Assembly (NCBI GenBank): GCA_002753135.1
Contig: PDZV01000003.1
Coordinates: 1 to 64,000, forward strand
Length of the DNA stretch: 64,000 nucleotides
Origin: Magnetococcales bacterium WMHbinv6
GTDB lineage: Bacteria > Pseudomonadota > Magnetococcia > Magnetococcales > Magnetaquicoccaceae
Direction of reading: 5' to 3'
Shown: positions 1-64,000 of the stretch, piece after piece
How the letters are laid out: each line of letters opens with the position of its first letter
How positions within the stretch are numbered: the first letter of the stretch is position 1
Program-made: the position numbers and the translations under genes
The notes under the pieces: model-generated
Told to the model about the DNA's origin: nothing
The model's database searches: none
What the model saw: the letters and a program-made list of their open reading frames with translations, nothing else

Positions 1-1
1 T

Positions 2-2977
2 CAAGGTTTCCTCTCCATCAACGACATTCACGGCAAATATTATCCCCCGGAAGAGCCGGAACGCGACAACAAAGCGTCCGCGCCAGAAAGCGCACCACCC
101 GCGCCAGAAAACACCCCCCCTGAAAACGGCGAAAGCAGCAAAGCCTCCCCTGCCGAAGAGGATGAAATTTCCGATGAACTCCCCCCCGGTGATGAGCTGC
201 GCCCACGGCCAAGACGGCGTCATATTCCGATTCAACGCCTGCTCACCCGTGGTCAGACGCTGCTGGTGCAGGTGGTCAAAGAGGCCAGAAGCAACAAAGG
301 GGCTTCGCTGACCACCCATATTTCGCTGGCAGGCCGCTATACGGTGTTGCTGCCGGAAAATTCGGGGGGCGGTGGCATCTCCCGTAAAATTACCGACTCT
401 ACCGAACGGAAGCATCTCAAGGAAGTGCTGGCTTCCATGGAAATCCCCAACCACATCAGCCTGATAATCCGCACGGCCGGGTTGGGACGCACCAAACGGG
501 AAATTGCCCGCGATATGTCCTATTTGTTGCGTCTGTGGAAATCGATCGAGGAAAAATCAGCACAACTCAAACCACCCGCCTTGATCCATGAAGAAGGCGA
601 CCTGATCATTCGTGCCATTCGCGACCTCTATACCACCGACATGGAAGAGATCCTGATCGACGGCCAGGAGGGGTATCGGATCGGCAAGGATTTTATGCGC
701 CTGCTGATGCCGCGCTATGTCAAGGTGGTGCAGCCCTACAAGGATTCGCTGCCGCTTTTTGCCCGCTATCAGATTGAAAACCAGATTGAGTCGATGCACG
801 AACGCAAGGTACCGCTGCGGGCTGGCGGCTATCTGGTCATCGATCCCACCGAGGCGCTGGTCTCCATCGATATCAACTCCGGTCGCTCGACCCGGGAAAG
901 AGATGTGGAAAGCACCGCTTTCAAAACCAACATTCAGGCAGCAGAAGAGATTGCCCGCCAGTTGCGCATGCGCGACCTGGGCGGCTTGATCGTGATCGAT
1001 TTTATCGACATGGATGACAAGAAACACATTATGGAGGTCGAAAAACATTTAAAAGAGTCGTTGAAACAGGATCGGGCCAAAATTCAGATCGGCAAAATTT
1101 CCCTCTTCGGTCTGCTGGAACTCTCCCGGCAGCGGATGAAACCGACCTTCAACGAATCCAATCGTCTGGAGTGTCCCCGCTGCAAAGGATTAGGCACCAT
1201 CCGTTCCGTCGAGTCTGCTTCCATTCATCTTTTCCGTCAATTGGAAGAAGAGGTTGCCAAAGGTCGCTACAGCCGTTTGACCTACACCACTTCGCTGGAG
1301 ATGGCCAACTATCTGCTCAACAACAAACGTGAGCAGATCCGCAACATGGAAGCCACGCACGATACGATCATTTTGATCTACGGCGACCCCAGCCTGCAAA
1401 CACCGGAATTTCATAAAAACCGGATAGAACGCACCCCCGAGGAGATGGAAGCCCGCCAGGCGATACAGGCCCGCCATGTGGCGACCACGGAAGAACCGGA
1501 AGAGCCGGAAGAGCCGATCGATGATCTGGATTATCCAGATGATGATCCGGACGAGGAGGAGATTGGTCCGGGCAGACGGCAGGAAAAGAGAGAAACGGTC
1601 GCCGCCAGCAGCGACGCTGCGGCAAACATGGCTCTGCCACATGCAGAGTCAGAAAGCAGTGAAAAGAGCCGTCGGCGTCGGCGCCGGCGCAAAAAACCTG
1701 CCGGTCAGAACGTCAATACCGTCCTTGCCGAGCCGTTGGAGCTGGCGGAGAGTGCCGACGGAGAACAACCACCTGCCGAGGTGGAAGCAGCACGGCCCAA
1801 GCCTGCACCGCGACGCAGCAACCCGCGACACCCCAGACCGAATCGCAACCCGGACAGCCAGACAGCCAACGCCGCAACCGACTCTTCTGCCGACTCCCTC
1901 GACAAAGGAGGCCCGGAAGAGGCCATTCGGGTGACGCCGGTACCGGGACTGTATGTGTTGGGCAGCAGCAACCCGGTCTCTCCAGAAGGCGAAGCTGAAG
2001 AGGAGAGGGCCAGCGACAATCCGGAACCAGCCAGCAGCCGCCCCGAAGCGGATGGCAGCAGTAGCAACCGCTCCCGCCGCCGCCGCAGAAGACGGCGTTC
2101 CAGCCAGGCAAGAGTGCAGGCCGTCTCCAATCAAAGCAACCTGGTGGAAGGGGGGGAGGATGAGTCCGCCGAGGAGGAGATGACGGAAGAGAGAGCGCTG
2201 GACGATGCGCTGACACCAGAAACGGCCAGTGCCGCAGCAGAAGAGACCAGCGAGGAGATGCCTCCCCTTGCCACGGGCGCTGGCGGGACCCAGGCCAGCG
2301 ACACCCCGCCGTTTGCTGCACCGATGGCTGTTGACACCGGAATGGCTCCGGCGGCGGAAATGATGGCTGATTCCAGCGGAATGGCTCCAGCGACAGAAGG
2401 GATGGCCGTTGCCAGCGCAACAGATGCAGCGGCGGAAGGGACAGGCGATGCCACCGGGGTGGCGGCTGCGGCTGTTGAACTGCTTCCTGTTGTCACAACG
2501 GCACCAACGGATGCGCTGACTGTGGATCTTTCCCTTCCCGCCCTGCCGGAACAGAGGGAAGCAGAGCCCCCCAGCGACACCTTGGCTACGCCAGAGGCTG
2601 CCCCCCAACTGGAAGAGAGCAGATCTGCCGAGACAGGCGTAGCCCAAGAAGAGGCGGAAGCGGTTCTGCAGACGGCAGGTGAGCCGTTGCAACCTGCAAC
2701 CGATGCGGCAACCGAGAGCGTCCCGCCCGTGGAGACAGAGTCTGCACTCGGCGAAGCTGAGCCCCCGGCTGCCGCCAAGGGGAAAAGCAGCAGCACGGCC
2801 CGCCCCCGCAGCAGTCGCAGCCGTACCGTCAAGGAGAGTCCGGCAAGCAGCAGCCCAGCAGAAAAAAAGCCACGCGCCCCCCGCAAACGCAGCCCGAAGG
2901 CCGCTGAGCAAACTTCTGCAACCGCGACAGCCACCCCCTCGTCGGAGAACACAGAGAACGGTTCTCAGGAGTCATAG
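2..2977 (+). CDS. rne: Ribonuclease E (Rne/Rng family), 5' end outside window
   Basis: Endoribonuclease for mRNA decay and rRNA/tRNA processing, and scaffold of the degradosome. The frame is open from base 2, so the true start lies to the left; the GTG at 266 is internal. An S1 domain comes first (GFLSIN at the left edge, then LLTRGQTLLVQVVKEA), split by about 50 Pro/Glu/Arg-rich residues. The RNase H-like/DNase I-like core has both metal aspartates: SIDINSGRSTR and IVIDFIDMDD. The Zn-link CPRCKG (about 1170-1187) is intact. From about 1470 the protein is a long disordered tail with acidic and Ala/Pro-rich stretches and several Arg blocks (for example near 1665-1700 and 2070-2100), as expected for RNA and partner binding. 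The E. coli enzyme is 1061 residues, and this one is of similar size. It ends three bases before the CDGSH gene. Identification is firm. Confidence 0.95.
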   Translation, partial: QGFLSINDIHGKYYPPEEPERDNKASAPESAPPAPENTPPENGESSKASPAEEDEISDELPPGDELRPRPRRRHIPIQRLLTRGQTLLVQVVKEARSNKGASLTTHISLAGRYTVLLPENSGGGGISRKITDSTERKHLKEVLASMEIPNHISLIIRTAGLGRTKREIARDMSYLLRLWKSIEEKSAQLKPPALIHEEGDLIIRAIRDLYTTDMEEILIDGQEGYRIGKDFMRLLMPRYVKVVQPYKDSLPLFARYQIENQIESMHERKVPLRAGGYLVIDPTEALVSIDINSGRSTRERDVESTAFKTNIQAAEEIARQLRMRDLGGLIVIDFIDMDDKKHIMEVEKHLKESLKQDRAKIQIGKISLFGLLELSRQRMKPTFNESNRLECPRCKGLGTIRSVESASIHLFRQLEEEVAKGRYSRLTYTTSLEMANYLLNNKREQIRNMEATHDTIILIYGDPSLQTPEFHKNRIERTPEEMEARQAIQARHVATTEEPEEPEEPIDDLDYPDDDPDEEEIGPGRRQEKRETVAASSDAAANMALPHAESESSEKSRRRRRRRKKPAGQNVNTVLAEPLELAESADGEQPPAEVEAARPKPAPRRSNPRHPRPNRNPDSQTANAATDSSADSLDKGGPEEAIRVTPVPGLYVLGSSNPVSPEGEAEEERASDNPEPASSRPEADGSSSNRSRRRRRRRRSSQARVQAVSNQSNLVEGGEDESAEEEMTEERALDDALTPETASAAAEETSEEMPPLATGAGGTQASDTPPFAAPMAVDTGMAPAAEMMADSSGMAPATEGMAVASATDAAAEGTGDATGVAAAAVELLPVVTTAPTDALTVDLSLPALPEQREAEPPSDTLATPEAAPQLEESRSAETGVAQEEAEAVLQTAGEPLQPATDAATESVPPVETESALGEAEPPAAAKGKSSSTARPRSSRSRTVKESPASSSPAEKKPRAPRKRSPKAAEQTSATATATPSSENTENGSQES

Positions 2978-2980
2978 GCG

Positions 2981-3190
2981 ATGCAAACCCCTTTGATTTT
3001 GGATCTTCCGGCAGGTGAACACCATATTTGCCTGTGCAGCCGCAGCAAAAACGAACCCTTTTGCGACGGCTCCCACCACGGCAGTCGCAGCGCCCCCCGG
3101 CAGGTGCAGATGGCCAACGCAGGCCGCGTCGCCATCTGCACCTGCCGCAAATCCGCCAGGGCTCCTTATTGTGATGGGTCGCACGAATAA
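2981..3190 (+). CDS. Tandem CDGSH iron-sulfur domain protein
   Basis: A 69-residue protein with two complete CDGSH-type [2Fe-2S] binding motifs, each with three Cys and one His: CLCSRSKNEPFCDGSHH at about residues 17-33 and CTCRKSARAPYCDGSH at about 53-68. Bacterial two-motif CDGSH proteins resemble mitoNEET/Miner2 and are thought to carry clusters or electrons; the exact role is not known. There is no signal peptide, so it should be cytosolic. The ATG lies 3 bases after the rne stop, with AGGA at 2967-2970 inside the rne 3' end. Co-transcription with rne is therefore likely. Domain assignment is sure, cellular role is not. Confidence 0.85.
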   Translation: MQTPLILDLPAGEHHICLCSRSKNEPFCDGSHHGSRSAPRQVQMANAGRVAICTCRKSARAPYCDGSHE

Positions 3191-3669
3191 CCCATGATCA
3201 ACCCCATTCTGCGACACCCTGACGCCGTTTGGTCATGCAGCCACAGCCTGCAATATGCGCATAAAACCCCAACCCGCAGAGCGCCGTCAGTACGCTGATC
3301 TCTGCTGGTATGATCATCAACCCCACCGACGGCCCCATCGCCGCCGTTCTGACCATCACCCAAGCCTGCTTGCCAGGCAACTATTCAGCTCCTCTGGATC
3401 GCTGCATTTGCAATGAACTAAAGCCAAAGTTCTGGTGGGTGCAGGGAGGATGATCCTCCCTGCCGGAGTGCAGAGGCAGAACCTCTGTTTCTGGTGCGCT
3501 TTCACCGAAGCAGATTTGGCATAGCCGCTTCATCGTCTCCGGCAGCGCCAATACGGTCGTTACCGTCACAGGCAGCGCCGAAATTTTGCTCTACGGTGAC
3601 CAAAACATGTGTATTGACACGATAAGCCCAACTTATTGATGCCGAAGCCTTTGCTCTCGATTGGCGTTC
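3191..3669. repeat. Gene-free stretch with two tandem GC-rich hairpins
   Basis: This 479-bp gap separates the CDGSH gene from the end of the radical SAM gene. I recognise no protein in it. It does hold two adjacent foldbacks: GCAGGGAGGAT (3441-3451) and ATCCTCCCTGC (3453-3463), which form an 11-bp palindrome about one base, and CAGAGG (3471-3476) with CCTCTG (3482-3487) around a 5-base loop. Neither is followed by a T-tract on either strand. They look like a dispersed intergenic palindrome or REP-like unit rather than a terminator. That reading is inference. Confidence 0.4.
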
Positions 3670-5214
3670 TCACGCAACCGGCTTGGCCGCCTCCCCCTCC
3701 TGCCAGGCGCGGTGACGGGCCTGGCGGGTGGGGAGGTGGCTGGCTGGGCGCAGTGGTTTTTTGCTGCTGATGCCCTGCAAACATTCCGGCGGTTCCGTGA
3801 GTGAACTGTGCTGAAAATCGATGGCCAGGGCAGTTATTACCTCGTGCCGATCCCAGCCTGACCCTTCCTGCAACCCCTGACAGAGATGGTTGAACTGATC
3901 ACGCAGGGTGATGGCATGCGTGCGACCAATGGTGGCATACAGCCAGTCACTCAACTGCAAAAATTGCTCAAACGCGCTGCCCTGCCGACCGAACAGTTGC
4001 CGCAACTGTTTAAAACGTCCCGAATTGCCAAACAGATCCCAGTAACGGGCAAACCGTTTCAAGCGGCGCAGCAGCAAAAAATCCAGCTGATCACTGGCCA
4101 ACAGATCATAGGGCGGATCCGGATTAAAGCGCATGGCGTAGTCTGCACTCAAGCGACACACCGGTGCCCCACGCAACCGCTTCAAAATGCCTACCTGAAT
4201 TTCATGCGGATTGAGGGCCAGCAATTGATCAAAACCATCGGCAATACTGCGCAGGCTCTCCCCCGGCAAACCAATGATCAAATCGGTATGCAGATGCACC
4301 GCACTCTCAGCGATCAACCAACGCAAATTGTTTATGGTCTGTTCTCTGTCCCAGCGCCGTTCGATCCGTTCCTGCACCTCTGGATTGAACGATTGAATGC
4401 CCACCTCAAACTGCAAACTGCCTGCCGGAAAACGCTGGATCAACGCGCGCAACGCCAACGGCAGGCGATCAGGTACCATCTCCAGATGGATGAATAACCC
4501 CAAATGGACATGGTGCAGAAAAAATTCCAGAATGGCCACACAATCCTCGGTGGCAAGATTGAAGGTGCGATCGACAAACTTGAACTGCCGCACCCCTCTG
4601 GCCAACAGGTCGGCCATCGCCTGCAAAAAACGGTGCCGGGGAAACAGTCGCACCCGTTCATCCAACGCCGATAAACAAAAGGCGCAGCGGTAGGGACAGC
4701 CACGGGAACGTTCCACATAAATCAGGCGATGGGCAATATCGCGGGCGCTGTATTCGTCATAAGGCAGCTGCAGCCTCTGCAGATCAGGCAACGGCGGACG
4801 AAGAATTTTTTCCTCCGGCGCCCTGCCGGCCAGTATGGCGCGACACAATTCGGCAAAAGCAACATCGCCCTCACCACAAATCACATAATCGGCCAACTGG
4901 ACCAGGGGCTGTGCTTCCGTCTCATGCGACACCTCGGGACCACCCAGCACAACCGTCCACTCCGGGGCAATCTGTTTGAGCAAACGAACCAGACGTGCGC
5001 TTGCCTCGGCATTCCAAATGTAGACCGAAATGGCGATAATGCGCGGTTCAAGCCGGGCAATGGCCTCGGCCACCTCCTCCAAGACATCACCGTGTTCAAA
5101 CTCCAACAAGCAGCTCTGAGGGCGCAGTTCTGCCATGTTGGCCAAAAGATAGCGCAGACCAAAGGCACTGTGCTGATAGCGGGCATTTAACGCAACTAAA
5201 ACGATATTCGACAC
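3670..5214 (-). CDS. B12-binding domain radical SAM protein (DUF4080-type C-terminus)
   Basis: 514 residues. The N-terminal ~135 residues form a cobalamin-binding Rossmann-like fold (VVLGGPEVS near 88-96, ICGEGDVAF near 112-120), without a clear DxHxxG lower-ligand motif. The radical SAM domain carries CPYRCAFC (C173, C177, C180) for the [4Fe-4S] cluster. The C-terminal ~170 residues match the DUF4080 region seen in this subfamily. Members are presumed methyltransferases or C-C bond forming enzymes, but the substrate is unknown. The start is GTG at 5212-5214. The gene is divergent from cysQ with a 99-bp gap holding the short dyad ACTGGA/TCCAGT (5253-5268). The family call is firm; function is open. 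Confidence 0.85.
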   Translation of the reverse strand: MSNIVLVALNARYQHSAFGLRYLLANMAELRPQSCLLEFEHGDVLEEVAEAIARLEPRIIAISVYIWNAEASARLVRLLKQIAPEWTVVLGGPEVSHETEAQPLVQLADYVICGEGDVAFAELCRAILAGRAPEEKILRPPLPDLQRLQLPYDEYSARDIAHRLIYVERSRGCPYRCAFCLSALDERVRLFPRHRFLQAMADLLARGVRQFKFVDRTFNLATEDCVAILEFFLHHVHLGLFIHLEMVPDRLPLALRALIQRFPAGSLQFEVGIQSFNPEVQERIERRWDREQTINNLRWLIAESAVHLHTDLIIGLPGESLRSIADGFDQLLALNPHEIQVGILKRLRGAPVCRLSADYAMRFNPDPPYDLLASDQLDFLLLRRLKRFARYWDLFGNSGRFKQLRQLFGRQGSAFEQFLQLSDWLYATIGRTHAITLRDQFNHLCQGLQEGSGWDRHEVITALAIDFQHSSLTEPPECLQGISSKKPLRPASHLPTRQARHRAWQEGEAAKPVA

Positions 5215-5313
5215 AAAAATAGATCCATTCAGGGCAGAGAAACGGAAACAATACTGGACCGATCCAGTCTATCCGTAGTAGAGTGTGAAGAGAAGAGTGG
5301 TTTCCAACAGGGT

Positions 5314-6171
5314 ATGGCGAATTCAGAATCAATGTCTGATCTTTCCTCCGATCTTGCGCTGATGGTGGCGGCGGCCAGACAGGCCGGGACGGCGATTATG
5401 GATTATTTTCAGCCGGGAAGTGCCGTTGCCGGTCATGTACGGCTGCAGGATAAAAACGGCCTGCACCCGCTGACCAAGGCCGATCTGGAGGCCAACCAAC
5501 GGTTGCACGAAACCCTGCTCGGTTCGCATCCTGAGTATGGCTGGCTCTCCGAGGAGAGTGTCGACAATCCGGAACGGTTGCAGCGGCAACGTGTCTGGAT
5601 TGTGGACCCAATGGATGGTACGAAAGAGTTTGTCAAAGGATTGCCGCAATTTGCCATTTCCATCGCGTTGGTCGAAGCGGGCGAACCCGTTGCGGCCTGC
5701 ATCTACAATCCGGCAACCGATGAACTGTTCACGGCCACACGCCATGGCGGTGCGCACCGTAACGGCACCTTGATCTCGACCTCACCGCAAACCCAATTAC
5801 AGGGGGCAACCTGTCTGGCCAGCCGTTCGGAAACCGGGCGTGGCGAATGGTCACAGTTCAATCAGGAGTTGCAGATCACCGCCATGGGTTCCATCGCCTA
5901 CAAGCTGGCCCTGGTCGCTGCCGGACTCTTTGATTTGACCTTTACCCTGACACCAAAAAATGAGTGGGACTTTTGCGCGGGCGCTTTGTTGTTACAGGAA
6001 GCCGGAGGCCGTATTTCGCATAAAGATGGTCAAACTTACCGTTTCAACCAGGCAGACCCGCAAGTACGCTCCGTACTGGCCAGCAATGGCCCGCTGCATG
6101 AATCGCTTTTGCACTATCTCAGAGAGACACCTCTCTCTGCTGACCGTCTGGCTGCTGCCGAAACGGCATGA
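5314..6171 (+). CDS. cysQ: 3'(2'),5'-bisphosphate nucleotidase, inositol monophosphatase family
   Basis: 285 residues. CysQ hydrolyses 3'-phosphoadenosine 5'-phosphate (PAP) left over from sulfate assimilation, protecting against its build-up. The metal-binding motifs of the family are present: SEESVDN (about 72-78), WIVDPMDGTKEF (about 95-106) and near the C-terminus NEWDFCAGALLL. Length is slightly above the usual 245-275 because of an N-terminal lead and a C-terminal tail. ATG at 5314 is used; an ATG at 5332 is an alternative start with no better ribosome site. It begins the plus-strand run cysQ-PfkB-PilZ. A generic inositol monophosphatase is the alternative call. Confidence 0.85.
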   Translation: MANSESMSDLSSDLALMVAAARQAGTAIMDYFQPGSAVAGHVRLQDKNGLHPLTKADLEANQRLHETLLGSHPEYGWLSEESVDNPERLQRQRVWIVDPMDGTKEFVKGLPQFAISIALVEAGEPVAACIYNPATDELFTATRHGGAHRNGTLISTSPQTQLQGATCLASRSETGRGEWSQFNQELQITAMGSIAYKLALVAAGLFDLTFTLTPKNEWDFCAGALLLQEAGGRISHKDGQTYRFNQADPQVRSVLASNGPLHESLLHYLRETPLSADRLAAAETA

Positions 6172-6226
6172 TCGGGCAAGGTGACACAATGCAACGCTTT
6201 TTTCCCCGTTTGGCAGGAAACAACGC

Positions 6227-7219
6227 ATGAAACGATATGATGTTTATGGCATCGGCCACGCCCTGGTTGACATGGAATTTCAGGTCAGCGACACCTTTCT
6301 GGCGGAAGCAGGTTTGCAAAAGGGCAGCATGACGCTGGTGGATGAAGCCCGTCAGCAACAACTGTTGCACCAGTTGAGCGGTCAACCGCCCCATCGCGCC
6401 TGCGGCGGATCGGCGGCCAATACCTTAATCGGACTGGCACAATTCGGCGGGCGTGGCTTCTATTCCTGTCAAGTAGCCCAGGATGATGCCGGTGATTTTT
6501 TTGCCCAGGCGCTGCTTGCAGACGGCGTCGACAATCAACTGCAGCCGCCCCGCCCCCAAGGTACAACCGGTCGGTGTCTGGTCTTTATCACACCGGATGC
6601 CGAACGCACCATGTGTACCCATTTGGGCATCTCGGAGCAATTTTCCACCGGGCAACTTGCTCTGCCCATGATGGCACAAGCAGAATATCTGTACATTGAA
6701 GGCTATCTGGTCTCCTCGCCCAGCGGGCGGGAAGCGACGCTGGCAGCCGCCCGCGCCGCCCGGCAACAAGGGGTAAAAACGGCGCTTACCTTTTCAGATA
6801 CCAGCATGATCACCTATTTTCGTGGCGGCTTGGAGGCCATTACCGAACCTGGCGTTGATCTGTTATTCTGCAACGAAAGTGAAGCCATGGCCTTTACCGG
6901 CTGCCAAACACTGGCACAGGCCAAACAGCAACTGGCGCAAATTGCGCAACTGGTTGGTCTGACCCTCGGTGCGCAGGGGGCAACCATTGGTCATCACGGC
7001 AAATGGATTGATATACCCGGCCAACCCGTCACGGCTGTTGACAGCAACGGAGCAGGAGATCTGTTTGCCGGAGCCTTGCTTTATGGTATCACTCACGGTA
7101 TGACACTCCAGCAGGCTGGACAACTTGCCTGCCGGGCATCTTCCCTTCTGGTCACCCAACCAGGAGCCCGACTGCAGGCCGGTCAGGCACGCACTATATT
7201 GAACCAACAGGAGCAATGA
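6227..7219 (+). CDS. PfkB-family carbohydrate/adenosine kinase
   Basis: 330-residue ribokinase-fold sugar or nucleoside kinase. The first PfkB signature is CGGSAANT (about 59-66) and the second, with the catalytic Asp, is DSNGAGDLFAGALL (Asp about 278). The proteins closest in pattern that I know of are annotated as adenosine kinases in Alphaproteobacteria, but substrate cannot be fixed from sequence alone. It lies 55 bp after cysQ and overlaps the PilZ gene by 4 bp (ATGA). If it is an adenosine kinase it would sit well next to CysQ, which releases AMP from PAP, but AMP is a product rather than a substrate here, so this link is only suggestive. Confidence 0.8.
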   Translation: MKRYDVYGIGHALVDMEFQVSDTFLAEAGLQKGSMTLVDEARQQQLLHQLSGQPPHRACGGSAANTLIGLAQFGGRGFYSCQVAQDDAGDFFAQALLADGVDNQLQPPRPQGTTGRCLVFITPDAERTMCTHLGISEQFSTGQLALPMMAQAEYLYIEGYLVSSPSGREATLAAARAARQQGVKTALTFSDTSMITYFRGGLEAITEPGVDLLFCNESEAMAFTGCQTLAQAKQQLAQIAQLVGLTLGAQGATIGHHGKWIDIPGQPVTAVDSNGAGDLFAGALLYGITHGMTLQQAGQLACRASSLLVTQPGARLQAGQARTILNQQEQ

Positions 7220-7596
7220 TGATGAATACCGACTCCGAATCAACCAGCAATCCCAAAGATCGCCGACATTTTTCGCGGGTTGAATTCCGCCATCAATTGA
7301 CCCTCACCAGCGACGAAGGGGAATATCCCGGGGCCTTCGATGACATCAGCCTGCGCGGCATGCTCTTTTGGAGCGATCCCCTGCCGGAAAAGGGCGAAGA
7401 GGTCTCCGGCACACTGATTTTGGGTGAAATTGAAATCCGCCTGAGCGGTGTGATCGTTCAGTCCAATTTGAATCGTGGTGCCGCTGTGCTTTTTCAAGGA
7501 TTGGATGTGGACAGCTTCAGCCATTTACGACGACTGGTCTCCTTGAATATGGGCGATTCAGAAACCATTGATAAAGAATTTTTTGCTTCACTGTAG
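7216..7596 (+). CDS. PilZ domain protein, probable c-di-GMP receptor
   Basis: 126 residues, essentially one PilZ domain. Both c-di-GMP contact motifs can be read: RRHFSRVEF near residues 15-23 (RxxxR) and DDISLRG near 42-48 ([D/N]xSxxG). There is no membrane segment and no fused output domain, so it would act by binding a partner. The start codon overlaps the stop of the kinase gene by 4 bp, which implies translational coupling. A terminator follows 30 bp after its stop. The target is unknown; MSHA-type pili encoded at 59-63 kb would be one plausible c-di-GMP-controlled system. Confidence 0.85.
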   Translation: MMMNTDSESTSNPKDRRHFSRVEFRHQLTLTSDEGEYPGAFDDISLRGMLFWSDPLPEKGEEVSGTLILGEIEIRLSGVIVQSNLNRGAAVLFQGLDVDSFSHLRRLVSLNMGDSETIDKEFFASL

Positions 7597-7625
7597 ACAA
7601 TTTTTTCAATCATTCTTATGACCGG

Positions 7626-7663
7626 AGAGCGCTTCCCCCCGGATCGGTTTCCGCTCTTTTTTT
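7626..7663 (+). terminator. Intrinsic terminator after the PilZ gene
   Basis: AGAGCG (7626-7631) pairs with CGCTCT (7652-7657), with a small inner CCG/CGG stem, followed by seven T (7657-7663). It closes the cysQ-kinase-PilZ unit. It also argues against the upstream ATG at 7618 as the thiE start, since that would place the terminator inside the coding region. Confidence 0.6.
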
Positions 7664-7686
7664 GCCCCCTGTCAGAAAGAGCCGCC

Positions 7687-8373
7687 ATGCCGATCCATAC
7701 TGCCATGCAGGGGGTGTTACCCATTCTCGATGCAGATTGTCTGGAGCAGATCAACCTGATCAACACCGCAGACATCCGGGCTTGGCACGACCAGCGTCCG
7801 ACACCCCTGCCTGCCATCGCCACCTTTTTAGGCCACAGCGGGGTTTCCTGGCTGCAACTGCGTTGCAAACGGCCCGCAGCGCAGTGCACCGATTTTTTTG
7901 CGGCTTGGATGGAGGCCTTGCGTCGTTACAGCCCGCACCTGAAGGTGATCATCAACGATCACCTGGCCTTGGCCCTCCAGTTGTGCGCTGATGGCATTCA
8001 TGTCGGGCAAGAAGATACAGCAGTTGCTCAATGTCGTCGGCAATTGCCAGCAGACAAATGGATCGGACTTTCCACCCACTCGGCGGCGGAAGTGCAAGCG
8101 GCCAATGGCCAACCGATTGATTATATCGGCTTTGGTCCTGTCTATCCGACCCAGACCAAAGCGGATGCGCAGGCAGTACAAGGAGTCGCCCGTCTGGCAG
8201 AAATGTGCCGACTCTCGCAACATCCGGTGGTGGCGATTGGCGGCATTCACATTGATCATCTGCCCGCCATTGCCGCCTGTGGCGCGAGTGGTGCTGCCAT
8301 GATCAGCGGTGTATGGCAGCCAGAAAAGTGGCAACAACGGTTACAACAGGCTGTCGGGCAGTGGCCCAGATGA
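7687..8373 (+). CDS. thiE: Thiamine-phosphate synthase
   Basis: 228 residues from the chosen start. ThiE couples HMP-pyrophosphate and thiazole-phosphate to thiamine monophosphate in the cytosol. TIM-barrel motifs are in order: LQLRCK (about 57-62), INDHLALALQ, GIHVGQED, IGLSTHS, IDYIGFGPVYPTQTK and VVAIGGIH near the phosphate site. ATG 7687 is chosen over ATG 7618 because a terminator hairpin fills 7626-7663, the extra residues are low in conserved character, and AAAGAG lies just upstream of 7687. The gene stands alone, without thiD, thiG or thiM next to it, and ends at a strong two-way terminator. Confidence 0.88.
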   Translation: MPIHTAMQGVLPILDADCLEQINLINTADIRAWHDQRPTPLPAIATFLGHSGVSWLQLRCKRPAAQCTDFFAAWMEALRRYSPHLKVIINDHLALALQLCADGIHVGQEDTAVAQCRRQLPADKWIGLSTHSAAEVQAANGQPIDYIGFGPVYPTQTKADAQAVQGVARLAEMCRLSQHPVVAIGGIHIDHLPAIAACGASGAAMISGVWQPEKWQQRLQQAVGQWPR

Positions 8374-8380
8374 TGGGCAG

Positions 8381-8424
8381 CGCAAAAAACCCCGTCAGAA
8401 GCTGGCGGGGTTTTTTGCGTTTTT
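8381..8424. terminator. Bidirectional intrinsic terminator between thiE and dksA
   Basis: CGCAAAAAACCCCG (8381-8394) and CGGGGTTTTTTGCG (8406-8419) form a perfect 14-bp stem that extends inward by CAG/CTG with one wobble pair, leaving a loop of AAG. The A-tract on one side and T-tract on the other make it work for both convergent genes. Confidence 0.92.
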
Positions 8425-8456
8425 GCGGCGTAACGAAAGAGAAGTCCAAGCAAGCG

Positions 8457-8909
8457 TCAGGACTCTTCCATGATCTCTTCTTCTTCGGAAATATTGATTT
8501 TTTCCCGGCGTTCCGCACGGGTCTTGCAACCAATACACAAATCGGTTACCGGACGCGCCTCCAACCGTTTCAAACCGATTTCCACGCCACACTCTTCACA
8601 AAAGCCATATTCGTTGGCTTCGATCACCGCCATCGTCCGATCGATCTTGGAGATTAATTTTCTTTCGCGGTCACGGGTACGCAACTCAAAGTTACGATCT
8701 GTCTCCAAAGCTGCCCGATCGGTCGGATCCGCAAAAATCGCCTTCTCTTCGGTCATGGCCGCCAAGGTTTTGTCGGCATCTTCCATCAACTGATGCCGCC
8801 AGACCATCAACAATTGGTAAAAAAAGGCGCGTTGTTTTGGCGACATGTACTCCTCATCTTCAGAGGGCACATACCCTTCGGGTAACACAATGTCGGCAAT
8901 TTTCTCCAT
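8457..8909 (-). CDS. dksA: RNA polymerase-binding transcription factor DksA
   Basis: 150 residues, the usual DksA length. It binds the RNA polymerase secondary channel and with ppGpp redirects transcription during the stringent response. The coiled-coil tip motif DPTDRA has both acidic residues and the Ala of DxxDxA. The coiled coil is followed by a four-Cys zinc finger (CEECG then CIGCK). The block IGLKRLEARP is as in E. coli. The start ATG (8907-8909) follows AAGGGGG and GGAG at good distance. It has its own sigma70-type promoter at 8967-8995 and a shared terminator, so it is a single-gene unit. Confidence 0.95.
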   Translation of the reverse strand: MEKIADIVLPEGYVPSEDEEYMSPKQRAFFYQLLMVWRHQLMEDADKTLAAMTEEKAIFADPTDRAALETDRNFELRTRDRERKLISKIDRTMAVIEANEYGFCEECGVEIGLKRLEARPVTDLCIGCKTRAERREKINISEEEEIMEES

Positions 8910-8966
8910 GCTCCACCCCCTTCGTATCCCTATGCAACCCGTCGCTGCATAAGTTTTAAACGCCTT

Positions 8967-8995
8967 GAGATACCATAAAGGTAGATTCCTGTCAA
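8967..8995 (-). promoter_or_regulatory. Sigma70-type promoter of dksA
   Basis: Read on the minus strand: TTGACA (8995-8990), a spacer of exactly 17 bases, then TATCTC (8972-8967). The -35 box is a perfect match. It gives a leader of roughly 50 bases before the dksA start codon. Confidence 0.65.
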
Positions 8996-9029
8996 CATTT
9001 TAATGAATATAACAGAGCAAATCTGTGAG

Positions 9030-10460
9030 TCAAAGCGGGAGAGAGGCAGGAAAAATTTTACCAGGATTCAACAACCCTTTTGGATCAAAGAGTGCTTTCA
9101 TCTCTCTTTGCAAGCGCAAAGAGACTGGATCCAACTCCCAAGGTACGTAAGCCTGCTTTTGTATCCCCACACCATGTTCGCCTGACAGGGAGCCCTGCAG
9201 TTGCAAAACCAGTTGAAACAGACGGGCCAACAACGGCTCAACCAGCGCCATCTGCTCGCTATTGGCCGGATCCACCAGCAAATTGACATGAATATTGCCA
9301 TTGCCCGCATGGCCAAAATTGACAATGGGAATGGCAAACTCGGCGGAGAGGGCGGACACACCGGCCATCAATTCTGGCAAACGGGAAACCGGCACCACCA
9401 CATCTTCATTGATTCTTTTCGGAGCCAATTTTTTTAACGTGGGCGACAAGGCATAGCGGGCCGCCCAAATGCTCTCTGCCTCTTCTGCACCGGCCTGCAA
9501 TAATTCGATACACGACAAACGCTGCAAACGGGCCACCACTGCCGCCACCTGTTCTGATATGCCAGCCTGACTGCCAGACAACTCCACCAACAACATGGCC
9601 TTGCCCTCTGCCGGAATGGCCACCGCTCCACTCCGACGCAACAGATCCAGGGCCGATTCATCGAGAAACTCAATCGCTGTTGGCGTTTCACCTTCTGCCA
9701 TCAAGGTGCAAACCCCTTCGGTTGCCTCGGCAACCGAGGCAAACAGCACCCGCAATAAACGCTTTGTTTCCGGCACGGGTGCCAGCTTCAGGGTTGCTTG
9801 CGTCAGCACGGCCAGCGTTCCTTCCGAACCGATCAACAGGCGGGTGAGATCATAACCCACCACCCCTTTGCTGGTGCGCCCGCCAGCGGTCAGCAGCGAA
9901 CCATCCATCAGAACACCCTGCACACCCAACACCCAGTCACGGGTCACCCCATAGCGCACCGCGTTGGCACCCGCCGCACACATGGCCAGATTGCCACCGA
10001 GCGAACAACTGCGCGCAGAAGAGGGATCCGGCGGCCAAAACAGCCCCTCTTTTTTGAGCTCTGCCTGCAATCGGCTATGCACCACCCCTGGCTCCACCAC
10101 GGCCAACCGGTCGTCGCGGGAAATTTCCACAATCCGATTCATGCGCTGCAACGAAAGAATAATACCTCCCTGCACCGCCAGCGCTCCACCAACGTTGCCG
10201 GTTCCTGCCCCTCGCGGCACAACCGGAACCCCGGCCTGATGGCAAAGCCGCAAAGTCTGCTGCACATCCGCCTGACTTGCCGCCAACACCACCGCCCAGG
10301 GGGGATGACGAACACCGGTATTATCCCAGGCATAGACCTCCCGCTCTGCCGCTCCTGCCAACACCTGCTCCGCCGACAAGGCGCGGCGCAGCTGTTCGAG
10401 CAGAAGGGAGAGAGGCTCAGCGTCCAGAGCCGGGCGGGGCGATGGGGGAGACAGATTCAT
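9030..10460 (-). CDS. FAD-binding oxidase, glycolate oxidase GlcD / D-lactate dehydrogenase type
   Basis: 476 residues. It has an N-terminal FAD_binding_4 (PCMH) domain with PRGAGTGNVGGALA and DPSSARSCSLGGNLA, and a C-terminal FAD-oxidase domain ending with NFGHAGNGNIH and LSGEHGVGIQK, which hold the metal/substrate-binding histidines. The family oxidises 2-hydroxy acids (glycolate, D-lactate, D-2-hydroxyglutarate). GlcE and GlcF partners are not next to it, so a D-lactate or D-2-hydroxyglutarate dehydrogenase role is also possible. ATG 10458-10460 is preferred; GTG at 10467-10469 is in frame. The 5' end overlaps the end of the BON lipoprotein gene by 44 bp. Confidence 0.82.
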   Translation of the reverse strand: MNLSPPSPRPALDAEPLSLLLEQLRRALSAEQVLAGAAEREVYAWDNTGVRHPPWAVVLAASQADVQQTLRLCHQAGVPVVPRGAGTGNVGGALAVQGGIILSLQRMNRIVEISRDDRLAVVEPGVVHSRLQAELKKEGLFWPPDPSSARSCSLGGNLAMCAAGANAVRYGVTRDWVLGVQGVLMDGSLLTAGGRTSKGVVGYDLTRLLIGSEGTLAVLTQATLKLAPVPETKRLLRVLFASVAEATEGVCTLMAEGETPTAIEFLDESALDLLRRSGAVAIPAEGKAMLLVELSGSQAGISEQVAAVVARLQRLSCIELLQAGAEEAESIWAARYALSPTLKKLAPKRINEDVVVPVSRLPELMAGVSALSAEFAIPIVNFGHAGNGNIHVNLLVDPANSEQMALVEPLLARLFQLVLQLQGSLSGEHGVGIQKQAYVPWELDPVSLRLQREMKALFDPKGLLNPGKIFPASLPL

Positions 10461-11187
10461 GGACAACACCAGAAGAACGGGAAGAGGCAGCCGGCATCAG
10501 CGGTTGCGAAGTCGAATAGGATGGCTCAACCGGAACAGAGCTGCTGACAGCAGGCGCTGCGGTGGCATCGCGCACCGCAACCGGTGCCCCCCTTGCCGGT
10601 ACCGCAGAGGTATTGGCTACGCTGAGATAAGAGACCACTTCGCGCACATCAGAGACCTGTTGGGCAATATGAATCGCCCGATCCCGCTCCTGAGGCGTTT
10701 TTGCCTCTCCGACCAGATAGACCACACCCTTGGTCGTTTTGACATGAATATTCAAGCCATGAATATCCTGATCCAACAAAAATTGCGACTTGACCTTGCT
10801 GGTAATATAGGCATCATTGGCCAGTTCGGAAGGGCTGACATACTGTACCCGCAACTCGGAACGCACCTCGACCACTCCTCTGGTTTCCCGGGCAAGGCGA
10901 ATCGCTTCATCCACCTCTTCCTGGTTGATGGCCGCCCCGGTCAACAACACCTTGCCGTGCAATACCGACACCCCAATATTGCCCACCCGAATGGCGTCAC
11001 TCTGCACATACCGGCTACGAATTTTCATCGCCAGCCAGGAATCTTCCATCTGGCTGGTCATATCCCGATCTTCTCCGACCACGCTGGTGGTGGCCGCCAT
11101 GCCACCCCCCACCACAACCGGAACACAACCCGGCAGTCCGGTCAACGCCAATAACGTCACGATATGACGACAAGTCAATCTGCTCAT
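10417..11187 (-). CDS. BON-domain outer-membrane lipoprotein, DolP/YraP-like
   Basis: 256 residues. The N-terminus has a hydrophobic signal ending in the lipobox-like LPGC (Cys 21), so it should be a periplasmic lipoprotein. Two BON domains follow (about 45-115 and 120-195), with the typical VKGxVxLxG-like segments VLHGKVLLTGA and TTKGVVYLVGEA. The C-terminal 60 residues are Ser/Pro/Ala-rich and unlike E. coli DolP, which ends after the second BON. DolP binds anionic phospholipids and supports outer membrane integrity. Position after rsmI and yraN fits the conserved neighbourhood. The 3' end overlaps the next gene. Confidence 0.8.
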   Translation of the reverse strand: MSRLTCRHIVTLLALTGLPGCVPVVVGGGMAATTSVVGEDRDMTSQMEDSWLAMKIRSRYVQSDAIRVGNIGVSVLHGKVLLTGAAINQEEVDEAIRLARETRGVVEVRSELRVQYVSPSELANDAYITSKVKSQFLLDQDIHGLNIHVKTTKGVVYLVGEAKTPQERDRAIHIAQQVSDVREVVSYLSVANTSAVPARGAPVAVRDATAAPAVSSSVPVEPSYSTSQPLMPAASSRSSGVVHESVSPIAPPGSGR

Positions 11188-11225
11188 CCCGATCCCCTAG
11201 CGAACAATATCAAGCAAAACCCCCG

Positions 11226-11603
11226 TTACCATCCTGGCCGAAAGGCATCGGCAATCACCTCTACCCTTAAGAACAATCCTTTTTTCCATACCAATACAGC
11301 ATCAAAACGACACTCCCGTCCGGCATGCTCCGGGTGGTGCTGCAGATAGCCGTGTGCCAAACGCACCAATTGATCCTGTTTGCGCCGATGAATATTTTCG
11401 GCGGGATTGATCCCTGCCTCGCCCCGCCGCGCTTTGACTTCACAAAAAACCAGTGTTTCTCCCTGCAAAGCGACCAGATCCAATTCCCCGTAGCGCAAGC
11501 GAACATTTCGCTCCAGAATACGATAACCATTTTTATGCAAGTATTGTTCCGCAAGGGGTTCTGACTCCACCCCCAACAGATGCCGCGCCTCACACATCGT
11601 CAT
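11226..11603 (-). CDS. yraN: YraN family protein (UPF0102), endonuclease-like fold
   Basis: 125 residues from ATG 11603. The family has a Holliday-junction resolvase/PD-(D/E)XK-like fold of unknown function. Core motifs are present: YRILERNVR, YGELDLVAL and VFCEVKARRG, giving the acidic residues and Lys of the fold. Starts at 11597 (with GGGG seven bases upstream) and GTG 11634-11636 are possible; the family length of 115-125 favours the short forms. The 5' end overlaps the 3' end of rsmI by about 14 bp, so the two are probably one transcript. Confidence 0.82.
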   Translation of the reverse strand: MTMCEARHLLGVESEPLAEQYLHKNGYRILERNVRLRYGELDLVALQGETLVFCEVKARRGEAGINPAENIHRRKQDQLVRLAHGYLQHHPEHAGRECRFDAVLVWKKGLFLRVEVIADAFRPGW

Positions 11604-12519
11604 GCCCCGATGGCTGGTCCAACGACTCCCTCTCACCGGAGGCTCTCTCTTGCCGCTGCTGTTCCGCCTGTCGCCTGGCCAAGGCCAAGCGGTACAACTG
11701 ATTGCGGGAAACGCCCGTCAATCGCGCCGTTTGTCGCGCTGCCTGCCCCAAACCGACCTCTGCATCCATCACCTGCTGCAACATTTCCGCCGCCTGCTCC
11801 GGCGAGGGCGAGGGCAACGACTGCTCCTGCAACAGCAAGACCATCTCTCCCTTGTGCGCCTGGGCTTGAAAAAGAGTTGCCAATTCGCTGACACTGCCAC
11901 GATGCCAACTTTCAAAATGTTTGGTCAACTCTCTCGCCACCACCGCCCCCCTCCCGGCACAGCCATGCGCCAGCAGATCGCTTAAAGTCGCCGCCATCCG
12001 CAGCGGTGCTTCATAGAGGACAACCGTGCGTTCCTCTTTGGCGATTGCCGCCAGACGCTGCTGCCGCGCCTTGCCTTTTCTGGGCAGAAACCCTTCAAAA
12101 ACAAAGCGCGCCAACGAAAATCCCGATCCGGATAATGCCGTCACCACAGCCGACGGCCCCGGCAACACCTCCAAACGGATACCGGCGGCAATCACCGCCT
12201 GCAGCAGCGGCAATCCCGGATCACTGATCCCCGGCGTCCCGGCATCCGTCACCAGGGCCATTTCGGCACCCTGCCGTAACCGCTCCAAGAGCATCGGCAG
12301 TCGTTGTGCCGCATTATGATCGTTGAAGCTGCTCATCGGCGTCTCGATACCATAATGGCTGCAGACAATCCGACTGTGCCGGGTATCCTCTGCCAGAATC
12401 CGTTCCACCTCCTTCAAAACCCGCACCGCACGAAAAGTCATATCTTCCAGGTTGCCGATCGGGGTGGGAACGATGTATAATTTGCCCGTAGTCACTTTCC
12501 CATTATTCCATTTTTCCAT
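11590..12519 (-). CDS. rsmI: 16S rRNA (cytidine1402-2'-O)-methyltransferase
   Basis: 309 residues. RsmI uses SAM to 2'-O-methylate C1402 in the decoding centre of 16S rRNA. It has the tetrapyrrole-methylase fold with IVPTPIGNLEDM, AEDTRHSR, GTPGISDPG, PGPSAV and FEGFLPRKG in order. The C-terminal helical part (from about 230) ends in the usual RLTGVSRNQLYRLAL segment. A GTG about 8 codons in could also be a start, since VTTGKLYIVPTP is where most homologues begin. It is divergent from the LpoA-like gene with only 14 bp between start codons. Confidence 0.93.
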   Translation of the reverse strand: MEKWNNGKVTTGKLYIVPTPIGNLEDMTFRAVRVLKEVERILAEDTRHSRIVCSHYGIETPMSSFNDHNAAQRLPMLLERLRQGAEMALVTDAGTPGISDPGLPLLQAVIAAGIRLEVLPGPSAVVTALSGSGFSLARFVFEGFLPRKGKARQQRLAAIAKEERTVVLYEAPLRMAATLSDLLAHGCAGRGAVVARELTKHFESWHRGSVSELATLFQAQAHKGEMVLLLQEQSLPSPSPEQAAEMLQQVMDAEVGLGQAARQTARLTGVSRNQLYRLALARRQAEQQRQERASGERESLDQPSGHDDV

Positions 12520-12533
12520 TGTGTGATCATGCG

Positions 12534-14438
12534 ATGATACCTTCTTCCACTCTGTTCAGAGAGGGCTCTTTTTCCTTGTTCTCTCCATTCGCCCGGATTG
12601 TCGGTCGCCAGCACCGCCACCCTTTCTGGTCGCTGCTGCTCGTCACCCTGCTGTTGTGGGGCTGTGGCGGACAAAAACCGATGACCCCGGCTGCTCCCGT
12701 GGCCGCCCCATCGGTACGCACGGTGATCACCACCCCCCCCGCTGAACCGGCTCCCGTCCGCCATATGGGCCAAACCGTCCAGCAACCGGGCCAAACCGCA
12801 ACCCGGCCTGTACTCACCCCGGTGCAAATTGGACCGGATCCGGTACAGGTCGCACCACCCCCCGGTCAGAGACCACCTCCTGGACAATCGGCCATGCCGC
12901 CACAAAAACCGGCACCGCCAGAAGAGATTGCCCTGCAACAGGCAGAACTGCTCCATGGCGAGGGTAAACTTTTTGAGGCCTGGCATGCATGGGCCACCAT
13001 CGCCAGCGGCGCAGAATTTCCCGCCGCCAACTCTTTTTATACCGACAAGGCGTGGCAACGACTGCTGGAGAGCTATTTTTTCCAGGCCAGTGCCGATAAT
13101 ACGCCCCGCTTCCTGCAAGAAACCGCCGAGATCGAACCGACTGCCAGCCAACACCGCATCCTGCATGAGCAAATTGCCTTGCAACCCAGGGAACGGATCA
13201 AATATCTGCTCTCTCTGCAACCAGGCACCTCCATGCTGGCTGCCGCATTACGTGCCCCCTTGCCGGATGCCGCCGCTGTGGGCGCACCGCAGGGCAAAGC
13301 TGAAGAGAACCTGACGTCGTCAGTCGCCCCTCTGGCCATGAGTACCACCATCTCCCAACCGCCCATCACCGCCCCGGCAGCCCCTGCCATGTCGGCTGGT
13401 GGCACGAGCAGAAAAGTTGGTTTGTTGCTCCCCTTGAGCGGCAAATGGACCAACATGGGTGAACATCTGCGCCGGGCCGCCAAAAAAGCCTTGGCTGATT
13501 ATCCCACTTCCCCGCTTCAGTTGCAAATTGCCGACAGTGGCGACACCCCGGAGAGCAGTCAAAAAGGGGTGCAGGAGTTGATCAGCCAACAGGTGGATGT
13601 GATCATCGGCCCTGTTTTTTATGCCACCGTACAACCGGCGATAGAGCTGGCTGCTGCCTCACAAATTCCCATTATCACCTTGAATCCGCAACGGGAGGGA
13701 GACCCTCTGCTCAAAGGGGCCTATTCCAACGCCTTTCAGGCAGAACAACAGGCCAAAATCATGGCCAAACAGGCGGTGGTTGAGAAAAAACTGACACGCA
13801 TCGCCATCTTGGCCCCCGAGTCGGAATATGGCCGCGGCATTGGCAAAACCTTCACCGACGAAGTGCATGCCCTGGGTGGGGCCATCGTGCGCTCTGCCTA
13901 TTTCGCCCAGGATGCCAACGATTTTTCCCCCTGGATCAAAGCATTGGGCACACAATTTGATGCCCTGTTCCTGCCTGCCTCCGCCAAGCAGGTCCGCCTG
14001 ATCGCCCCGCAAGTCGCTGCCGTGCGTCTCGGCAAGCAAAATATCACTCTGCTCGGAACCTCCCTGTGGAACAGCCCTGAGTTGCTCTCGGAAGGTGGCG
14101 AATATCTGGAAGGTGCCCTGTTCTGCGATATCGACAACAACGCCAAAGAACATTTCCGGCAATCTTTCCGGCAAACCTGGGAAGAAGATCCCACCGCTTT
14201 GGCCACACTCGCCTATGATGGCGTGGCCATCATTGCCCAACTGCTGCAGGAACAGTCTGCGGCAAGCGGTAAAATCAGTCACGCGGCCCTGACCCGTAGC
14301 AACGGCTTTCGCGGTGCCAGCGGGCCAGTCCGTTTTCTGGACAACGGACTGAGTCGCCGTCTCTACCACATCTTCCGCATCGAGGGGGGACAAATTCGTC
14401 CCCTGCAACCGGTACAGGATTCGCTGGCCACCCCTTGA
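12534..14438 (+). CDS. Penicillin-binding protein activator, LpoA/LppC-like lipoprotein
   Basis: 634 residues. The N-terminus is a long leader with hydrophobic PFWSLLLVTLLLWGC, a lipobox-like end at Cys, followed by a Pro/Gln-rich linker and a TPR-like helical part (about 130-235). From about residue 290 there is a type 1 periplasmic-binding fold: KVGLLLPLSGKW, IIGPVFYATV, IAILAPESEYGRG and LATLAYDGVAI. This two-part layout is that of E. coli LpoA, an outer-membrane activator of PBP1A. ATG 12534 is chosen; a TTG at 12519 is in frame but overlaps the rsmI start codon. No Leu/Ile transport role is expected. Confidence 0.8.
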   Translation: MIPSSTLFREGSFSLFSPFARIVGRQHRHPFWSLLLVTLLLWGCGGQKPMTPAAPVAAPSVRTVITTPPAEPAPVRHMGQTVQQPGQTATRPVLTPVQIGPDPVQVAPPPGQRPPPGQSAMPPQKPAPPEEIALQQAELLHGEGKLFEAWHAWATIASGAEFPAANSFYTDKAWQRLLESYFFQASADNTPRFLQETAEIEPTASQHRILHEQIALQPRERIKYLLSLQPGTSMLAAALRAPLPDAAAVGAPQGKAEENLTSSVAPLAMSTTISQPPITAPAAPAMSAGGTSRKVGLLLPLSGKWTNMGEHLRRAAKKALADYPTSPLQLQIADSGDTPESSQKGVQELISQQVDVIIGPVFYATVQPAIELAAASQIPIITLNPQREGDPLLKGAYSNAFQAEQQAKIMAKQAVVEKKLTRIAILAPESEYGRGIGKTFTDEVHALGGAIVRSAYFAQDANDFSPWIKALGTQFDALFLPASAKQVRLIAPQVAAVRLGKQNITLLGTSLWNSPELLSEGGEYLEGALFCDIDNNAKEHFRQSFRQTWEEDPTALATLAYDGVAIIAQLLQEQSAASGKISHAALTRSNGFRGASGPVRFLDNGLSRRLYHIFRIEGGQIRPLQPVQDSLATP

Positions 14439-14450
14439 GCAATCGACAAC

Positions 14451-14474
14451 CCGGAGGGAGAACACTCCCTCCGG
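14451..14474. terminator. Hairpin between convergent LpoA-like and AsmA-like genes
   Basis: CCGGAGGGAG (14451-14460) and CTCCCTCCGG (14465-14474) form a perfect 10-bp stem with a four-base loop. No T-tract follows on either strand, so termination would not be of the classical intrinsic type. It sits in the 73-bp gap between two convergent genes. Confidence 0.5.
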
Positions 14475-14511
14475 CATCTTGATCAAAGCAGAGGCAAGGC
14501 AACCGCTTTCT

Positions 14512-17205
14512 TCAAGGGGTTCCTTTGTCCAACCGGTAAAAGGTCTGCTGCAAATCCCCTTCCAAACGGGCGCGATAGGTTTCGCTTTCATCTCGTAACG
14601 GCGATGAGACGGACAGATCAAAACTGTGTTGTCCAGATGCCTGGCGCACACCACTGCCACTTATCCGCAAACCACCCGCCTGCAGCAACAGGGGGTTGAA
14701 TTGCATGGCCTCCTGATTCCAAGAGATATCCGTCAGCAACTTGTCCCAATAAAACGGCTGGGGAGGCAAGGTCGTTTCACGTCCGCTCCCTTTATCCTGG
14801 CCCCCTTCTTCGCTGACTTCGCTTTTTTCTGCCATATAGATCCGTTGCGGATCACCAGGAGGACGCAGAAACAGCTCACCATTGACACCCGGCATCCGCC
14901 CCGCCTCTACCTGCAAATGCAACTGCCCGGAATAGGGGGAGGTGAACAGCCACTCCTCATTGAGGACTCCCCACATCTCTCCATGGCCAAAAGCGATCCC
15001 CTCCAGCAGGGGACGCGCCGTCAGACTTTTGTTGGGTACGGCAGACCGACTGTTCGCAGCAGCTCCAGAACGTTTGCCGCCCTGCCGGGTATTGGCAGAC
15101 AAACCGACATATCCCCCTTGTCGACTGCCGGATAATTTATCCAAAGCCACCCCTGTAAAAGAGAACAGGCCATGATAGACCGCTTCTTGCTCGCTCATCC
15201 GCTCTGTCCCGGCCAGTTCGATCCAGGCCTGACCGTTGACGCGCCCCATACCGATGGTGGCCTCCATATCGTGCAGTCGCAAGATGTTCTTTTCCTGCTT
15301 GAGACGTAGCGAAAGATCCTGCACCTCGACACCTGCCAGTTGTCCCCCGTCCATCGTCAGTTGACCTGACAACGACTGGATACGCGGCACCTCCTCATGC
15401 GGCAACGTCCGCAAACCATCCCCCTGCACAGTCAGATCAAACTGCATCATCCCGGCAGCATGCCAGCCTGCTGCCCGCTGCAGATACTCCTTGATCCGCG
15501 ACACTTCCCAGTCACCACTGATCTCAAGCTGCATCATCGGCACCAGCGATCCGCTCACCCGCAACCGGGATTCGGTCGGTTCGTTCGCAGAGGCCGGACG
15601 ACTCAGAATCAGCTCCTTGATACGCACCATATCTTCAAACTCTTCCGTTTGATCCTGGACCACATCCCATTCGACGAACAAGGGAACCCCCTCCCTTTTA
15701 TCGATCTGCAAGGCGGTGGCTATGTTCTGCCACACAGAGGTGCGCCGCCGCTCGTTGCGGTGGGAATTCCGCACCTTACGACTCGCAGAGGTTTCCGGGG
15801 AACCACTCCAGGATAAATCGGTTTGCGTCAAGTCAAGTTGCCCGCTCCAGTGCAGCGCATCCGGCCATCCCCCTTCGACATGTACCACCCCCTGCGGCGT
15901 CTCTCCTGACAAATAGGGTGCCAACACATGACTAAAACGGTGCGTATCAATACTGGACAAGGTACTGAACCAAAGATTAAGAAACGATTCGCCATCACTC
16001 TCTTCCTGCTGGGCAGCCCCTCGCCACATTCCTTTGACATCCAGAACAGGCCGCCCATCGGCATATAAGAAACACTCTTCAAGCCACACCATGGGGCGAT
16101 TGCTCTGCTCTTCCAGGCGCAAGACCGATTTTTGCCGAAAGGCCACATCAATCGGCAGCAAATCTTTCATCCCGCCCAAATCGCCACGATAATTGCCGAC
16201 AATCGGAAAAAACGCCTGCTGCTGGCTTGCCGCCACCTCCTTATCCTGACGGTTGGCAATAACCAATTTGTCCAATTCCAACCGGGATCGGGTTTGAATT
16301 CCCTTCTTCAGGCTGCCGTTGAACAGGGTAAAAAAATAGCCTCTGGCACCTCGAATATCCCATTGTTCTGGAATGCTGACCGTGGGCATCGGAGCGCCGA
16401 GCAGACTGACCAGGCTGACGAAATAATCAATAAATTGCAGCAGCGTGGTTGATTTGGCCTCAAGGTTGAGCAAAACCGGCATGGCCGTCAAATCCAATGA
16501 CTCCGGTAACGGCCCGATTTGCCCGGTCACCGTAAAGGGGATGGCATGAAAACGAGCGGACAAGGAGACCGGCGACGGCTTTTCTGGAGTCAGGGCATGA
16601 ATGTCCCCATAAACGCGATCAATGATCACCGCCTGGCTTGTGGCCTGTTGCCAGTTCAACAGCGTAAAAATACCATTCTGAATTTTGACCGAATTGACTG
16701 CCAGCCGGGTCAACCCCAGACCAAAATGGTGTTTCATCTGCAAATCGCTTTGCACAATCATCTCTTGTAACTGCTGCGCCAGCCAGACATCCTCCTGGCG
16801 CACCACCTGAATTTGTGGATTGAACAACGTCAGGGAAGAGATCACCAGCGGAGCATCCTCTTCCATGCTGTGATACAAAAAAGAAAAAGGTGCCAGACCA
16901 ATCTGCACCTTTTTGGCAATCAACAACGGCGGCTCACTGTCCGTCAAAGCATGTATCTGTAAGTTACGCAACTCCAGCGCGAAAAACCCTTCTGTCGGCG
17001 CAAAGTGAATGCCGTCCAACGAGACGGTGCGGCCTGTCACCTTTTCCAGCGCATTGATAATTTTTGGCTGCAAACGGTCGACATCCACCACCAGTCGGCC
17101 CAGAATTGCCAGGCTGCACATCAACAACAGTGCCACCCCCCCAAGCAGATAGACAACACGTATCGTCTGTCTATCCTGGATCAGCGCATGACCGCTGTTT
17201 GACAT
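14512..17205 (-). CDS. AsmA/YhdP-like inner-membrane-anchored protein
   Basis: 897 residues from ATG 17205, chosen because AAGG lies seven bases upstream; the frame runs open further to 17295. One N-terminal membrane segment (VVYLLGGVALLLMCSLAILG, about 19-38) is followed by VTGRTVSLDGIHF and a long beta-rich periplasmic part, the pattern of AsmA-like proteins (AsmA, TamB, YhdP) that bridge the envelope and are linked to phospholipid transport. The C-terminus has the AsmA-type LLLQAGGLRISGSGV stretch. No enzymatic motif is seen. It lies 171 bp downstream of gatB on the same strand. Family assignment is by architecture, not by strong motifs. Confidence 0.65.
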   Translation of the reverse strand: MSNSGHALIQDRQTIRVVYLLGGVALLLMCSLAILGRLVVDVDRLQPKIINALEKVTGRTVSLDGIHFAPTEGFFALELRNLQIHALTDSEPPLLIAKKVQIGLAPFSFLYHSMEEDAPLVISSLTLFNPQIQVVRQEDVWLAQQLQEMIVQSDLQMKHHFGLGLTRLAVNSVKIQNGIFTLLNWQQATSQAVIIDRVYGDIHALTPEKPSPVSLSARFHAIPFTVTGQIGPLPESLDLTAMPVLLNLEAKSTTLLQFIDYFVSLVSLLGAPMPTVSIPEQWDIRGARGYFFTLFNGSLKKGIQTRSRLELDKLVIANRQDKEVAASQQQAFFPIVGNYRGDLGGMKDLLPIDVAFRQKSVLRLEEQSNRPMVWLEECFLYADGRPVLDVKGMWRGAAQQEESDGESFLNLWFSTLSSIDTHRFSHVLAPYLSGETPQGVVHVEGGWPDALHWSGQLDLTQTDLSWSGSPETSASRKVRNSHRNERRRTSVWQNIATALQIDKREGVPLFVEWDVVQDQTEEFEDMVRIKELILSRPASANEPTESRLRVSGSLVPMMQLEISGDWEVSRIKEYLQRAAGWHAAGMMQFDLTVQGDGLRTLPHEEVPRIQSLSGQLTMDGGQLAGVEVQDLSLRLKQEKNILRLHDMEATIGMGRVNGQAWIELAGTERMSEQEAVYHGLFSFTGVALDKLSGSRQGGYVGLSANTRQGGKRSGAAANSRSAVPNKSLTARPLLEGIAFGHGEMWGVLNEEWLFTSPYSGQLHLQVEAGRMPGVNGELFLRPPGDPQRIYMAEKSEVSEEGGQDKGSGRETTLPPQPFYWDKLLTDISWNQEAMQFNPLLLQAGGLRISGSGVRQASGQHSFDLSVSSPLRDESETYRARLEGDLQQTFYRLDKGTP

Positions 17206-17376
17206 GATCGCCTTACCAGCCTGTTGATAAAATCGCCATACGACCTCGATTCGGTAGTGCAACGTAGAGTGCGATGCGCACCCATTTTGCAACACGCTGC
17301 CTTTTTTGCTCTGCGCCCTCTCTCAGCCCCCTGGTGCGGCGCAGCGCAACAAACCCGGGGCCTGTATCGGCGGCGG

Positions 17377-18879
17377 CTATTCGGCCAACTTGGCCAACAG
17401 GCGCTGATTCACCAGAGCGGGATTGGCCTTCCCCTGGGTTGCTTTCATCACCTGTCCGACCAAAAAACCCATCACTTTGCCTTTGCCAGCCCGATACTGG
17501 GCAACATCATCCGGATAGCTGGCCAACACCCTCGCAATGGCCACATCAATCGCCCCTTCGTCACTGACCTGGCGCATGCCGCGCTGCTCGGCAATCTGCT
17601 GCGGATCGCCGCCTTCCTGGCACATGATCTCAAAAACCTCCTTGGCCAGCTTGCCGGACAAGGTACCTTGCTGAATCAAGGCCACCAATTTGCCCAGTTG
17701 CCAGGGCTGCAAAGGAGATTGGCCAATTTCCACTCCATCGCGATTCAAGCGGGCCGCCAACTCCCCCGTCACCCAGTTGGCTGCCATTTTGGCGTTGCCA
17801 TGCCCCAAGCTGGCGGCATGGGCTGCCACCGCTTCAAAATAGTCCGCCAACTCCCGACTGGAGGTCAACACCCCGGCATCATAGCGGGAAAGCTGATACT
17901 GTTGCCCAAAGCGTGCCGCCTTGGCGTCCGGCAACTCCGGCATCGCCTCGCGCAGCGCAGCCACCCGTTCTGCTGTCAAACGCAAAGGGGGCAAATCCGG
18001 CTCTGGAAAATAACGGTAATCGTGGGCATCCTCTTTGCCGCGCATCGGTCGGCTGCTGTTGAGATCCGCATTCCATAAACGGGTCTCCTGGACCACCTTG
18101 CCACCCTCTTCCAGCAACTCAATCTGCCTCTCCACCTCATAATCGATGGCCCGCATCACGTTGCGGATGGAGTTGAGATTTTTCAGCTCACAGCGGGTAC
18201 CAAAAACAGAATCTCCATGCAGGCGCACGGAAACATTGGCATCGCAACGAAACGATCCCTCCTCCATATTGCCATCGCACACCCCGAGATAGCGCACAAT
18301 GGCCCGCAATTTTTTCAGATATTCACCCGCCTCCCCCGACGAGCGCAAATCCGGCTCGGAGACAATCTCCATCAACGGCGTGCCCGTCCGGTTCAAATCG
18401 ACCCAGGAGGCCCCGTAAATCCCTTCGTGGAGACTTTTCCCGGCATCCACCTCCATGTGAATACGGGTAATGCCGATGCGCACTCCTTCGCCCCGCTCCG
18501 GCGAATCGATCCACAAGGCACCCTGCTCGACAATCGGCAACTCATATTGGCTGATCTGGTACCCGGCAGGCAGATCAGGGTAAAAATAATTTTTGCGGGC
18601 AAACTCGCTTAACAGCCGAACCTGGCCATCAATCGCCAGCCCGGTTTTGATGGCCATCTGCACCGCTTCCCGATTGAGTACCGGCAACACCCCCGGAAAG
18701 GCGGCACAGATCGGACAGATCTGGGTATTGGCCTCCGCGCCGAAACGGGTCGAACAACCACAAAATATTTTTGATCGCGTCAACATCTGGGCATGCACCT
18801 CCAAACCGATCACGGTTTCATAGCGCGCTCTGGCACTGCCCTCTGCTCCCGATTGTGTCGACAACCCCTTTTGACTCAT
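17377..18879 (-). CDS. gatB: Asp-tRNA(Asn)/Glu-tRNA(Gln) amidotransferase subunit B
   Basis: 500 residues. GatB is the kinase/tRNA-binding subunit of GatCAB, which converts Glu-tRNA(Gln) or Asp-tRNA(Asn) to the amide form. It has YETVIGLEVHAQ, the zinc-type CGCST, GVLPVLN, RIHMEVDAGKS and DLNRTGTPLMEIVSEPD. The C-terminal YqeY-like tail ends near MGFLVGQVMKATQGKANP. ATG 18879 is chosen for its GGAG six bases upstream; an in-frame GTG at 18933 overlaps the gatA stop and would add 18 residues. It is last in the gatC-gatA-gatB order. Confidence 0.95.
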   Translation of the reverse strand: MSQKGLSTQSGAEGSARARYETVIGLEVHAQMLTRSKIFCGCSTRFGAEANTQICPICAAFPGVLPVLNREAVQMAIKTGLAIDGQVRLLSEFARKNYFYPDLPAGYQISQYELPIVEQGALWIDSPERGEGVRIGITRIHMEVDAGKSLHEGIYGASWVDLNRTGTPLMEIVSEPDLRSSGEAGEYLKKLRAIVRYLGVCDGNMEEGSFRCDANVSVRLHGDSVFGTRCELKNLNSIRNVMRAIDYEVERQIELLEEGGKVVQETRLWNADLNSSRPMRGKEDAHDYRYFPEPDLPPLRLTAERVAALREAMPELPDAKAARFGQQYQLSRYDAGVLTSSRELADYFEAVAAHAASLGHGNAKMAANWVTGELAARLNRDGVEIGQSPLQPWQLGKLVALIQQGTLSGKLAKEVFEIMCQEGGDPQQIAEQRGMRQVSDEGAIDVAIARVLASYPDDVAQYRAGKGKVMGFLVGQVMKATQGKANPALVNQRLLAKLAE

Positions 18880-18929
18880 TGCAAACTCCGCGCTTGTGCA
18901 TCCATCACTGCGAACCAGCCCCTGGCCCG

Positions 18930-20405
18930 TCACTCATAAGCTCTCCGCGTATGCCACGCCGTCACCTGTTGAAAGGCATGCCCGGCGCTCAGCAGGGTGC
19001 CTTCCTGTAACGGTCGACCAATCAACTGCAGACCGATCGGCAGATTCTGCGCATCCCACCCGCACGGAACAGAGAGAGCGGGCAAACCGGCAAGATTGAC
19101 GTTAATCGTAAAAATATCCGATAGATACATTTTTACCGGATCTGCATTTTTTTCGCCGATACGGAAGGCGGTCTCCGGTGCAGTCGGCGTCAACAGCAGA
19201 TCGACCTGGGTAAAAGCGGCCTGAAAATCATCGGCAATCAGGCGACGCACTTTTTGCGCTTTGCGATAAAAAGCATCATAATAGCCAGATGATAACACAT
19301 AGGTGCCCAACATGATCCGCCGTTTGACCTCAGCACCGAACCCTTCGGAACGGCTGCGGGCAAACATGTCGGCCAGATCTGCCGGTTGCTCACAGCGGTA
19401 GCCGAAACGAATGCCATCATAACGAGCCAAATTGGAAGAGGCCTCCGCTGGCGCGATAATATAATAGGTGGGAATGGCATAATCGGTACAAGGCAGCGCT
19501 ACCGGCTGGCAGACGGCACCCAGATCCTGAAACACCCGTATGGCCTCCTCAAGCGACTTGCGCACCGCTGCCGCCATACCGTCGGTGTAATACTCCTGCG
19601 GAATACCGATACGCAATCCGCGCATCCGCTCTTGTGGCCCCTTGTCCTGCGCCAACAGGGATCCATAATCCTCCACCGGCTGGTCAATGGAGGTGGCATC
19701 CAACGGATCATGTCCGGCCATGGCCTGCAGCAACAGGGCGGCATCCTCAACCGTGCGGGTCATCGGCCCTGCCTGATCCAACGAAGAGGCAAAAGCGATC
19801 ATGCCAAAACGGGATACCCGTCCATAAGTCGGCTTCAAACCGGTGATGCCGGTCATCGAGGCCGGTTGACGGATGGAACCACCGGTATCGGTGCCCAACG
19901 CCGCCACGCACAAACCCGCAGCCACCGCTGCCGCCGAGCCACCGGAAGATCCACCCGGGGTACGGCTGCGATCCCACGGATTGCGCACCGGACCAAAATA
20001 GGAGGTTTCGTTGGAAGAGCCCATCGCAAACTCATCCATGTTGGTCTTGCCCAACATGACCATGCCCGCCTCTTGCAAGCGGCGGGTGACGGTGGATTCG
20101 TAGGGAGGGGTAAAATTGGCCAACATGCGCGAGGCACAAGTCGTGCGCACCCCTTTTGTACAAAACAGATCTTTGACCGCCAAGGGAATACCGGTCAAGG
20201 GACCTCCTTGACCTGCCGCCAGGCGGGCATCTGCCTGGCGGGCAGCCGTCAACGCACCTTCGGCGTCGACAGTAATAAAAGCATTCAGCTCTGGATTGTG
20301 CGTCACGATTCGATCCAGAAAAAACTGCGTCAACTCCACAGCCGATACAGTCCGCTGCCGCAACAAATCAGCCGCCTGTTTGAGGGTAATGCTGGCAAGA
20401 TCCAC
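18930..20405 (-). CDS. gatA: Asp-tRNA(Asn)/Glu-tRNA(Gln) amidotransferase subunit A
   Basis: 491 residues, the usual length. GatA releases ammonia from glutamine for transamidation. The Ser-cis-Ser-Lys amidase triad can be placed at K78 (PLAVKDLF), S153 ([11 protein letters not shown]) and S177 ([10 protein letters not shown]). The region [20 protein letters not shown] and the glutamine-pocket part near PLTGIP are as in other GatA. Its 3' end is close to or overlaps the gatB start, and gatC lies 13 bp upstream, so the three form one operon. Confidence 0.96.
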
Positions 20406-20418
20406 CGCAATGGTTCTC

Positions 20419-20706
20419 CTACTCGATCATTTTGGGAACACGAAAATGACCCTGCTCGGTCTCTGGCGCACAGGCCAACAGGGCTGCGCGCTGGTTGCCA
20501 TGAACAACCACATCCTCCCGTTCGGCAATGGCCATCGCCACGGCATGCGACATCGGCTCAACCGCGTCGGTCGGCAGGCGGTTGAGCGCCTCCATCAAGG
20601 TCAATATGCGAGAAAGTTGCCCGACATAGAGGTCAACCTCCTCCGGGGTGACCCGCAAACGGGCCAGGGTGGCAACTTGTTTGACAGTAGCGGCATCAAT
20701 TGACAT
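20419..20706 (-). CDS. gatC: Asp-tRNA(Asn)/Glu-tRNA(Gln) amidotransferase subunit C
   Basis: 95 residues. GatC is the small belt-like subunit that stabilises the GatA-GatB pair. It has the family pattern [20 protein letters not shown] near the N-terminus and [13 protein letters not shown] at the C-terminus. It is the first gene of the gatCAB operon, with a 389-bp upstream region that must hold the promoter. No clean -35/-10 pair was found there by eye. Confidence 0.95.
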
Positions 20707-21095
20707 AGTCGGATTTTTACACCTGTGGCTGGCTGGCTGTAAAAAAAGATGGCGGAAACATTAATCTCCTTCCCGGCAAAAGACAACGGCTGTTGCACAC
20801 AACAGGGCAGTCAACCGCTCATTTTGCTTGCAATAACATAAAAATGGGATGGTACAAAAAATGCACCACTTATCTTCAAGGTCGATTGAACCGAAAAAGA
20901 AATTAAAGGAGTGGTCACCCCCGTTCCGCCCACAGACACAGGATGGCAGTCAAGGCCGGTTTCCGGACTCGATGCCTTAGCGTGCAGGCAGAAAGTGCAA
21001 ACCAGTCCTGAAACGAATCGACCCAGGCGGTTGGCCCGCCACGAGACAGGCTTTGTGTCTGTCTCGTGGCAGAGCCTGAAAAACTGCAGAACAGG
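20707..21095. other. Gene-free region with hairpins upstream of gatC and downstream of cinA
   Basis: The 389-bp gap holds no gene I can support. GCCACGAGACA (21038-21048) and TGTCTCGTGGC (21060-21070) form a perfect 11-bp stem, just 26 bp past the cinA stop on the minus strand. There is no T-tract, so it could stop transcription only with help or protect the cinA mRNA end. CTGTTG/CAACAG around CACA (near 20790-20805) is a second, weaker dyad in the gatC leader. Confidence 0.45.
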
Positions 21096-22250
21096 TTACT
21101 CTTGCGGCTCTCGTCGCAACAGACGACGGAAGAGATGCAAGGCGGTTTGACTGGTTTGGTAACGTATCCGGTCACGGCTGCCCTGGTAGAGAGAGGCGTG
21201 TTCCAGCACATCGCCCTGCAGGGAAACCCCTGCCAGAAATACCGTACCGACGGGTTTTTCTTCCGTACCACCGTCCGGTCCGGCGACGCCTGTCGCGGAG
21301 ACGGCAAAATGTGCCCCGGAGCTGCGCAGGGCCCCACGTGCCATGGCCAGGGCCACTTCCGGGCTGACCGCACCACACCGTTCGATCAGCACCGGATTGA
21401 CATCCAGACACTGCGACTTGGCCATGTTGGCATAGGTGACATAACCGACCGACAAATAGGCACTGCTGCCCGGCACGGACGACAAACGGGCAGTGATCAA
21501 GCCGCCGGTGCAGGATTCGGCCACGCTGATGGCCACATTGGCCTCGCGCAACTGCTTGCCGACCAACATTTCCAGCGGGCGCGGTGACTTGCTGTACAAG
21601 CGGTCCCCCAACCGCTCCTGCAGCCGTTCCTTGAATTCGGCACCCACCTGGGCCGGAATCATCAGCGCCGTGTCGCCGTTGGATAAAACACGGATACGGC
21701 ACAAACGCAAATCACTGGCCTCGACCAGCGAGGAGACCACACTCTCTGAGCCTTCAGCCAGCCAACAGGAAAAATAACGGCCACGACGGGTCATGCCCTG
21801 GGTATCGACAATGCCATCTTCCATAAATTCGCGAATGGCGGCCACCAACTCGCGGCGCAGGCCCCAAATGCTTTTTTCGCAATAAATCACCATTCGTCCC
21901 CGCCGCTTGATGGCAAAACCGGCAGGCATGCCATCGCCATCGTACAGAGGGCGGGCCCCCATGACCCGCAAACGGTCCGATTCATCACTATCCAAGCCCA
22001 AAGAGAGCCCCAGGTTGGATAACAAGGAACGACGCAGACGATTGCCCGGCTCAACCGTTCCCTGAATCAAAATCAGTTGATACTCTTCTGCAACACGGGT
22101 CGGATCAAAAGGGGCGTCCGGCTCCAGTTCGGAAAACCCCATCTCCGAAAAGCCCAGACATTCCAGTTGCAAATCCAGATAAGGACGACCGGATGGGGGA
22201 AACAACGACTCCTGTTCGCTCCATCGCGGCATGATAAGAAGACATTTCAT
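21096..22250 (-). CDS. CinA family protein, PncC-type nicotinamide-nucleotide amidohydrolase domain
   Basis: 384 residues. The C-terminal ~165 residues are a complete CinA/PncC domain (VAISVAESCTGGLITARL, SVGYVTYANMAK, GAVSPEVALAMARGAL, VSATGVAGPDGGT), which hydrolyses NMN to NaMN for pyridine-nucleotide salvage. The N-terminal ~215 residues correspond in place to the MoCF-like domain of full CinA, but are badly diverged: only a faint MPAGFAIKRRGRMVIYC recalls the APGF/lPGvP region. ATG 22250 is chosen because it overlaps the pgpA stop (ATGA). The catalytic part looks intact; the N-terminal domain is probably not a working pyrophosphatase. Confidence 0.8.
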   Translation of the reverse strand: MKCLLIMPRWSEQESLFPPSGRPYLDLQLECLGFSEMGFSELEPDAPFDPTRVAEEYQLILIQGTVEPGNRLRRSLLSNLGLSLGLDSDESDRLRVMGARPLYDGDGMPAGFAIKRRGRMVIYCEKSIWGLRRELVAAIREFMEDGIVDTQGMTRRGRYFSCWLAEGSESVVSSLVEASDLRLCRIRVLSNGDTALMIPAQVGAEFKERLQERLGDRLYSKSPRPLEMLVGKQLREANVAISVAESCTGGLITARLSSVPGSSAYLSVGYVTYANMAKSQCLDVNPVLIERCGAVSPEVALAMARGALRSSGAHFAVSATGVAGPDGGTEEKPVGTVFLAGVSLQGDVLEHASLYQGSRDRIRYQTSQTALHLFRRLLRREPQE

Positions 22251-22726
22251 GGCAAGGTGATCCTGGCGATAACTGTGATGCACAATCCAGCATAAAGGCC
22301 AGCCGCCAGATCATCCGCCATCACCCCCCAGGGAGAGGGCAGTTGCCGATCCAGCCAATTGACTGGCCAAGGTTTAACAATATCAAACAAACGAAACAAG
22401 GTCACTCCCAGCAGCCAACCGAGCCAACCTTCCGGCGCGGCCAACATGGTCAGCAACAAACCGGCAGCTTCATCCACCACCACCTGCTGCGGATCTTTCC
22501 GTTGATAATGGCGACAGGCAATCTCTGTCGCCCAGATGCCCAGCACTGTGGCCAGGAGCAAAGCCGCCAACTGCCACCAAAAACCGGCCTGCTGCGCCAG
22601 CCAGGCCAAGGGAACCGTGGCCAGGGTCCCCCATGTCCCCGGGGCTTTGGCCATGCGTCCGGCACCAAAAAGCGTTGCGACCTGTAAGGCAAAACGCTCT
22701 CGCCCCGAAGAAAGGTGATCGATCAT
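22247..22726 (-). CDS. pgpA: Phosphatidylglycerophosphatase A
   Basis: 159 residues, the family length. PgpA dephosphorylates phosphatidylglycerol-phosphate at the inner membrane to make phosphatidylglycerol. It has FGAGRMAKAPGTWGTL at the N-terminus, the acidic VVDEAAGLLLTM, the FRLFDIVKPWP block and GVMADDLAAGLYAG near the end, with three or four hydrophobic segments. Its stop overlaps the cinA start by 4 bp. Gene order pgpA-cinA is common in Pseudomonadota, which supports both calls. Confidence 0.92.
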   Translation of the reverse strand: MIDHLSSGRERFALQVATLFGAGRMAKAPGTWGTLATVPLAWLAQQAGFWWQLAALLLATVLGIWATEIACRHYQRKDPQQVVVDEAAGLLLTMLAAPEGWLGWLLGVTLFRLFDIVKPWPVNWLDRQLPSPWGVMADDLAAGLYAGLCITVIARITLP

Positions 22727-22792
22727 ATATTGTTATGCCGTAAAATAAAATAACAGAATGCTGTTGGTTGCACTCTTTTCGCCAAACCGATT

Positions 22793-23566
22793 TCAGTGCC
22801 CCCCCAAATAGGCTTTACGAATTTCGGGACTGGTCAATAATTCTTGACCCGGCCCGGACAAGGTAATACAGCCATTGACCAGCACATAGGCACGATCAGC
22901 CAATTGCAAGGCTTGATTGGCATTTTGCTCAACGAGAAAAATGGTGGTCCCCTCTTCGACAATAGCGCGCAGGGTGGCAAAGATACGCCCCATGATTTGC
23001 GGAGCCAACCCCAAACTGGGTTCATCCAACAATAACAAACGGGGTCGCGACATCAATGCCCGACCAATTGCCAACATTTGTTGCTCTCCGCCGGATAACG
23101 TACCAGCACGCTGTCGGGCCCGTTCACGCAGGCGAGGAAACAGATGATAAACTCTTTCCAGATCTTCGACCACGCCTGGTTGCTCGGCAGCGGACAATAC
23201 CGGCTGATTGGCCAACGCCATCAACCCCATGGCGAGATTTTCTTCCACCGTCATTCCGGCAAAAACCCGACGCCCTTCCGGCACATGGGCAATACCCAGG
23301 CGGGCAATCTGGTGGGTTGCCAGACGGGTAATCTCCTGACCCAAATAGCGAATCTCTCCCCGTCTGGCAGGCGGATTGGCACAAATGGTCATCAACAGAG
23401 AGGATTTTCCGGCACCGTTGGCACCGATCAAAGCAACAATCTCGCCACGGTTCACCTGCAGGGAGAGACCATGCAACGCCTCGATGGCACCATAACCGGC
23501 ACTGATCTCCTTGACCGCCAGCAGGGGATCATCGGCAACGGCTGTTATCGGCAAAGATTCATTCAT
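22793..23566 (-). CDS. livF: Branched-chain amino acid ABC transporter, ATP-binding protein LivF
   Basis: 257 residues from ATG 23566, which has AAGGG eight bases upstream and lies 13 bp after livG; the longer frame to 23656 would run into livG. ATPase motifs: Walker A GANGAGKSS, signature LSGGEQQML, Walker B LLLLDEPSLGL and the switch His in FLVEQNANQ. The C-terminus ends in RKAYLGGH, as is usual for LivF. It is one of two ATPases of the high-affinity branched-chain amino acid importer and last in livJ-H-M-G-F. Confidence 0.93.
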   Translation of the reverse strand: MNESLPITAVADDPLLAVKEISAGYGAIEALHGLSLQVNRGEIVALIGANGAGKSSLLMTICANPPARRGEIRYLGQEITRLATHQIARLGIAHVPEGRRVFAGMTVEENLAMGLMALANQPVLSAAEQPGVVEDLERVYHLFPRLRERARQRAGTLSGGEQQMLAIGRALMSRPRLLLLDEPSLGLAPQIMGRIFATLRAIVEEGTTIFLVEQNANQALQLADRAYVLVNGCITLSGPGQELLTSPEIRKAYLGGH

Positions 23567-23579
23567 GCAGCAACCCTTT

Positions 23580-24449
23580 TCACCCTGCACCGGTCCCCAA
23601 ATAGGCGGCCAAAACGCGGGGATTTTGTTGAATCTCTTCCGGCGTTCCTCTGGCAATCACCTCGCCATGATCCAGCACCACCAGATGATCGGAAATCTCC
23701 ATCACCATCCCCATATCGTGTTCAATCAACAGAATGGTAACCTGAAACTGATCCCGCAAGGTGAGGATCAATTGACTGAGCAGACGGGTTTCATTGGGAT
23801 TGAGACCGGCAGCCGGTTCATCCAGACAGAGCAGACGGGGATTGGTACACAAGGCACGCGCCATCTCCAGGCGCCGCTGATGACCATATGGCAATTCACC
23901 AGCCAGGCGGTTGGCTTCGCCGTGCAAAGCAAAAAAACGCAACCATTCCGTCGCCCGTTGCAGGGCCGCTTCCTCTTTGGCCAAAAAACGCCGACTGCGC
24001 AACAGACCGGAGAGCAAAGCGGCATCCACCTGCGTATGTTGCGCCACCAGCAAATTTTCCATTACCGTCAGTTCGTTGAACAAACGAATATTTTGAAAAG
24101 TTCTGGCCACCCCTGCCCGATTGACCAGGTGCGGCCCCCCAAACATCTGATAATAGAGACGTTCGGCCAACCGTTGCGGCTGCCAGCAGTCGCGCCACCG
24201 GACCGGTTCACCCAACAGGGTGAGCAGATTGAGCCCCTCCTCGTCCTGTTGCCCGGCGTGTAAACGAATCGTGCCGCCATCTGCCCGATAAAAACCGGTA
24301 ACACAGTTGAATACCGTCGTTTTGCCGGCACCGTTGGGACCAATCAGGGCGGTAATAGAACCCGGCTGTACAGCAAAATCCACCTGATTCAAGGCGGTTA
24401 CCCCACCAAAACGGATGGTCAGACCGCGCACGGTAAGCAAAGGGGTCAT
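23580..24449 (-). CDS. livG: Branched-chain amino acid ABC transporter, ATP-binding protein LivG
   Basis: 289 residues. LivG-type ATPase with Walker A GPNGAGKTT, the long LivG-specific loop after FNCVTGFY, the Q-loop TFQNIRLFNELTV, signature LPYGHQRRLEMARAL (Gly-Gly replaced by Tyr-Gly, as is normal in LivG), Walker B LLCLDEPAAGLN and IEHDMGMVM. It overlaps the livM stop by 4 bp, so translation is coupled. The protein is slightly longer than the typical 255-260 residues owing to the loop after the P-loop. Confidence 0.94.
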   Translation of the reverse strand: MTPLLTVRGLTIRFGGVTALNQVDFAVQPGSITALIGPNGAGKTTVFNCVTGFYRADGGTIRLHAGQQDEEGLNLLTLLGEPVRWRDCWQPQRLAERLYYQMFGGPHLVNRAGVARTFQNIRLFNELTVMENLLVAQHTQVDAALLSGLLRSRRFLAKEEAALQRATEWLRFFALHGEANRLAGELPYGHQRRLEMARALCTNPRLLCLDEPAAGLNPNETRLLSQLILTLRDQFQVTILLIEHDMGMVMEISDHLVVLDHGEVIARGTPEEIQQNPRVLAAYLGTGAG

Positions 24450-25732
24450 CGGCCATCGACTCCCGGCACCAACGCGGCAGCTCTGTTCTCCTCAGCCGCC
24501 GTTGGCAAAGCAAAAAAGGGCCGACGACGCTGGCGCAAACCTCTGGGACGCCAGACCATCATCAAGACCATGGCAATGCCCACCGACAACACGCGATAGT
24601 CAGAAAAATCGCGCAACAACTCCGGCAGCACAGTCAACACCATGGCCGCCGCAATCACCCCGGTGGTGGAACCCATGCCACCCAGTACGACGATGGCCAG
24701 AATGTAGGCCGATTCAAAAAAGGTAAAGGATGAAGGGTTGACAAACCCTTGCAGCGCCGCAAAAAAGACGCCACCGATGCCGCCCACCATGGCCCCCAGA
24801 CCAAAGGCAGAGAGTTTGACCGTCACATGATGAATGCCCAGCGAGCGGCAGGCTACCTCATTTTCACGCAGCGCCTCCCAGGCCCGACCGATCGGCATCC
24901 GTTTCAAACGAATGACCATGATGATCAGCAAACCGACCACCGCCAGCAAGAGAAAATAGAGAAAAATGGCCCGATGGTCAGACGAATAGCTGATGCCGAA
25001 AAATTCATGGATGGGGGTACCCCCCTGTTTGGCCCGCCGGTTAAATTCCAAACCGAACAAGGTGGGAAAAACCACACTGACCCCATTGGGGCCGCCGGTT
25101 ACCGCAACCCAGTTATTGAGTACCAGACGAATAATTTCTCCGAAACCCAACGTCACAATGGCCAGATAATCACCATGCAGCCGCAGCACCGGAAAACCCA
25201 ACACCATGCCGAACAGTCCGGCCAGCAGGGCTCCCAGGGGCAGAGCCAACCAAAAGCTCAATTGCCAGTAGTGATAGCCCAAAGCATAGGTATAGGCCCC
25301 GACCGCATAAAAGGCGACAAAGCCCAAATCCAACAAACCGGCCAAACCGACAACGATATTCAACCCCAAACCCAGCAGAATGTAGATCAGGGCCAGAATG
25401 GCAACACTCATCCCATATTTGCCGACCACAAAGGGCAAGGCGATGGCCAGCGCCATGGCCAACAGGATCCAGAGCGGTCGGGGTCCGCTTTGGCCAATGG
25501 TGACAGCCGGAGTGGACGAGGCGGCACGTCCGCCAAAACGATCAAACCAACCGATATGCTGCAACAACCAGGAACAAAAGAAAGTGCCAACCGTCACCGC
25601 CAAGGCCAGCCACAGAGGACGTTGCCAATGGGTTTCAATCTGATAACCAGACAAGACGGCACCGACCATCGGGGCCAAGAGCAGCAGAGCGATTGCCCCC
25701 ACCCGGCAAGCCATCCACCAGCGTGCCCACAT
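24446..25732 (-). CDS. livM: Branched-chain amino acid ABC transporter, permease LivM
   Basis: 428 residues, about ten hydrophobic segments. The LivM signature region is present: LNIVVGLAGLLDLGFVAFYAVGAY and, later, EVACRSLGIHHVTVKLSAFGLGA with the EAA-like coupling loop GRAWEALRENE. A short N-terminal pair of membrane segments precedes the conserved core, as in E. coli LivM. The start coincides with the livH stop (1-bp overlap at 25732). Inner membrane, partner of LivH. Confidence 0.93.
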   Translation of the reverse strand: MWARWWMACRVGAIALLLLAPMVGAVLSGYQIETHWQRPLWLALAVTVGTFFCSWLLQHIGWFDRFGGRAASSTPAVTIGQSGPRPLWILLAMALAIALPFVVGKYGMSVAILALIYILLGLGLNIVVGLAGLLDLGFVAFYAVGAYTYALGYHYWQLSFWLALPLGALLAGLFGMVLGFPVLRLHGDYLAIVTLGFGEIIRLVLNNWVAVTGGPNGVSVVFPTLFGLEFNRRAKQGGTPIHEFFGISYSSDHRAIFLYFLLLAVVGLLIIMVIRLKRMPIGRAWEALRENEVACRSLGIHHVTVKLSAFGLGAMVGGIGGVFFAALQGFVNPSSFTFFESAYILAIVVLGGMGSTTGVIAAAMVLTVLPELLRDFSDYRVLSVGIAMVLMMVWRPRGLRQRRRPFFALPTAAEENRAAALVPGVDGR

Positions 25733-26658
25733 CAGACTTTCTCCACTTCCGGCACGCCGAGAAAACCGCTCGGACGAAAAATAAGAAACAAAATCAATAG
25801 AGAAAATGCAAACACATCCTTGTAGTCACTGTTGACGAAACCGGCAAAAAAAGATTCCGCCAAACCAAGCACCACCCCTCCCAGCATGGCACCCGGCAGG
25901 GAACCGATCCCCCCCAACACCGCCGCAGTAAAGGCTTTGATGCCCATCAAAAAACCGATATAAAAATCAAAAGAGCCATAATTGAGCGTCACCAGCATAC
26001 CAGCCACCGCCGCCATGGCCGCCCCCATCACGAAGACGACAGAAATGATACGGTCGGTATCCACCCCCAACAGATTGGCCATTACCCGATCCTGCTGTGT
26101 GGCCCGGCAGGCGCGGCCCAAGGCGGTATGATGAATCACCCAGGTCAACAGAGCCATGCTGGCCAAAGCGGTGATCACAATCAGGCTCTGTTGATAGGTA
26201 ATCTGCACAAACTGTTGTTCCACGGCCTGGGCGGGAATGCGCCAGACCCCTTCGAGAACGGGCGGCACCCCCTGGTTGCGCGCTCCCTGACTGATACGAA
26301 TATAATTTTGCAAAATCAGCGAGATACCAATGGCAGAGATCAGGGGTGCCAGGCGGTTGGAGTGGCGGAGCGGACGATAGGCGATCCGCTCCACACTCCA
26401 ACCGTACAAGGCGGTCAAAAAGAGGGTACACAGCAATACCAGCAACAGCACCACCGGCACCGAATGGAGACCAAAACCGGCCAACAGTGCCAGGAAAATG
26501 GCGGTCAGGTAGGCAGAAATCATGTAGATTTCGCCATGCGCAAAATTGATCATGCCGATGATGCCATACACCATGGTATAGCCCACCGCAATCAGGCCGT
26601 AGGTAGAACCCAGAACCAGACCATTTACCAACTGTTGTCCGAAGATATAAATATCCAT
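25732..26658 (-). CDS. livH: Branched-chain amino acid ABC transporter, permease LivH
   Basis: 308 residues from ATG 26658, where homologues begin (MDIYIFGQQLVNGL); the frame is open to 26688. About eight membrane segments. LivH signatures: LGSTYGLIAVGYTMVYGIIG, INFAHGEIYM and the coupling-loop GRACRATQQDRVMANLLGV. It pairs with LivM to form the membrane channel. It begins 133 bp after livJ. The spacer holds two copies of AAAGGCAAGCAAG (near 26699 and 26741), of no known role. Confidence 0.93.
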   Translation of the reverse strand: MDIYIFGQQLVNGLVLGSTYGLIAVGYTMVYGIIGMINFAHGEIYMISAYLTAIFLALLAGFGLHSVPVVLLLVLLCTLFLTALYGWSVERIAYRPLRHSNRLAPLISAIGISLILQNYIRISQGARNQGVPPVLEGVWRIPAQAVEQQFVQITYQQSLIVITALASMALLTWVIHHTALGRACRATQQDRVMANLLGVDTDRIISVVFVMGAAMAAVAGMLVTLNYGSFDFYIGFLMGIKAFTAAVLGGIGSLPGAMLGGVVLGLAESFFAGFVNSDYKDVFAFSLLILFLIFRPSGFLGVPEVEKV

Positions 26659-26791
26659 ATCCGCCCGTTGATCAACACTCCGCAGCACCGCATGGACAAA
26701 ACAAAGGCAAGCAAGTTTCCTGATATATCAAAGTGATAATCAAAAGGCAAGCAAGCAGTTGTCCCAGCAAGGCCAAGCGGCAAGCGTGTGA

Positions 26792-27919
26792 TCAATCCAA
26801 CTCTTTGTATTTGCCCTTATCGTCCCAGCGATACATCACATAATCGGAGACGCGCAAATCGCCTTTGCCATCCCACGCCTTCTTGCCCATCACCGTTTCC
26901 ACGGCGTTTTCATGCAGCCATTGGGCCAATTTTTCGCCATCCAGCGACTGTGTCGCCTGCATGGCCGCGACAATGGCCTGCAAGGTGGCATAGGAATAGA
27001 GTGTATACCCTTCCGGCTCATAGCCATTCTTGCGGAAAATTTCCACCAACCCCCGACCGGCGGGAAGGTTGCGCGGATCGGCACCAAAGGTCATGAACAC
27101 CCCTTCGACGTAGGCGGGTCCACCGGCTGAAGTGACCAACACTTCCGAAAAAATACCATCGCCGGAGATCAGCGCTGCTTTCATCCCTTGTTCCCGCATT
27201 TGTCGCACCAACGGACCGGCCTCACTGTGATAACCGCCAAAATAGACCGCATCACTCTGCAGCGATTTCAGTTTGGTCACCAGGGCATTAAAATCTTTTT
27301 CACCCCGGGTCAACCCCTCATAGATCACCTCTTTTTTGCCCAAGGCGTGCAAACGGGCCTTCATGGCATCGGCCAACCCTTGGCCATAGGTGGTTTTGTC
27401 ATGCAAGACGGCAATCCGTTCGGCTTTCAATCGTTGCACCACAAATTCGGCACCGACCACTCCCTGCTGATCATCCCGACCACACATACGGAAAATGGTG
27501 GGCAATTTGCGCTCGGTAACCACCGGATTGGTAGAACCGGGCGTCATCATCAACACCCCGGCATCGGCATAAATGGTCGAGGCTGGAATGGTGGAAGAGG
27601 AACAAAAATGTCCGATCACCGCCACCACTTTTTCCCGATCCACCAAACGACTGGCAACCGCAGAAGCCTGTTTCGGGTCGCAGGCATCATCCGCTTTCAC
27701 CAATTGCAACGGACGCCCCAACACCCCACCCGCCGCATTCAAATCGGCAGCAGCCTGCTCTGCCCCTCGCCACAACTGCTCCCCGAAGGAAGCATCAGAG
27801 CCGGAAAACGGCCCTGCCATACCGATTTTAATCGGCTCCCCTGCCATCAATGGCTCTCCCGCCAGGCACATCAGCAGGCCGGCAGCAAATAAGCGCAGAA
27901 AATATCTTGTTCTTTGCAT
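26792..27919 (-). CDS. livJ: Branched-chain amino acid ABC transporter, periplasmic binding protein
   Basis: 375 residues from ATG 27919, which has AAGGA eight bases upstream; the frame is open to 27988. A signal peptide (RYFLRLFAAGLLMCLAGEPLMA) precedes the type 1 periplasmic-binding fold: IKIGMAGPFSGSDASFGEQ, NAAGGVLGRPLQLV, VIGHFCSSSTIP and FRMCGRDDQQG, all LivJ/LivK-like. It is the first gene of the liv operon and divergent from erpA across 188 bp. The ligand is presumably Leu/Ile/Val but could be broader. Confidence 0.92.
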   Translation of the reverse strand: MQRTRYFLRLFAAGLLMCLAGEPLMAGEPIKIGMAGPFSGSDASFGEQLWRGAEQAAADLNAAGGVLGRPLQLVKADDACDPKQASAVASRLVDREKVVAVIGHFCSSSTIPASTIYADAGVLMMTPGSTNPVVTERKLPTIFRMCGRDDQQGVVGAEFVVQRLKAERIAVLHDKTTYGQGLADAMKARLHALGKKEVIYEGLTRGEKDFNALVTKLKSLQSDAVYFGGYHSEAGPLVRQMREQGMKAALISGDGIFSEVLVTSAGGPAYVEGVFMTFGADPRNLPAGRGLVEIFRKNGYEPEGYTLYSYATLQAIVAAMQATQSLDGEKLAQWLHENAVETVMGKKAWDGKGDLRVSDYVMYRWDDKGKYKELD

Positions 27920-28107
27920 CGGATGTATCCTTGCCCTGTTGAAAGTATAGAACCCTACCCAACCAAGAATAATGCAATTGAGAACCATTGTCCCGCCCTC
28001 TTTTACAGCAACAGAACCACTTTATTGTTGGTGCGATTGCCACGGAATTGTGGTAGAGTGGCGATTTATGGTTTGTTACTCTCTTTTTGCCGAGGAGTTC
28101 TGTTATC

Positions 28108-28464
28108 ATGTCCGTTACCCTGACCCCCAATGCCGCGCAAAAATTGGGAGCCCTGCTCCAGGAAGAGGATAATCCCGATCTGAAATTGCGCATCTTTGTT
28201 TCCGGTGGTGGTTGCTCCGGTTTCAAATATGGCTTTACCTTCGATGATCAGCAGGATGAGGAAGATTCAATTATCGATCAGCACGGGATCAAAGTTCTGG
28301 TTGACGCCACTTCCATCAACTATCTGCGCGGTATTGAAGTCGACTATATCGAGGATCTCAATGGTTCGCAGTTTGTCATCAAAAACCCGAATGCGGCCAG
28401 CAGTTGTGGTTGTGGTCAATCCTTTACTCCGACCGCAGGTGGTGGCTGCGCCAATGCTTCCTGA
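28108..28464 (+). CDS. erpA: Iron-sulfur cluster insertion protein ErpA (A-type carrier)
   Basis: 118 residues. A-type carriers deliver [4Fe-4S] or [2Fe-2S] clusters to apo-enzymes; ErpA serves IspG/IspH and respiratory proteins. The three ligand Cys are in place: [11 protein letters not shown] and SSCGCGQSF. ErpA-like features are the acidic [10 protein letters not shown] loop and [21 protein letters not shown]. The ATG has GAGGAG eleven bases upstream. It stands alone, divergent from livJ, not in an isc or suf operon. A short Gly/Cys tail ([10 protein letters not shown]) adds a fourth Cys. Confidence 0.92.
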
Positions 28465-28528
28465 GCAACGGGCAATTGCTGTTGCGACCATCGCGCAGGC
28501 GATGGCATCCGTAACGACAGCGCATGTC

Positions 28529-28590
28529 AGAGCTTGTGAATAGGTCGTCGTGAGCAGACCCGATGGCACAGCAGTCTATTCACAAGCTCT
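28529..28590. repeat. 15-bp perfect inverted repeat in the erpA-lon gap
   Basis: AGAGCTTGTGAATAG (28529-28543) is matched exactly by CTATTCACAAGCTCT (28576-28590) with 32 bases between. A smaller hairpin, CCATCGC/GCGATGG around GCAG (28488-28505), lies just upstream and may end the erpA message. The larger dyad has no T-tract; it could be a foldback in the lon leader, a protein site, or a mobile palindromic unit. Confidence 0.6.
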
Positions 28591-28659
28591 CAGCTCCCAT
28601 GGCTGACCTGATTCCGTCGTGCGCTATCGAAACCATGCAACCGTTCAAGGATAGTCCTT

Positions 28660-31347
28660 ATGTCCGATGAGACCCCCCTTTCGCCTGTTGATGAGCCTTC
28701 TCCTTTGCCCGATGCGCAGGCGGAAGTGATCGCCTCGGAATTGCACACGGAAACAATAATTCCCGGTGAAACCGTCGCCGCAGTCGCCACGGATGAGCCC
28801 CCCTCCTTCCCGGTGACCGAGCAAGCCGCCGTGCCAGACAGGGAGGAAATTTCTCCGGCAAGCGATGAGGCAACCGCCCCTTCAGCAACGGTCTCTGCGG
28901 CAACAGCGACCCAGGGGGAGCGTGCCGCGTCAGAACAAGAATCAGCGCAGACGCTCGGCGAAGAGACACACACAGAGGCAGAGGCCTCCCGCTCAGAAGC
29001 AGCCGATCAGCCCCATAAACTGCTTCCCAGCGAACTGGTCATCTATCCCTTGGGAGGTCGCCCCTTTTTCCCGGGCATGCTGACCCCGATCCAGGTGGAA
29101 GGTTCGCCCTACTATGACACCATCAAAATGGCTCTGGAATCTCCCGGCAAAATGTTCGGAATCGTACTGAGCCATGCCGAAGATGGTGATGAAGTTTTTA
29201 TCGCCGACAAGCTCTACCGTTTCGGAACCGTCACCCGCATCATGGAATCGGTCGTACATGAGCAGGATAAACAGATCAAACTGCTGGCAGAAGGGCTCTC
29301 CCGCTTTGAAATTATTGGCATTGCCGACGATGGCCCGCCGATTCTGGCCATCGTCAAACATCATGACAAACCGGTGGTCCATTTTGATCCAGACACCCTG
29401 AAACCCTACATGCTGGCGGTGATCAGCACTCTGAAAGAGATTCTGAAATATGACTCTCTTTATCAGGAGCAGGTCAAAATGTTTCTCTCCCGCCATAATT
29501 TCAGTGAGCCGGACCGTTTGGCGGACTTTGTTGCCTCCATGACCAGCTCCAATCGGGAAGAACTCCAGGAAGTTCTGGAAACACTCAATATTCGCGACCG
29601 CCTGGAAAAGGTGTTGGGACTGCTCAAGAAAGAGCTGGAAATCGTCAAACTGCAAGACAAAATTTCCAAACAGGTCGAAGAGGGTATCTCGGAAAATCAA
29701 CGTCAATTTTTTCTGCGTGAACAGCTCAAAGAGATCCAGAAAGAGCTGGGCATCACCAAAGATGACCGCACCGCCGATCTGGACAAATTTCGCGACCGAC
29801 TCAAACAGCTGACCCTGAGTGAAGAGGCCAGCAACAAAATCAACGATGAAATGGAAAAACTCTCCATCCTGGAGACCGGTTCATCCGAATACAATGTGAC
29901 CCGCAACTATGTGGATTGGTTGTCCAGTCTGCCATGGGGTGTCCACTCCAAAGATCGGTTGAATATCAAACGGGCACGCAAGGTACTCGATGAGGATCAC
30001 GACGAACTCAAGGATGTCAAAGAACGCATTCTGGAATTTTTGGCAGTCGGCAAGCTGAAAGGTAAAATCGGCGGCTCCATCATTCTCCTGGTCGGCCCAC
30101 CCGGGGTGGGCAAAACCTCCATCGGGCGTTCCATCGCCCGCGCCGTGGGTCGGGAATTTTTCCGTTTTTCCGTTGGCGGCATGCGCGATGAAGCGGAAAT
30201 CAAGGGACATCGCCGCACCTACGTCGGGGCCATGCCCGGCAAGGTGATTCAGGCGCTGCGCTATACCAAAGTGGCCAATCCCATTTTCATGCTCGACGAA
30301 GTGGATAAAATTGGTGCCAGCTATCATGGCGATCCCGCATCTGCCCTGCTGGAGGTTCTCGATCCGGAGCAGAACGCGGAGTTTCTCGACCACTATCTGG
30401 ACGTGCGCTTTGATTTATCGAAAGTGTTGTTCATCTGTACGGCCAACCAAACCGATACCATCCCGTCGGCCCTGTTGGATCGCATGGAAATCATACGTCT
30501 TTCCGGCTACATTACCGCGGAAAAGATGACCATCGCCCGCAACCATCTGATCCCCAAACAACTGGAAAAAAACGGGCTCGATGGCGAAACCCTGCAGTTT
30601 TCCAGACGGGCGGTGCGCATGATCATCGACGGCTATGCCCGGGAGGCCGGAGTGCGCCATCTGGAACAAAAAATTGGGGCCATCTCCCGCAAAGCTGCCC
30701 TGCAGATTCTCGAAAAGAAAATTTCTCCGCCGATCCGCATCGGCCAGGACAATGTGGAAAAATTTTTGGGCAAACCCAACTTCCGTGACGAACCACCCAT
30801 CAGTGGCGTCGGCATCGTCACCGGTCTGGCCTGGACCGCCATGGGCGGGGCTACCCTGGATGTGGAATCTTCGCAGGTCAATACCAGTAAAGCCGATTTT
30901 ATTCTGACCGGCAATATGGGCGATGTGATGAAAGAGTCGGCCCGTATCGCCTACAGCTATGTGCAGGGACAATGCAAAGCCCTGGGCGGTCAGTCCCGGG
31001 TTTTGGCGGAAGGCTCCATCCATATCCATGTCCCGGAAGGAGCCACCCCGAAAGATGGTCCCTCGGCGGGTATTACTTTGGCCACCTCGTTGCTCTCCTT
31101 GGCCCGCAATGAACCGGTACCCAGACGTTTGGCCATGACTGGTGAAATCACCTTGACCGGCCATGTGTTGCCGGTTGGTGGTATTCGGGAAAAGGTGATC
31201 GCCGCACGCCGGGTCGGTATTCGCGAGATCATTCTCCCGGAGGGTTGCCGTAAAGATTATGAAGAGGTGCCGGAACATATTCGCGCCGGTTTTGTTACCC
31301 ACTTCGTCAAACACTATCCAGAAGTCGCCAAACTGGTCTTTGGCTGA
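28660..31347 (+). CDS. lon: ATP-dependent protease Lon with N-terminal extension
   Basis: 895 residues, against about 784-810 for typical LonA. The extra part is residues 1-118, a low-complexity Glu/Ala/Ser/Pro-rich segment. The normal LAN domain starts at LLPSELVIYPLGG (about 121). AAA motifs: Walker A GPPGVGKTS (about 479-487), Walker B IFMLDEVDKIG and the sensor region. The Ser-Lys dyad is S802 (PKDGPSAG) and K845 (IREKVIAARR), with the same 43-residue spacing as E. coli S679/K722. Lon degrades misfolded and regulatory proteins. A hairpin overlaps the stop codon. Function is firm; the extension is unusual. Confidence 0.95.
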   Translation: MSDETPLSPVDEPSPLPDAQAEVIASELHTETIIPGETVAAVATDEPPSFPVTEQAAVPDREEISPASDEATAPSATVSAATATQGERAASEQESAQTLGEETHTEAEASRSEAADQPHKLLPSELVIYPLGGRPFFPGMLTPIQVEGSPYYDTIKMALESPGKMFGIVLSHAEDGDEVFIADKLYRFGTVTRIMESVVHEQDKQIKLLAEGLSRFEIIGIADDGPPILAIVKHHDKPVVHFDPDTLKPYMLAVISTLKEILKYDSLYQEQVKMFLSRHNFSEPDRLADFVASMTSSNREELQEVLETLNIRDRLEKVLGLLKKELEIVKLQDKISKQVEEGISENQRQFFLREQLKEIQKELGITKDDRTADLDKFRDRLKQLTLSEEASNKINDEMEKLSILETGSSEYNVTRNYVDWLSSLPWGVHSKDRLNIKRARKVLDEDHDELKDVKERILEFLAVGKLKGKIGGSIILLVGPPGVGKTSIGRSIARAVGREFFRFSVGGMRDEAEIKGHRRTYVGAMPGKVIQALRYTKVANPIFMLDEVDKIGASYHGDPASALLEVLDPEQNAEFLDHYLDVRFDLSKVLFICTANQTDTIPSALLDRMEIIRLSGYITAEKMTIARNHLIPKQLEKNGLDGETLQFSRRAVRMIIDGYAREAGVRHLEQKIGAISRKAALQILEKKISPPIRIGQDNVEKFLGKPNFRDEPPISGVGIVTGLAWTAMGGATLDVESSQVNTSKADFILTGNMGDVMKESARIAYSYVQGQCKALGGQSRVLAEGSIHIHVPEGATPKDGPSAGITLATSLLSLARNEPVPRRLAMTGEITLTGHVLPVGGIREKVIAARRVGIREIILPEGCRKDYEEVPEHIRAGFVTHFVKHYPEVAKLVFG

Positions 31348-31368
31348 CAGGCTGCCAAGCCTGTCAGC
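31343..31368 (+). terminator. Hairpin overlapping the lon stop codon
   Basis: GCTGACAGGCT (31343-31353) and AGCCTGTCAGC (31358-31368) form a perfect 11-bp stem with a GCCA loop; the first arm contains the lon stop. There is no T-tract, so it may protect the 3' end or need Rho. Confidence 0.5.
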
Positions 31369-31400
31369 AACTGGCAGGGGCTCGTGTTTGAAAAAATACC

Positions 31401-31429
31401 TTGTGACACCGGTAACGAGTGGCTAGAAT
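31401..31429 (+). promoter_or_regulatory. Sigma70-type promoter for the 31.5-33.9 kb genes
   Basis: TTGTGA (31401-31406), a 17-base spacer, then TAGAAT (31424-31429). The box pair is bracketed by the inverted repeat TGACACC (31404-31410) and GGTGTCA (31437-31443), which could be an operator covering the promoter. A second dyad GTTATG/CATAAC lies in the leader. The reading frame at 31492 follows with AGGAG upstream. Confidence 0.5.
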
Positions 31430-31491
31430 TCGCTTCTGGTGTCATCGCCGTTATGGCTTGATCAGTCATAACCTGTTCAGGAGTACGTCAT

Positions 31492-31968
31492 ATGCCTCGG
31501 AAATCAACTGTTTTTGCTGCCTTGTCTCTCTGCACGCTGGCTTTGACAAGTGGCGAACAAGCCATAAGCGCCCCGCCGAGTGCAAACGATAGCGATTTCC
31601 AAAATGAAATCCGCCTCTCCTGTGAAAAATATGCCAAAGAAGACCAAATTCCGACCAAAGATCTGAAAGAATACATCGCCCTGTGCATCCGTGATTTTAC
31701 CGAAGCACAACCAACTGATGAATTTCCTCCTTTCGAAAATGAAGAGGGCATCCAGAGCGGTTCATCAACCGGTGAATACAATCCCCTGGAAAAAAGCCAG
31801 GAGATGGAAAAAGCACGCCCCATCGATCCCCCGGCCAAGTCGGCTCCTGCTGCCACCGCCAAACCGCTTGCCCCTGCGACCAACAAACCGGCGTTGCCCG
31901 CTTCACCCATGCAACCCGTCAAACCTGCTGCTCAGCCTTCTGAGGGCAAAAAGAGTTCTGCCCAATAA
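31492..31968 (+). CDS. Secreted protein of unknown function
   Basis: 158 residues; I do not recognise the family. The first ~27 residues look like a signal peptide (VFAALSLCTLALTSGEQAISA). The mature part begins with an acidic helical stretch with two Cys 19 residues apart (LSCEKYAKED and YIALCIRDF), which might form a disulfide. From about residue 105 it is a Pro/Ala/Lys-rich linker without fold. It has its own promoter candidate and good ribosome site, and its stop overlaps the next start (TAATG), so it is probably translated and coupled to the MTHFR-like gene. Confidence 0.65.
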   Translation: MPRKSTVFAALSLCTLALTSGEQAISAPPSANDSDFQNEIRLSCEKYAKEDQIPTKDLKEYIALCIRDFTEAQPTDEFPPFENEEGIQSGSSTGEYNPLEKSQEMEKARPIDPPAKSAPAATAKPLAPATNKPALPASPMQPVKPAAQPSEGKKSSAQ

Positions 31969-32744
31969 TGAACCTGCAGCCATCGGGTCAGGATGTGCGG
32001 GCGACACGGATCTCCGTTGAACTGGTTCCGCGCGACACAGAGAGCTTGCGCCAGGAGTTGCAAGCGGTCCGCGAGGCTTTTCCTTCCGTTTCGGTCATCA
32101 ACCTGCCGGATCTGCCCCGTTTTGCCGTGCGCTCCTGGGATGGTTGCGTCATTGCCAGATCGTTTTTTACCCACACCATCCCCCATATTCGCACCCTGGA
32201 TTTGCCGCATGACCAGCCCCCTGCCATGTTGGCAACCTTGCAAGCCCATCAGATCCGGGAAATTCTCCTGGTCACCGGCGATGCCCAACCGGATGCACCA
32301 CCAGGCCACACCCCCATGCCGCTGTTGCACGCCATTGCCCAGTTCAAACAGGCCTTTCCTGGCCTGCGTGTCTATGCAGCCATGGATCCCTATCGCCAGG
32401 ACATGGAACAAGAGTACGACTATCTGCAGCAAAAATTGGCCGCCGGTGCCGATGGCTTTTTTACCCAGCCTTTTTTCGATCTCGCGCCCATGGCGCGTTA
32501 TGCCGAACGCCTGGCCGGCATCCCCATTTTCTGGGGCGTGGCACCGGTCACCAGCGACTCCTCCCGGGCCTATTGGGAAAAACGCAATCGCGTGACCTTT
32601 CCCGATCACTTTACCCCCACCCTGGCCTGGAATCGCGACTTTGCCCGACAGGCGTTGCGGTTTGTGCGGGAGAGTCACTCTCACATCTACTTCATGCCCA
32701 TACGAACACCAGTTGTCAACTATCTCGAAGGCATTCTTGACTGA
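31968..32744 (+). CDS. Methylenetetrahydrofolate reductase-like protein (MetF superfamily, divergent)
   Basis: 258 residues, shorter than MetF (about 290-300). Superfamily marks remain: the first-strand Glu in ISVELVPRD, LLVTGD for FAD contact, and AGADGFFTQPFFD, where the Gln that contacts folate is kept. The N-terminal half (SVINLPDLPRFAVRSW) is unlike E. coli MetF. It could be a true methyleneTHF reductase or a related C1/flavin enzyme acting on another pterin or partner. The first base overlaps the preceding stop codon. Superfamily is fairly sure, substrate is not. Confidence 0.68.
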   Translation: MNLQPSGQDVRATRISVELVPRDTESLRQELQAVREAFPSVSVINLPDLPRFAVRSWDGCVIARSFFTHTIPHIRTLDLPHDQPPAMLATLQAHQIREILLVTGDAQPDAPPGHTPMPLLHAIAQFKQAFPGLRVYAAMDPYRQDMEQEYDYLQQKLAAGADGFFTQPFFDLAPMARYAERLAGIPIFWGVAPVTSDSSRAYWEKRNRVTFPDHFTPTLAWNRDFARQALRFVRESHSHIYFMPIRTPVVNYLEGILD

Positions 32745-32843
32745 GCTGGCAATTGCATTTGCTGGTAAAATCGGTCATCATGCCTCCATTCAATGGCTTG
32801 ACAGCCCCCTTCGGACAAAGAGCAGCAGCTCGCTGATGACACC

Positions 32844-33512
32844 ATGCCAGAGCCTTTATTTCCTCTCTTTTTGCAGCTGACCGGTCGTCCTTGCCTGCTG
32901 ATCGGGGGTGGGGCTGTTGCCGAGGAGAAAGCGGCCCGACTGCTGGCTGCCGGTGCCCGCCTGACCATTGTTGCCCCTTCCCTGTTGCCCACCTTGCAAC
33001 GTCGGGCAGAACAACAGGAACTCCTTTGGTTGGCAGAACGGTTTCAGGCGCATCATTTAAACGGCATGTGGTTTGCTGTCAGTACCCTGCAGGATGCCAG
33101 CGTCAATCGTTACCTCTTTGAAGAGGCCAATCGGCGTCACCTGTTTCTCAATGTCGTTGATCTCCCCCATTTTTGCACCTGTCACTGGCCAGCTTCTTTG
33201 GAACGCCCGCCGGTAACCGTTGCTTTTTCCACCGCAGGTACAGCCCCTGCCTTGGCCGGCTATCTGCGGCAATTACTTGAGAAAACATTACCGCATCGTC
33301 TCGGGGAGGTAGCTGAATGGATCTCCGCATGGCGTCAGCGGGTACACCCCTTGCTGCCGGATCTGGAAGCCAGAGGCCAATTTTGGCGTCAACTCTTTGC
33401 CAAAGGAGTGGTAGAACGTTTTGCCGCAGGAGAACAGGAACAGGCAGAACAGATCATTCAACAGGCCTTGCAGGCGTTAGCCCCTCCAGCACAGGATGAG
33501 CAGCATGACTGA
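32844..33512 (+). CDS. Precorrin-2 dehydrogenase/ferrochelatase-like, siroheme synthase N-terminal domain
   Basis: 222 residues. Matches the CysG-N/Met8p/YlnF family, which oxidises precorrin-2 to sirohydrochlorin with NAD and may insert Fe2+ for siroheme. The NAD motif is LLIGGGAVAEEKAARLL; others are AVSTLQDASVN, LNVVDLP and AFSTAGTAPALAGYLR, followed by the dimerisation helices. The usual catalytic-site stretch NVVDDPELCDF is here NVVDLPHFCTC, so the second Asp is replaced by Leu. No fused uroporphyrinogen methyltransferase domain is present. It overlaps the next gene by 17 bp. Confidence 0.82.
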   Translation: MPEPLFPLFLQLTGRPCLLIGGGAVAEEKAARLLAAGARLTIVAPSLLPTLQRRAEQQELLWLAERFQAHHLNGMWFAVSTLQDASVNRYLFEEANRRHLFLNVVDLPHFCTCHWPASLERPPVTVAFSTAGTAPALAGYLRQLLEKTLPHRLGEVAEWISAWRQRVHPLLPDLEARGQFWRQLFAKGVVERFAAGEQEQAEQIIQQALQALAPPAQDEQHD

Positions 33513-33900
33513 TCGCGTCAAAGCCTATCGGGATCGGCAAAAGGCGGCAGGGTTGGCGCAATTGAGCTTATGGCTCGACACAGCAACCTTGCACCTCCTG
33601 AAACAGATTGCGGAAAAACAGAATCGCCCCCCGGGTGAAATTGTCGCAGAGGCGATGCAAGCGTGGTTGGCAGACAAGCCGGAATGGGCCAACGACACGG
33701 TCAAAAAGGAGGAGAGCGCCCCCCTCGCCCCCCTTTTACCGGAACTGATTCGCCAAGTGGTTGCCGAACTCTTACCCCATCTCACCCCACCACCTGCCGA
33801 GCCGGAAAAGCAACCGCCAGCAACCAGCATCGACACCCCCAGTGATCCCAGCCACACCCTGCCCTGCCCCTTTTTGTATCACCGCCCCCTGCCTTTTTGA
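33496..33900 (+). CDS. Small protein with ribbon-helix-helix-like N-terminus
   Basis: 134 residues; no family recognised with certainty. The first ~55 residues (DRVKAYRDRQKAAGLAQLSL, then WLDTATLHLLKQIA and GEIVAEAMQAWL) have the strand-helix-helix rhythm of ribbon-helix-helix DNA-binding proteins. The rest is a Pro-rich, probably unstructured tail (PPPAEPEKQPPAT). ATG 33496 and ATG 33505 are both possible; both overlap the end of the preceding gene. It is the last gene before the IS remnant, and the tail may have been altered by the insertion. DNA binding is an inference. Confidence 0.55.
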   Translation: MSSMTDRVKAYRDRQKAAGLAQLSLWLDTATLHLLKQIAEKQNRPPGEIVAEAMQAWLADKPEWANDTVKKEESAPLAPLLPELIRQVVAELLPHLTPPPAEPEKQPPATSIDTPSDPSHTLPCPFLYHRPLPF

Positions 33901-33911
33901 GCGGTTCAGCG

Positions 33912-34069
33912 GGAACATTGTGCCCCTCGGGCAAAGGCACTGCAACAGCAAAACCGTTGGGCTCTGCCCCCCCCGCTTGGGACCGTGCCTAATTGCCGAC
34001 CACGGAGATCATTCGCAAAAACCATTTCACACTCAAACAAATCTTCCGCGACAACTGGGATCGGTTCCT
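33912..34069 (+). mobile_element. Truncated left end of an IS91-like element, copy 1
   Basis: This 158-bp stretch is closely similar, in the same orientation, to 38010-38222. Shared blocks are AACATTGTGCCC-like sequence, CTGCAACAGCAAAACCG, GGGCTCTGCCCC, and then the start of a transposase frame (IIRKNHFTLKQIFRDNWDRFL). Relative to copy 2 about 55 bp just before the transposase start is missing, and homology stops abruptly at about 34069. Only ~22 residues of the transposase N-terminus remain. It lies immediately right of the RHH-like gene and left of the Rpn gene. Assignment to IS91 rests on copy 2. Confidence 0.7.
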
Positions 34070-34119
34070 GCACCACTTTCCTCCTCTGCACGGGAAATTG
34101 TGCCGCGCGAAAGGCGATG

Positions 34120-35049
34120 TCAATTGGCAAAAACGTCGTCGATGGACTTGGCATCCAGGATACGGTCGGTCCAAGTTTCGAGTTGCTCAAGGCTGGCTTC
34201 CGTTATCTTTGTCTTGATTGGATCCGGTGCCTGGCCGAAGCGGCGTTGCAACAAACGTAGCAGGACGTTGGCTTCGCCTTTCTGAATCCCAGACCGCTCC
34301 GCATATGTCACGTATTGCATCTTGCTCTCCTCCTCAAACGAGATCAGTTCCTTCAAAAACCGCTCTTCCATTTCCGCCGGCAGACTCATTACCCACTCGA
34401 TGAACTTGTAAAGATTGGAAATTTGCTCACGACTGAACCCGCGCTGGTACAAACCGCGCGTGATGCGCCACCGCTCTTGGTAACGCGTCTGTGGCTGATG
34501 CTTGGTCTTTTTGGCTTGCAGATGTGCCAAAACAACCATGGCAAAAGGATTGATGGATGCTTCCAACTCCGGCAGGCGGTTCAAATAGTCCAACAATTTT
34601 ATCGTGGTGAACTGGTAGGACAGCTTTGTACCCCACATCTCATAGACATACTCCGAAGGCCGCCAACTCGGCTCTTCATCGGCCAAAATGGCCAAGGCGA
34701 CAACAGATTTGTTGTAGAAGTCTCGTACACGGGATTGGACGGTATTCATCCGTTCGGCGAAATCAGCCGTCCGATTCCCATGTACCTCCACATGGATCAG
34801 CACCCAGATTTCGCCGCCTTTGAGCAACCACACCTTGGCAAGCAAGTCTACACGACGGTCTTTGCTATCCGCTTGCTTCACGATCCGGCTGAATTCTTGA
34901 TCCAAAAACTCAACGGGACGATTCCAGTCAATCTCGTCATGCGCCACGCACAGGAAAAAAACCAGGAACTCCTTGAAGCAAGTCTTCGTGACCTCTTTCC
35001 ACGGCGAGTCATACTCGTCTGTCTGCCGCTGGCTGGTTTGCTTGATCAT
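34120..35049 (-). CDS. Rpn-family PD-(D/E)XK nuclease / recombination-promoting protein with DUF4351 C-terminus
   Basis: 309 residues. The N-terminal PD-(D/E)XK core is visible: an Asp in DRRVDLLAKVWL (about 69-80), then the catalytic pair in VLIHVEVHGN (about 90-99) and a helix with RMNTVQSRVRDFY. The C-terminal ~60 residues (LLRLLQRRFGQAP, LEQLETWTDRILDAKSIDD) form a DUF4351 domain. Rpn proteins (RpnA-E) are Ca/Mg-dependent DNases that raise recombination, and related genes are often multi-copy and IS-like. ATG with AAGGA seven bases upstream. The 3' end lies 50 bp inside from the IS91 remnant. Codon use looks less GC-biased than its housekeeping neighbours. Confidence 0.82.
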   Translation of the reverse strand: MIKQTSQRQTDEYDSPWKEVTKTCFKEFLVFFLCVAHDEIDWNRPVEFLDQEFSRIVKQADSKDRRVDLLAKVWLLKGGEIWVLIHVEVHGNRTADFAERMNTVQSRVRDFYNKSVVALAILADEEPSWRPSEYVYEMWGTKLSYQFTTIKLLDYLNRLPELEASINPFAMVVLAHLQAKKTKHQPQTRYQERWRITRGLYQRGFSREQISNLYKFIEWVMSLPAEMEERFLKELISFEEESKMQYVTYAERSGIQKGEANVLLRLLQRRFGQAPDPIKTKITEASLEQLETWTDRILDAKSIDDVFAN

Positions 35050-35280
35050 TCGTTTATCCTTGGCATAACAGTCGTACTCCCGTCTTCAGAAGCCAGTTTG
35101 GATCCAGAAGGTTTTGGACTGCGTCTGTACTCTGGCTCGCTGAATACGCCGGTACAAACAGATCGGCATGGCCCACCACGACATCCGCTGCCATGTGCTG
35201 AGTGGTGATATCTGTTGCTATTTCGTATCATTTCTTTGCCGTCGCCAGTATCACGCCGATTCCTTTTCTGAGTTAGCGAT

Positions 35281-36576
35281 CTAACCAATCGCTTGCGTCA
35301 GGTGCATCCTATCCGACAAGATCAATTTTTCATCGCCTGCCTTGCTTCCCATTTCGAACGGCAGTACCCACAAGCTCATGTTGGGGTTGAACGAAAACGG
35401 TGCCAGTGGTGCCGTGAAGGTTGCACTTTTTGGATAGATGAGAACCAGTTCTTTTTCCACCTGATCCTCCAGAATATACTTGTGTCCGTAAGCAAAAATT
35501 TGATAAAAATCACTTTGCGAGATGTTGTATTTTTTGCCGCACGCTTGCTCAGCAAATCGCTTCCATTTTATATCCAGGATCACACATCGCCCTCCATACT
35601 CCATCAGCAAATCCGGGCGCAGATTGAAAAATCCCTTGCCGTTGTGCTGGCATAAATAGGATTCGTGCGATTGCGAGGTAATCTGCACCGTCTTCGGTAT
35701 GTCTCGCCGCAAAGTCGCTTCCACAAAACGCTCAAACAGCTTTTCCATCGGGAAGAGCATGCTCATTCCATGCCACTGCCCTTGCAGCGCAACCGGAAGA
35801 TGACGACCCAACACAAGCTGGCACCAAGGCAAAATAGGCGCATAGTGTGCCATAAGCTGGCCGTGACGCCAGGCATTGAAATCGAGGCTAAACTCACGCG
35901 AGGCCGGAATCTCGGCCAACACTTGGAGCAACTCGTGGGAAAGTCGCCAGTTTGCGGCCTCCCGGGTCGACTTGGCGACTAGCAAGAGTGCAGATTTTAT
36001 CAAGCGGTTTTCGGGAAAATCGAGTGAAAGTGTATCATAGCGCGTATGAAAATAGTGACAACGATCAGGTGGTTGACGCAATTGCCGCACGACGTCGAGT
36101 TGCCCGCGCAGGTGGTGTTGTTCCTCTGCAATGCGCAAATAATCAAATTTTACACCGCACCTGATGAGGTGCTTGAGCGCATGGAGGAATTGGTGCCTGA
36201 CCCATTCGGACAGTGGCATTTGAAACAAGGCGATGTCGGCCACGCCCACTTGGCGTGCCTTCAGATCAAGTGCCGCCTGGATCATGCGTGCGAGCAGTTC
36301 ACGTGAGACTTCCTTTGATGAATCGGCATCATGATGCTTGGGTAGAATTTCCAGCGTCGTCCCGCACGGAGTTTCCAGGATCCCAACAAAATTATCCAGT
36401 CGTAGCCACTGTGTGTTCTCCACCTGCAGTAGTTCAGCACCACTGGCACGGAACTGGCTCGCCAAACGGCACAGCCAATCGAATGCGCTTTTGGAGACCG
36501 TTGCACAGTCCAAGCTTGGTTCAACTTGGCAGGTCGTGAGCTTTGCGTACTCGCGAACAACAACCGTTTCCGTCAA
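35281..36576 (-). CDS. mcrC: McrC, nuclease subunit of McrBC-type modification-dependent restriction
   Basis: 431 residues from TTG 36576. That start overlaps the mcrB stop (TTGA) with AAGGA six bases upstream; a TTG at 36609 would overlap mcrB by 37 bp. The N-terminal part contacts McrB and stimulates its GTPase; the C-terminal PD-(D/E)XK nuclease is seen as FNLRPDLLMEYG and CVILDIKWK, with Asp, Asp and Lys in place. E. coli McrC is 348 residues; this one has the larger N-terminal half common in McrBC relatives (YFHTRYDTLSLDFPENRLIK). It cuts DNA when McrB translocates from a modified site. Confidence 0.9.
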   Translation of the reverse strand: MTETVVVREYAKLTTCQVEPSLDCATVSKSAFDWLCRLASQFRASGAELLQVENTQWLRLDNFVGILETPCGTTLEILPKHHDADSSKEVSRELLARMIQAALDLKARQVGVADIALFQMPLSEWVRHQFLHALKHLIRCGVKFDYLRIAEEQHHLRGQLDVVRQLRQPPDRCHYFHTRYDTLSLDFPENRLIKSALLLVAKSTREAANWRLSHELLQVLAEIPASREFSLDFNAWRHGQLMAHYAPILPWCQLVLGRHLPVALQGQWHGMSMLFPMEKLFERFVEATLRRDIPKTVQITSQSHESYLCQHNGKGFFNLRPDLLMEYGGRCVILDIKWKRFAEQACGKKYNISQSDFYQIFAYGHKYILEDQVEKELVLIYPKSATFTAPLAPFSFNPNMSLWVLPFEMGSKAGDEKLILSDRMHLTQAIG

Positions 36577-37949
36577 TTTTTTTCCTTGATCGCGGTCATC
36601 ACGTGCCAACCGAGTTGGCGCGTATTGTAGTTATTTCCTTTCGAGTTCAAGCAGCTTACGCGCAGTTTCTCGGCTAATCGGCGCAGTACCGGATAAGCCA
36701 CCAGCTTCACACCATCCTTAAAGACAGTGATGGTAGTATCGGCGTCGCGATCGATCCGATAACCGTCGTACTCCACAGATTCTAGCGCACCAAAGCTTGG
36801 TCGGTCAGCATAATCAACCGCTCCTGCCGCACTCAAGCTTGGCCGCGTAGACGGAACTGCTGTGTGATCGATCACACCCAGGTAGGCATCCACCCGTTCA
36901 AATGCATCGGAGTTAATTTCCCATATCTTGGCCTGCACCTTGCCTTCGAAATCATCACCGAACAGCTCCGACATGTTGGCGCTGTCTGGCAGCACGAATC
37001 GGTTAACAAGCAGCTTGCGGTGGTCATTGAGAACCCAGCTGATGCGCTCCCAATCATCAAAGAAATACTCTTTGAAAAGCGGCATGATCTGTTCCTGGAA
37101 GATGAGTGCCAGGCGTTCGATGGTAGGATCTTCCCTTAAAGGCAAGAAATAAGCATGCCCAAGACAGCGCTCACGGTCCAACAGCGCTTCGATCCGCAAA
37201 TTCATGATGGTGAGCAGTTGCTCAATGTCGATGCCGCCGACGTTAACACCGGCAAGCAGTTCAGGCCTAGGTGGCATCTCCTTGAACACGAAACGCCGTC
37301 GCAGTGCAATGTCTAAGTTGGCCAGAGAACGATCGGAGGTGTTCATAGTCCCGATCAAGTACAAGTTGTTGGGAATGCAAAAGGTTTTTTTTGAATAAGG
37401 CAGTACGACCGACAGAGCCTCGCTATTGCCAGCACGCTTGTTCGGTTCAATCAAGGTAATGAGTTCCCCGAAAATGCGCGAGATATTGCCGCGGTTGATT
37501 TCGTCAATGATCAAGACGCGGGCCTGCGGGCCCTGCTGTGCCTGTAGGTCGCTTTCGGGCACTTGGTCTACGACAACCCTCGTAGTCGCGTCCTCGCAGA
37601 TAACCTTGAATATGCCCGGCATAGGAAAAAACTTTAGCTGGCCGGTGTTTTCGTCGGGCTCGGCTCGCAATCCCTCCACGAAGTCTTCGTAACTGAAACT
37701 TTGGTGGAAGGTCACGAAGCGGACATGCCCAGATGCTTCCAATTCGCTGAATCGCGCCCGCAATTGCGCTCGGTTGGCCCGGTGTTCGATGAGAAAGCCT
37801 GGGTCCAAAATGGCAAGAGCTTCATCAATCGTATGGTGGGTCTTGCCGGTTCCCGGTGGACCATACAAAATCTGATTTAAAGGTTGGTGCTGAGCATCTT
37901 CATCCGTCGTGTTATCATAAACATAATTTTGACCACTGTCCATAATCAA
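36573..37949 (-). CDS. mcrB: McrB-type AAA+ GTPase with rearranged domains
   Basis: 458 residues. AAA+ motifs: Walker A ILYGPPGTGKTHHTI (about 27-41), Walker B VLIIDEINRGNISRIFGEL, and the McrB signature GTMNTSDRSLANLDIALRRR. In E. coli McrB, about 160 residues of DNA-binding domain precede the P-loop; here only 26 do. Instead there are about 100 extra residues at the C-terminus: a linker (STRPSLSAAGAVDYADRP) and a compact last part (about 393-458) with YDGYRIDRDADTTITVFK and NYNTRQLGWHVMTAI. That part may be the target-recognition domain. It is first in an operon with mcrC, coupled by overlapping stop/start. Confidence 0.88.
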   Translation of the reverse strand: MIMDSGQNYVYDNTTDEDAQHQPLNQILYGPPGTGKTHHTIDEALAILDPGFLIEHRANRAQLRARFSELEASGHVRFVTFHQSFSYEDFVEGLRAEPDENTGQLKFFPMPGIFKVICEDATTRVVVDQVPESDLQAQQGPQARVLIIDEINRGNISRIFGELITLIEPNKRAGNSEALSVVLPYSKKTFCIPNNLYLIGTMNTSDRSLANLDIALRRRFVFKEMPPRPELLAGVNVGGIDIEQLLTIMNLRIEALLDRERCLGHAYFLPLREDPTIERLALIFQEQIMPLFKEYFFDDWERISWVLNDHRKLLVNRFVLPDSANMSELFGDDFEGKVQAKIWEINSDAFERVDAYLGVIDHTAVPSTRPSLSAAGAVDYADRPSFGALESVEYDGYRIDRDADTTITVFKDGVKLVAYPVLRRLAEKLRVSCLNSKGNNYNTRQLGWHVMTAIKEKN

Positions 37950-38009
37950 GCCCTGCTATAAAGAGACATCAAAAGGCGAATATTCGTTGCTTGAAGTGAT
38001 ACTCATAGT

Positions 38010-38222
38010 GAACATTATGCCCTTCGGGAAAAGGTACTGCAACAGCAAAACCGTGGGGCTCTGCCCCACCCCCCGCTGGGGACCGTACCGGTCCCAAGCC
38101 CCCTGCAATCACCATGACTTCCCATCTTCTTTTTCTCCTTTATAATCGCCGACCATGGAGGTCATTCGCAAAAACCATTTCACGCTCAAACAAATCTTCC
38201 GCGACAACTGGGGTCGGTTCCT
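38010..38222 (+). mobile_element. Left end of an IS91-like element, copy 2
   Basis: Direct-orientation copy of the 33912-34069 sequence, but with the extra ~55 bp (38090-38145) that copy 1 lacks. It begins 60 bp upstream of the mcrB start codon. It holds the conserved leader and the transposase start ATG at 38155. Homology between the copies ends at about 38222; the transposase frame goes on to 38388 here. Together the two copies bracket Rpn and McrBC. Confidence 0.7.
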
Positions 38223-38388
38223 TGAAGTTTACCCGACGCCGGTTACATGGTTTGTGGCTTACAACGTCTGGAAAATCCTTAATTGCCGAGAGCCCGATAG
38301 TCTCGGATACGCCACCTACGCTTGCCCGGATCAACTGCCAAACCCTCTGCCGCACGTCGAAGCAAAGCTCCAAGCTGCCTACCCATGA
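38155..38388 (+). pseudogene. Truncated IS91-family transposase, N-terminal zinc-binding part
   Basis: 77 residues starting EVIRKNHFTLKQIFRDNWG. The piece NVWKILNCREPDSLGYATYA resembles the N-terminal zinc-binding region of IS91-family transposases, where a Cys-containing segment and LGY-TY-CP normally lead into the first zinc finger. Here only the first Cys of that finger is reached (ACPDQ) before the frame goes off into unrelated residues (LPNPLPHVEAKLQ) and stops. The HUH catalytic region is absent, so the copy is dead. The likely original element encoded a ~350-400-residue protein. Confidence 0.6.
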
Positions 38389-38604
38389 CAATGCAACCAC
38401 AAGCCAGACACTACAAAGACTATCACTAATATTTTTATGCGCTATTTCAAACACTTAAAAAAACTAAAATAATCTGTATCGACGAAACGCTGGCTTTCAA
38501 CGGAAAATTTTCCAGATTTCATCTATAGGCAAATTCGATCAACTCATAAATTCCCGTGTGCATTTTATTATCTTTCCGAGACATTAAAAAGTCGGTGACC
38601 CGGC
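38389..38604. other. AT-rich gene-free stretch after the IS remnant
   Basis: Noticeably more A+T than its surroundings. The only structure seen is the perfect 12-bp palindrome GGAAAATTTTCC (38502-38513). No gene, terminator or clear target-site duplication was found. It probably marks the right border of the inserted region. Confidence 0.35.
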
Positions 38605-38868
38605 TTAAACCACCCGGGAAAATCCGCCCCCCTTCGGCGTGGCCGGCGGCTCCTCTGACCTGCGTTCTCGTATGGATTCGCTTTTGCTTTTGAGTTGGAA
38701 GCGCAAACAGGGCTCACCGGAGGATTGCAACACCTGCATCCACGGCCACTGTCTGCTTTTGAAGCCCATCGCCCGGCAACCCCGGGGAAACTCTGCATCC
38801 CAGGTGATCTGAAAATGGGCACAGTTTCGGCAATCAATACCGCTTTTACCTTCCTCTTCTTGACTCAC
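38605..38868 (-). CDS. Conserved small Cys-rich protein of unknown function
   Basis: 87 residues from GTG 38868 (TTG 38895 is the other option). Four Cys follow a pattern I recognise from small conserved bacterial proteins without known function: CRNCAHFQITWD, GCRAMGFKS and SGEPCLRFQ. Such spacing (C-x2-C, then two single Cys) suggests a metal or cluster site. The last ~25 residues are Arg/Glu/Ser-rich. It lies 96 bp downstream of hom on the same strand. Some relatives have been labelled uracil-DNA glycosylase in databases, which the sequence does not support. Confidence 0.6.
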   Translation of the reverse strand: MSQEEEGKSGIDCRNCAHFQITWDAEFPRGCRAMGFKSRQWPWMQVLQSSGEPCLRFQLKSKSESIRERRSEEPPATPKGGGFSRVV

Positions 38869-38964
38869 CCTGTCATCACCCGTTCGCAACGACAACTGCT
38901 GATTGATGGCAACCGGTTGTTGCTGTGCCTGACCTGCGCCGATCAGAAAGGGGCACCGCGCTGT

Positions 38965-40275
38965 TTACACCACGTTGGGTTCAATACGGATAAAACGCGG
39001 TGTTTCCTGTACCGCATCCAGTTGTTCCATTTCCGCCAGCGCCAGTCGAATCTGCCGTTCGCTGGTGGCATGGGTAACCATGATCAAAGGAACAGCAGCC
39101 ACAGCCGAGCGCCCTTTTTGATGAATGGCATCGATAGAAATCTGCTGACGTGCCAACACCTGGGTAACCTCCGCCAACACCCCCGGTCGGTCAGCAACAG
39201 CCAGACGTAAATAATATTCGCCACGCCAATCATCGGTCTGTCGTAGCGGAAATTGCTGCAACGCCTCTGGCAGCATGGAAAAGGGTGCCACCCGTCCGCC
39301 ACATCCTGCCCGACTGCTGCGGGCAAGATCGATCAAATCCGCCACTACCGAACTGGCCGTAGGCCGCTCTCCGGCTCCCCGGCCATGATACATGGTGGTG
39401 CCAGCCGCATGACCACGCACAAAAACCGCGTTATAGACCCCCTCTACCGAGGCCACCATGCTGCCGACCGGGACCATGGTCGGCTGCACCCGCAACTCAA
39501 CCCGCCCCTCATCCTGTTTGGCAATACCCAGCAGTTTGATCCGATAGCCCATCTCGGTGGCCCATTGAATATCGATATCCGACACATGCCGAATACCTTC
39601 AATATGAATCTGCTGAAAATCGGGATAACTGCCAAAGGAAATAGCCGCGAGAATGGCCAACTTGTGGGCGGCATCGATTCCATCCACATCAAAAGAGGGA
39701 TCCGCTTCGGCAAACCCTTTCGCCTGGGCATCGCGCAGCACCTCGGCAAACGGACTGCCCTGTTCGCGCATTTCGGTCAAAATATAGTTGCAGGTGCCGT
39801 TCAAGATGCCATACAACTGGTCAATCCGGTTTGCCGCCAAACTTTCGCGCAGCACTTTGATAATCGGAATCGCTCCGGCAACGGCAGCCTCGAACAACAA
39901 CTCCCGCTGCCGGGCAGCAGCCAGGGGAAACAGTTCATGGCCATACAGGGCCAGCAACGCCTTATTGGCGGTCACCACATGCTTGCCGGATTGCAGAGCG
40001 GTCATCAACAGAGAGCGGGCAGGTTCCAAACCACCGATCAGTTCGACCACCACATCGATATCGTCGGCGGACACTACCCGTTGCAGATCATCCGTCAACT
40101 CCACCTCACCCAGAGGCAAGCCACGGTCACGCGCGGGCGTTCGGGTCGCAATGCGCACCAAACGCAAAACGACGCCGGTGCGTTGCCGCAGCAACTCCCC
40201 CTGGGTAAGCAGCAGTTCCACGACACCGCGACCAACAACCCCAAACCCCAACACCCCGATGCGTAACTCTTGCAT
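38965..40275 (-). CDS. hom: Homoserine dehydrogenase
   Basis: 436 residues, the length of the stand-alone ACT-containing form. It reduces aspartate-4-semialdehyde to homoserine, the branch point to Thr and Met. NAD(P)-binding GVLGFGVVGRGVVELL at the N-terminus, NGTCNYILTEM and AEADPSFDVDGIDAAHKL in the catalytic domain, and a C-terminal ACT domain (from about 350; ADRPGVLAEVTQVL) for feedback by threonine. It lies 65 bp after the aminotransferase gene, a common pairing in Pseudomonadota. thrC is not in the window. Confidence 0.95.
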   Translation of the reverse strand: MQELRIGVLGFGVVGRGVVELLLTQGELLRQRTGVVLRLVRIATRTPARDRGLPLGEVELTDDLQRVVSADDIDVVVELIGGLEPARSLLMTALQSGKHVVTANKALLALYGHELFPLAAARQRELLFEAAVAGAIPIIKVLRESLAANRIDQLYGILNGTCNYILTEMREQGSPFAEVLRDAQAKGFAEADPSFDVDGIDAAHKLAILAAISFGSYPDFQQIHIEGIRHVSDIDIQWATEMGYRIKLLGIAKQDEGRVELRVQPTMVPVGSMVASVEGVYNAVFVRGHAAGTTMYHGRGAGERPTASSVVADLIDLARSSRAGCGGRVAPFSMLPEALQQFPLRQTDDWRGEYYLRLAVADRPGVLAEVTQVLARQQISIDAIHQKGRSAVAAVPLIMVTHATSERQIRLALAEMEQLDAVQETPRFIRIEPNVV

Positions 40276-40340
40276 GGACCTATACCAAATGGTTAATCAA
40301 TAAGCCAGACGACATCTCTGCCGATTGCCTGCCGCGCCCA

Positions 40341-41531
40341 TCAACTGCGCACATCGCCCCCGGCATGGAGAAATTTTTTGATATTGCGAATAGCCTGCCG
40401 CGTCCGCGCTTCATTTTCGATCATGGCAATGCGCACAAACTCATCGCCGTACTGACCAAAACCAATGCCCGGGCTGACGGCAACCTGCGCCTCCTTGAGC
40501 AGCAATTTGGAAAATTCCAACGATCCCAGCTTGCGATGCTCTTCCGGAATTTGCGCCCAGACAAACATGGAGGCTTTTGGCCGCTCAATATGCCAACCGG
40601 CGCGCTCCAAACCATCCACCAACACATCACGCCGACTTTGATAGAGTTGCCGAATATCCTCCACGCAATCCTGCGGGCCATTCAAAGCCACTGTGGCGGC
40701 AATTTGAATCGGTTGGAACATGCCATAATCCAGATACGATTTGATGCGCGTCAAGGCGCGGACCAGGCGCTTGTTGCCGACGGCAAAACCAACACGCCAC
40801 CCAGGCATGTTATAGGTTTTGGACAGGGTATAAAATTCAATCACACAATCCTTGGCACCTGGCACCTGCAACATGCTGGGGCATTGATAGTCATCAAAAC
40901 AGATTTCCGAATAGGCGATATCTGACAGCACAAAAAGATCATTTTCCTTGGCAAAGGCAACCACCTTCTCGTAGAAAGGCAGATCCACCACCATGGCGGT
41001 CGGATTGGAGGGAAAATTGATCACCAGCACCTTGGGACGCGGCCAACTTTGGGCCATCGCCTGTTTTAACTCTTCAAAAAAATCGGTGGTACGACATAAT
41101 GGGACATGGCGAATATCAGCGCCAGCCAAAACAAAAGCATAACCATGAATCGGATAGGTGGGATTGGGTACCAACACCGAATCGCCGGGAGTGGTAATCG
41201 CCAAAGCCAGATGGGAGTAGCCCTCTTTGGAACCAATGGAGACAATGGCCTCCGAATCCGGATCCAGTTCAACCCCGAAACGGCGCAGATAATAGGCACA
41301 AATGGCCTTGCGCAGTCCATTGATTCCACGCGACACCGAGTAGCGATGATTGCGCCCCTGGCGCACCGCTTCGATCAATTTATCAACAATATGCGCAGGC
41401 GTCGGCTGATCCGGATTGCCCATGCCGAAATCAATAATATCTTCCCCGCGATGCCGGGCCGCATCTTTCAACTCGTTGACCACAGCAAAGACGTAGGGGG
41501 GTAACCGGCTGATTCGATAGAACTCTTCCAT
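40341..41531 (-). CDS. Class I/II PLP aminotransferase, AlaC-like
   Basis: 396 residues. PLP fold-type I aminotransferase; the Schiff-base Lys is in [14 protein letters not shown] and the phosphate-binding and carboxylate Arg regions are present ([19 protein letters not shown]). The N-terminus [13 protein letters not shown] and the gene order aminotransferase-hom match the group annotated as alanine transaminase AlaC (or LL-diaminopimelate aminotransferase-like). It would make alanine from pyruvate with glutamate. The exact amino-acid preference cannot be read from sequence. Confidence 0.85.
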
Positions 41532-41570
41532 TAAACGCTCAGATATCCAGGAAATAAGCCCAAGAAAGGG

Positions 41571-41601
41571 ACCGGGTGGGTCGCCGTTGCGCCCACCCGG
41601 T
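41571..41601 (-). terminator. Hairpin after hppA
   Basis: ACCGGGTGGG (41571-41580) and CCCACCCGGT (41592-41601) form a perfect 10-bp GC-rich stem, 25 bp past the hppA stop on the minus strand. The following bases on that strand are CCCTTTCTT, a weak T-rich tail. Probably limits read-through into alaC. Confidence 0.55.
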
Positions 41602-41626
41602 TACTACGACAACATGCGATCGATGA

Positions 41627-43660
41627 TCAGACGATCAAAGAGACGATCAACAAAGCCACAATGTTGGCAATTTTGATCATCGGGTTGATCGCCGGACCAG
41701 CCGTATCTTTGTAGGGGTCACCCACGGTATCACCGGTCACCGCTGCTTTGTGCGCTTCGGAACCTTTACCGCCAAAGTTACCCATTTCGATATATTTCTT
41801 CGCATTATCCCAGGCACCACCGCCGGTGGTCATGGAGATGGCGACGAAAATACCGGTCACGATGGTACCCATCAACAAACCACCCAACGCTTGCGGACCC
41901 AAAGCCACTCCGACGACCACCGGAGCCAGCACCGGCAACAACGAGGGAACGACCATCTCTTTAATGGCTGCACGGGTCAACATATCCACCGCTTTGGAAT
42001 AGTCCGGTTTGGCCGTACCTTCCATAATGCCGGGAATTTCACGGAATTGCCGACGCACTTCGATCACCACGCTACCGGCTGCGCGACCCACCGCTTCCAT
42101 CCCCATGGCGGCAAACAGATAGGGCAACAAACCACCGATGAACAGACCAATGATCACATAGTGATTGGAAAGATCAAAGGTCACACCCTGTTTGAAGTGG
42201 GCCAATTCATGGGTATAGTCAGCAAACAGCACCAAGGCGGCCAAACCGGCAGAACCAATGGCATAGCCCTTGGTCACCGCTTTGGTGGTATTGCCCACCG
42301 CATCGAGCGGATCGGTAATATCACGGATTTCCGAGGGCAGTTCTGCCATTTCGGCAATACCACCCGCATTATCGGTGATCGGACCATAGGCATCCAACGC
42401 CACGATAATGCCGGTCATCGACAACATGGAGGTTGCCGCCACGGCAATACCATACAATCCCGCCAGGTGATAGGCACCCAGCATGCTCAGGCAGACGGCC
42501 ACCACCGGAGCTGCCGTCGCTTTCATGGAGAGACCCAAACCGGCAATGACGTTGGTGCCGTGTCCGGTCTCGGAGGCTTTGGCCACACCCTGTACCGGGC
42601 TGTATTCGGTTGCCGTGTAATATTCGGTGATGATCACCATGGCAGCCGTCAGAGCCAGACCAATCATGGCCGCGCCATAAAGAGCCATCACGCTGTAGGT
42701 ACCGTTTTTGGCCATCAGCCACTGGGTGATCGGGTAGAACAGCAAGGCAGAAATGACACCGTTGACAATCACACCCCGATACAGCGCCGTCATGATTTTT
42801 TGACCAGGTTCCGCTTTCACCGCATAAACGCCGGCGATGGAACCCAAAATGGAGATACCACCCAACACCAACGGATAGACCAGGGCATTTTGAAAGCCGT
42901 TCATGACCAGCGCGCCCAGCAGCATGCTGGCAATCACAGTCACGGCATAGGTTTCAAAGAGGTCAGCGGCCATACCGGCGCAGTCACCCACATTGTCACC
43001 CACATTGTCGGCGATCACCGCCGGGTTGCGCGGATCATCTTCCGGGATACCGGCTTCCACTTTACCCACCAGGTCGGCACCCACATCGGCACCCTTGGTG
43101 AAGATACCTCCGCCCAGACGGGCAAAGATGGAGATCAACGAACCACCAAAAGCAAAACCGACCAGGGGCTTCAACAGTTGGGGCAGATTGCTGGTATCGC
43201 CTGTTTTCATCAGAATCAGGAAATAGATGGAGACACCCAACAACCCCAGACCAACCACCAACAAGCCGGTGACCGCACCACCACGGAATGCCACCTGCAG
43301 CGCACTGTTCAGACCACCTTTGGCGGCCTCTGCGGTACGCACGTTGGCCTTGACCGAAATGCCCATGCCGATAAAACCAGCAGCACCGGACAACAAGGCT
43401 CCTACGGCAAAACCGACGGCTGTCGGCACACCCAGATAGATGGCCAGCAACAGGAACAACACGCCACCCACATAAGCAATCGTCGTATATTGACGACGCA
43501 TATAGGCCATTGCCCCCTCTTCAATGGCACCAGAAATGGCCTGCATCCGCTCCGAACCCGCAGACAAACTCAAAATCCAGTTTCTTGATACGACCCCGAA
43601 TACGACTGCGCCAACCCCACACAGGATGGCAAGTACCAAACCTCCCATCGACATTTCCAT
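41627..43660 (-). CDS. hppA: Membrane-bound proton-translocating pyrophosphatase, K+-independent type
   Basis: 677 residues with about 16 membrane helices. It couples PPi hydrolysis to H+ export across the inner membrane. The PPi-binding signature is [13 protein letters not shown], followed by [18 protein letters not shown]. In the region that sets potassium dependence the sequence is [11 protein letters not shown]: Lys at the position that is Ala in K+-dependent enzymes, and Thr three residues later, so it should be K+-independent. A H+ rather than Na+ pump is inferred from that class. Start ATG 43660 with AAGGGAG upstream. It forms its own transcript, ending at a hairpin. Confidence 0.94.
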
Positions 43661-43805
43661 AATCCGATTGTTCTCCCTTCAGCCTTAAGAATAATGATTT
43701 CGCCCCGGTACCACATCATGACGTCAAGATCGGCTCAACAGATGATTCCTCTCTTACTCCCCATATGACGCCTGAAACTTCTCCTGTTATTTTGCCGATC
43801 CATAT

Positions 43806-44447
43806 TTATCCAAGAATCGCACACAATGCTGCATAGACCGTATCCATCGGCAACATGCCATCGACGGTACGGAACTTACCTCCATTACGGTAGTGATCGA
43901 TCACCGGTGCTGTCTGCTGATGATACACGGCAAGGCGGTTGCGCACCGTCTCTTCGTTATCATCGGCCCGTGTGGTCAAGTTGCCGCCACACTTGTCACA
44001 GAGGCCTGCCACGACCGGCTTTTTGTGTTCAGCGTGATACCCTTCGCCGCAACCGGCACAGGTGCTGCGACCGGTAATCCGCGAAACCAAAGCCTCCGTA
44101 TCCGCTGCAATATCGATCACATGATCAATCTGCAGGCCCCGTTCCGTCAACATGGCATCCAATGCTACCGCCTGGGCCACCGTGCGCGGAAAACCATCCA
44201 AAATAAATCCCTTGCCGCAATCCGCTTCGCCGATTCGATCGGCAATGATTCCGACAACAATCTCATCGGTCACCAAGCCACCACTTTCCATGGCCGCTTT
44301 CGCTTTTTGTCCGACTTCCGTACCTGCTTTGACAGCAGCCCGCAACATATCCCCCGTCGACAGTTGCGGAATAGCGTAACGCTCTGCAATCCTCCTGGCT
44401 TGAGTGCCCTTGCCTGCACCTGGAGGACCCATCAAAATCAGCTTCAT
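43806..44447 (-). CDS. adk: Adenylate kinase (long, zinc LID form)
   Basis: 213 residues from ATG 44447, chosen for GGGAG eight bases upstream; the frame is open to 44516. Interconverts ATP + AMP and 2 ADP. P-loop GPPGAGKGTQ, AMP-site STGDMLRAAV and GFPRTVAQA. The LID carries four Cys (CAGCGEGYH and LCDKCGG), so it binds zinc rather than using the His/Ser/Asp/Thr network of E. coli. The usual secY or infA neighbours are absent. Confidence 0.96.
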   Translation of the reverse strand: MKLILMGPPGAGKGTQARRIAERYAIPQLSTGDMLRAAVKAGTEVGQKAKAAMESGGLVTDEIVVGIIADRIGEADCGKGFILDGFPRTVAQAVALDAMLTERGLQIDHVIDIAADTEALVSRITGRSTCAGCGEGYHAEHKKPVVAGLCDKCGGNLTTRADDNEETVRNRLAVYHQQTAPVIDHYRNGGKFRTVDGMLPMDTVYAALCAILG

Positions 44448-44632
44448 AACAGCGACTCCCTTGATTTGCTTGGTTTTTTCCCATTTCTGCCCCTGAAGTA
44501 GCCTATGGGCTATCACACAGTAACAAATTTCCCTTTCCCATTCACCGAGAAAAACATCCGAACCTTGAATTTTTTTCTGCCCAGCGCCGACCCATCTGCC
44601 ACTCTCTGGGGCAGGCGACTCCCTGCCGATGA

Positions 44633-45037
44633 TTATTTTTTTTCCAGCATCGCACGCAGGTTGGCAAAAGGATTGTAGGTCGCCGCCTGTTCCGGTTCCT
44701 GACCGGTATCCATGCCGCCTGCCGCCAGATGATCCACATAGCGGGCATGCTCGTTATCATGACAGTAGATGCACAGATTCTCCCAGTTGCTGCCGTCTGC
44801 CGGGTTGTTGTCATGGTTATGGTCTTTATGATGCACCGTCAATTCGCTCAAGTTATCTTTGTCGAATGCACGCCCGCAGCGCGCACAAACCCATGGGTGA
44901 ATTTTCAATGACTGCGCCCGATAACCTGCCTGACGCACTTGCGCATCCGAGCGGGCCATTGATATGATTTTCTCTAGCTTTTCCGGACAGTTGGTTCCAA
45001 TTTTTGGACCAGATGGACGACGAGAACTCCTGATCAT
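44633..45037 (-). CDS. HNH nuclease family protein, YajD-like
   Basis: 134 residues from ATG 45037, which follows AAGGAG; ATG 44959 would give a shorter form. The HNH core is clear: CARCGRAFD, TVHHKDHNHDNNPADGSNWE and LCIYCHDNEHARY, with two CxxC pairs for zinc and the catalytic His. This is the pattern of E. coli YajD, an uncharacterised HNH protein of about 115 residues. The C-terminal tail (GQEPEQAATYNPFANLRAML) also resembles YajD. Role is unknown; possible links are DNA repair or defence. Confidence 0.85.
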   Translation of the reverse strand: MIRSSRRPSGPKIGTNCPEKLEKIISMARSDAQVRQAGYRAQSLKIHPWVCARCGRAFDKDNLSELTVHHKDHNHDNNPADGSNWENLCIYCHDNEHARYVDHLAAGGMDTGQEPEQAATYNPFANLRAMLEKK

Positions 45038-45443
45038 ATTCCTATCAACTCCTTTTATTTGCCCTATACAGATACAATCCGCTCTACGAATAGCAGTTGT
45101 CGGAAACAAAAAAAAATCGCACCAGAGAGAAAAAACAGGTGAACTAATCTATACCAATAAAGTCGAAGCTACTAAAATAACGAGTGTTCAATTGCATATA
45201 GGTGCTATTGTTCTTCCTGCAAAGATCCACTCGAATCAGGATAGAGCCGATTATAGCCCCTGTATGCTTTTTGCTAACTCAATCAAGAGCGAGGCGACAA
45301 AACGCCAAACCATTCAGCAGGCGTTCGTTTTATCAAATATTTGTAAAAAACAAGTACACTTTAGCATTTTAATCTTGCAATCAACAACCAAATCAGGTTA
45401 CTTATGGTGCGGTTGCAATAATCTCGAACAAGGATGAACCACG
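45038..45443. other. AT-rich gap with palindromes upstream of the S24 regulator
   Basis: 406 bp without a supported gene and richer in A+T than its flanks. AACGCC (45301-45306) and GGCGTT (45320-45325) then CGTTTT form a weak terminator-like hairpin. CAAATATTTG (45334-45343) is a perfect 10-bp palindrome followed by TTGTAAAAAACAAG; such AT dyads suit a Cro/CI-type repressor and may be an operator for the adjacent gene. This is inference. Confidence 0.35.
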
Positions 45444-46118
45444 ATGACTCTCAGTGAACGCATTCAAACAGCGCGCAAACAAGCCAAATTGACCCAAAAG
45501 GAGTTGGCTGACCGTGTCGGCATCAGCCAAACTGCCGTGCATAAACTGGAATGTGGCCGTTCCAAATCCTCCCGCAGAACGGTTGCCATTGCGCTGACCT
45601 GCGGAGTCGATCCCATTTGGCTCGATACCGGGCGGGGCGAAATGTCACTGATTGGTGCCACGCCGGGCATGAACCAGGCCGAATTTGCCAAAGCTGCGGA
45701 GGATGGCGAAATTTACCGGGCACCTCTGTTTGCCCGCTTGCCACTCATCTCCTGGGATGATGCCAACCGCTCCTGCGAAGAAGATTCCGATTCCTTTCAT
45801 CCCAAGGCTGTGGAAGCCTGGATTCCGGTCGCGCCGCGCTCCAGTGATCGCACCTTTGCCCTGCGGGTTCCAGATGACTCCATGGAACCGGAATTCCATG
45901 AAGGTGAAATCATCATTGTCGATCCCAGCATGGCCGGAAAACATAACCAGTTTCTCATTGCCCGCATGGATGGGGATTCCATGGCCACCTTCAAGCAACT
46001 GATTGTTGTGGGCAACCGCACCTACCTGAAACCCCTGAACTCTCGCTATCCGCTGATTGAAGTGCAAGGGACCATTCGGGTGTGCGGCGTCGTTGTCGGC
46101 AAATACAAAGAGTATTGA
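45444..46118 (+). CDS. Cro/CI-type HTH regulator with S24 (LexA-like) peptidase domain
   Basis: 224 residues. N-terminal XRE helix-turn-helix (about 5-60: LTQKELADRVGISQTAVHKL). The C-terminal S24 domain has the Ser-Lys dyad at S146 (PDDSMEPEF) and K184 (ATFKQLIVVG), 38 residues apart as in LexA-like proteins, so self-cleavage or RecA-linked inactivation is possible. The expected Ala-Gly cleavage site is not evident; the linker holds GATPG near 71-75. No phage genes are next to it, so it is either a host SOS-type regulator or a prophage relic. The preceding region holds operator-like palindromes, and a strong terminator follows. Confidence 0.82.
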   Translation: MTLSERIQTARKQAKLTQKELADRVGISQTAVHKLECGRSKSSRRTVAIALTCGVDPIWLDTGRGEMSLIGATPGMNQAEFAKAAEDGEIYRAPLFARLPLISWDDANRSCEEDSDSFHPKAVEAWIPVAPRSSDRTFALRVPDDSMEPEFHEGEIIIVDPSMAGKHNQFLIARMDGDSMATFKQLIVVGNRTYLKPLNSRYPLIEVQGTIRVCGVVVGKYKEY

Positions 46119-46188
46119 TTGCTGCCCCACTCCCGTTTGCCTCGTCCCCATATGACGGTGTGCAAACTGTAACACGTGGCCAGATACA

Positions 46189-46230
46189 AATGCCAGGATA
46201 AGGCGAAAAACCTTTCCTGGCATTTTTTTT
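46189..46230 (+). terminator. Strong intrinsic terminator after the S24 regulator
   Basis: AATGCCAGGA (46189-46198) pairs with TCCTGGCATT (46215-46224), and AAGG/CCTT extends the stem inward past one bulged T. Eight T follow (46223-46230). Confidence 0.92.
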
Positions 46231-46331
46231 CTGTACCAGGAATGGACACCCACCGCGAATGAACCTGTACCAATGGTCAAGAGTATGCTATCAGACTTGG
46301 CCACCGCTTGACACCGGTCAGCGGCCAAAGG

Positions 46332-46511
46332 GGTGCCGTCGGCGCGTGGCAGGGACTGTTCTCATGCGGTCCAAAACCCCTTGATACGGCGTTGCTGGGC
46401 CGCTCCGCTGCTCACATACACCTCGTATGCTGTGCTGCTCGCGGCCCAGCGCCTTGTCTGAAGGACTTTTGGCCTCGAATGAGAACAGTCCCCAGTAAGG
46501 CACCATTTTTT
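46332..46511. repeat. Long imperfect inverted repeat upstream of the Moco operon
   Basis: The outer arms GGTGCC (46332-46337) and GGCACC (46499-46504), then GGGACTGTTCTCAT (46352-46365) and ATGAGAACAGTCCC (46480-46493), enclose a further near-complete foldback with GCTGGGCCGC against GCGGCCCAGC and a small apex CATAC/GTATG. The whole ~173-bp unit would form one extended hairpin as RNA or a cruciform as DNA. ATTTTTTG follows the right arm on the plus strand, so it could terminate. It has no transposase and codes for nothing evident. Confidence 0.8.
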
Positions 46512-46547
46512 GACATGCGCTCTGAATCAGGAATGCGGACAAACAGC

Positions 46548-47576
46548 ATGATTCGCGTACAACAAGAACGATTTTCTCTGGAAGACGAACTCGACCTTTT
46601 GCTGCGAGACAACCCGAAAGTTGGAGGTGTTGTCACCTTTTTGGGTCTGGTCCGGGATTTTACCACTTCCGCCGATGTGACAACACTGTTGCTGGAACAC
46701 TATCCCGGCATGACCGAATCGGAGTTGGCCAACATCGAACAGAGTGCCCGCTCCCGCTTCGACGTTGAAGAGATTCTGGTGGTCCACCGGGTGGGCCGCC
46801 TGACAGTCGGGGAACCCATCGTCCTGGTGGTCGCCGCTGCCAGCCATCGGGCCGAGGCTTTTCTTGCCTGTCGCTACGTGATCGACCACTTGAAACATAA
46901 AGCCACCTTCTGGAAAAAAGAGATTCTGCGCTCCGGCGAGGAGCGCTGGATACACAGTTGCCCAGGCTGCGAAGCGGCCATCGACAATTGGCAGGAAAAT
47001 GCTTCCCCCCCCTCTGCCACCGCACAAGCAGCCCATGCCAACGATTGCCGCCACCATCATCCGGCGGAGCCAATGGCTGCTCCCCCTCTCCCCATGTGGC
47101 AGGGGCTGCGCCTGGGCATCCTGACCCTTTCCGATAGCCGCAGTGCCAGCACGGATCAAAGCGGACAAACCTTGTTCCAATTGGCCGGACAATGGGGCGG
47201 TGAGGTGGTGGTGCGTCAGGTGATTCCTGACAATCAGAGCGACATCCAACAACTGTTGGTCGACTGGGTTGACCGACTGCAACTGGATCTGATCCTCACC
47301 ACCGGCGGAACCGGTCCTGGCCCCCGTGATGTGACCCCGGAAGCAACCCGTGCCGTCTGCCAGCGGGAGATGCCCGGCTTTGCCGAACAGATCCGCAGCA
47401 GCGGCCTGCAACAAACACGCAACGCCCTGTTTACCCGGGGGGTTGCCGCCTTTCGTGGCACCACCCTGATTGTCAACCTTCCCGGTTCCACCCGTGGTGC
47501 CAGCCATAGTCTGAAGGCAATTGCCGATCTGGTACCGCACGCCTTGCGAATGGCCAAAGGCGGGGGCCACCATTAA
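46548..47576 (+). CDS. MoaE-MogA fusion: molybdopterin synthase large subunit + molybdopterin adenylyltransferase
   Basis: 342 residues from ATG 46548. Residues 1-145 are MoaE: GGVVTFLGLVRDFT, LEHYPGMTESELANIE, HRVGRLTVGEP and the active-site Lys region KHKATFWKKE. After a His/Pro/Ala linker (about 146-180), residues 182-342 are MogA/MoaB-like: LGILTLSDSRS, TTGGTGPGPRDVTPEATR and NLPGSTRG. The first half adds sulfur to cPMP with MoaD; the second adenylates molybdopterin. Both activities fused in one chain are unusual. It leads the operon with moeA 22 bp downstream, and follows the long foldback. Confidence 0.9.
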   Translation: MIRVQQERFSLEDELDLLLRDNPKVGGVVTFLGLVRDFTTSADVTTLLLEHYPGMTESELANIEQSARSRFDVEEILVVHRVGRLTVGEPIVLVVAAASHRAEAFLACRYVIDHLKHKATFWKKEILRSGEERWIHSCPGCEAAIDNWQENASPPSATAQAAHANDCRHHHPAEPMAAPPLPMWQGLRLGILTLSDSRSASTDQSGQTLFQLAGQWGGEVVVRQVIPDNQSDIQQLLVDWVDRLQLDLILTTGGTGPGPRDVTPEATRAVCQREMPGFAEQIRSSGLQQTRNALFTRGVAAFRGTTLIVNLPGSTRGASHSLKAIADLVPHALRMAKGGGHH

Positions 47577-47598
47577 CCTGGAACAGAGGGCAAGCGCC

Positions 47599-48822
47599 AT
47601 GATCTCTTATGCCGAAGCCAAACGACGTGTCCTGGAACAACTCATTCCGGTAGCCAGGGAAGCAGAGGAGACCCCTCTGACAGACTCTCTGGGCCGCGTT
47701 CTGGCACAAACCGTCTATGCCAGCGAAGCGGTGCCCAACCATGACAATTCCGCCATGGATGGTTATGCCATGCGCAGCGCCGATCTGGGCGAGCAGGCGG
47801 TCAGCCTGCGCGTGGTTGCCGATCTGCCCGCCGGTTCCTACTTCCATACTCCGTTGCAGGCGGGTGAAGCGGTGCGCATCATGACCGGTGCCCCCATTCC
47901 CCCGGGCAGTGATTGCGTGGTCATGCAGGAACAGGTCAAACGACAGGGGGAGTGGGTTACCGTTCCACCCGGCCAACTGCCAGGACAAAACATCCGACCT
48001 GCCGGGGAGGATATCGCCGCAGGCAGCGCCATTTTTGCCGCTGGTCGCCGCCTGGGCGTGGCCGACCTGGGGCTGTTGACCTCCTTGGGCAAAAGCACTC
48101 TTCCCCTCTTTCGTCGCCTGCGGGTGGCCTTGCTCTCGACCGGCAACGAAGTGGTCAGTCCCGGTCAACCGTTGGCACCCGGGCAGGTCTACGACAGCAA
48201 TCGGGCCACGCTCCGCGCCGCACTCACCCTGTTGGGTGTCGAGGTGATCGATTTGGGCAGCGTGCGCGATGATCGGGAGGCGTTGACCGCTGCGTTACGG
48301 CAAGGGGGAGAACAGGCCGATGCCCTGATCACCAGCGGTGGTGTTTCGGTGGGGGATTATGATCTGGTCAAGGAGATTTTGCTCAAAGACGGGCAAATCG
48401 ACTTTTGGCAGGTGGCCATGAAACCGGGCAAACCGCAAGCCTATGGCCGTTTGGGCCAAGCCCACTTTTTTGGCCTGCCGGGCAATCCGGTCTCCAGTCT
48501 GACCGTCTATCTGCTGATGGTGCGCCCGGCACTGTTGAAAATGATGGGGGCCGCCACAGAACCGGAACGGCGCTTTCAGGCCCGTTTTCGTGGCAGTTGG
48601 CACAAACGCCACTCCCGCATGGATTTTTTGCGCGGCATTGTCCACTTTGACCACCCGGATGGCTCCCCAGCCTCCAGCCCGTGGGTTGAGGTGACCGGAG
48701 CGCAAGGTTCCGGCATTCTTACCAGCCTCTCCAAGGCCAATGTATTCATTATTCTTCCGGAAGGCCCGGCCCAGATTGCCGATGGTGACCCGGTGACCGT
48801 GCAATGGATCGACTATGCCTGA
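47599..48822 (+). CDS. moeA: Molybdopterin molybdenumtransferase
   Basis: 407 residues from ATG 47599 with GAGGG upstream. MoeA inserts molybdate into MPT-AMP. The domain I-II signature is [14 protein letters not shown], followed by [12 protein letters not shown]. The MoCF domain III has [35 protein letters not shown] and LPGNPVSSL. The C-terminal domain IV is complete. It acts directly after the MogA half of the upstream fusion protein in the pathway. Its end overlaps moaC by 8 bp. Confidence 0.96.
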
Positions 48823-49309
48823 ACAATCGCCTTTGACCCACTTTGACCACCAGGGGGCCACCCGCATGGTGGATGTGACCGCCAAGGAGGCAACCGATCG
48901 CCTGGCCATTGCCGCCGGGGAGGTGGTCATGCAGCCAGAAACGTTGCAACTGATCCTCAATCGGCAGTTGAGCAAAGGCGATGTGCTGGAAGTGGCACGC
49001 ATCGCCGGCATTATGGCCGCCAAACGGGTGGATATGTTGATTCCGCTCTGTCACCAACTCAACCTCACCTCGGTTAAAATTGCTTTTGACTCCGATCCGC
49101 AGCGCCAGGCAATCACCATCACCGCCCAGGTGCGCACCCATGGTCCAACCGGGGTGGAAATGGAGGCGTTGACGGCTGTTTCCGTCGCGGCACTGACCAT
49201 CTATGACATGTGCAAGGCAGTGGATCGCGGCATGCGCATCGGCCAAATCCGCCTGATGGAAAAGGCAGGCGGCAAAAGCGGCCATTTTCTCAGGGATCCG
49301 TCGTGTTAA
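48815..49309 (+). CDS. moaC: Cyclic pyranopterin monophosphate synthase
   Basis: 164 residues, normal length. With MoaA it converts GTP to cPMP, acting on the 3',8-cyclo-GTP product. [16 protein letters not shown] at the N-terminus, [10 protein letters not shown], and [20 protein letters not shown] with KAVDRGMRI for the active site Lys and Asp. The start lies 8 bp inside moeA, and the end overlaps the moaA start, so the genes are tightly coupled. Confidence 0.97.
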
Positions 49310-50334
49310 CCGACTCTTTTGGTCGCACCATTCGTTATCTACGGGTTTCGGTCACCGACCGCTGCAACCTGTTTTGCAACTATTGTCGCCTGCCCAACGA
49401 AACCCTGTCACCCAACAATCGGGAATTGCTTGATTTTGATGAATTGGTCCGCCTGCTGCGTCTTTTTCTGGCCCTGGGAGTCGAACGGATCCGCTTGACT
49501 GGCGGCGAACCATTATTGCGCCGCAATATCGTCGGTTTGGTACAAGAAATTGCCCAGCTGCCCGGTCTGCGCGAACTGACCCTGACCACCAACGCCCTGC
49601 TGCTGGCGCGCCATGCGGCAGCGTTGCGGGCCGCCGGTCTGCATCGGGTCAACATTTCGCTGGACTCCTTGCACCCACACACCTTCGACCGCATCACCCA
49701 ACCGCACCGTCTGCTCCCCGATCTGCCGAGTGAACGGCAGGAGGTGCTGGGCCTGCCAGCCGTGTTGGCCGGCATCGATGCCGCCCTGCGTGCCGGCTTG
49801 CAGCCGGTAAAAATCAATATGGTGGTCATGCGCGGCATCAACGACAGTGAAATCGTCGACATGGTGCAATTTGCCCATCGGCATGGTCTGCTGTTACGCT
49901 TCATTGAAACCATGCCCGTCGGCGAGGCGGGTATGGAGATGGCGGATCACTTTATTCCTGCCGAGGAGATATTACAGCGCATTCAAAACCATTTTGCCAG
50001 CCAGTTGATCCCGGTGGAAGACAAACGGGGCTCTGGTCCGGCCCGCTATTTTCGTCTGGCCGACTCTGCTGCCGAATTGGGGGTAATCTCTGCCCGTTCC
50101 CGTCATTTTTGCGACACCTGCAACCGCATGCGTCTGACCTCCAAAGGCAGCCTGGTCTACTGTCTGGGTCGCTCCGACCGCATGGATCTGAAACAGCTGC
50201 TGCGCAACGGTGCCAGTGATGCCGAGTTGCAGGCAGCCATTCTGGCGGCGGTGGCCCTGAAGCCACAACAACATGAATTCAACCAAAGCGAATTTTACCG
50301 CCCCGGCAATCGCATGTCTGCTTTAGGAGGCTGA
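49303..50334 (+). CDS. moaA: GTP 3',8-cyclase (radical SAM)
   Basis: 343 residues from GTG 49303, chosen for AGGGA upstream and overlap with moaC. First cluster C21, C25, C28 ([10 protein letters not shown]), SAM motif LTGGEPLL, second cluster [19 protein letters not shown] with three Cys. The protein ends in Gly-Gly, the conserved C-terminal tail that reaches into the active site of MoaA. It starts Moco synthesis from GTP. It has about 20 extra residues near [18 protein letters not shown] compared with E. coli. The 3' end overlaps the convergent moeB by 12 bp. Confidence 0.96.
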
Positions 50335-51090
50335 AGCACGGCAGACGGGACAGCGTGGGTTTTGTTCAATCCGGATCCGCATGATTTGACCATGCAGGCT
50401 GTTGATCAACAGCAGATGGCCTGCCAATGATTCACCAATCCCCAACAACTCCTTGATCGCCTCCACCGCCTGCCAGGATCCCAAAATACCGGCCACCCCC
50501 CCCAAGATACCCGCGCTCCGACAGGTTGGCGTCGCCCCTGCCGCCGGAACTTCCGGATAGAGGCAACGATAACAGGGGGCCGTGGCATCGACGCCATGGC
50601 GAAAAGTGGCCAGTTGTCCCTCAAAACCCAATACCGCCGCCGATACCAGCGGCTTGCCCGCCCGAAAACAGGCGCTGTTCAACAAATAGCGGGTGGCAAA
50701 ATTATCGCTGCCGTCGAGAATGACATCCCCTTGTTGCACCAGGGCCATGACATTCTCTTCGCTCAGACGTTCGCTCTGGGCAATCACCTCAATTTCCGGG
50801 TTGAGGGCGTGCAACGCCGTGGCCGCTGACGCGGCTTTCGGCTCACCCAACCGCGCCTGGCTATGAAGAATTTGCCGCTGCAGGTTGGAAAGTTCCACCT
50901 GATCATCGTCGACAATCACCAGGCGACCGACCCCTGCCGCCGCCAGATAGAAAGCAGCCGGCGAACCCAAGCCACCGGCACCAACCAGCACCATCCGGCC
51001 CGCCAACAGGCGTGCCTGCCCTTGCCCGCCAATCTCCTTGAGCAACAACTGCCTGGAGTAGCGTTGGACCTGTAAAGGGGTCAACTCCAT
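50323..51090 (-). CDS. moeB: Molybdopterin-synthase adenylyltransferase MoeB (ThiF/HesA family)
   Basis: 255 residues from ATG 51090; TTG at 51117 is possible. E1-like enzyme that adenylates the C-terminal Gly of MoaD (or ThiS). It has RYSRQLLLKEIGGQGQ, the ATP-binding VLVGAGGLGSPAAFYLA, DDDQVELSNLQRQILH with the Asp-Arg residues, and zinc pairs CYRC and CPVC. No rhodanese domain. The context makes MoeB more likely than ThiF. It converges on and overlaps moaA, which is unusual within a Moco locus. Confidence 0.9.
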   Translation of the reverse strand: MELTPLQVQRYSRQLLLKEIGGQGQARLLAGRMVLVGAGGLGSPAAFYLAAAGVGRLVIVDDDQVELSNLQRQILHSQARLGEPKAASAATALHALNPEIEVIAQSERLSEENVMALVQQGDVILDGSDNFATRYLLNSACFRAGKPLVSAAVLGFEGQLATFRHGVDATAPCYRCLYPEVPAAGATPTCRSAGILGGVAGILGSWQAVEAIKELLGIGESLAGHLLLINSLHGQIMRIRIEQNPRCPVCRASAS

Positions 51091-51315
51091 AACGCACCAA
51101 CCATTCCTGCACGGCAAGAAAACAATGGCGTTCTGCCGGTTATATTGCTGCTGGAACGCTCTCGATTGTCATAACTACCATTTTTTGCAGTTTGCAGCGA
51201 TCCTCTCCTAACCGCTTTGCTTTCCCTTGCATATCGATGCCAGAAGTGCGCATTATTTGCAACACCTGGACAGTATAACAAGGGAATGGCCAACTCAAGC
51301 AGGGGGAACGGCAAG

Positions 51316-51750
51316 GTGACAAGCAATCTGCAAGAACTGACCAATGCAGGGCTGCGGCCCACATTTTCACGGATGAGCGTCCTCTCTCTTTTTTCCGAAC
51401 ACGACGAGGTACACCTCTCGGCAGAAGAGATTCATCAAAAACTGCAAGCCACCGGTTTCCGCATGGGCCTGGCCACCGTCTATCGCGTCTTGACCCAATT
51501 TGAACAGGCCGGTCTACTCTACCGCCACCGACACGAAGATGGTCGCGCCATCTATGAGCTGGCCGGAGAACAGCATCATGATCATATGATCTGCATCAAC
51601 TGCAAAAAAATGATCGAATTCAACGATCCCATCATTGAAGAACGGAAGCGGAAAATTGTCGAAGATGCCGGTTATTCCCTGCATGGCCATGTTCTCTACC
51701 TGTATATTTCCTGTGACGATCCCAACTGCCCGGGTAAACAAAACCGATAA
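51316..51750 (+). CDS. fur: Ferric uptake regulator Fur
   Basis: 144 residues from GTG 51316, which has AGGGGG nine bases upstream; ATG 51286 is in frame but sits at about the expected transcription start of a TATAAC box (51274-51279). The N-terminal winged helix contains LSAEEIHQKLQATGFRMGLA, TVYRVLTQFEQAGLL. Metal ligands include HHDH (87-90), CINC (93-96) and a C-terminal CDDPNC pair (C133, C138). It is Fe(II)-dependent and represses iron uptake genes. Zur or PerR are alternatives, but the HHDHMICINCKKMIEF pattern is Fur-like. Confidence 0.88.
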   Translation: MTSNLQELTNAGLRPTFSRMSVLSLFSEHDEVHLSAEEIHQKLQATGFRMGLATVYRVLTQFEQAGLLYRHRHEDGRAIYELAGEQHHDHMICINCKKMIEFNDPIIEERKRKIVEDAGYSLHGHVLYLYISCDDPNCPGKQNR

Positions 51751-51792
51751 TCTGTACGCAGCGGGGTCATTCTCTCTTCAGACAGTACCGTC

Positions 51793-52761
51793 ATGTCCGC
51801 TCAATCCTTGATTTTACGCCTGATGGCCGCAGTACAACAACGTATTATCGGCCAGGAACGGTTGATCTTGCGTCTTTTCACCGCCTTGCTGGCCGATGGC
51901 CATCTGTTGGTGGAAGGGGCCCCTGGCCTGGCCAAAACCCGGGCCATTCAGGTCTTGAGTTCCGGCATTCAGGGGCAGTTTTGCCGCATTCAATTCACGC
52001 CGGATCTGCTGCCTGCCGATTTGACCGGCACAGAAATTTTCCACCCGCAACAAGGCAACTTCACCTTTCGCCAGGGGCCGTTGTTTCATAATCTGATTCT
52101 GGCCGATGAAATCAATCGCGCTCCGGCCAAAGTGCAATCGGCTCTGCTGGAAGCCATGGCCGAAAGACAAATTTCCGTTGGCTCCACCAGCCACCCGTTG
52201 CCGGATCTTTTTTTGGTGATGGCCACGCAAAATCCCATCGAACAGGAGGGAACCCACCCCCTGCCGGAAGCCCAACTGGACCGCTTTCTGCTGTTGGTAC
52301 GCATCGATTATCCCACCCTCGACGAAGAGCGCACCATTTTGCGCCTGGTCCGGCAGGAGGCCCGTCAACAACAAAAAGGGGCGGCCCCGATCGCTGAGCC
52401 GATCTCGCAAAGCCTGTTGTTGGCGGCCCGGCAGGAAATTCTGCAGGTGCATCTGGCTGAAACGGTGGAAGAGTATCTGTTGCAACTGGTGATGGCCACC
52501 CGTCAGCCCCATCGCTACGGCAACGATCTGGCCTCGGTGCTGCAGTATGGCGCATCCCCCCGGGCCTCGATTGCCCTGGATCGCTGCGCCCGGGCCAACG
52601 CCTGGTTGATGGGCAGGGATTTTGTCACCCCGGATGATGTGCAGGAGTTGTTGCCCGATGTGCTGCGTCATCGCCTGCAACTGACCTATCACGCCGAGGC
52701 CAACGGTTTTACCACCGACAAAGTGATCGATCTGTTACTGGAACGTGTGCCAGCGCCATGA
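51793..52761 (+). CDS. MoxR-type AAA+ ATPase
   Basis: 322 residues. P-loop VEGAPGLAKTRA, Walker B ILADEINRAP, sensor 1 VMATQNPIEQEGTHPLPEAQ, and the lid-domain helix that ends with RLQLTYHAEANGFTTDKV. MoxR ATPases act as chaperones for VWA-domain partners and assembly of enzymes. It is coupled to the DUF58 gene by a 4-bp overlap. A VWA partner is missing in this operon. Confidence 0.9.
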   Translation: MSAQSLILRLMAAVQQRIIGQERLILRLFTALLADGHLLVEGAPGLAKTRAIQVLSSGIQGQFCRIQFTPDLLPADLTGTEIFHPQQGNFTFRQGPLFHNLILADEINRAPAKVQSALLEAMAERQISVGSTSHPLPDLFLVMATQNPIEQEGTHPLPEAQLDRFLLLVRIDYPTLDEERTILRLVRQEARQQQKGAAPIAEPISQSLLLAARQEILQVHLAETVEEYLLQLVMATRQPHRYGNDLASVLQYGASPRASIALDRCARANAWLMGRDFVTPDDVQELLPDVLRHRLQLTYHAEANGFTTDKVIDLLLERVPAP

Positions 52762-53765
52762 ACCCCGCCCCGGTGCCGCCAGCAAACGACACCCTTGCCC
52801 CGACAATGGCAGCGGGACCTGATCCGGTCCCCGGCGGTTGGGCCACACGGATCGATGCCGCATCGTTGCTGGCCCTGCGCCACAGCGCCCGCTTTCTGCC
52901 CGCCTCCGCGCAGCAAAGCCGCTCTTTGCAGAGCGGCAGCACCCACTCTCTTTTCAAGGGAAGCGGCATCGAATATGCCGAAAGCCGCCCCTACCTGCCG
53001 GGCGATGAAATCCGCCATATCGACTGGCGCATTACCGCCCGCAGCGGCAAGCCCCATACCAAACTGTTCCATGAAGAACGGGATCGCACCACCCTGCTGT
53101 GGCTCGATCTGCGCTCTTCCCTCTTTTTTGCCAGCCGAGGCACTTTCAAAGCGGTAGCAGCCGCCCGGGCTGCCACCCTGCTCGCCTGGCATGCCATCGG
53201 GCAGGGTCACCGCCTGGGTGCTGCCATTTGTCTCGACAACCAGCACCTGGCGTTACGACCGCAACACCATGCCCGCACCGTTGTGCAACTGATCGGCCTG
53301 TTGTCTGGCCTGTCGGCAGAACAACCACCCGGCTCGGACAACCCGGAACAGCAACTCGAAGAGTCTCTGATGCGTCTGCGTCGCATCACCCGACCCGGCA
53401 GCCGACTCTTTTTGTTCAGCGACTGGAATCCCCCCTCTGATCGCCTGTTGCTGCATTTGAGTCAACTGGCGCGTCACAACGAGCTGTTGCTGACCATGCT
53501 CTATGACCCTCTGGAATACACCCTGCCCCCGCCGGGACGCTATCCGCTGCAGGATGGTGAGCGCCTGCTGCTGCTCGACAGCCACGGCAAAGGGCAGCGG
53601 GAGGCCTATCGCAACCGTTTTCAAGAAAAAGTGCAACATTTGCAGAATTTCTGCCACACGCACCGGATCGGCTTTCTGACTTGTGCCACCAACGAAGATG
53701 CGGTCAGCAAACTGCTGCGTCTGTTCGCCTCGCCCGCGCCAACGTTCGCTGCTGACCATGTCTGA
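52758..53765 (+). CDS. DUF58 domain protein
   Basis: 335 residues. The DUF58 hallmark is ESRPYLPGDEIRHIDWRITA, then TKLFHEERDRTTLLWLDLRS. The rest resembles a degenerate von Willebrand-like fold (LFLFSDWNPPSDRLL). Unlike many family members it lacks N-terminal membrane helices, so it should be cytosolic. DUF58 genes nearly always follow moxR; function is linked to envelope stress and maturation but is not defined. Overlaps both neighbours by 4 to 8 bp. Confidence 0.88.
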   Translation: MNPAPVPPANDTLAPTMAAGPDPVPGGWATRIDAASLLALRHSARFLPASAQQSRSLQSGSTHSLFKGSGIEYAESRPYLPGDEIRHIDWRITARSGKPHTKLFHEERDRTTLLWLDLRSSLFFASRGTFKAVAAARAATLLAWHAIGQGHRLGAAICLDNQHLALRPQHHARTVVQLIGLLSGLSAEQPPGSDNPEQQLEESLMRLRRITRPGSRLFLFSDWNPPSDRLLLHLSQLARHNELLLTMLYDPLEYTLPPPGRYPLQDGERLLLLDSHGKGQREAYRNRFQEKVQHLQNFCHTHRIGFLTCATNEDAVSKLLRLFASPAPTFAADHV

Positions 53766-54282
53766 ACCGATGCCAGTCACCGGGCTCAAAGCCATTCATC
53801 TGCCGGATCCGCCCAGCTGGTGGCCGCCGGCTCCGGGCTGGTGGTGGCTGTCGGCAGGGCTGATCCTGTTTTTGCTCTTCGCCCTTTTTTTCAGCTATTA
53901 TCGCCGCAAAACCACCTTGCGCCGTTTGGCGTTGCAGGCGTTGCAGCGTTCCGTTGCCTCTGCGGTGCAGCATCAGGATGATCAACGGTTGTTGAGCGAA
54001 CTCTCCATCCTGTTGCGCCGGGTTGCCCTGGCCGCCACACAGCAGACGGCACGCGCTGCCGTTGCCAGATTGACCGGCGAAGCCTGGCTGCAGTTTTTGG
54101 ATCAGGATTGGCCTGACAAACCCTTTTGCCAGGGGATCGGTCGTTTATTGATCGTGTTTCCCTACCAGCCTCCGGGAAGCGGCAGCACTCTGGCCGACAC
54201 AGAGCGCACCGCTCTGCTTGCCCTCTGTCGGCGCTGGCTGGTTCGTTATTCACACCCTGATAAACTTGTGCTGCCATCATGA
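53758..54282 (+). CDS. DUF4381 domain membrane protein
   Basis: 174 residues from ATG 53758. It opens with IHLPDPPSWWPPAPGWWWL, a signature of DUF4381 proteins found after moxR-DUF58, followed by a single membrane segment (LSAGLILFLLFALFFSYY, about 33-50) and a cytosolic helical part with LLSELSILLRRVALA and GEAWLQFLDQ. Such operons normally go on with one or two VWA proteins and BatD; here the next gene is endA. Its last bases overlap endA by 4 bp. Confidence 0.8.
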   Translation: MSEPMPVTGLKAIHLPDPPSWWPPAPGWWWLSAGLILFLLFALFFSYYRRKTTLRRLALQALQRSVASAVQHQDDQRLLSELSILLRRVALAATQQTARAAVARLTGEAWLQFLDQDWPDKPFCQGIGRLLIVFPYQPPGSGSTLADTERTALLALCRRWLVRYSHPDKLVLPS

Positions 54283-55052
54283 AAGAGATCGCCTACGCCC
54301 TGCTCATCGCGGCCATGCTGCTTGCCTGGTCCCATTTTGCCAAGCAACAAACACCTCAACCGGCAGCACCGGTTGCCGAAACGGTTGCCATCCCCCATAA
54401 AATTCATGATTTCAATGAGGCCAAACGGTTGGCAGATCAACTTTTCAGCGACCACCGGGAAACCTTTTATTGCGCCTGCCGCTACGACAAACAACATCGC
54501 GTTGATGCCGGCAGCTGTGGTTATGTCGTGCGCAAAAATGCGCAGCGAGGCGAACGCATCGAATGGGAGCATATTGTGCCAGCGCATGCTTTTGGTGGCA
54601 ATCGCACCTGCTGGCGTGAAGAGATCTGTCAAAAAGAGGGCAAACACTATAAAGGCAGAAAATGTTGCGAAGAGCAGGACGCCCTTTTCAACGCCATGGA
54701 GGGAGATCTGCACAATCTGGTCCCAGCGGTCGGCGAGTTGAACGCTGATCGCGGCAATCGCCCCTTTGCCATGGTCAACGGCAAAGGGGGGGAATATGGG
54801 GCTTGCGACTTTCAAGTCGATTTTGAGCGGGATGTTGTCCAACCCCGAGCAGCCGTCCGCGGTGATATTGCCCGCACCTATTTCTACTTTGAAAAACTCT
54901 ATCATCTGCCGATCAGCGCGGAGCAACGCAAACTGTTTGCCCGTTGGGACAAAGAAGATCCGGTCGACAACTGGGAACGGGAACGCAATCGCCGCATCAA
55001 AGCGTTGCAAGGAAACGGCAACCCCTTTGTCGAATCCGCCGCACGGCCATGA
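54279..55052 (+). CDS. Endonuclease I (EndA family)
   Basis: 257 residues. An N-terminal membrane/signal stretch (YALLIAAMLLAW) exports it. The beta-beta-alpha-metal nuclease core is RIEWEHIVPAHAFGGNR with catalytic His about 98, then DLHNLVPAVGELNADRGN. Four or more Cys (CACR, TCWREEIC, CCEEQD) suggest disulfides as in E. coli and Vibrio EndA/Vvn. It degrades DNA in the periplasm or outside. Coupling to moxR-DUF58-DUF4381 by overlap is unusual. The symbol endA would fit. Confidence 0.88.
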   Translation: MKEIAYALLIAAMLLAWSHFAKQQTPQPAAPVAETVAIPHKIHDFNEAKRLADQLFSDHRETFYCACRYDKQHRVDAGSCGYVVRKNAQRGERIEWEHIVPAHAFGGNRTCWREEICQKEGKHYKGRKCCEEQDALFNAMEGDLHNLVPAVGELNADRGNRPFAMVNGKGGEYGACDFQVDFERDVVQPRAAVRGDIARTYFYFEKLYHLPISAEQRKLFARWDKEDPVDNWERERNRRIKALQGNGNPFVESAARP

Positions 55053-55127
55053 GCTTCGCGCCTGCGTTCCAGGGTTATCGAACGCTATCAATCGACTGCG
55101 TTTTCTAACGATTTTCAACCATCCCAC

Positions 55128-55155
55128 TTGCCACGACAGGCGGTTTTGGTATAGG
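55128..55155 (+). promoter_or_regulatory. Candidate sigma70 promoter of the GH17-GT2 gene
   Basis: TTGCCA (55128-55133), a 16-base spacer, then TATAGG (55150-55155). It lies 93 bp before the ATG at 55248, in the 195-bp gap after endA. Match is moderate. Confidence 0.4.
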
Positions 55156-55247
55156 ATTTTTCGGTTGCCTTCCCGCTGACCAATCCGGTTTCGGTGGTAG
55201 CCATTCTCGGTTATCTGTTCTCTTCTGGTCATTTCGGATTTTGTTCC

Positions 55248-57926
55248 ATGAAACCAAGCCATTGGTTGATTGTCGTTGCCGTTTCGCTGGTCACCTTCAG
55301 TTTATGGGCCTGGTTCAACCAGCCACTCGAAGAGCCTCTCTGGCCGGATCGGGTGATGGGCTTTGCCTTTTCTCCCTATCGGGCCGATCAAAACCCGCAG
55401 GAGGGAACCCATCCCACTGCGGAACAGATCGAAGAAGATCTGGCCCTGCTCTCCGGTAAAACGCACGCCGTCCGCACCTATACCGTGCAGGCCACCTTGT
55501 CGGAAATTCCCCGTCTGGCCCGCAAATACGGCATCAACGTCATGGTGGGGGCCTGGGTCGACAATACCGATGAGGAGAAAAATGAAAACGAAATCGATAA
55601 ACTGATCGAGGTCGTCAACAACAACTGGCGCAACGTGGTCCGGGTGATCGTCGGCAACGAAACGTTGCTGCACAATCAACGCACCATCGAACAACTGATC
55701 GGCCATCTGGATCGGGTACGCGCCTCTGTCAGCACACCGGTCAGCACCGCCGAACCGTGGCATATCTGGCTCAAATATCCCGAACTGGTGGAACATTGCG
55801 ACTTTATCACCGTGCATATGCTCCCCTACTGGGAGGGGATCAACCAGGAAGAGGCCATCGATTATATCGTCGGTCGCATGAACCAGATCAAAGAGGCCTA
55901 TCCCGACAAACCGATCATTATCGGTGAGGTCGGCTGGCCCAGCGCCGGACGTACCCGCATCAACGCCAAAGTGGGCATGGTGGAACAGGCCACCTTCCTG
56001 CGCCGTTTTCTGGCCCGCGCCATCCAGGAAAAATATGTCTATTACGTCATCGAAGCCTTTGACCAACCCTGGAAAACCAAATCGCTGGAGCGGGGTGTCG
56101 GGGCCTATTGGGGCGTCTATGATGCCAACCGCAAGCCAAAATTTCCTTTCGATGCCCCCATCGTCGGCATTCCGCAGTGGTATGTACTGGCCGCCGCTTC
56201 TCTGATGGTCGGCATGGTGGTGATCACCTTGCTGTTTCTTGACAGCCAGACCCTGCGCCGACGCGGTCGCTTTTTTCTGGCGGCACTCGCCTATGCGGTT
56301 GCCTCGCTGGCGGTCTGGGTGGTCTACAACTACAGCCAGCAATATCTTACCAACAGCGCCATGGTGGTGGGTATTCTGCTGGGCATCGGCATGATCGGGG
56401 TCATTGTCGTCTTTTTCGCCGAAGCCCATGAGTGGGCAGAAGCCGCCTGGGTCAATGTCCGTCGCCGTGCCATCAATCCACCCGATAAACCCGATGACAG
56501 CCATCTGCCCTGGGTTTCGGTCCATGTCCCCGCCTATAACGAACCACCGGACATGATGATCGAAACCCTGAATGCGTTGGCGCAACTCGATTATCCCTAT
56601 TATGAAGTCATCGTCATCGACAACAACACCAAGGATCCGGCAGTCTGGGAACCGGTGCGCGACCACTGCCAGAAGCTGGGTGAACGTTTCCGCTTTTTCC
56701 ATGAGGATCCTTTGGCAGGCTTCAAGGCGGGTGCGCTCAATTTTGCCCTGCGCCATACCGATGCCCGGGCCGAAATTGTCGCCGTGATCGACAGCGACTA
56801 TCGGGTCGATCCCCGCTGGCTGCGCGATCTGACGCCCCCCTTCCAGAAACCGGATGTGGCCATCGTCCAGGCCCCGCAAGACTATTGCGACCAGCAGGAA
56901 AGCCTCTTCAAATCGATGTGCTACGCCGAATATCGCGGCTTTTTCTATATCGGCATGATCACCCGCAACGAACGCAACGCCATCATCCAGCATGGCACCA
57001 TGACCATGGTGCGCCGCAGCACCTTGGTCGATATCGGTGGTTGGGCCGAATGGTGTATCACGGAAGATGCAGAACTGGGTCTGCGCATCTTTGAAAAAGG
57101 GTATCAGGCACTCTACGTTCCGCGCAGCTATGGCGTCGGGGTGATGCCGGACACCTTTGTTGATTTCAAAAAACAGCGTTTCCGCTGGGCCTATGGAGCG
57201 GTCCGCATTCTGCGTTCCCATATCGGTGAGCTGCTCGGCTGGCGTCCCACCCACCTGACCTTGGGCCAGCGTTACCATTTTGTTGCCGGTTGGATTCCCT
57301 GGCTGGCCGATGGTTTCAACCTGATCTTCAACCTGTTTGCCCTGTTCTGGTCAGCCGGGATGATCGTCGCTCCACTGCATGTCGACTCTCCCTCCATGAT
57401 CTTCAGCACGCTGCCGCTGGCCCTGTTTGCCTTCAAACTGCTGAAACATTTTTACCTCTATTCCGCCAACGTCGGCTACAGCCTGGGCAGCTCCATCGCG
57501 GCGGCCATCGCTGGACTTTCTCTTTCCCATACCATCTCCCTGGCGATTATCGAAGGATTCTTCGGCAAGGATAAACCCTTCTTCCGCACCCCCAAACTGG
57601 CCGATGGACACCGTTTCTGGCGCGCTTTGGCCACCGCCCGTGATGAAACCATGCTCATGTTTGCCTTTTGGGTGGCCGCCTGGGGGGTGTACAAACATGT
57701 GGGCTTCGATTTTATCGATACCCGCATCTGGGTCAATGTTCTGATCGTGCAATCGATCCCCTATGCCGTCACCTTGATCATGGCGGCCATCAGTGGCATG
57801 CCTGCGCACAAACCGGCTGCACCTGTAGCGGCGGCAACCCCTCCGGCTGCATTGGCCCACGATACTGCCCATCATTGCCAAACATCGGAACAAGGAGAGT
57901 CGATACAACCGACACAGAGAGAATAA
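55248..57926 (+). CDS. Membrane GH17-GT2 fusion, NdvB-like beta-glucan synthase/transglycosylase
   Basis: 892 residues from ATG 55248. After an N-terminal membrane anchor, residues ~35-310 are a periplasmic GH17 domain with acid/base E138 (IVGNETLLHN) and nucleophile E227 (IIIGEVGWPSAG). Membrane helices lead to a cytosolic GT2 domain: VHVPAYNEP, VIDSDYRVD (DxD, about 513), TEDAELGLRI (about 605) and KKQRFRWAYG (QxxRW, about 645), then C-terminal helices. This layout is that of Pseudomonas NdvB, where GT2 makes beta-1,3-glucan and GH17 remodels or cyclises it. A role in periplasmic glucans or biofilm is inferred. Confidence 0.88.
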   Translation: MKPSHWLIVVAVSLVTFSLWAWFNQPLEEPLWPDRVMGFAFSPYRADQNPQEGTHPTAEQIEEDLALLSGKTHAVRTYTVQATLSEIPRLARKYGINVMVGAWVDNTDEEKNENEIDKLIEVVNNNWRNVVRVIVGNETLLHNQRTIEQLIGHLDRVRASVSTPVSTAEPWHIWLKYPELVEHCDFITVHMLPYWEGINQEEAIDYIVGRMNQIKEAYPDKPIIIGEVGWPSAGRTRINAKVGMVEQATFLRRFLARAIQEKYVYYVIEAFDQPWKTKSLERGVGAYWGVYDANRKPKFPFDAPIVGIPQWYVLAAASLMVGMVVITLLFLDSQTLRRRGRFFLAALAYAVASLAVWVVYNYSQQYLTNSAMVVGILLGIGMIGVIVVFFAEAHEWAEAAWVNVRRRAINPPDKPDDSHLPWVSVHVPAYNEPPDMMIETLNALAQLDYPYYEVIVIDNNTKDPAVWEPVRDHCQKLGERFRFFHEDPLAGFKAGALNFALRHTDARAEIVAVIDSDYRVDPRWLRDLTPPFQKPDVAIVQAPQDYCDQQESLFKSMCYAEYRGFFYIGMITRNERNAIIQHGTMTMVRRSTLVDIGGWAEWCITEDAELGLRIFEKGYQALYVPRSYGVGVMPDTFVDFKKQRFRWAYGAVRILRSHIGELLGWRPTHLTLGQRYHFVAGWIPWLADGFNLIFNLFALFWSAGMIVAPLHVDSPSMIFSTLPLALFAFKLLKHFYLYSANVGYSLGSSIAAAIAGLSLSHTISLAIIEGFFGKDKPFFRTPKLADGHRFWRALATARDETMLMFAFWVAAWGVYKHVGFDFIDTRIWVNVLIVQSIPYAVTLIMAAISGMPAHKPAAPVAAATPPAALAHDTAHHCQTSEQGESIQPTQRE

Positions 57927-57984
57927 TTGCCTGTCCTGCACCCGCGTCGTCAATGCTCCTTTTTTACTGGTTATTATCGGCTCC

Positions 57985-59244
57985 ATGAGTACCATCGCTC
58001 TGTTCTTTGCCCACTCTTTGTTGCTGGTATGCCTGCCCTATCTGGTGTGGCGCCTGCTCAATCTGCGCAATTGGGTTCCCTTGGTGGTGGTGCAAATTCT
58101 CTTCGGTATCATGTTGGGCCCCGCTGTGCTGGGGCGTTTGGCTCCCCAATTCTGGCACAACCTGTTTACCCCGGAATCTTTGACCAACCTCTCCGGGCTC
58201 TCCTGGCTTGCAGGCGTACTGTTTGCTTTTTTGACCGGTCTCCACCTGCAACCGGCAGAGTTCAGGGGGTTGGGTCGCTCTTTTACCGTGGTCAGCCTCT
58301 CCAGCATTTTGACCCCCACCCTGCTGGGTGTTCTGGCCGGGTGGCTGATTGCCACTCTCCACCCGGAAGCAGTTGGCACTTCCGCCTCCACCGCGCAGTT
58401 TGCCTCTGCCATCGGCGTCTGCATCGGCGTCACCGCCCTGCCGGTGCTGGGTGCCATCCTGCGTGAAAGCGGCTTGATCCATCATCGGGTGGGCCGCATC
58501 TCGCTGGGTATCGCCGCCATCAACGATGCCACCCTCTGGGTGTTGCTTGCCCTGCTGCTCTGGGGATTGCCCAACCGCCCAGACGCCTCCCTGAATGGTT
58601 TCTGGTTGCTGTTGATCGGTACCCTTTATTTTTTTGTGATGTATTTTCCGGTCCGTTTTCAACTCCGGCAACGAATCGGCAATCAGGAGGCGCTGTCGGA
58701 AAGTGGCCTGATTCTGGTTTGCGCCACCATCTTCAGTTCCGCCCTGGTTGCAGAGTGGTGTGGCCTGCATGCCATTCTGGGTGGTTTTGTCGCCGGATCG
58801 ATCATGCCACGCAAGGCTGCTCAGGCTGTCGCCGCCCAATTGGAACCGCTGACGGTGACGGTACTGTTGCCCTTCTTTTTTACCCGCACCGGCTTGACCA
58901 CCTACTTTGACCTTTTTTCCAGCGGCCTGTTTGATATTTTTCTGATTGCAACCATCACCTCCATGGCGGGAAAATTTCTTGGTACCGCCCTGCCCGCCCA
59001 TTGGATGGGCGAAGGTTGGCCGGTGGCTTGTGCCCTGGGTACCTTGATGCAGACCAAGGGCATGATGGAAGTGGTGGTGCTGACCGTCCTGCTCGAAGCC
59101 CAAGCCCTCTCGGTAACCTGCTTCTCAGGCCTGCTGTTCATGGCCATTGCCACCACGGTCTTTACCGCCCCCACCCTGCGCCTGACCTGCCACCTGACAA
59201 CCCTGCCCTGCCCCAGCAAAACCTCCTCCCCGGAACAACCCTGA
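57985..59244 (+). CDS. Cation:proton antiporter, CPA2 family
   Basis: 419 residues, about 12 membrane helices. CPA2 marks: LFGIMLGPAVLGRL near the N-terminus, LAGVLFAFLTGLHLQP, and the helix-4/5-like region GVCIGVTALPVLGAIL with SLGIAAINDATLWVLLALLL, where the Asn-Asp pair (ND, in IND) probably carries the ion. The Arg/Lys helix near FFFTRTGLTTYF is as in KefB/NapA relatives. No C-terminal TrkA domain. Substrate (Na+ or K+) unknown. It starts 58 bp after the glucan synthase gene. Confidence 0.85.
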   Translation: MSTIALFFAHSLLLVCLPYLVWRLLNLRNWVPLVVVQILFGIMLGPAVLGRLAPQFWHNLFTPESLTNLSGLSWLAGVLFAFLTGLHLQPAEFRGLGRSFTVVSLSSILTPTLLGVLAGWLIATLHPEAVGTSASTAQFASAIGVCIGVTALPVLGAILRESGLIHHRVGRISLGIAAINDATLWVLLALLLWGLPNRPDASLNGFWLLLIGTLYFFVMYFPVRFQLRQRIGNQEALSESGLILVCATIFSSALVAEWCGLHAILGGFVAGSIMPRKAAQAVAAQLEPLTVTVLLPFFFTRTGLTTYFDLFSSGLFDIFLIATITSMAGKFLGTALPAHWMGEGWPVACALGTLMQTKGMMEVVVLTVLLEAQALSVTCFSGLLFMAIATTVFTAPTLRLTCHLTTLPCPSKTSSPEQP

Positions 59245-59380
59245 CCTCTCACCCCGGCACGCTCTCCCCTCCTTGGCAAGCCTGGTTTTTTTGCCTATTG
59301 AGGTAAAGTTTCTCTGCCGCGTTTCGTGACTTGCCTGCGCACCATTTTTTCTGTATTGCAAGAAGGTTGGTAGCGCTGTT

Positions 59381-60643
59381 TTGGCACAGCGATTACCCAA
59401 GTCAGATCAAGAGGGGGGCCAGCCACTTTTTCGCTACACAGCCCGCAATGCACACACGGTAGTCAGCGGCTCCTTGCAGGCTGTCGACAGTGCCACTGTT
59501 GCCGCCCATTTGCTCAGTCAATCCCTGGAACCGCTAACCATTGAAGCACAGGCAGCAGCCCCTCTCTCCTGGCCGTTGCGCCACCTTTTTGCCGGAGAGT
59601 CGCTGCTCAGCGAGGAGACGATCCTCTTTGCCCGCCAACTGGCCGCCTTGATCAAGGCGGGCGTGGCGATCATTCACTCCCTGCAAACCATTCGGGAACA
59701 TAGCCGCCACCCTCTGCTCCAACAGGCCTTGAACAGTGTTATCGATTCGTTGCACGCCGGAGGCGATCTGGCCTCTGCCTGCGCCGATCATCCGCAGATT
59801 TTTGGCCGTCTGATTCCGCGCCTGCTCCGCGTTGGCGAACAGACCGGGCGTCTGGATAGTGCCCTTCTGCAAATCCATGCCTATCTGCTGATGGAACGGG
59901 ATTGGCGGCGACGACTCCGAGCGGCGCTGCGTTATCCCGCGCTGGTGCTGCTCACTGCCTTGCTCACCCTGCTGGTGGTCAATGCTTTTGTCATCCCCTC
60001 TTTTGCCAAACTGTTTGCCCGTTTTGCTGCCGATTTGCCGATGGTCACCCGTTTGCTGATCGGCTCTTCCCAATTGATCGAGCAACATTGGCTGCTGCTG
60101 ATCGGCTTGCTCTCTGCCCTGCTCTTTCTCTTGCCTGCCCTTCTGCACAGCCCTTGGCTGCGCCACTGGTGGGATCGACAAAAATTGCGCCTGCCGCTGG
60201 CTGGACCATTGATCCACAAATCGTTGCTGGCCCGTCTGGCACACACTTTTGCCATGGCCTATCACTCAGGATTAACCGTGGCACAAACCCTGGACATATT
60301 GGAAGAAACATTGGATAACCAATTCATGGTCCGCCAGCTGGCAGTCATGCGTCACAGCGTACAACAGGGTGATTCGTTGACCGAAGCGGCCCATCGCAGT
60401 GGTCTGTTTCCACCGATGGTTCTGCAAATGGTCGCCGTTGGGGAACAATCGGGACAACTGGGCGACCTGCTGCAGGAAGTGGCCCGGTACTATGATCGGG
60501 AAGTGGAATATGAAATGCAGGCGATGACAACGCTGCTGGAACCACTGCTGATCGCCATCGTGGCAGTCGTGGTGCTGATCCTGGCTCTGGGGATATTTCT
60601 CCCTCTGTGGAATCTGGGATCGGTCGCTTTGGGGAGGAGATAA
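59381..60643 (+). CDS. mshG: MSHA-type pilus inner-membrane platform protein MshG (GspF/PilC family)
   Basis: 420 residues from TTG 59381, the only start near the conserved N-terminus PLFRYTARNA. Two T2SSF domains (about 90-215 and 290-410) with EETILFARQLAALIKAGVAI, AHTFAMAYHSGLTVAQTL and ending LEPLLIAIVAVVVLILALGI. Three membrane helices. The platform joins the assembly ATPase to growing pilins. mshE, mshL and other partners are not in the window, so the rest of the machine must be encoded elsewhere. mshG is assigned from the downstream MshA/C/D/O/P-like set. Confidence 0.82.
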   Translation: MAQRLPKSDQEGGQPLFRYTARNAHTVVSGSLQAVDSATVAAHLLSQSLEPLTIEAQAAAPLSWPLRHLFAGESLLSEETILFARQLAALIKAGVAIIHSLQTIREHSRHPLLQQALNSVIDSLHAGGDLASACADHPQIFGRLIPRLLRVGEQTGRLDSALLQIHAYLLMERDWRRRLRAALRYPALVLLTALLTLLVVNAFVIPSFAKLFARFAADLPMVTRLLIGSSQLIEQHWLLLIGLLSALLFLLPALLHSPWLRHWWDRQKLRLPLAGPLIHKSLLARLAHTFAMAYHSGLTVAQTLDILEETLDNQFMVRQLAVMRHSVQQGDSLTEAAHRSGLFPPMVLQMVAVGEQSGQLGDLLQEVARYYDREVEYEMQAMTTLLEPLLIAIVAVVVLILALGIFLPLWNLGSVALGRR

Positions 60644-60644
60644 G

Positions 60645-61058
60645 ATGCGCAGGCGTTACCTGATCAGGGAGCAAAGCCATGTACACCACAACCAGCACGG
60701 TTTTACCCTGATTGAATTGATCATGGTCCTGTTGTTGTTGGGCATTCTGGCAGCGGTGGCGGCACCGAAATTTATCGATTTGACCGATCAGGCCGAAGAG
60801 GCTGCCGCCAACGGCCTCTTTGCGGCCAGCCAATCCGCCGCCGCCATCAACTTTGCCGCCAATCGGGCAGGAAAAAATTTAACCATGATCTCTTCCGGTT
60901 CCACCCTGGCCGCAACGCTCGACGGCGGGGCACCCGATGGCTGGTCCGTTGCCGGCAACGGCCTGACCCATGTTGGCAAAAATGGCACCACCTATACCAT
61001 TACCGTCAGCAGTGCCGAGAGCAGCTCTGCCAAAGCCCAACTCACCCGCAACTGGTAA
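60645..61058 (+). CDS. MshA/MshB-like major pilin (type IV prepilin)
   Basis: 137 residues. Eighteen- or nineteen-residue leader, then the prepilin cleavage G|FTLIELIMVLLLLGILAAVA with Glu at mature position 5. The following helix continues as PKFIDLTDQAEEAAANG, very like MshA. No Cys pair is present in the C-terminal part, unlike many MshA. GGAGGAG lies six bases upstream of ATG 60645, and the stop of mshG ends one base before it. Could be MshA (major) or MshB (minor). Confidence 0.82.
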   Translation: MRRRYLIREQSHVHHNQHGFTLIELIMVLLLLGILAAVAAPKFIDLTDQAEEAAANGLFAASQSAAAINFAANRAGKNLTMISSGSTLAATLDGGAPDGWSVAGNGLTHVGKNGTTYTITVSSAESSSAKAQLTRNW

Positions 61059-61068
61059 CAATCCGGCC

Positions 61069-61482
61069 ATGCCAGCCCGTGGCTTTACCCTGCTGGAACT
61101 GCTTTTGACCCTGATGCTGAGCGCCATTCTGCTGCTTGTCGCCCAACCGCACTGGCCCAACGCCCTGCTGCTCAGCGCCCAGGCCGAACAGTTGGCCCAG
61201 GATATCCGCTATACCCAGGCCCTGGCCATGCAACGGCAACAAACCCATACCATTCAATGGCTCGACCACAACCGCTACACCATCCTCGACGCCAGCAACC
61301 AGGCCATTGGCGGACAAGCAGAGGCGCTGTCGACAGAGACAAGCATGGAACCTTTTCGCTGTTCCTTTGCCGCCAGCACCGGCATTCCCAACGGTGCCAG
61401 CCAAATTCAACTGCGTTCGGGCAGCGATACCCTATTGCTACAGGTCAGCCAACTGACCGGAACGGTCACCATCCTGCCATGA
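61069..61482 (+). CDS. mshC: MshC-like minor pilin
   Basis: 137 residues from ATG 61069. Very short leader MPARG, then |FTLLELLLTLMLSAILLLVA with Glu5. The globular part (RYTQALAMQRQQTHTIQWL, CSFAASTGIPNG) has the pattern of GspH/FimT and MshC pseudopilins. There is no good ribosome site; translation may be coupled to the gene upstream. The stop overlaps the mshD start (ATGA). Confidence 0.72.
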   Translation: MPARGFTLLELLLTLMLSAILLLVAQPHWPNALLLSAQAEQLAQDIRYTQALAMQRQQTHTIQWLDHNRYTILDASNQAIGGQAEALSTETSMEPFRCSFAASTGIPNGASQIQLRSGSDTLLLQVSQLTGTVTILP

Positions 61483-61940
61483 ACAGCAAGCAGCGCGGTG
61501 CCTCCCTGCTGGAATTGTTGATCTGGATCATGGTGATCAGTGTGGCCGTTGCCGGTATCATACCGCTCTATCTCCAGACGCTCAGCCATTTGCACAGCCC
61601 GATGGAAGGGATGCAGGCCCACCTGCTGGCACAGGCGGTAGTGGAACAGCTGCAGGCCATTGATGCAAACTCGGCAAGTGATTTGAGTCAGTTACCCTCT
61701 GGAGAGTGTCGGCAACCGGATGGGGTGACCCCCTGGGTCGACCCTTCCTTGCCGCTGCGTTGCCGTATTGATTTGTGGGTTGCCCAACCCCCTGCTGGCA
61801 GCAACCCCTTTGCTTGTACCCGACAACCATGGACCGAAAATGACATTTATCTATGCGCCACCGTAACCGTACAGCACCACCCAACTCAACACCCCATTGC
61901 CCAACTGACCGCTCTCTACGCCAGAAAGGCACCGCATTGA
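61479..61940 (+). CDS. mshD: MshD-like minor pilin
   Basis: 153 residues. Leader MNSKQRG|ASLLELLIWIMVISVAVAG with Glu5. The globular part has Cys residues (SGECRQ, LRCRIDLW, FACTRQ, YLCATVTV) that may form disulfides, and reads like PilV/MshD proteins. Its start overlaps the mshC stop by 4 bp; its last 88 bp overlap the start of the next gene in another frame. Confidence 0.72.
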   Translation: MNSKQRGASLLELLIWIMVISVAVAGIIPLYLQTLSHLHSPMEGMQAHLLAQAVVEQLQAIDANSASDLSQLPSGECRQPDGVTPWVDPSLPLRCRIDLWVAQPPAGSNPFACTRQPWTENDIYLCATVTVQHHPTQHPIAQLTALYARKAPH

Positions 61941-62383
61941 TGGAGTGGGTTTTGGCCATGACCTTGCTGGCCATCCTGGTCGCCATTACCGCCCCGATGC
62001 TGGCTCTGTTGTTGGATGGCTATCTGCTGGCCAAAGCCAGTGCAGCCGCCAGCAGCGAAGCCACCCTGGCCATGACCCGCATGGTCAACGAATTGCGCAC
62101 TGCCGACATCAACACGATTCAAATCAGCCAGGGAACGGTGGCTTTTCAGAACGAAAACGGGGCCACCCGACTGCAACAGAGTGCGGGCAACGACCCAGGC
62201 ATTCGCATGCAACAACAGGGCAGCGAAGAGGTGCTGGCCCATGTTGCCGGCAGCAACTCCCTGCGTTTTACCCGCCTGAGCAACAATCTGCTGGCCATCT
62301 CCTTCACCGTCACCATTCCGCTGGCCGCAGGTACACCCATCCTGCAGCCGTGGACCACCGCCGTTTTTCTCTCCGGCCAATGA
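61853..62383 (+). CDS. MshO-like minor pilin (PilW/GspJ type)
   Basis: 176 residues from ATG 61853. The prepilin motif is KG|TALMEWVLAMTLLAILVAI with Glu at mature position 5. ATG 61940 is closer to mshD's end but would remove the cleavage site, and no other start codon lies between, so the 88-bp overlap with mshD is inferred to be real. The globular part (TLAMTRMVNELRTADIN, LRFTRLSNNLLAI) is as in MshO/PilW. Its stop overlaps the next ATG (ATGA). Confidence 0.68.
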   Translation: MRHRNRTAPPNSTPHCPTDRSLRQKGTALMEWVLAMTLLAILVAITAPMLALLLDGYLLAKASAAASSEATLAMTRMVNELRTADINTIQISQGTVAFQNENGATRLQQSAGNDPGIRMQQQGSEEVLAHVAGSNSLRFTRLSNNLLAISFTVTIPLAAGTPILQPWTTAVFLSGQ

Positions 62384-62835
62384 AGCGGCCCGCGACCATA
62401 TTCTGCCAAGGGAGTATCACCCTGTTGGCGGTTCTCATTCTGCTGGCCTTGGCCCTGTTGGGCAGCACGCTGGGCCGTCTGCATCTGCGCAGCCTGGATT
62501 TGGCACAGGAGTGGATCAACAAACCGGGTTTTGTGGCGCGAACGCTGGATCAACTGCTGGAATTGGGAAAAAGAGGAGCTTACGATCGCTTCAATAATCT
62601 CTGTGACTTACCGGTCGAAAACAGCTTCACGTGGCAGATACCGGGTTGGGGAAGCGTGACAGCCCGCATTGAGCCGCTGGATAGCGACAACACCTATCCG
62701 ATCAAGGTGGAAGCCAATCAGTCTGGCAAAAGCCGCACCCTCAATTGCCGCAACGCTTGCCGCAAGCAAAACACATCCGACCCGACAACGACACCTCAAG
62801 TGAGCGCAATCACCATCTCCTGCCCTCCGTTATGA
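62380..62835 (+). CDS. MshP-like minor pilin (PilX/GspK-like N-terminus)
   Basis: 151 residues. Leader MKRPATIFCQG| then SITLLAVLILLALALLGSTL, with no Glu at position 5, as in MshP, PilX and GspK, which sit at the pilus tip. The C-terminal part has four Cys (FNNLCDLP, LNCRNACRKQ, ISCPPL) that probably pair. Translation is coupled to the preceding gene. The 3' end overlaps clpA, on the other strand, by 6 bp. Confidence 0.65.
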   Translation: MKRPATIFCQGSITLLAVLILLALALLGSTLGRLHLRSLDLAQEWINKPGFVARTLDQLLELGKRGAYDRFNNLCDLPVENSFTWQIPGWGSVTARIEPLDSDNTYPIKVEANQSGKSRTLNCRNACRKQNTSDPTTTPQVSAITISCPPL

Positions 62836-64000
62836 CAATTGCAGGGCCGCTTCCTCCTCCTGACCTGTCGCTTCATTTTCGGCAGGCTTGCTCTCGATGG
62901 CCAATTGGCCATTGACTTCATCCACCACCACCGCCCCCCCTTGCCGCAATTGGCCGAACAACAACTCATCGGCCAACGGTTGACGAATTTTTTCTTTGAT
63001 CAACCGTTCCATAGGCCGTGCCCCGTTTTTGCGGTCGTACCCCTGCTGGGCCAGCCAGTTGCGGGCTTTCTCCTCCACCTGCAGGCTGACCCGTTTTTTC
63101 TCCAGATCCACCTCCAGGGCGATCAAAAATTTATCGACCACCCGCAGAATGGTCTGCGGATCCAGCGGGGCAAAGGGGACAATGGCATCCAGTCGATTGC
63201 GAAACTCCGGGGTGAAGAGCCGCCGGATCTCCTTCATCTCATCCCCCTGATGGTTTTGCATGACAAAACCGACCGAGGCTCTTTCCACCTCCTGCGCCCC
63301 GGCATTGGTGGTCATGATCAGGATCACATGGCGGAAATTGGCTTTGCGGCCATTGTTGTCGGTCAAAAAGCCATGATCCATCACCTGCAGCAACAGGTTG
63401 AACAGATCCGGATGGGCCTTTTCCACCTCATCGAGCAGAAGAACCGCATGCGGATGTTTGGTTACCGCTTCGGTCAACAGACCGGCCTGATCAAAGCCGA
63501 CATAACCCGGAGGGGCACCGATCAGACGGGAGACGGTGTGCGACTCCATGTATTCGCTCATATCGAAGCGCAGCAGTTCGACCCCCAGCGCCCTGGCCAA
63601 CAGACGGGCCAGCTCCGTTTTGCCCACCCGGTCCGGACCGGAGAGCAAAAAACAGCCGACCGGCTTTTCCGGGTGACCCAACCCGGCACGGGAGAGGCGA
63701 ATGGCCCGGCAAACCCGTTCCACGGCATCATCCTGGCCGAACAAGGAGAGGCGCAGATTGCTCTCCAGATGTTGCAAAATGGTGCGATCATCATGCGACA
63801 CCGAATGGGAAGGAATACGGGCCATCCGTGCCACGATGGTTTCAATTTCCGGCACATCCACCAGCGGTTTGCGCTCCTCAACCGGCAGCAACTGCATGGC
63901 CGCCCCCGCCTCATCCATGACATCGATGGCCGAATCGGGATGTTTGCGGTCGGTGATATGACGGGCGGACAACTCCGCCGCAATCTGAATGGCATCCTGG
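62830..64000 (-). CDS. clpA: ATP-dependent Clp protease ATP-binding subunit ClpA, C-terminal part
   Basis: About 390 residues; the frame is open to the right edge, so the N-domain and D1 lie outside. Seen here are the end of D1 (SARHITDRKHPDSAIDVMDE) and the whole D2: IPSHSVSHDD, Walker A GPDRVGKTE (usual GPTGVGKTE, with Asp-Arg at the variable site), APPGYVGFDQAG pore loop, LLLDEVEKAHPDLFN and FRNRLDAIVPF. The ClpP-binding IGL-type loop is not evident by eye. It unfolds substrates for ClpP. A ~30-residue acidic C-tail (ESKPAENEATGQEEEAALQL) extends beyond E. coli ClpA. clpS and clpP are not in the window. Confidence 0.93.
   Translation of the reverse strand, partial: QDAIQIAAELSARHITDRKHPDSAIDVMDEAGAAMQLLPVEERKPLVDVPEIETIVARMARIPSHSVSHDDRTILQHLESNLRLSLFGQDDAVERVCRAIRLSRAGLGHPEKPVGCFLLSGPDRVGKTELARLLARALGVELLRFDMSEYMESHTVSRLIGAPPGYVGFDQAGLLTEAVTKHPHAVLLLDEVEKAHPDLFNLLLQVMDHGFLTDNNGRKANFRHVILIMTTNAGAQEVERASVGFVMQNHQGDEMKEIRRLFTPEFRNRLDAIVPFAPLDPQTILRVVDKFLIALEVDLEKKRVSLQVEEKARNWLAQQGYDRKNGARPMERLIKEKIRQPLADELLFGQLRQGGAVVVDEVNGQLAIESKPAENEATGQEEEAALQLS

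Follow-up and report, generated by a model that had tools for sequence, protein, structure and literature searches.

The DNA known so far to travel with IS91 and ISCR elements consists mostly of resistance and virulence genes. Transposition of IS91 and of IS801 begins at the right end of the element and halts at the left end or at a sequence similar to it (PMC3189936). In the products of IS801 obtained in vivo, a complete copy was preceded directly by 290-1431 bp of further DNA, which stopped at a tetranucleotide identical to the 5' end of IS801, GAAC; most IS801 fragments found in genomes have been attributed to rearrangement, not to one-ended transposition (PMC3189936). Rpn genes are described as genes-within-genes that serve as toxin-antitoxin and anti-phage systems, in which a C-terminal RpnS arises from an internal start. 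RpnS varies by four-residue repeats 8-20 residues past this start, and in some species RpnS standing by itself carries the annotation DUF4351 (PMC10327210). For McrBC, specificity inserts in the GTPase domain of McrB as well as EVE-McrB fusions have been published (PMC11090510, PMC7641849).

Both kinds of gene occur together in the window analysed here, a stretch of 64,000 nucleotides from Magnetococcales bacterium WMHbinv6, where they lie between two remnants of one IS91-family element. The 4.67-kb segment at 33913-38584 is best explained as a defence islet that moved as one unit by one-ended transposition of the IS91 type and is now immobile, a reading that we regard as probable, without great assurance. 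This kind of event is known; what is unusual is the defence cargo, which includes a restriction motor without a DNA-reading domain. The islet offers a readable case of how a rolling-circle element can gather and move anti-phage genes, in which the two ends, the intact relative and the empty sites can each be identified.

A repeat search of the window finds two direct repeats on the plus strand, 4.1 kb apart, which align without gaps in one block of 80 bp (94% identity) and another of 69 bp (87%). The initial annotation had described these as near-identical repeats that include the leader and start of an IS91-like transposase, with an Rpn gene and McrB-McrC between them on the opposite strand, and this description is borne out: the copies agree at 145 of their 158 shared positions (92%), both contain the leader and first codons of an IS91-type transposase, and open reading frames and profile matches place rpn, mcrC and mcrB, all intact, on the minus strand between them. 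Both ends had been taken for truncated. For copy 1 (33913-34069) this holds, since it is a solo left (ter) end that runs from its GAAC terminus at 33913 to about codon 22 of the transposase; it is 80% identical to an intact element in another genome of the genus, and past 34069 no homology to that element is found. It has also lost sequence present in copy 2, as had been noted, although the loss measures 53 bp instead of about 55. Copy 2 (38010-38584), on the other hand, is not a truncated end. Over 575 bp it matches the intact element on either side of a gap (38010-38333 to 1632-1954 of locus L093 at 82%, and 38327-38592 to L093 3007-3275 at 76%), and is thus a complete element minus about 1,050 bp inside the transposase, deleted in frame. 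What is left of the coding sequence is a 77-residue open reading frame at 38155-38388 (plus strand), which joins the first 60 transposase residues in frame to the last 17 and gives a weak match to Zn_Tnp_IS91 (E 0.019). Because copy 2 runs to about 38584 and keeps both termini, the segment ends near 38584 and not at 38388, where it had been drawn at first. The two copies are closer to each other (92%) than either is to the intact element (78-80%).

The intact element lies in a genome of the same genus (G006, contig C114, locus L093), and its 430-aa protein, encoded at L093 1776-3068, has the HUH/Y2 transposase domain and the zinc-binding domain of the IS91 family (Y2_Tnp PF04986, E 1.2e-34; Zn_Tnp_IS91 PF14319, E 1.1e-17). 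The earlier proposal of an IS91-family origin, of defence-type cargo and of loss of the transposase is supported. Comparison across several genomes shows that left ends of these elements begin with GAAC or GGAC, after which come AT, a variable base pair and a TGCCC-hairpin. Set beside the published IS801 termini, they have the GAAC-type left end with its GC-rich hairpin, a different right end and no terminal inverted repeats. The right (ori) end of copy 2 carries the core TTTTATTATCTTTCCGAGACAT at 38555-38584 on the plus strand, and it is placed near 38584 because a right-end core, TTTTTCCGAAACAT, is common to independent elements of four other genomes (G006, G018, G042 and G028). Further support for this boundary comes from G042 (contig C223, near position 205 of locus L096), where the GAAC left end of a second element adjoins the right end of a complete IS91-family element in a head-to-tail junction. 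The bases 3' of right ends, checked for the GAAC/CAAG-type tetranucleotide beside which the family inserts without target duplication, are GAAC, GGAC, CAAA, CGAG and TAAA; host intergenic sequence is too little conserved for the empty sites to be aligned, or the insertion point placed, to the base. In summary of family likeness, the islet shares with IS91, IS801 and ISCR the Y2 transposase with zinc-binding N terminus (in its intact relative), the GAAC/GGAC left end with hairpin and the distinct right end, but differs from them in that its own transposase is deleted.

The islet lies between two host genes. The left flanking gene (33496-33900, plus strand, 134 aa), called RHH-like in the initial annotation, is conserved beside cysG in G004 and G006 and stops 12 bp before the islet. 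The right flanking gene (38605-38895, minus strand, 96 aa) is conserved beside hom in G002, G003, G004 and G006, and its stop lies 20 bp after the islet, which thus fills the gap between the two genes except for these 12 and 20 bp. In G004 and G006, the two closest genomes of the same genus, the site is empty: the 134-aa gene after cysG adjoins the 96-aa gene before hom, with about 65-110 bp and no insertion between the stop codons. In G003, too, these two genes stand side by side next to hom, but the surroundings further out differ, and cysG was not found there; G002 has the 96-aa gene beside hom and other genes beyond it on its contig, and hom has other neighbours in G001 and in genomes further removed. 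In G004 (L049 2199-3161), the homolog of the left flanking gene contains a long in-frame tandem repeat of units of about 90 bases, which the window gene lacks. Vertical descent of the islet was rejected on the basis of the empty sites and of McrB, which was found in none of 47 other genomes of the order. The islet is real and lineage-specific and, as the proposed comparison of the interval between cysG and hom shows, the arrangement is not fixed in relatives. The original notion of a small mobile defence islet is upheld as regards its IS91 ends and its absence from the site in the two closest genomes, and movement of the whole segment as one unit is the best reading, though an inferred one; for the suggestion that Rpn might itself have shuffled the spot, no evidence was found. 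At 51-52% GC, the cargo stands at the bottom of the range of its neighbours (52-59%).

The boundaries of the segment coincide exactly with a left (ter) end on one side and, on the other, with a right (ori) end from the same family of elements. This geometry fits one-ended IS91-type transposition because the cargo lies upstream of a complete copy with an intact right end and is bounded on the outside by a second GAAC left end, at 33913. In such an event, replication would have started at the right end of copy 2 and proceeded leftwards through it, missed the copy's own left end, and continued through mcrB, mcrC and rpn. It would then have halted at the next left end, that of copy 1, after which the whole stretch would have been inserted into the gap between the two host genes as a single rolling-circle unit. 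Later, the in-frame deletion would have taken most of the transposase of copy 2, and copy 1 would have lost its 53 bp; loss of the transposase would then have fixed the islet in place. As in the IS801 products, the cargo sits directly upstream of a complete copy and is bounded by the left-end tetranucleotide. The islet differs from these in that a second genuine left end, with 150 bp of element behind it, takes the place of a chance tetranucleotide at the outer boundary, and in that its cargo is a 4-kb defence pair, larger than those reported; a maximum of about 1.4 kb for IS801, and the attribution of most IS801 fragments to rearrangement (PMC3189936), count against movement as a single unit. 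So does the cut in copy 1 at 34069, for which the donor must have undergone a truncation of its own beforehand, and neither a donor arrangement nor a second copy of the whole block was found anywhere searched. A simple tandem of two elements was also considered and rejected, there being no right-end core directly upstream of 38010.

The main rival to a single one-ended unit is stepwise accretion, in which one element inserted after the left flanking gene, rpn and mcrBC arrived separately, and a second element inserted upstream of mcrB, so that the bracket simply marks a tolerant intergenic site. The 8% difference between the copies agrees with this and speaks against a single unit, since it implies either that the elements already differed on arrival or that the event is old; elements of this family can also insert side by side, as in G042, and Rpn and McrBC differ in origin and are not neighbours in any of 15 McrBC relatives fetched. 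Nevertheless, at least three independent events would be needed in a gap of about 65-110 bp, and the outer boundaries would have to fall on a left end and a right end in a genome without any other copy of the element. No left ends other than these two were found in the genome, and they share a strand and lie 4.1 kb from each other; we put the chance of such a placement under independent random insertion at about 0.1%, a figure for a pattern chosen after the fact. The lack of McrB in 47 other genomes of the order, and the intactness of all three cargo genes although the copies differ by 8%, also count for the single unit, and we consider stepwise accretion possible but rather unlikely. Two same-orientation copies around a cargo are also expected if the cargo and one element arrived on a circular intermediate that recombined with a resident element to give element-cargo-element, which is the usual account for ISCR1 arrays. 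Here, however, the 3' part of the first copy would have to have been deleted up to the 3' flank of rpn, an extra step, and no right-end core was found after 34069, so that integration of a circle seems improbable.

The single one-ended unit also draws on the scarcity of the element in its host. Apart from copy 2 itself, a genome-wide search with copy 2 recovered nothing but the two blocks of copy 1 (E 1.4e-28 and 3.0e-21), and the left-end pattern has two exact matches in the genome, both in the islet. Three weaker matches were seen; the best of these was checked, and this third left-end-like match (C51:47198) was dismissed as chance, as it sits within a gcvT-like coding gene. The search for full-length relatives that had been recommended gave a divided result: the intact element of G006 was recovered, whereas none was found elsewhere in the host genome with copy 2 or the G006 transposase, in a 96%-complete draft of 80 contigs from which a copy could be missing. 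The G006 transposase served as query because a PF04986 search gave no match in the host or in control genomes. Other genomes of the order mostly have 0-9 left-end matches, and G042 has 186, with none to the reversed control pattern, which looks like a large expansion of non-autonomous IS91-family elements. This 4.5-Mb genome has intergenic miniature elements of about 190-230 bp with IS91-type left and right ends, for example at 1081-1300, 7238-7425 and 9805-10020 of locus L176. Copy 2 resembles these MITE-like elements in being non-autonomous with both ends kept, but they are non-coding and about 220 bp long, whereas copy 2 retains coding remnants of the transposase within its 575 bp. In G006, a partial IS91-type left end starting with GGAC (contig C166, L094 1643-1869) adjoins, as judged by eye, a large Cas3-type helicase-nuclease-like open reading frame and an sfsA-like one, possibly another defence-gene neighbourhood.

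Within the left end lies a 57-bp GC-rich palindromic motif (38054-38110 in the window, with copies in G001, G003 and G024) that also occurs alone in many copies; G001 has about 20, and they are sometimes clustered in both orientations. Its multi-copy occurrence alone in several genomes of the order could suggest that the repeats belong to an ordinary intergenic family of the host, without relation to a transposase, and that the enclosed genes are old residents. The initial annotation had named such a family as a possible refutation, but the repeats include transposase codons and match the intact element at both ends, only two copies exist in the genome, and the enclosed genes are missing from the same site in sister genomes. 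This explanation was rejected on the match to the intact element, and we regard it as very unlikely indeed.

The cargo appears, from its sequence relatives, to combine an Rpn toxin-antitoxin family common in the order with a foreign McrBC system. The pair seems to have been assembled from two sources because Rpn is abundant in the order, McrB is absent from the 47 other genomes of the order, and Rpn stands beside McrBC in 0 of 15 fetched McrBC neighbourhoods. If the copies were identical on arrival, their 8% difference would correspond to about 150 changes in the cargo, with about six stop codons expected without selection; none is seen (P ~0.003). The cargo may thus have been kept by selection, a conclusion that depends wholly on the copies having been identical when they arrived.

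The mcrC gene (35281-36609, minus strand) encodes a McrC nuclease subunit of 442 aa that matches PF10117 McrBC over the whole model (E 4.8e-93) and is 67-68% identical to McrC of Massilia and Pseudoduganella. Adjacent to it, mcrB (36573-37949, minus strand) encodes a 458-aa GTPase subunit with the Walker A motif GPPGTGKT, the Walker B motif LIIDEINRG and the MNTxDR signature as MNTSDR; its sequence and structural model match McrB of Thermococcus and E. coli in searches of the PDB and of folds. None of 47 other genomes in the order gave a McrB match at E 1e-20. Among the McrBs found, those of Massilia and Pseudoduganella are closest (65-80% by segment), ahead of Halopseudomonas and others, and relatives on plasmids are all below 60% identity. 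The system is like the Massilia/Pseudoduganella type in its complete McrC, its gene order and its McrB GTPase core and C-terminal domain (66-80% identical by segment). It differs in the reader: alignment shows that a stretch of about 150 residues, present between Walker A and Walker B in the nearest relatives, is missing from the window McrB, which has no N-terminal reader either. A low-confidence model of this insert (mean pLDDT 55) has its best fold match in the EVE-HNH restriction enzyme VcaM4I (E 8e-4), followed by EVE and YTH proteins; a sequence search of the insert against solved structures gave no match, so only the fold search was informative. Some more distant McrBs align without the insert but have long N-terminal regions, and the window McrB has neither. 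Its C-terminal part, about 70 residues shared with Massilia and Halopseudomonas, is confidently folded in the model and could conceivably act as a reader. The protein is predicted to assemble with McrC and to hydrolyse GTP, but without a modified-base reader.

As a natural McrB without a DNA-reading domain, it could be useful for asking whether McrBC works, or can be re-aimed, without one. It is conceivable, though we think it unlikely, that IS91-family rolling-circle elements of the order package anti-phage genes as cargo and that selection has retained this reader-less McrBC in a different role, perhaps that of a nuclease which is driven by GTP and finds its target through its C-terminal domain or through a partner, for instance the neighbouring Rpn. 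A promoter for mcrB supplied by the element was rejected, as the best sigma-70-like match (37942-37914) overlaps the start of mcrB. Promoter matches in the region are near the shuffled expectation (7 against 4.4), and no Rfam RNA was found.

The rpn gene (34120-35049, minus strand) encodes a putative Rpn-type nuclease/toxin of 309 aa with a DUF4351 C terminus (E 1.9e-11). Within it, an internal gene rpnS of 66 aa is predicted at 34120-34320 on the same strand, following the published RpnS layout: an in-frame ATG at 34320 has the ribosome-binding-like site GAGGAGGAG about 7 bases upstream, and homologs differ in length, by 4 or 8 residues, at a point about 10 residues past the internal Met. In these features the gene resembles the RpnL/RpnS type. 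It differs in its N-terminal nuclease part, which is recognised by no Pfam or NCBIfam model and has no nuclease match among solved structures in the PDB; here, the motif residues D and E of RRVDLLxKV and HVEV are conserved in four homologs. The PADLOC models matched neither Rpn nor McrC. Relatives occur throughout the order, with 16 further matches in the host genome, many over the C-terminal domain only, and strong matches in 26 of 48 genomes. The closest is that of G006 (71%), with which DNA homology ends at the gene, indicating that Rpn did not arrive inside a longer shared block. In another genome (G044, contig C88, 1158-5928), five Rpn genes form a head-to-tail array, each about 53-55% identical to the Rpn of the window.
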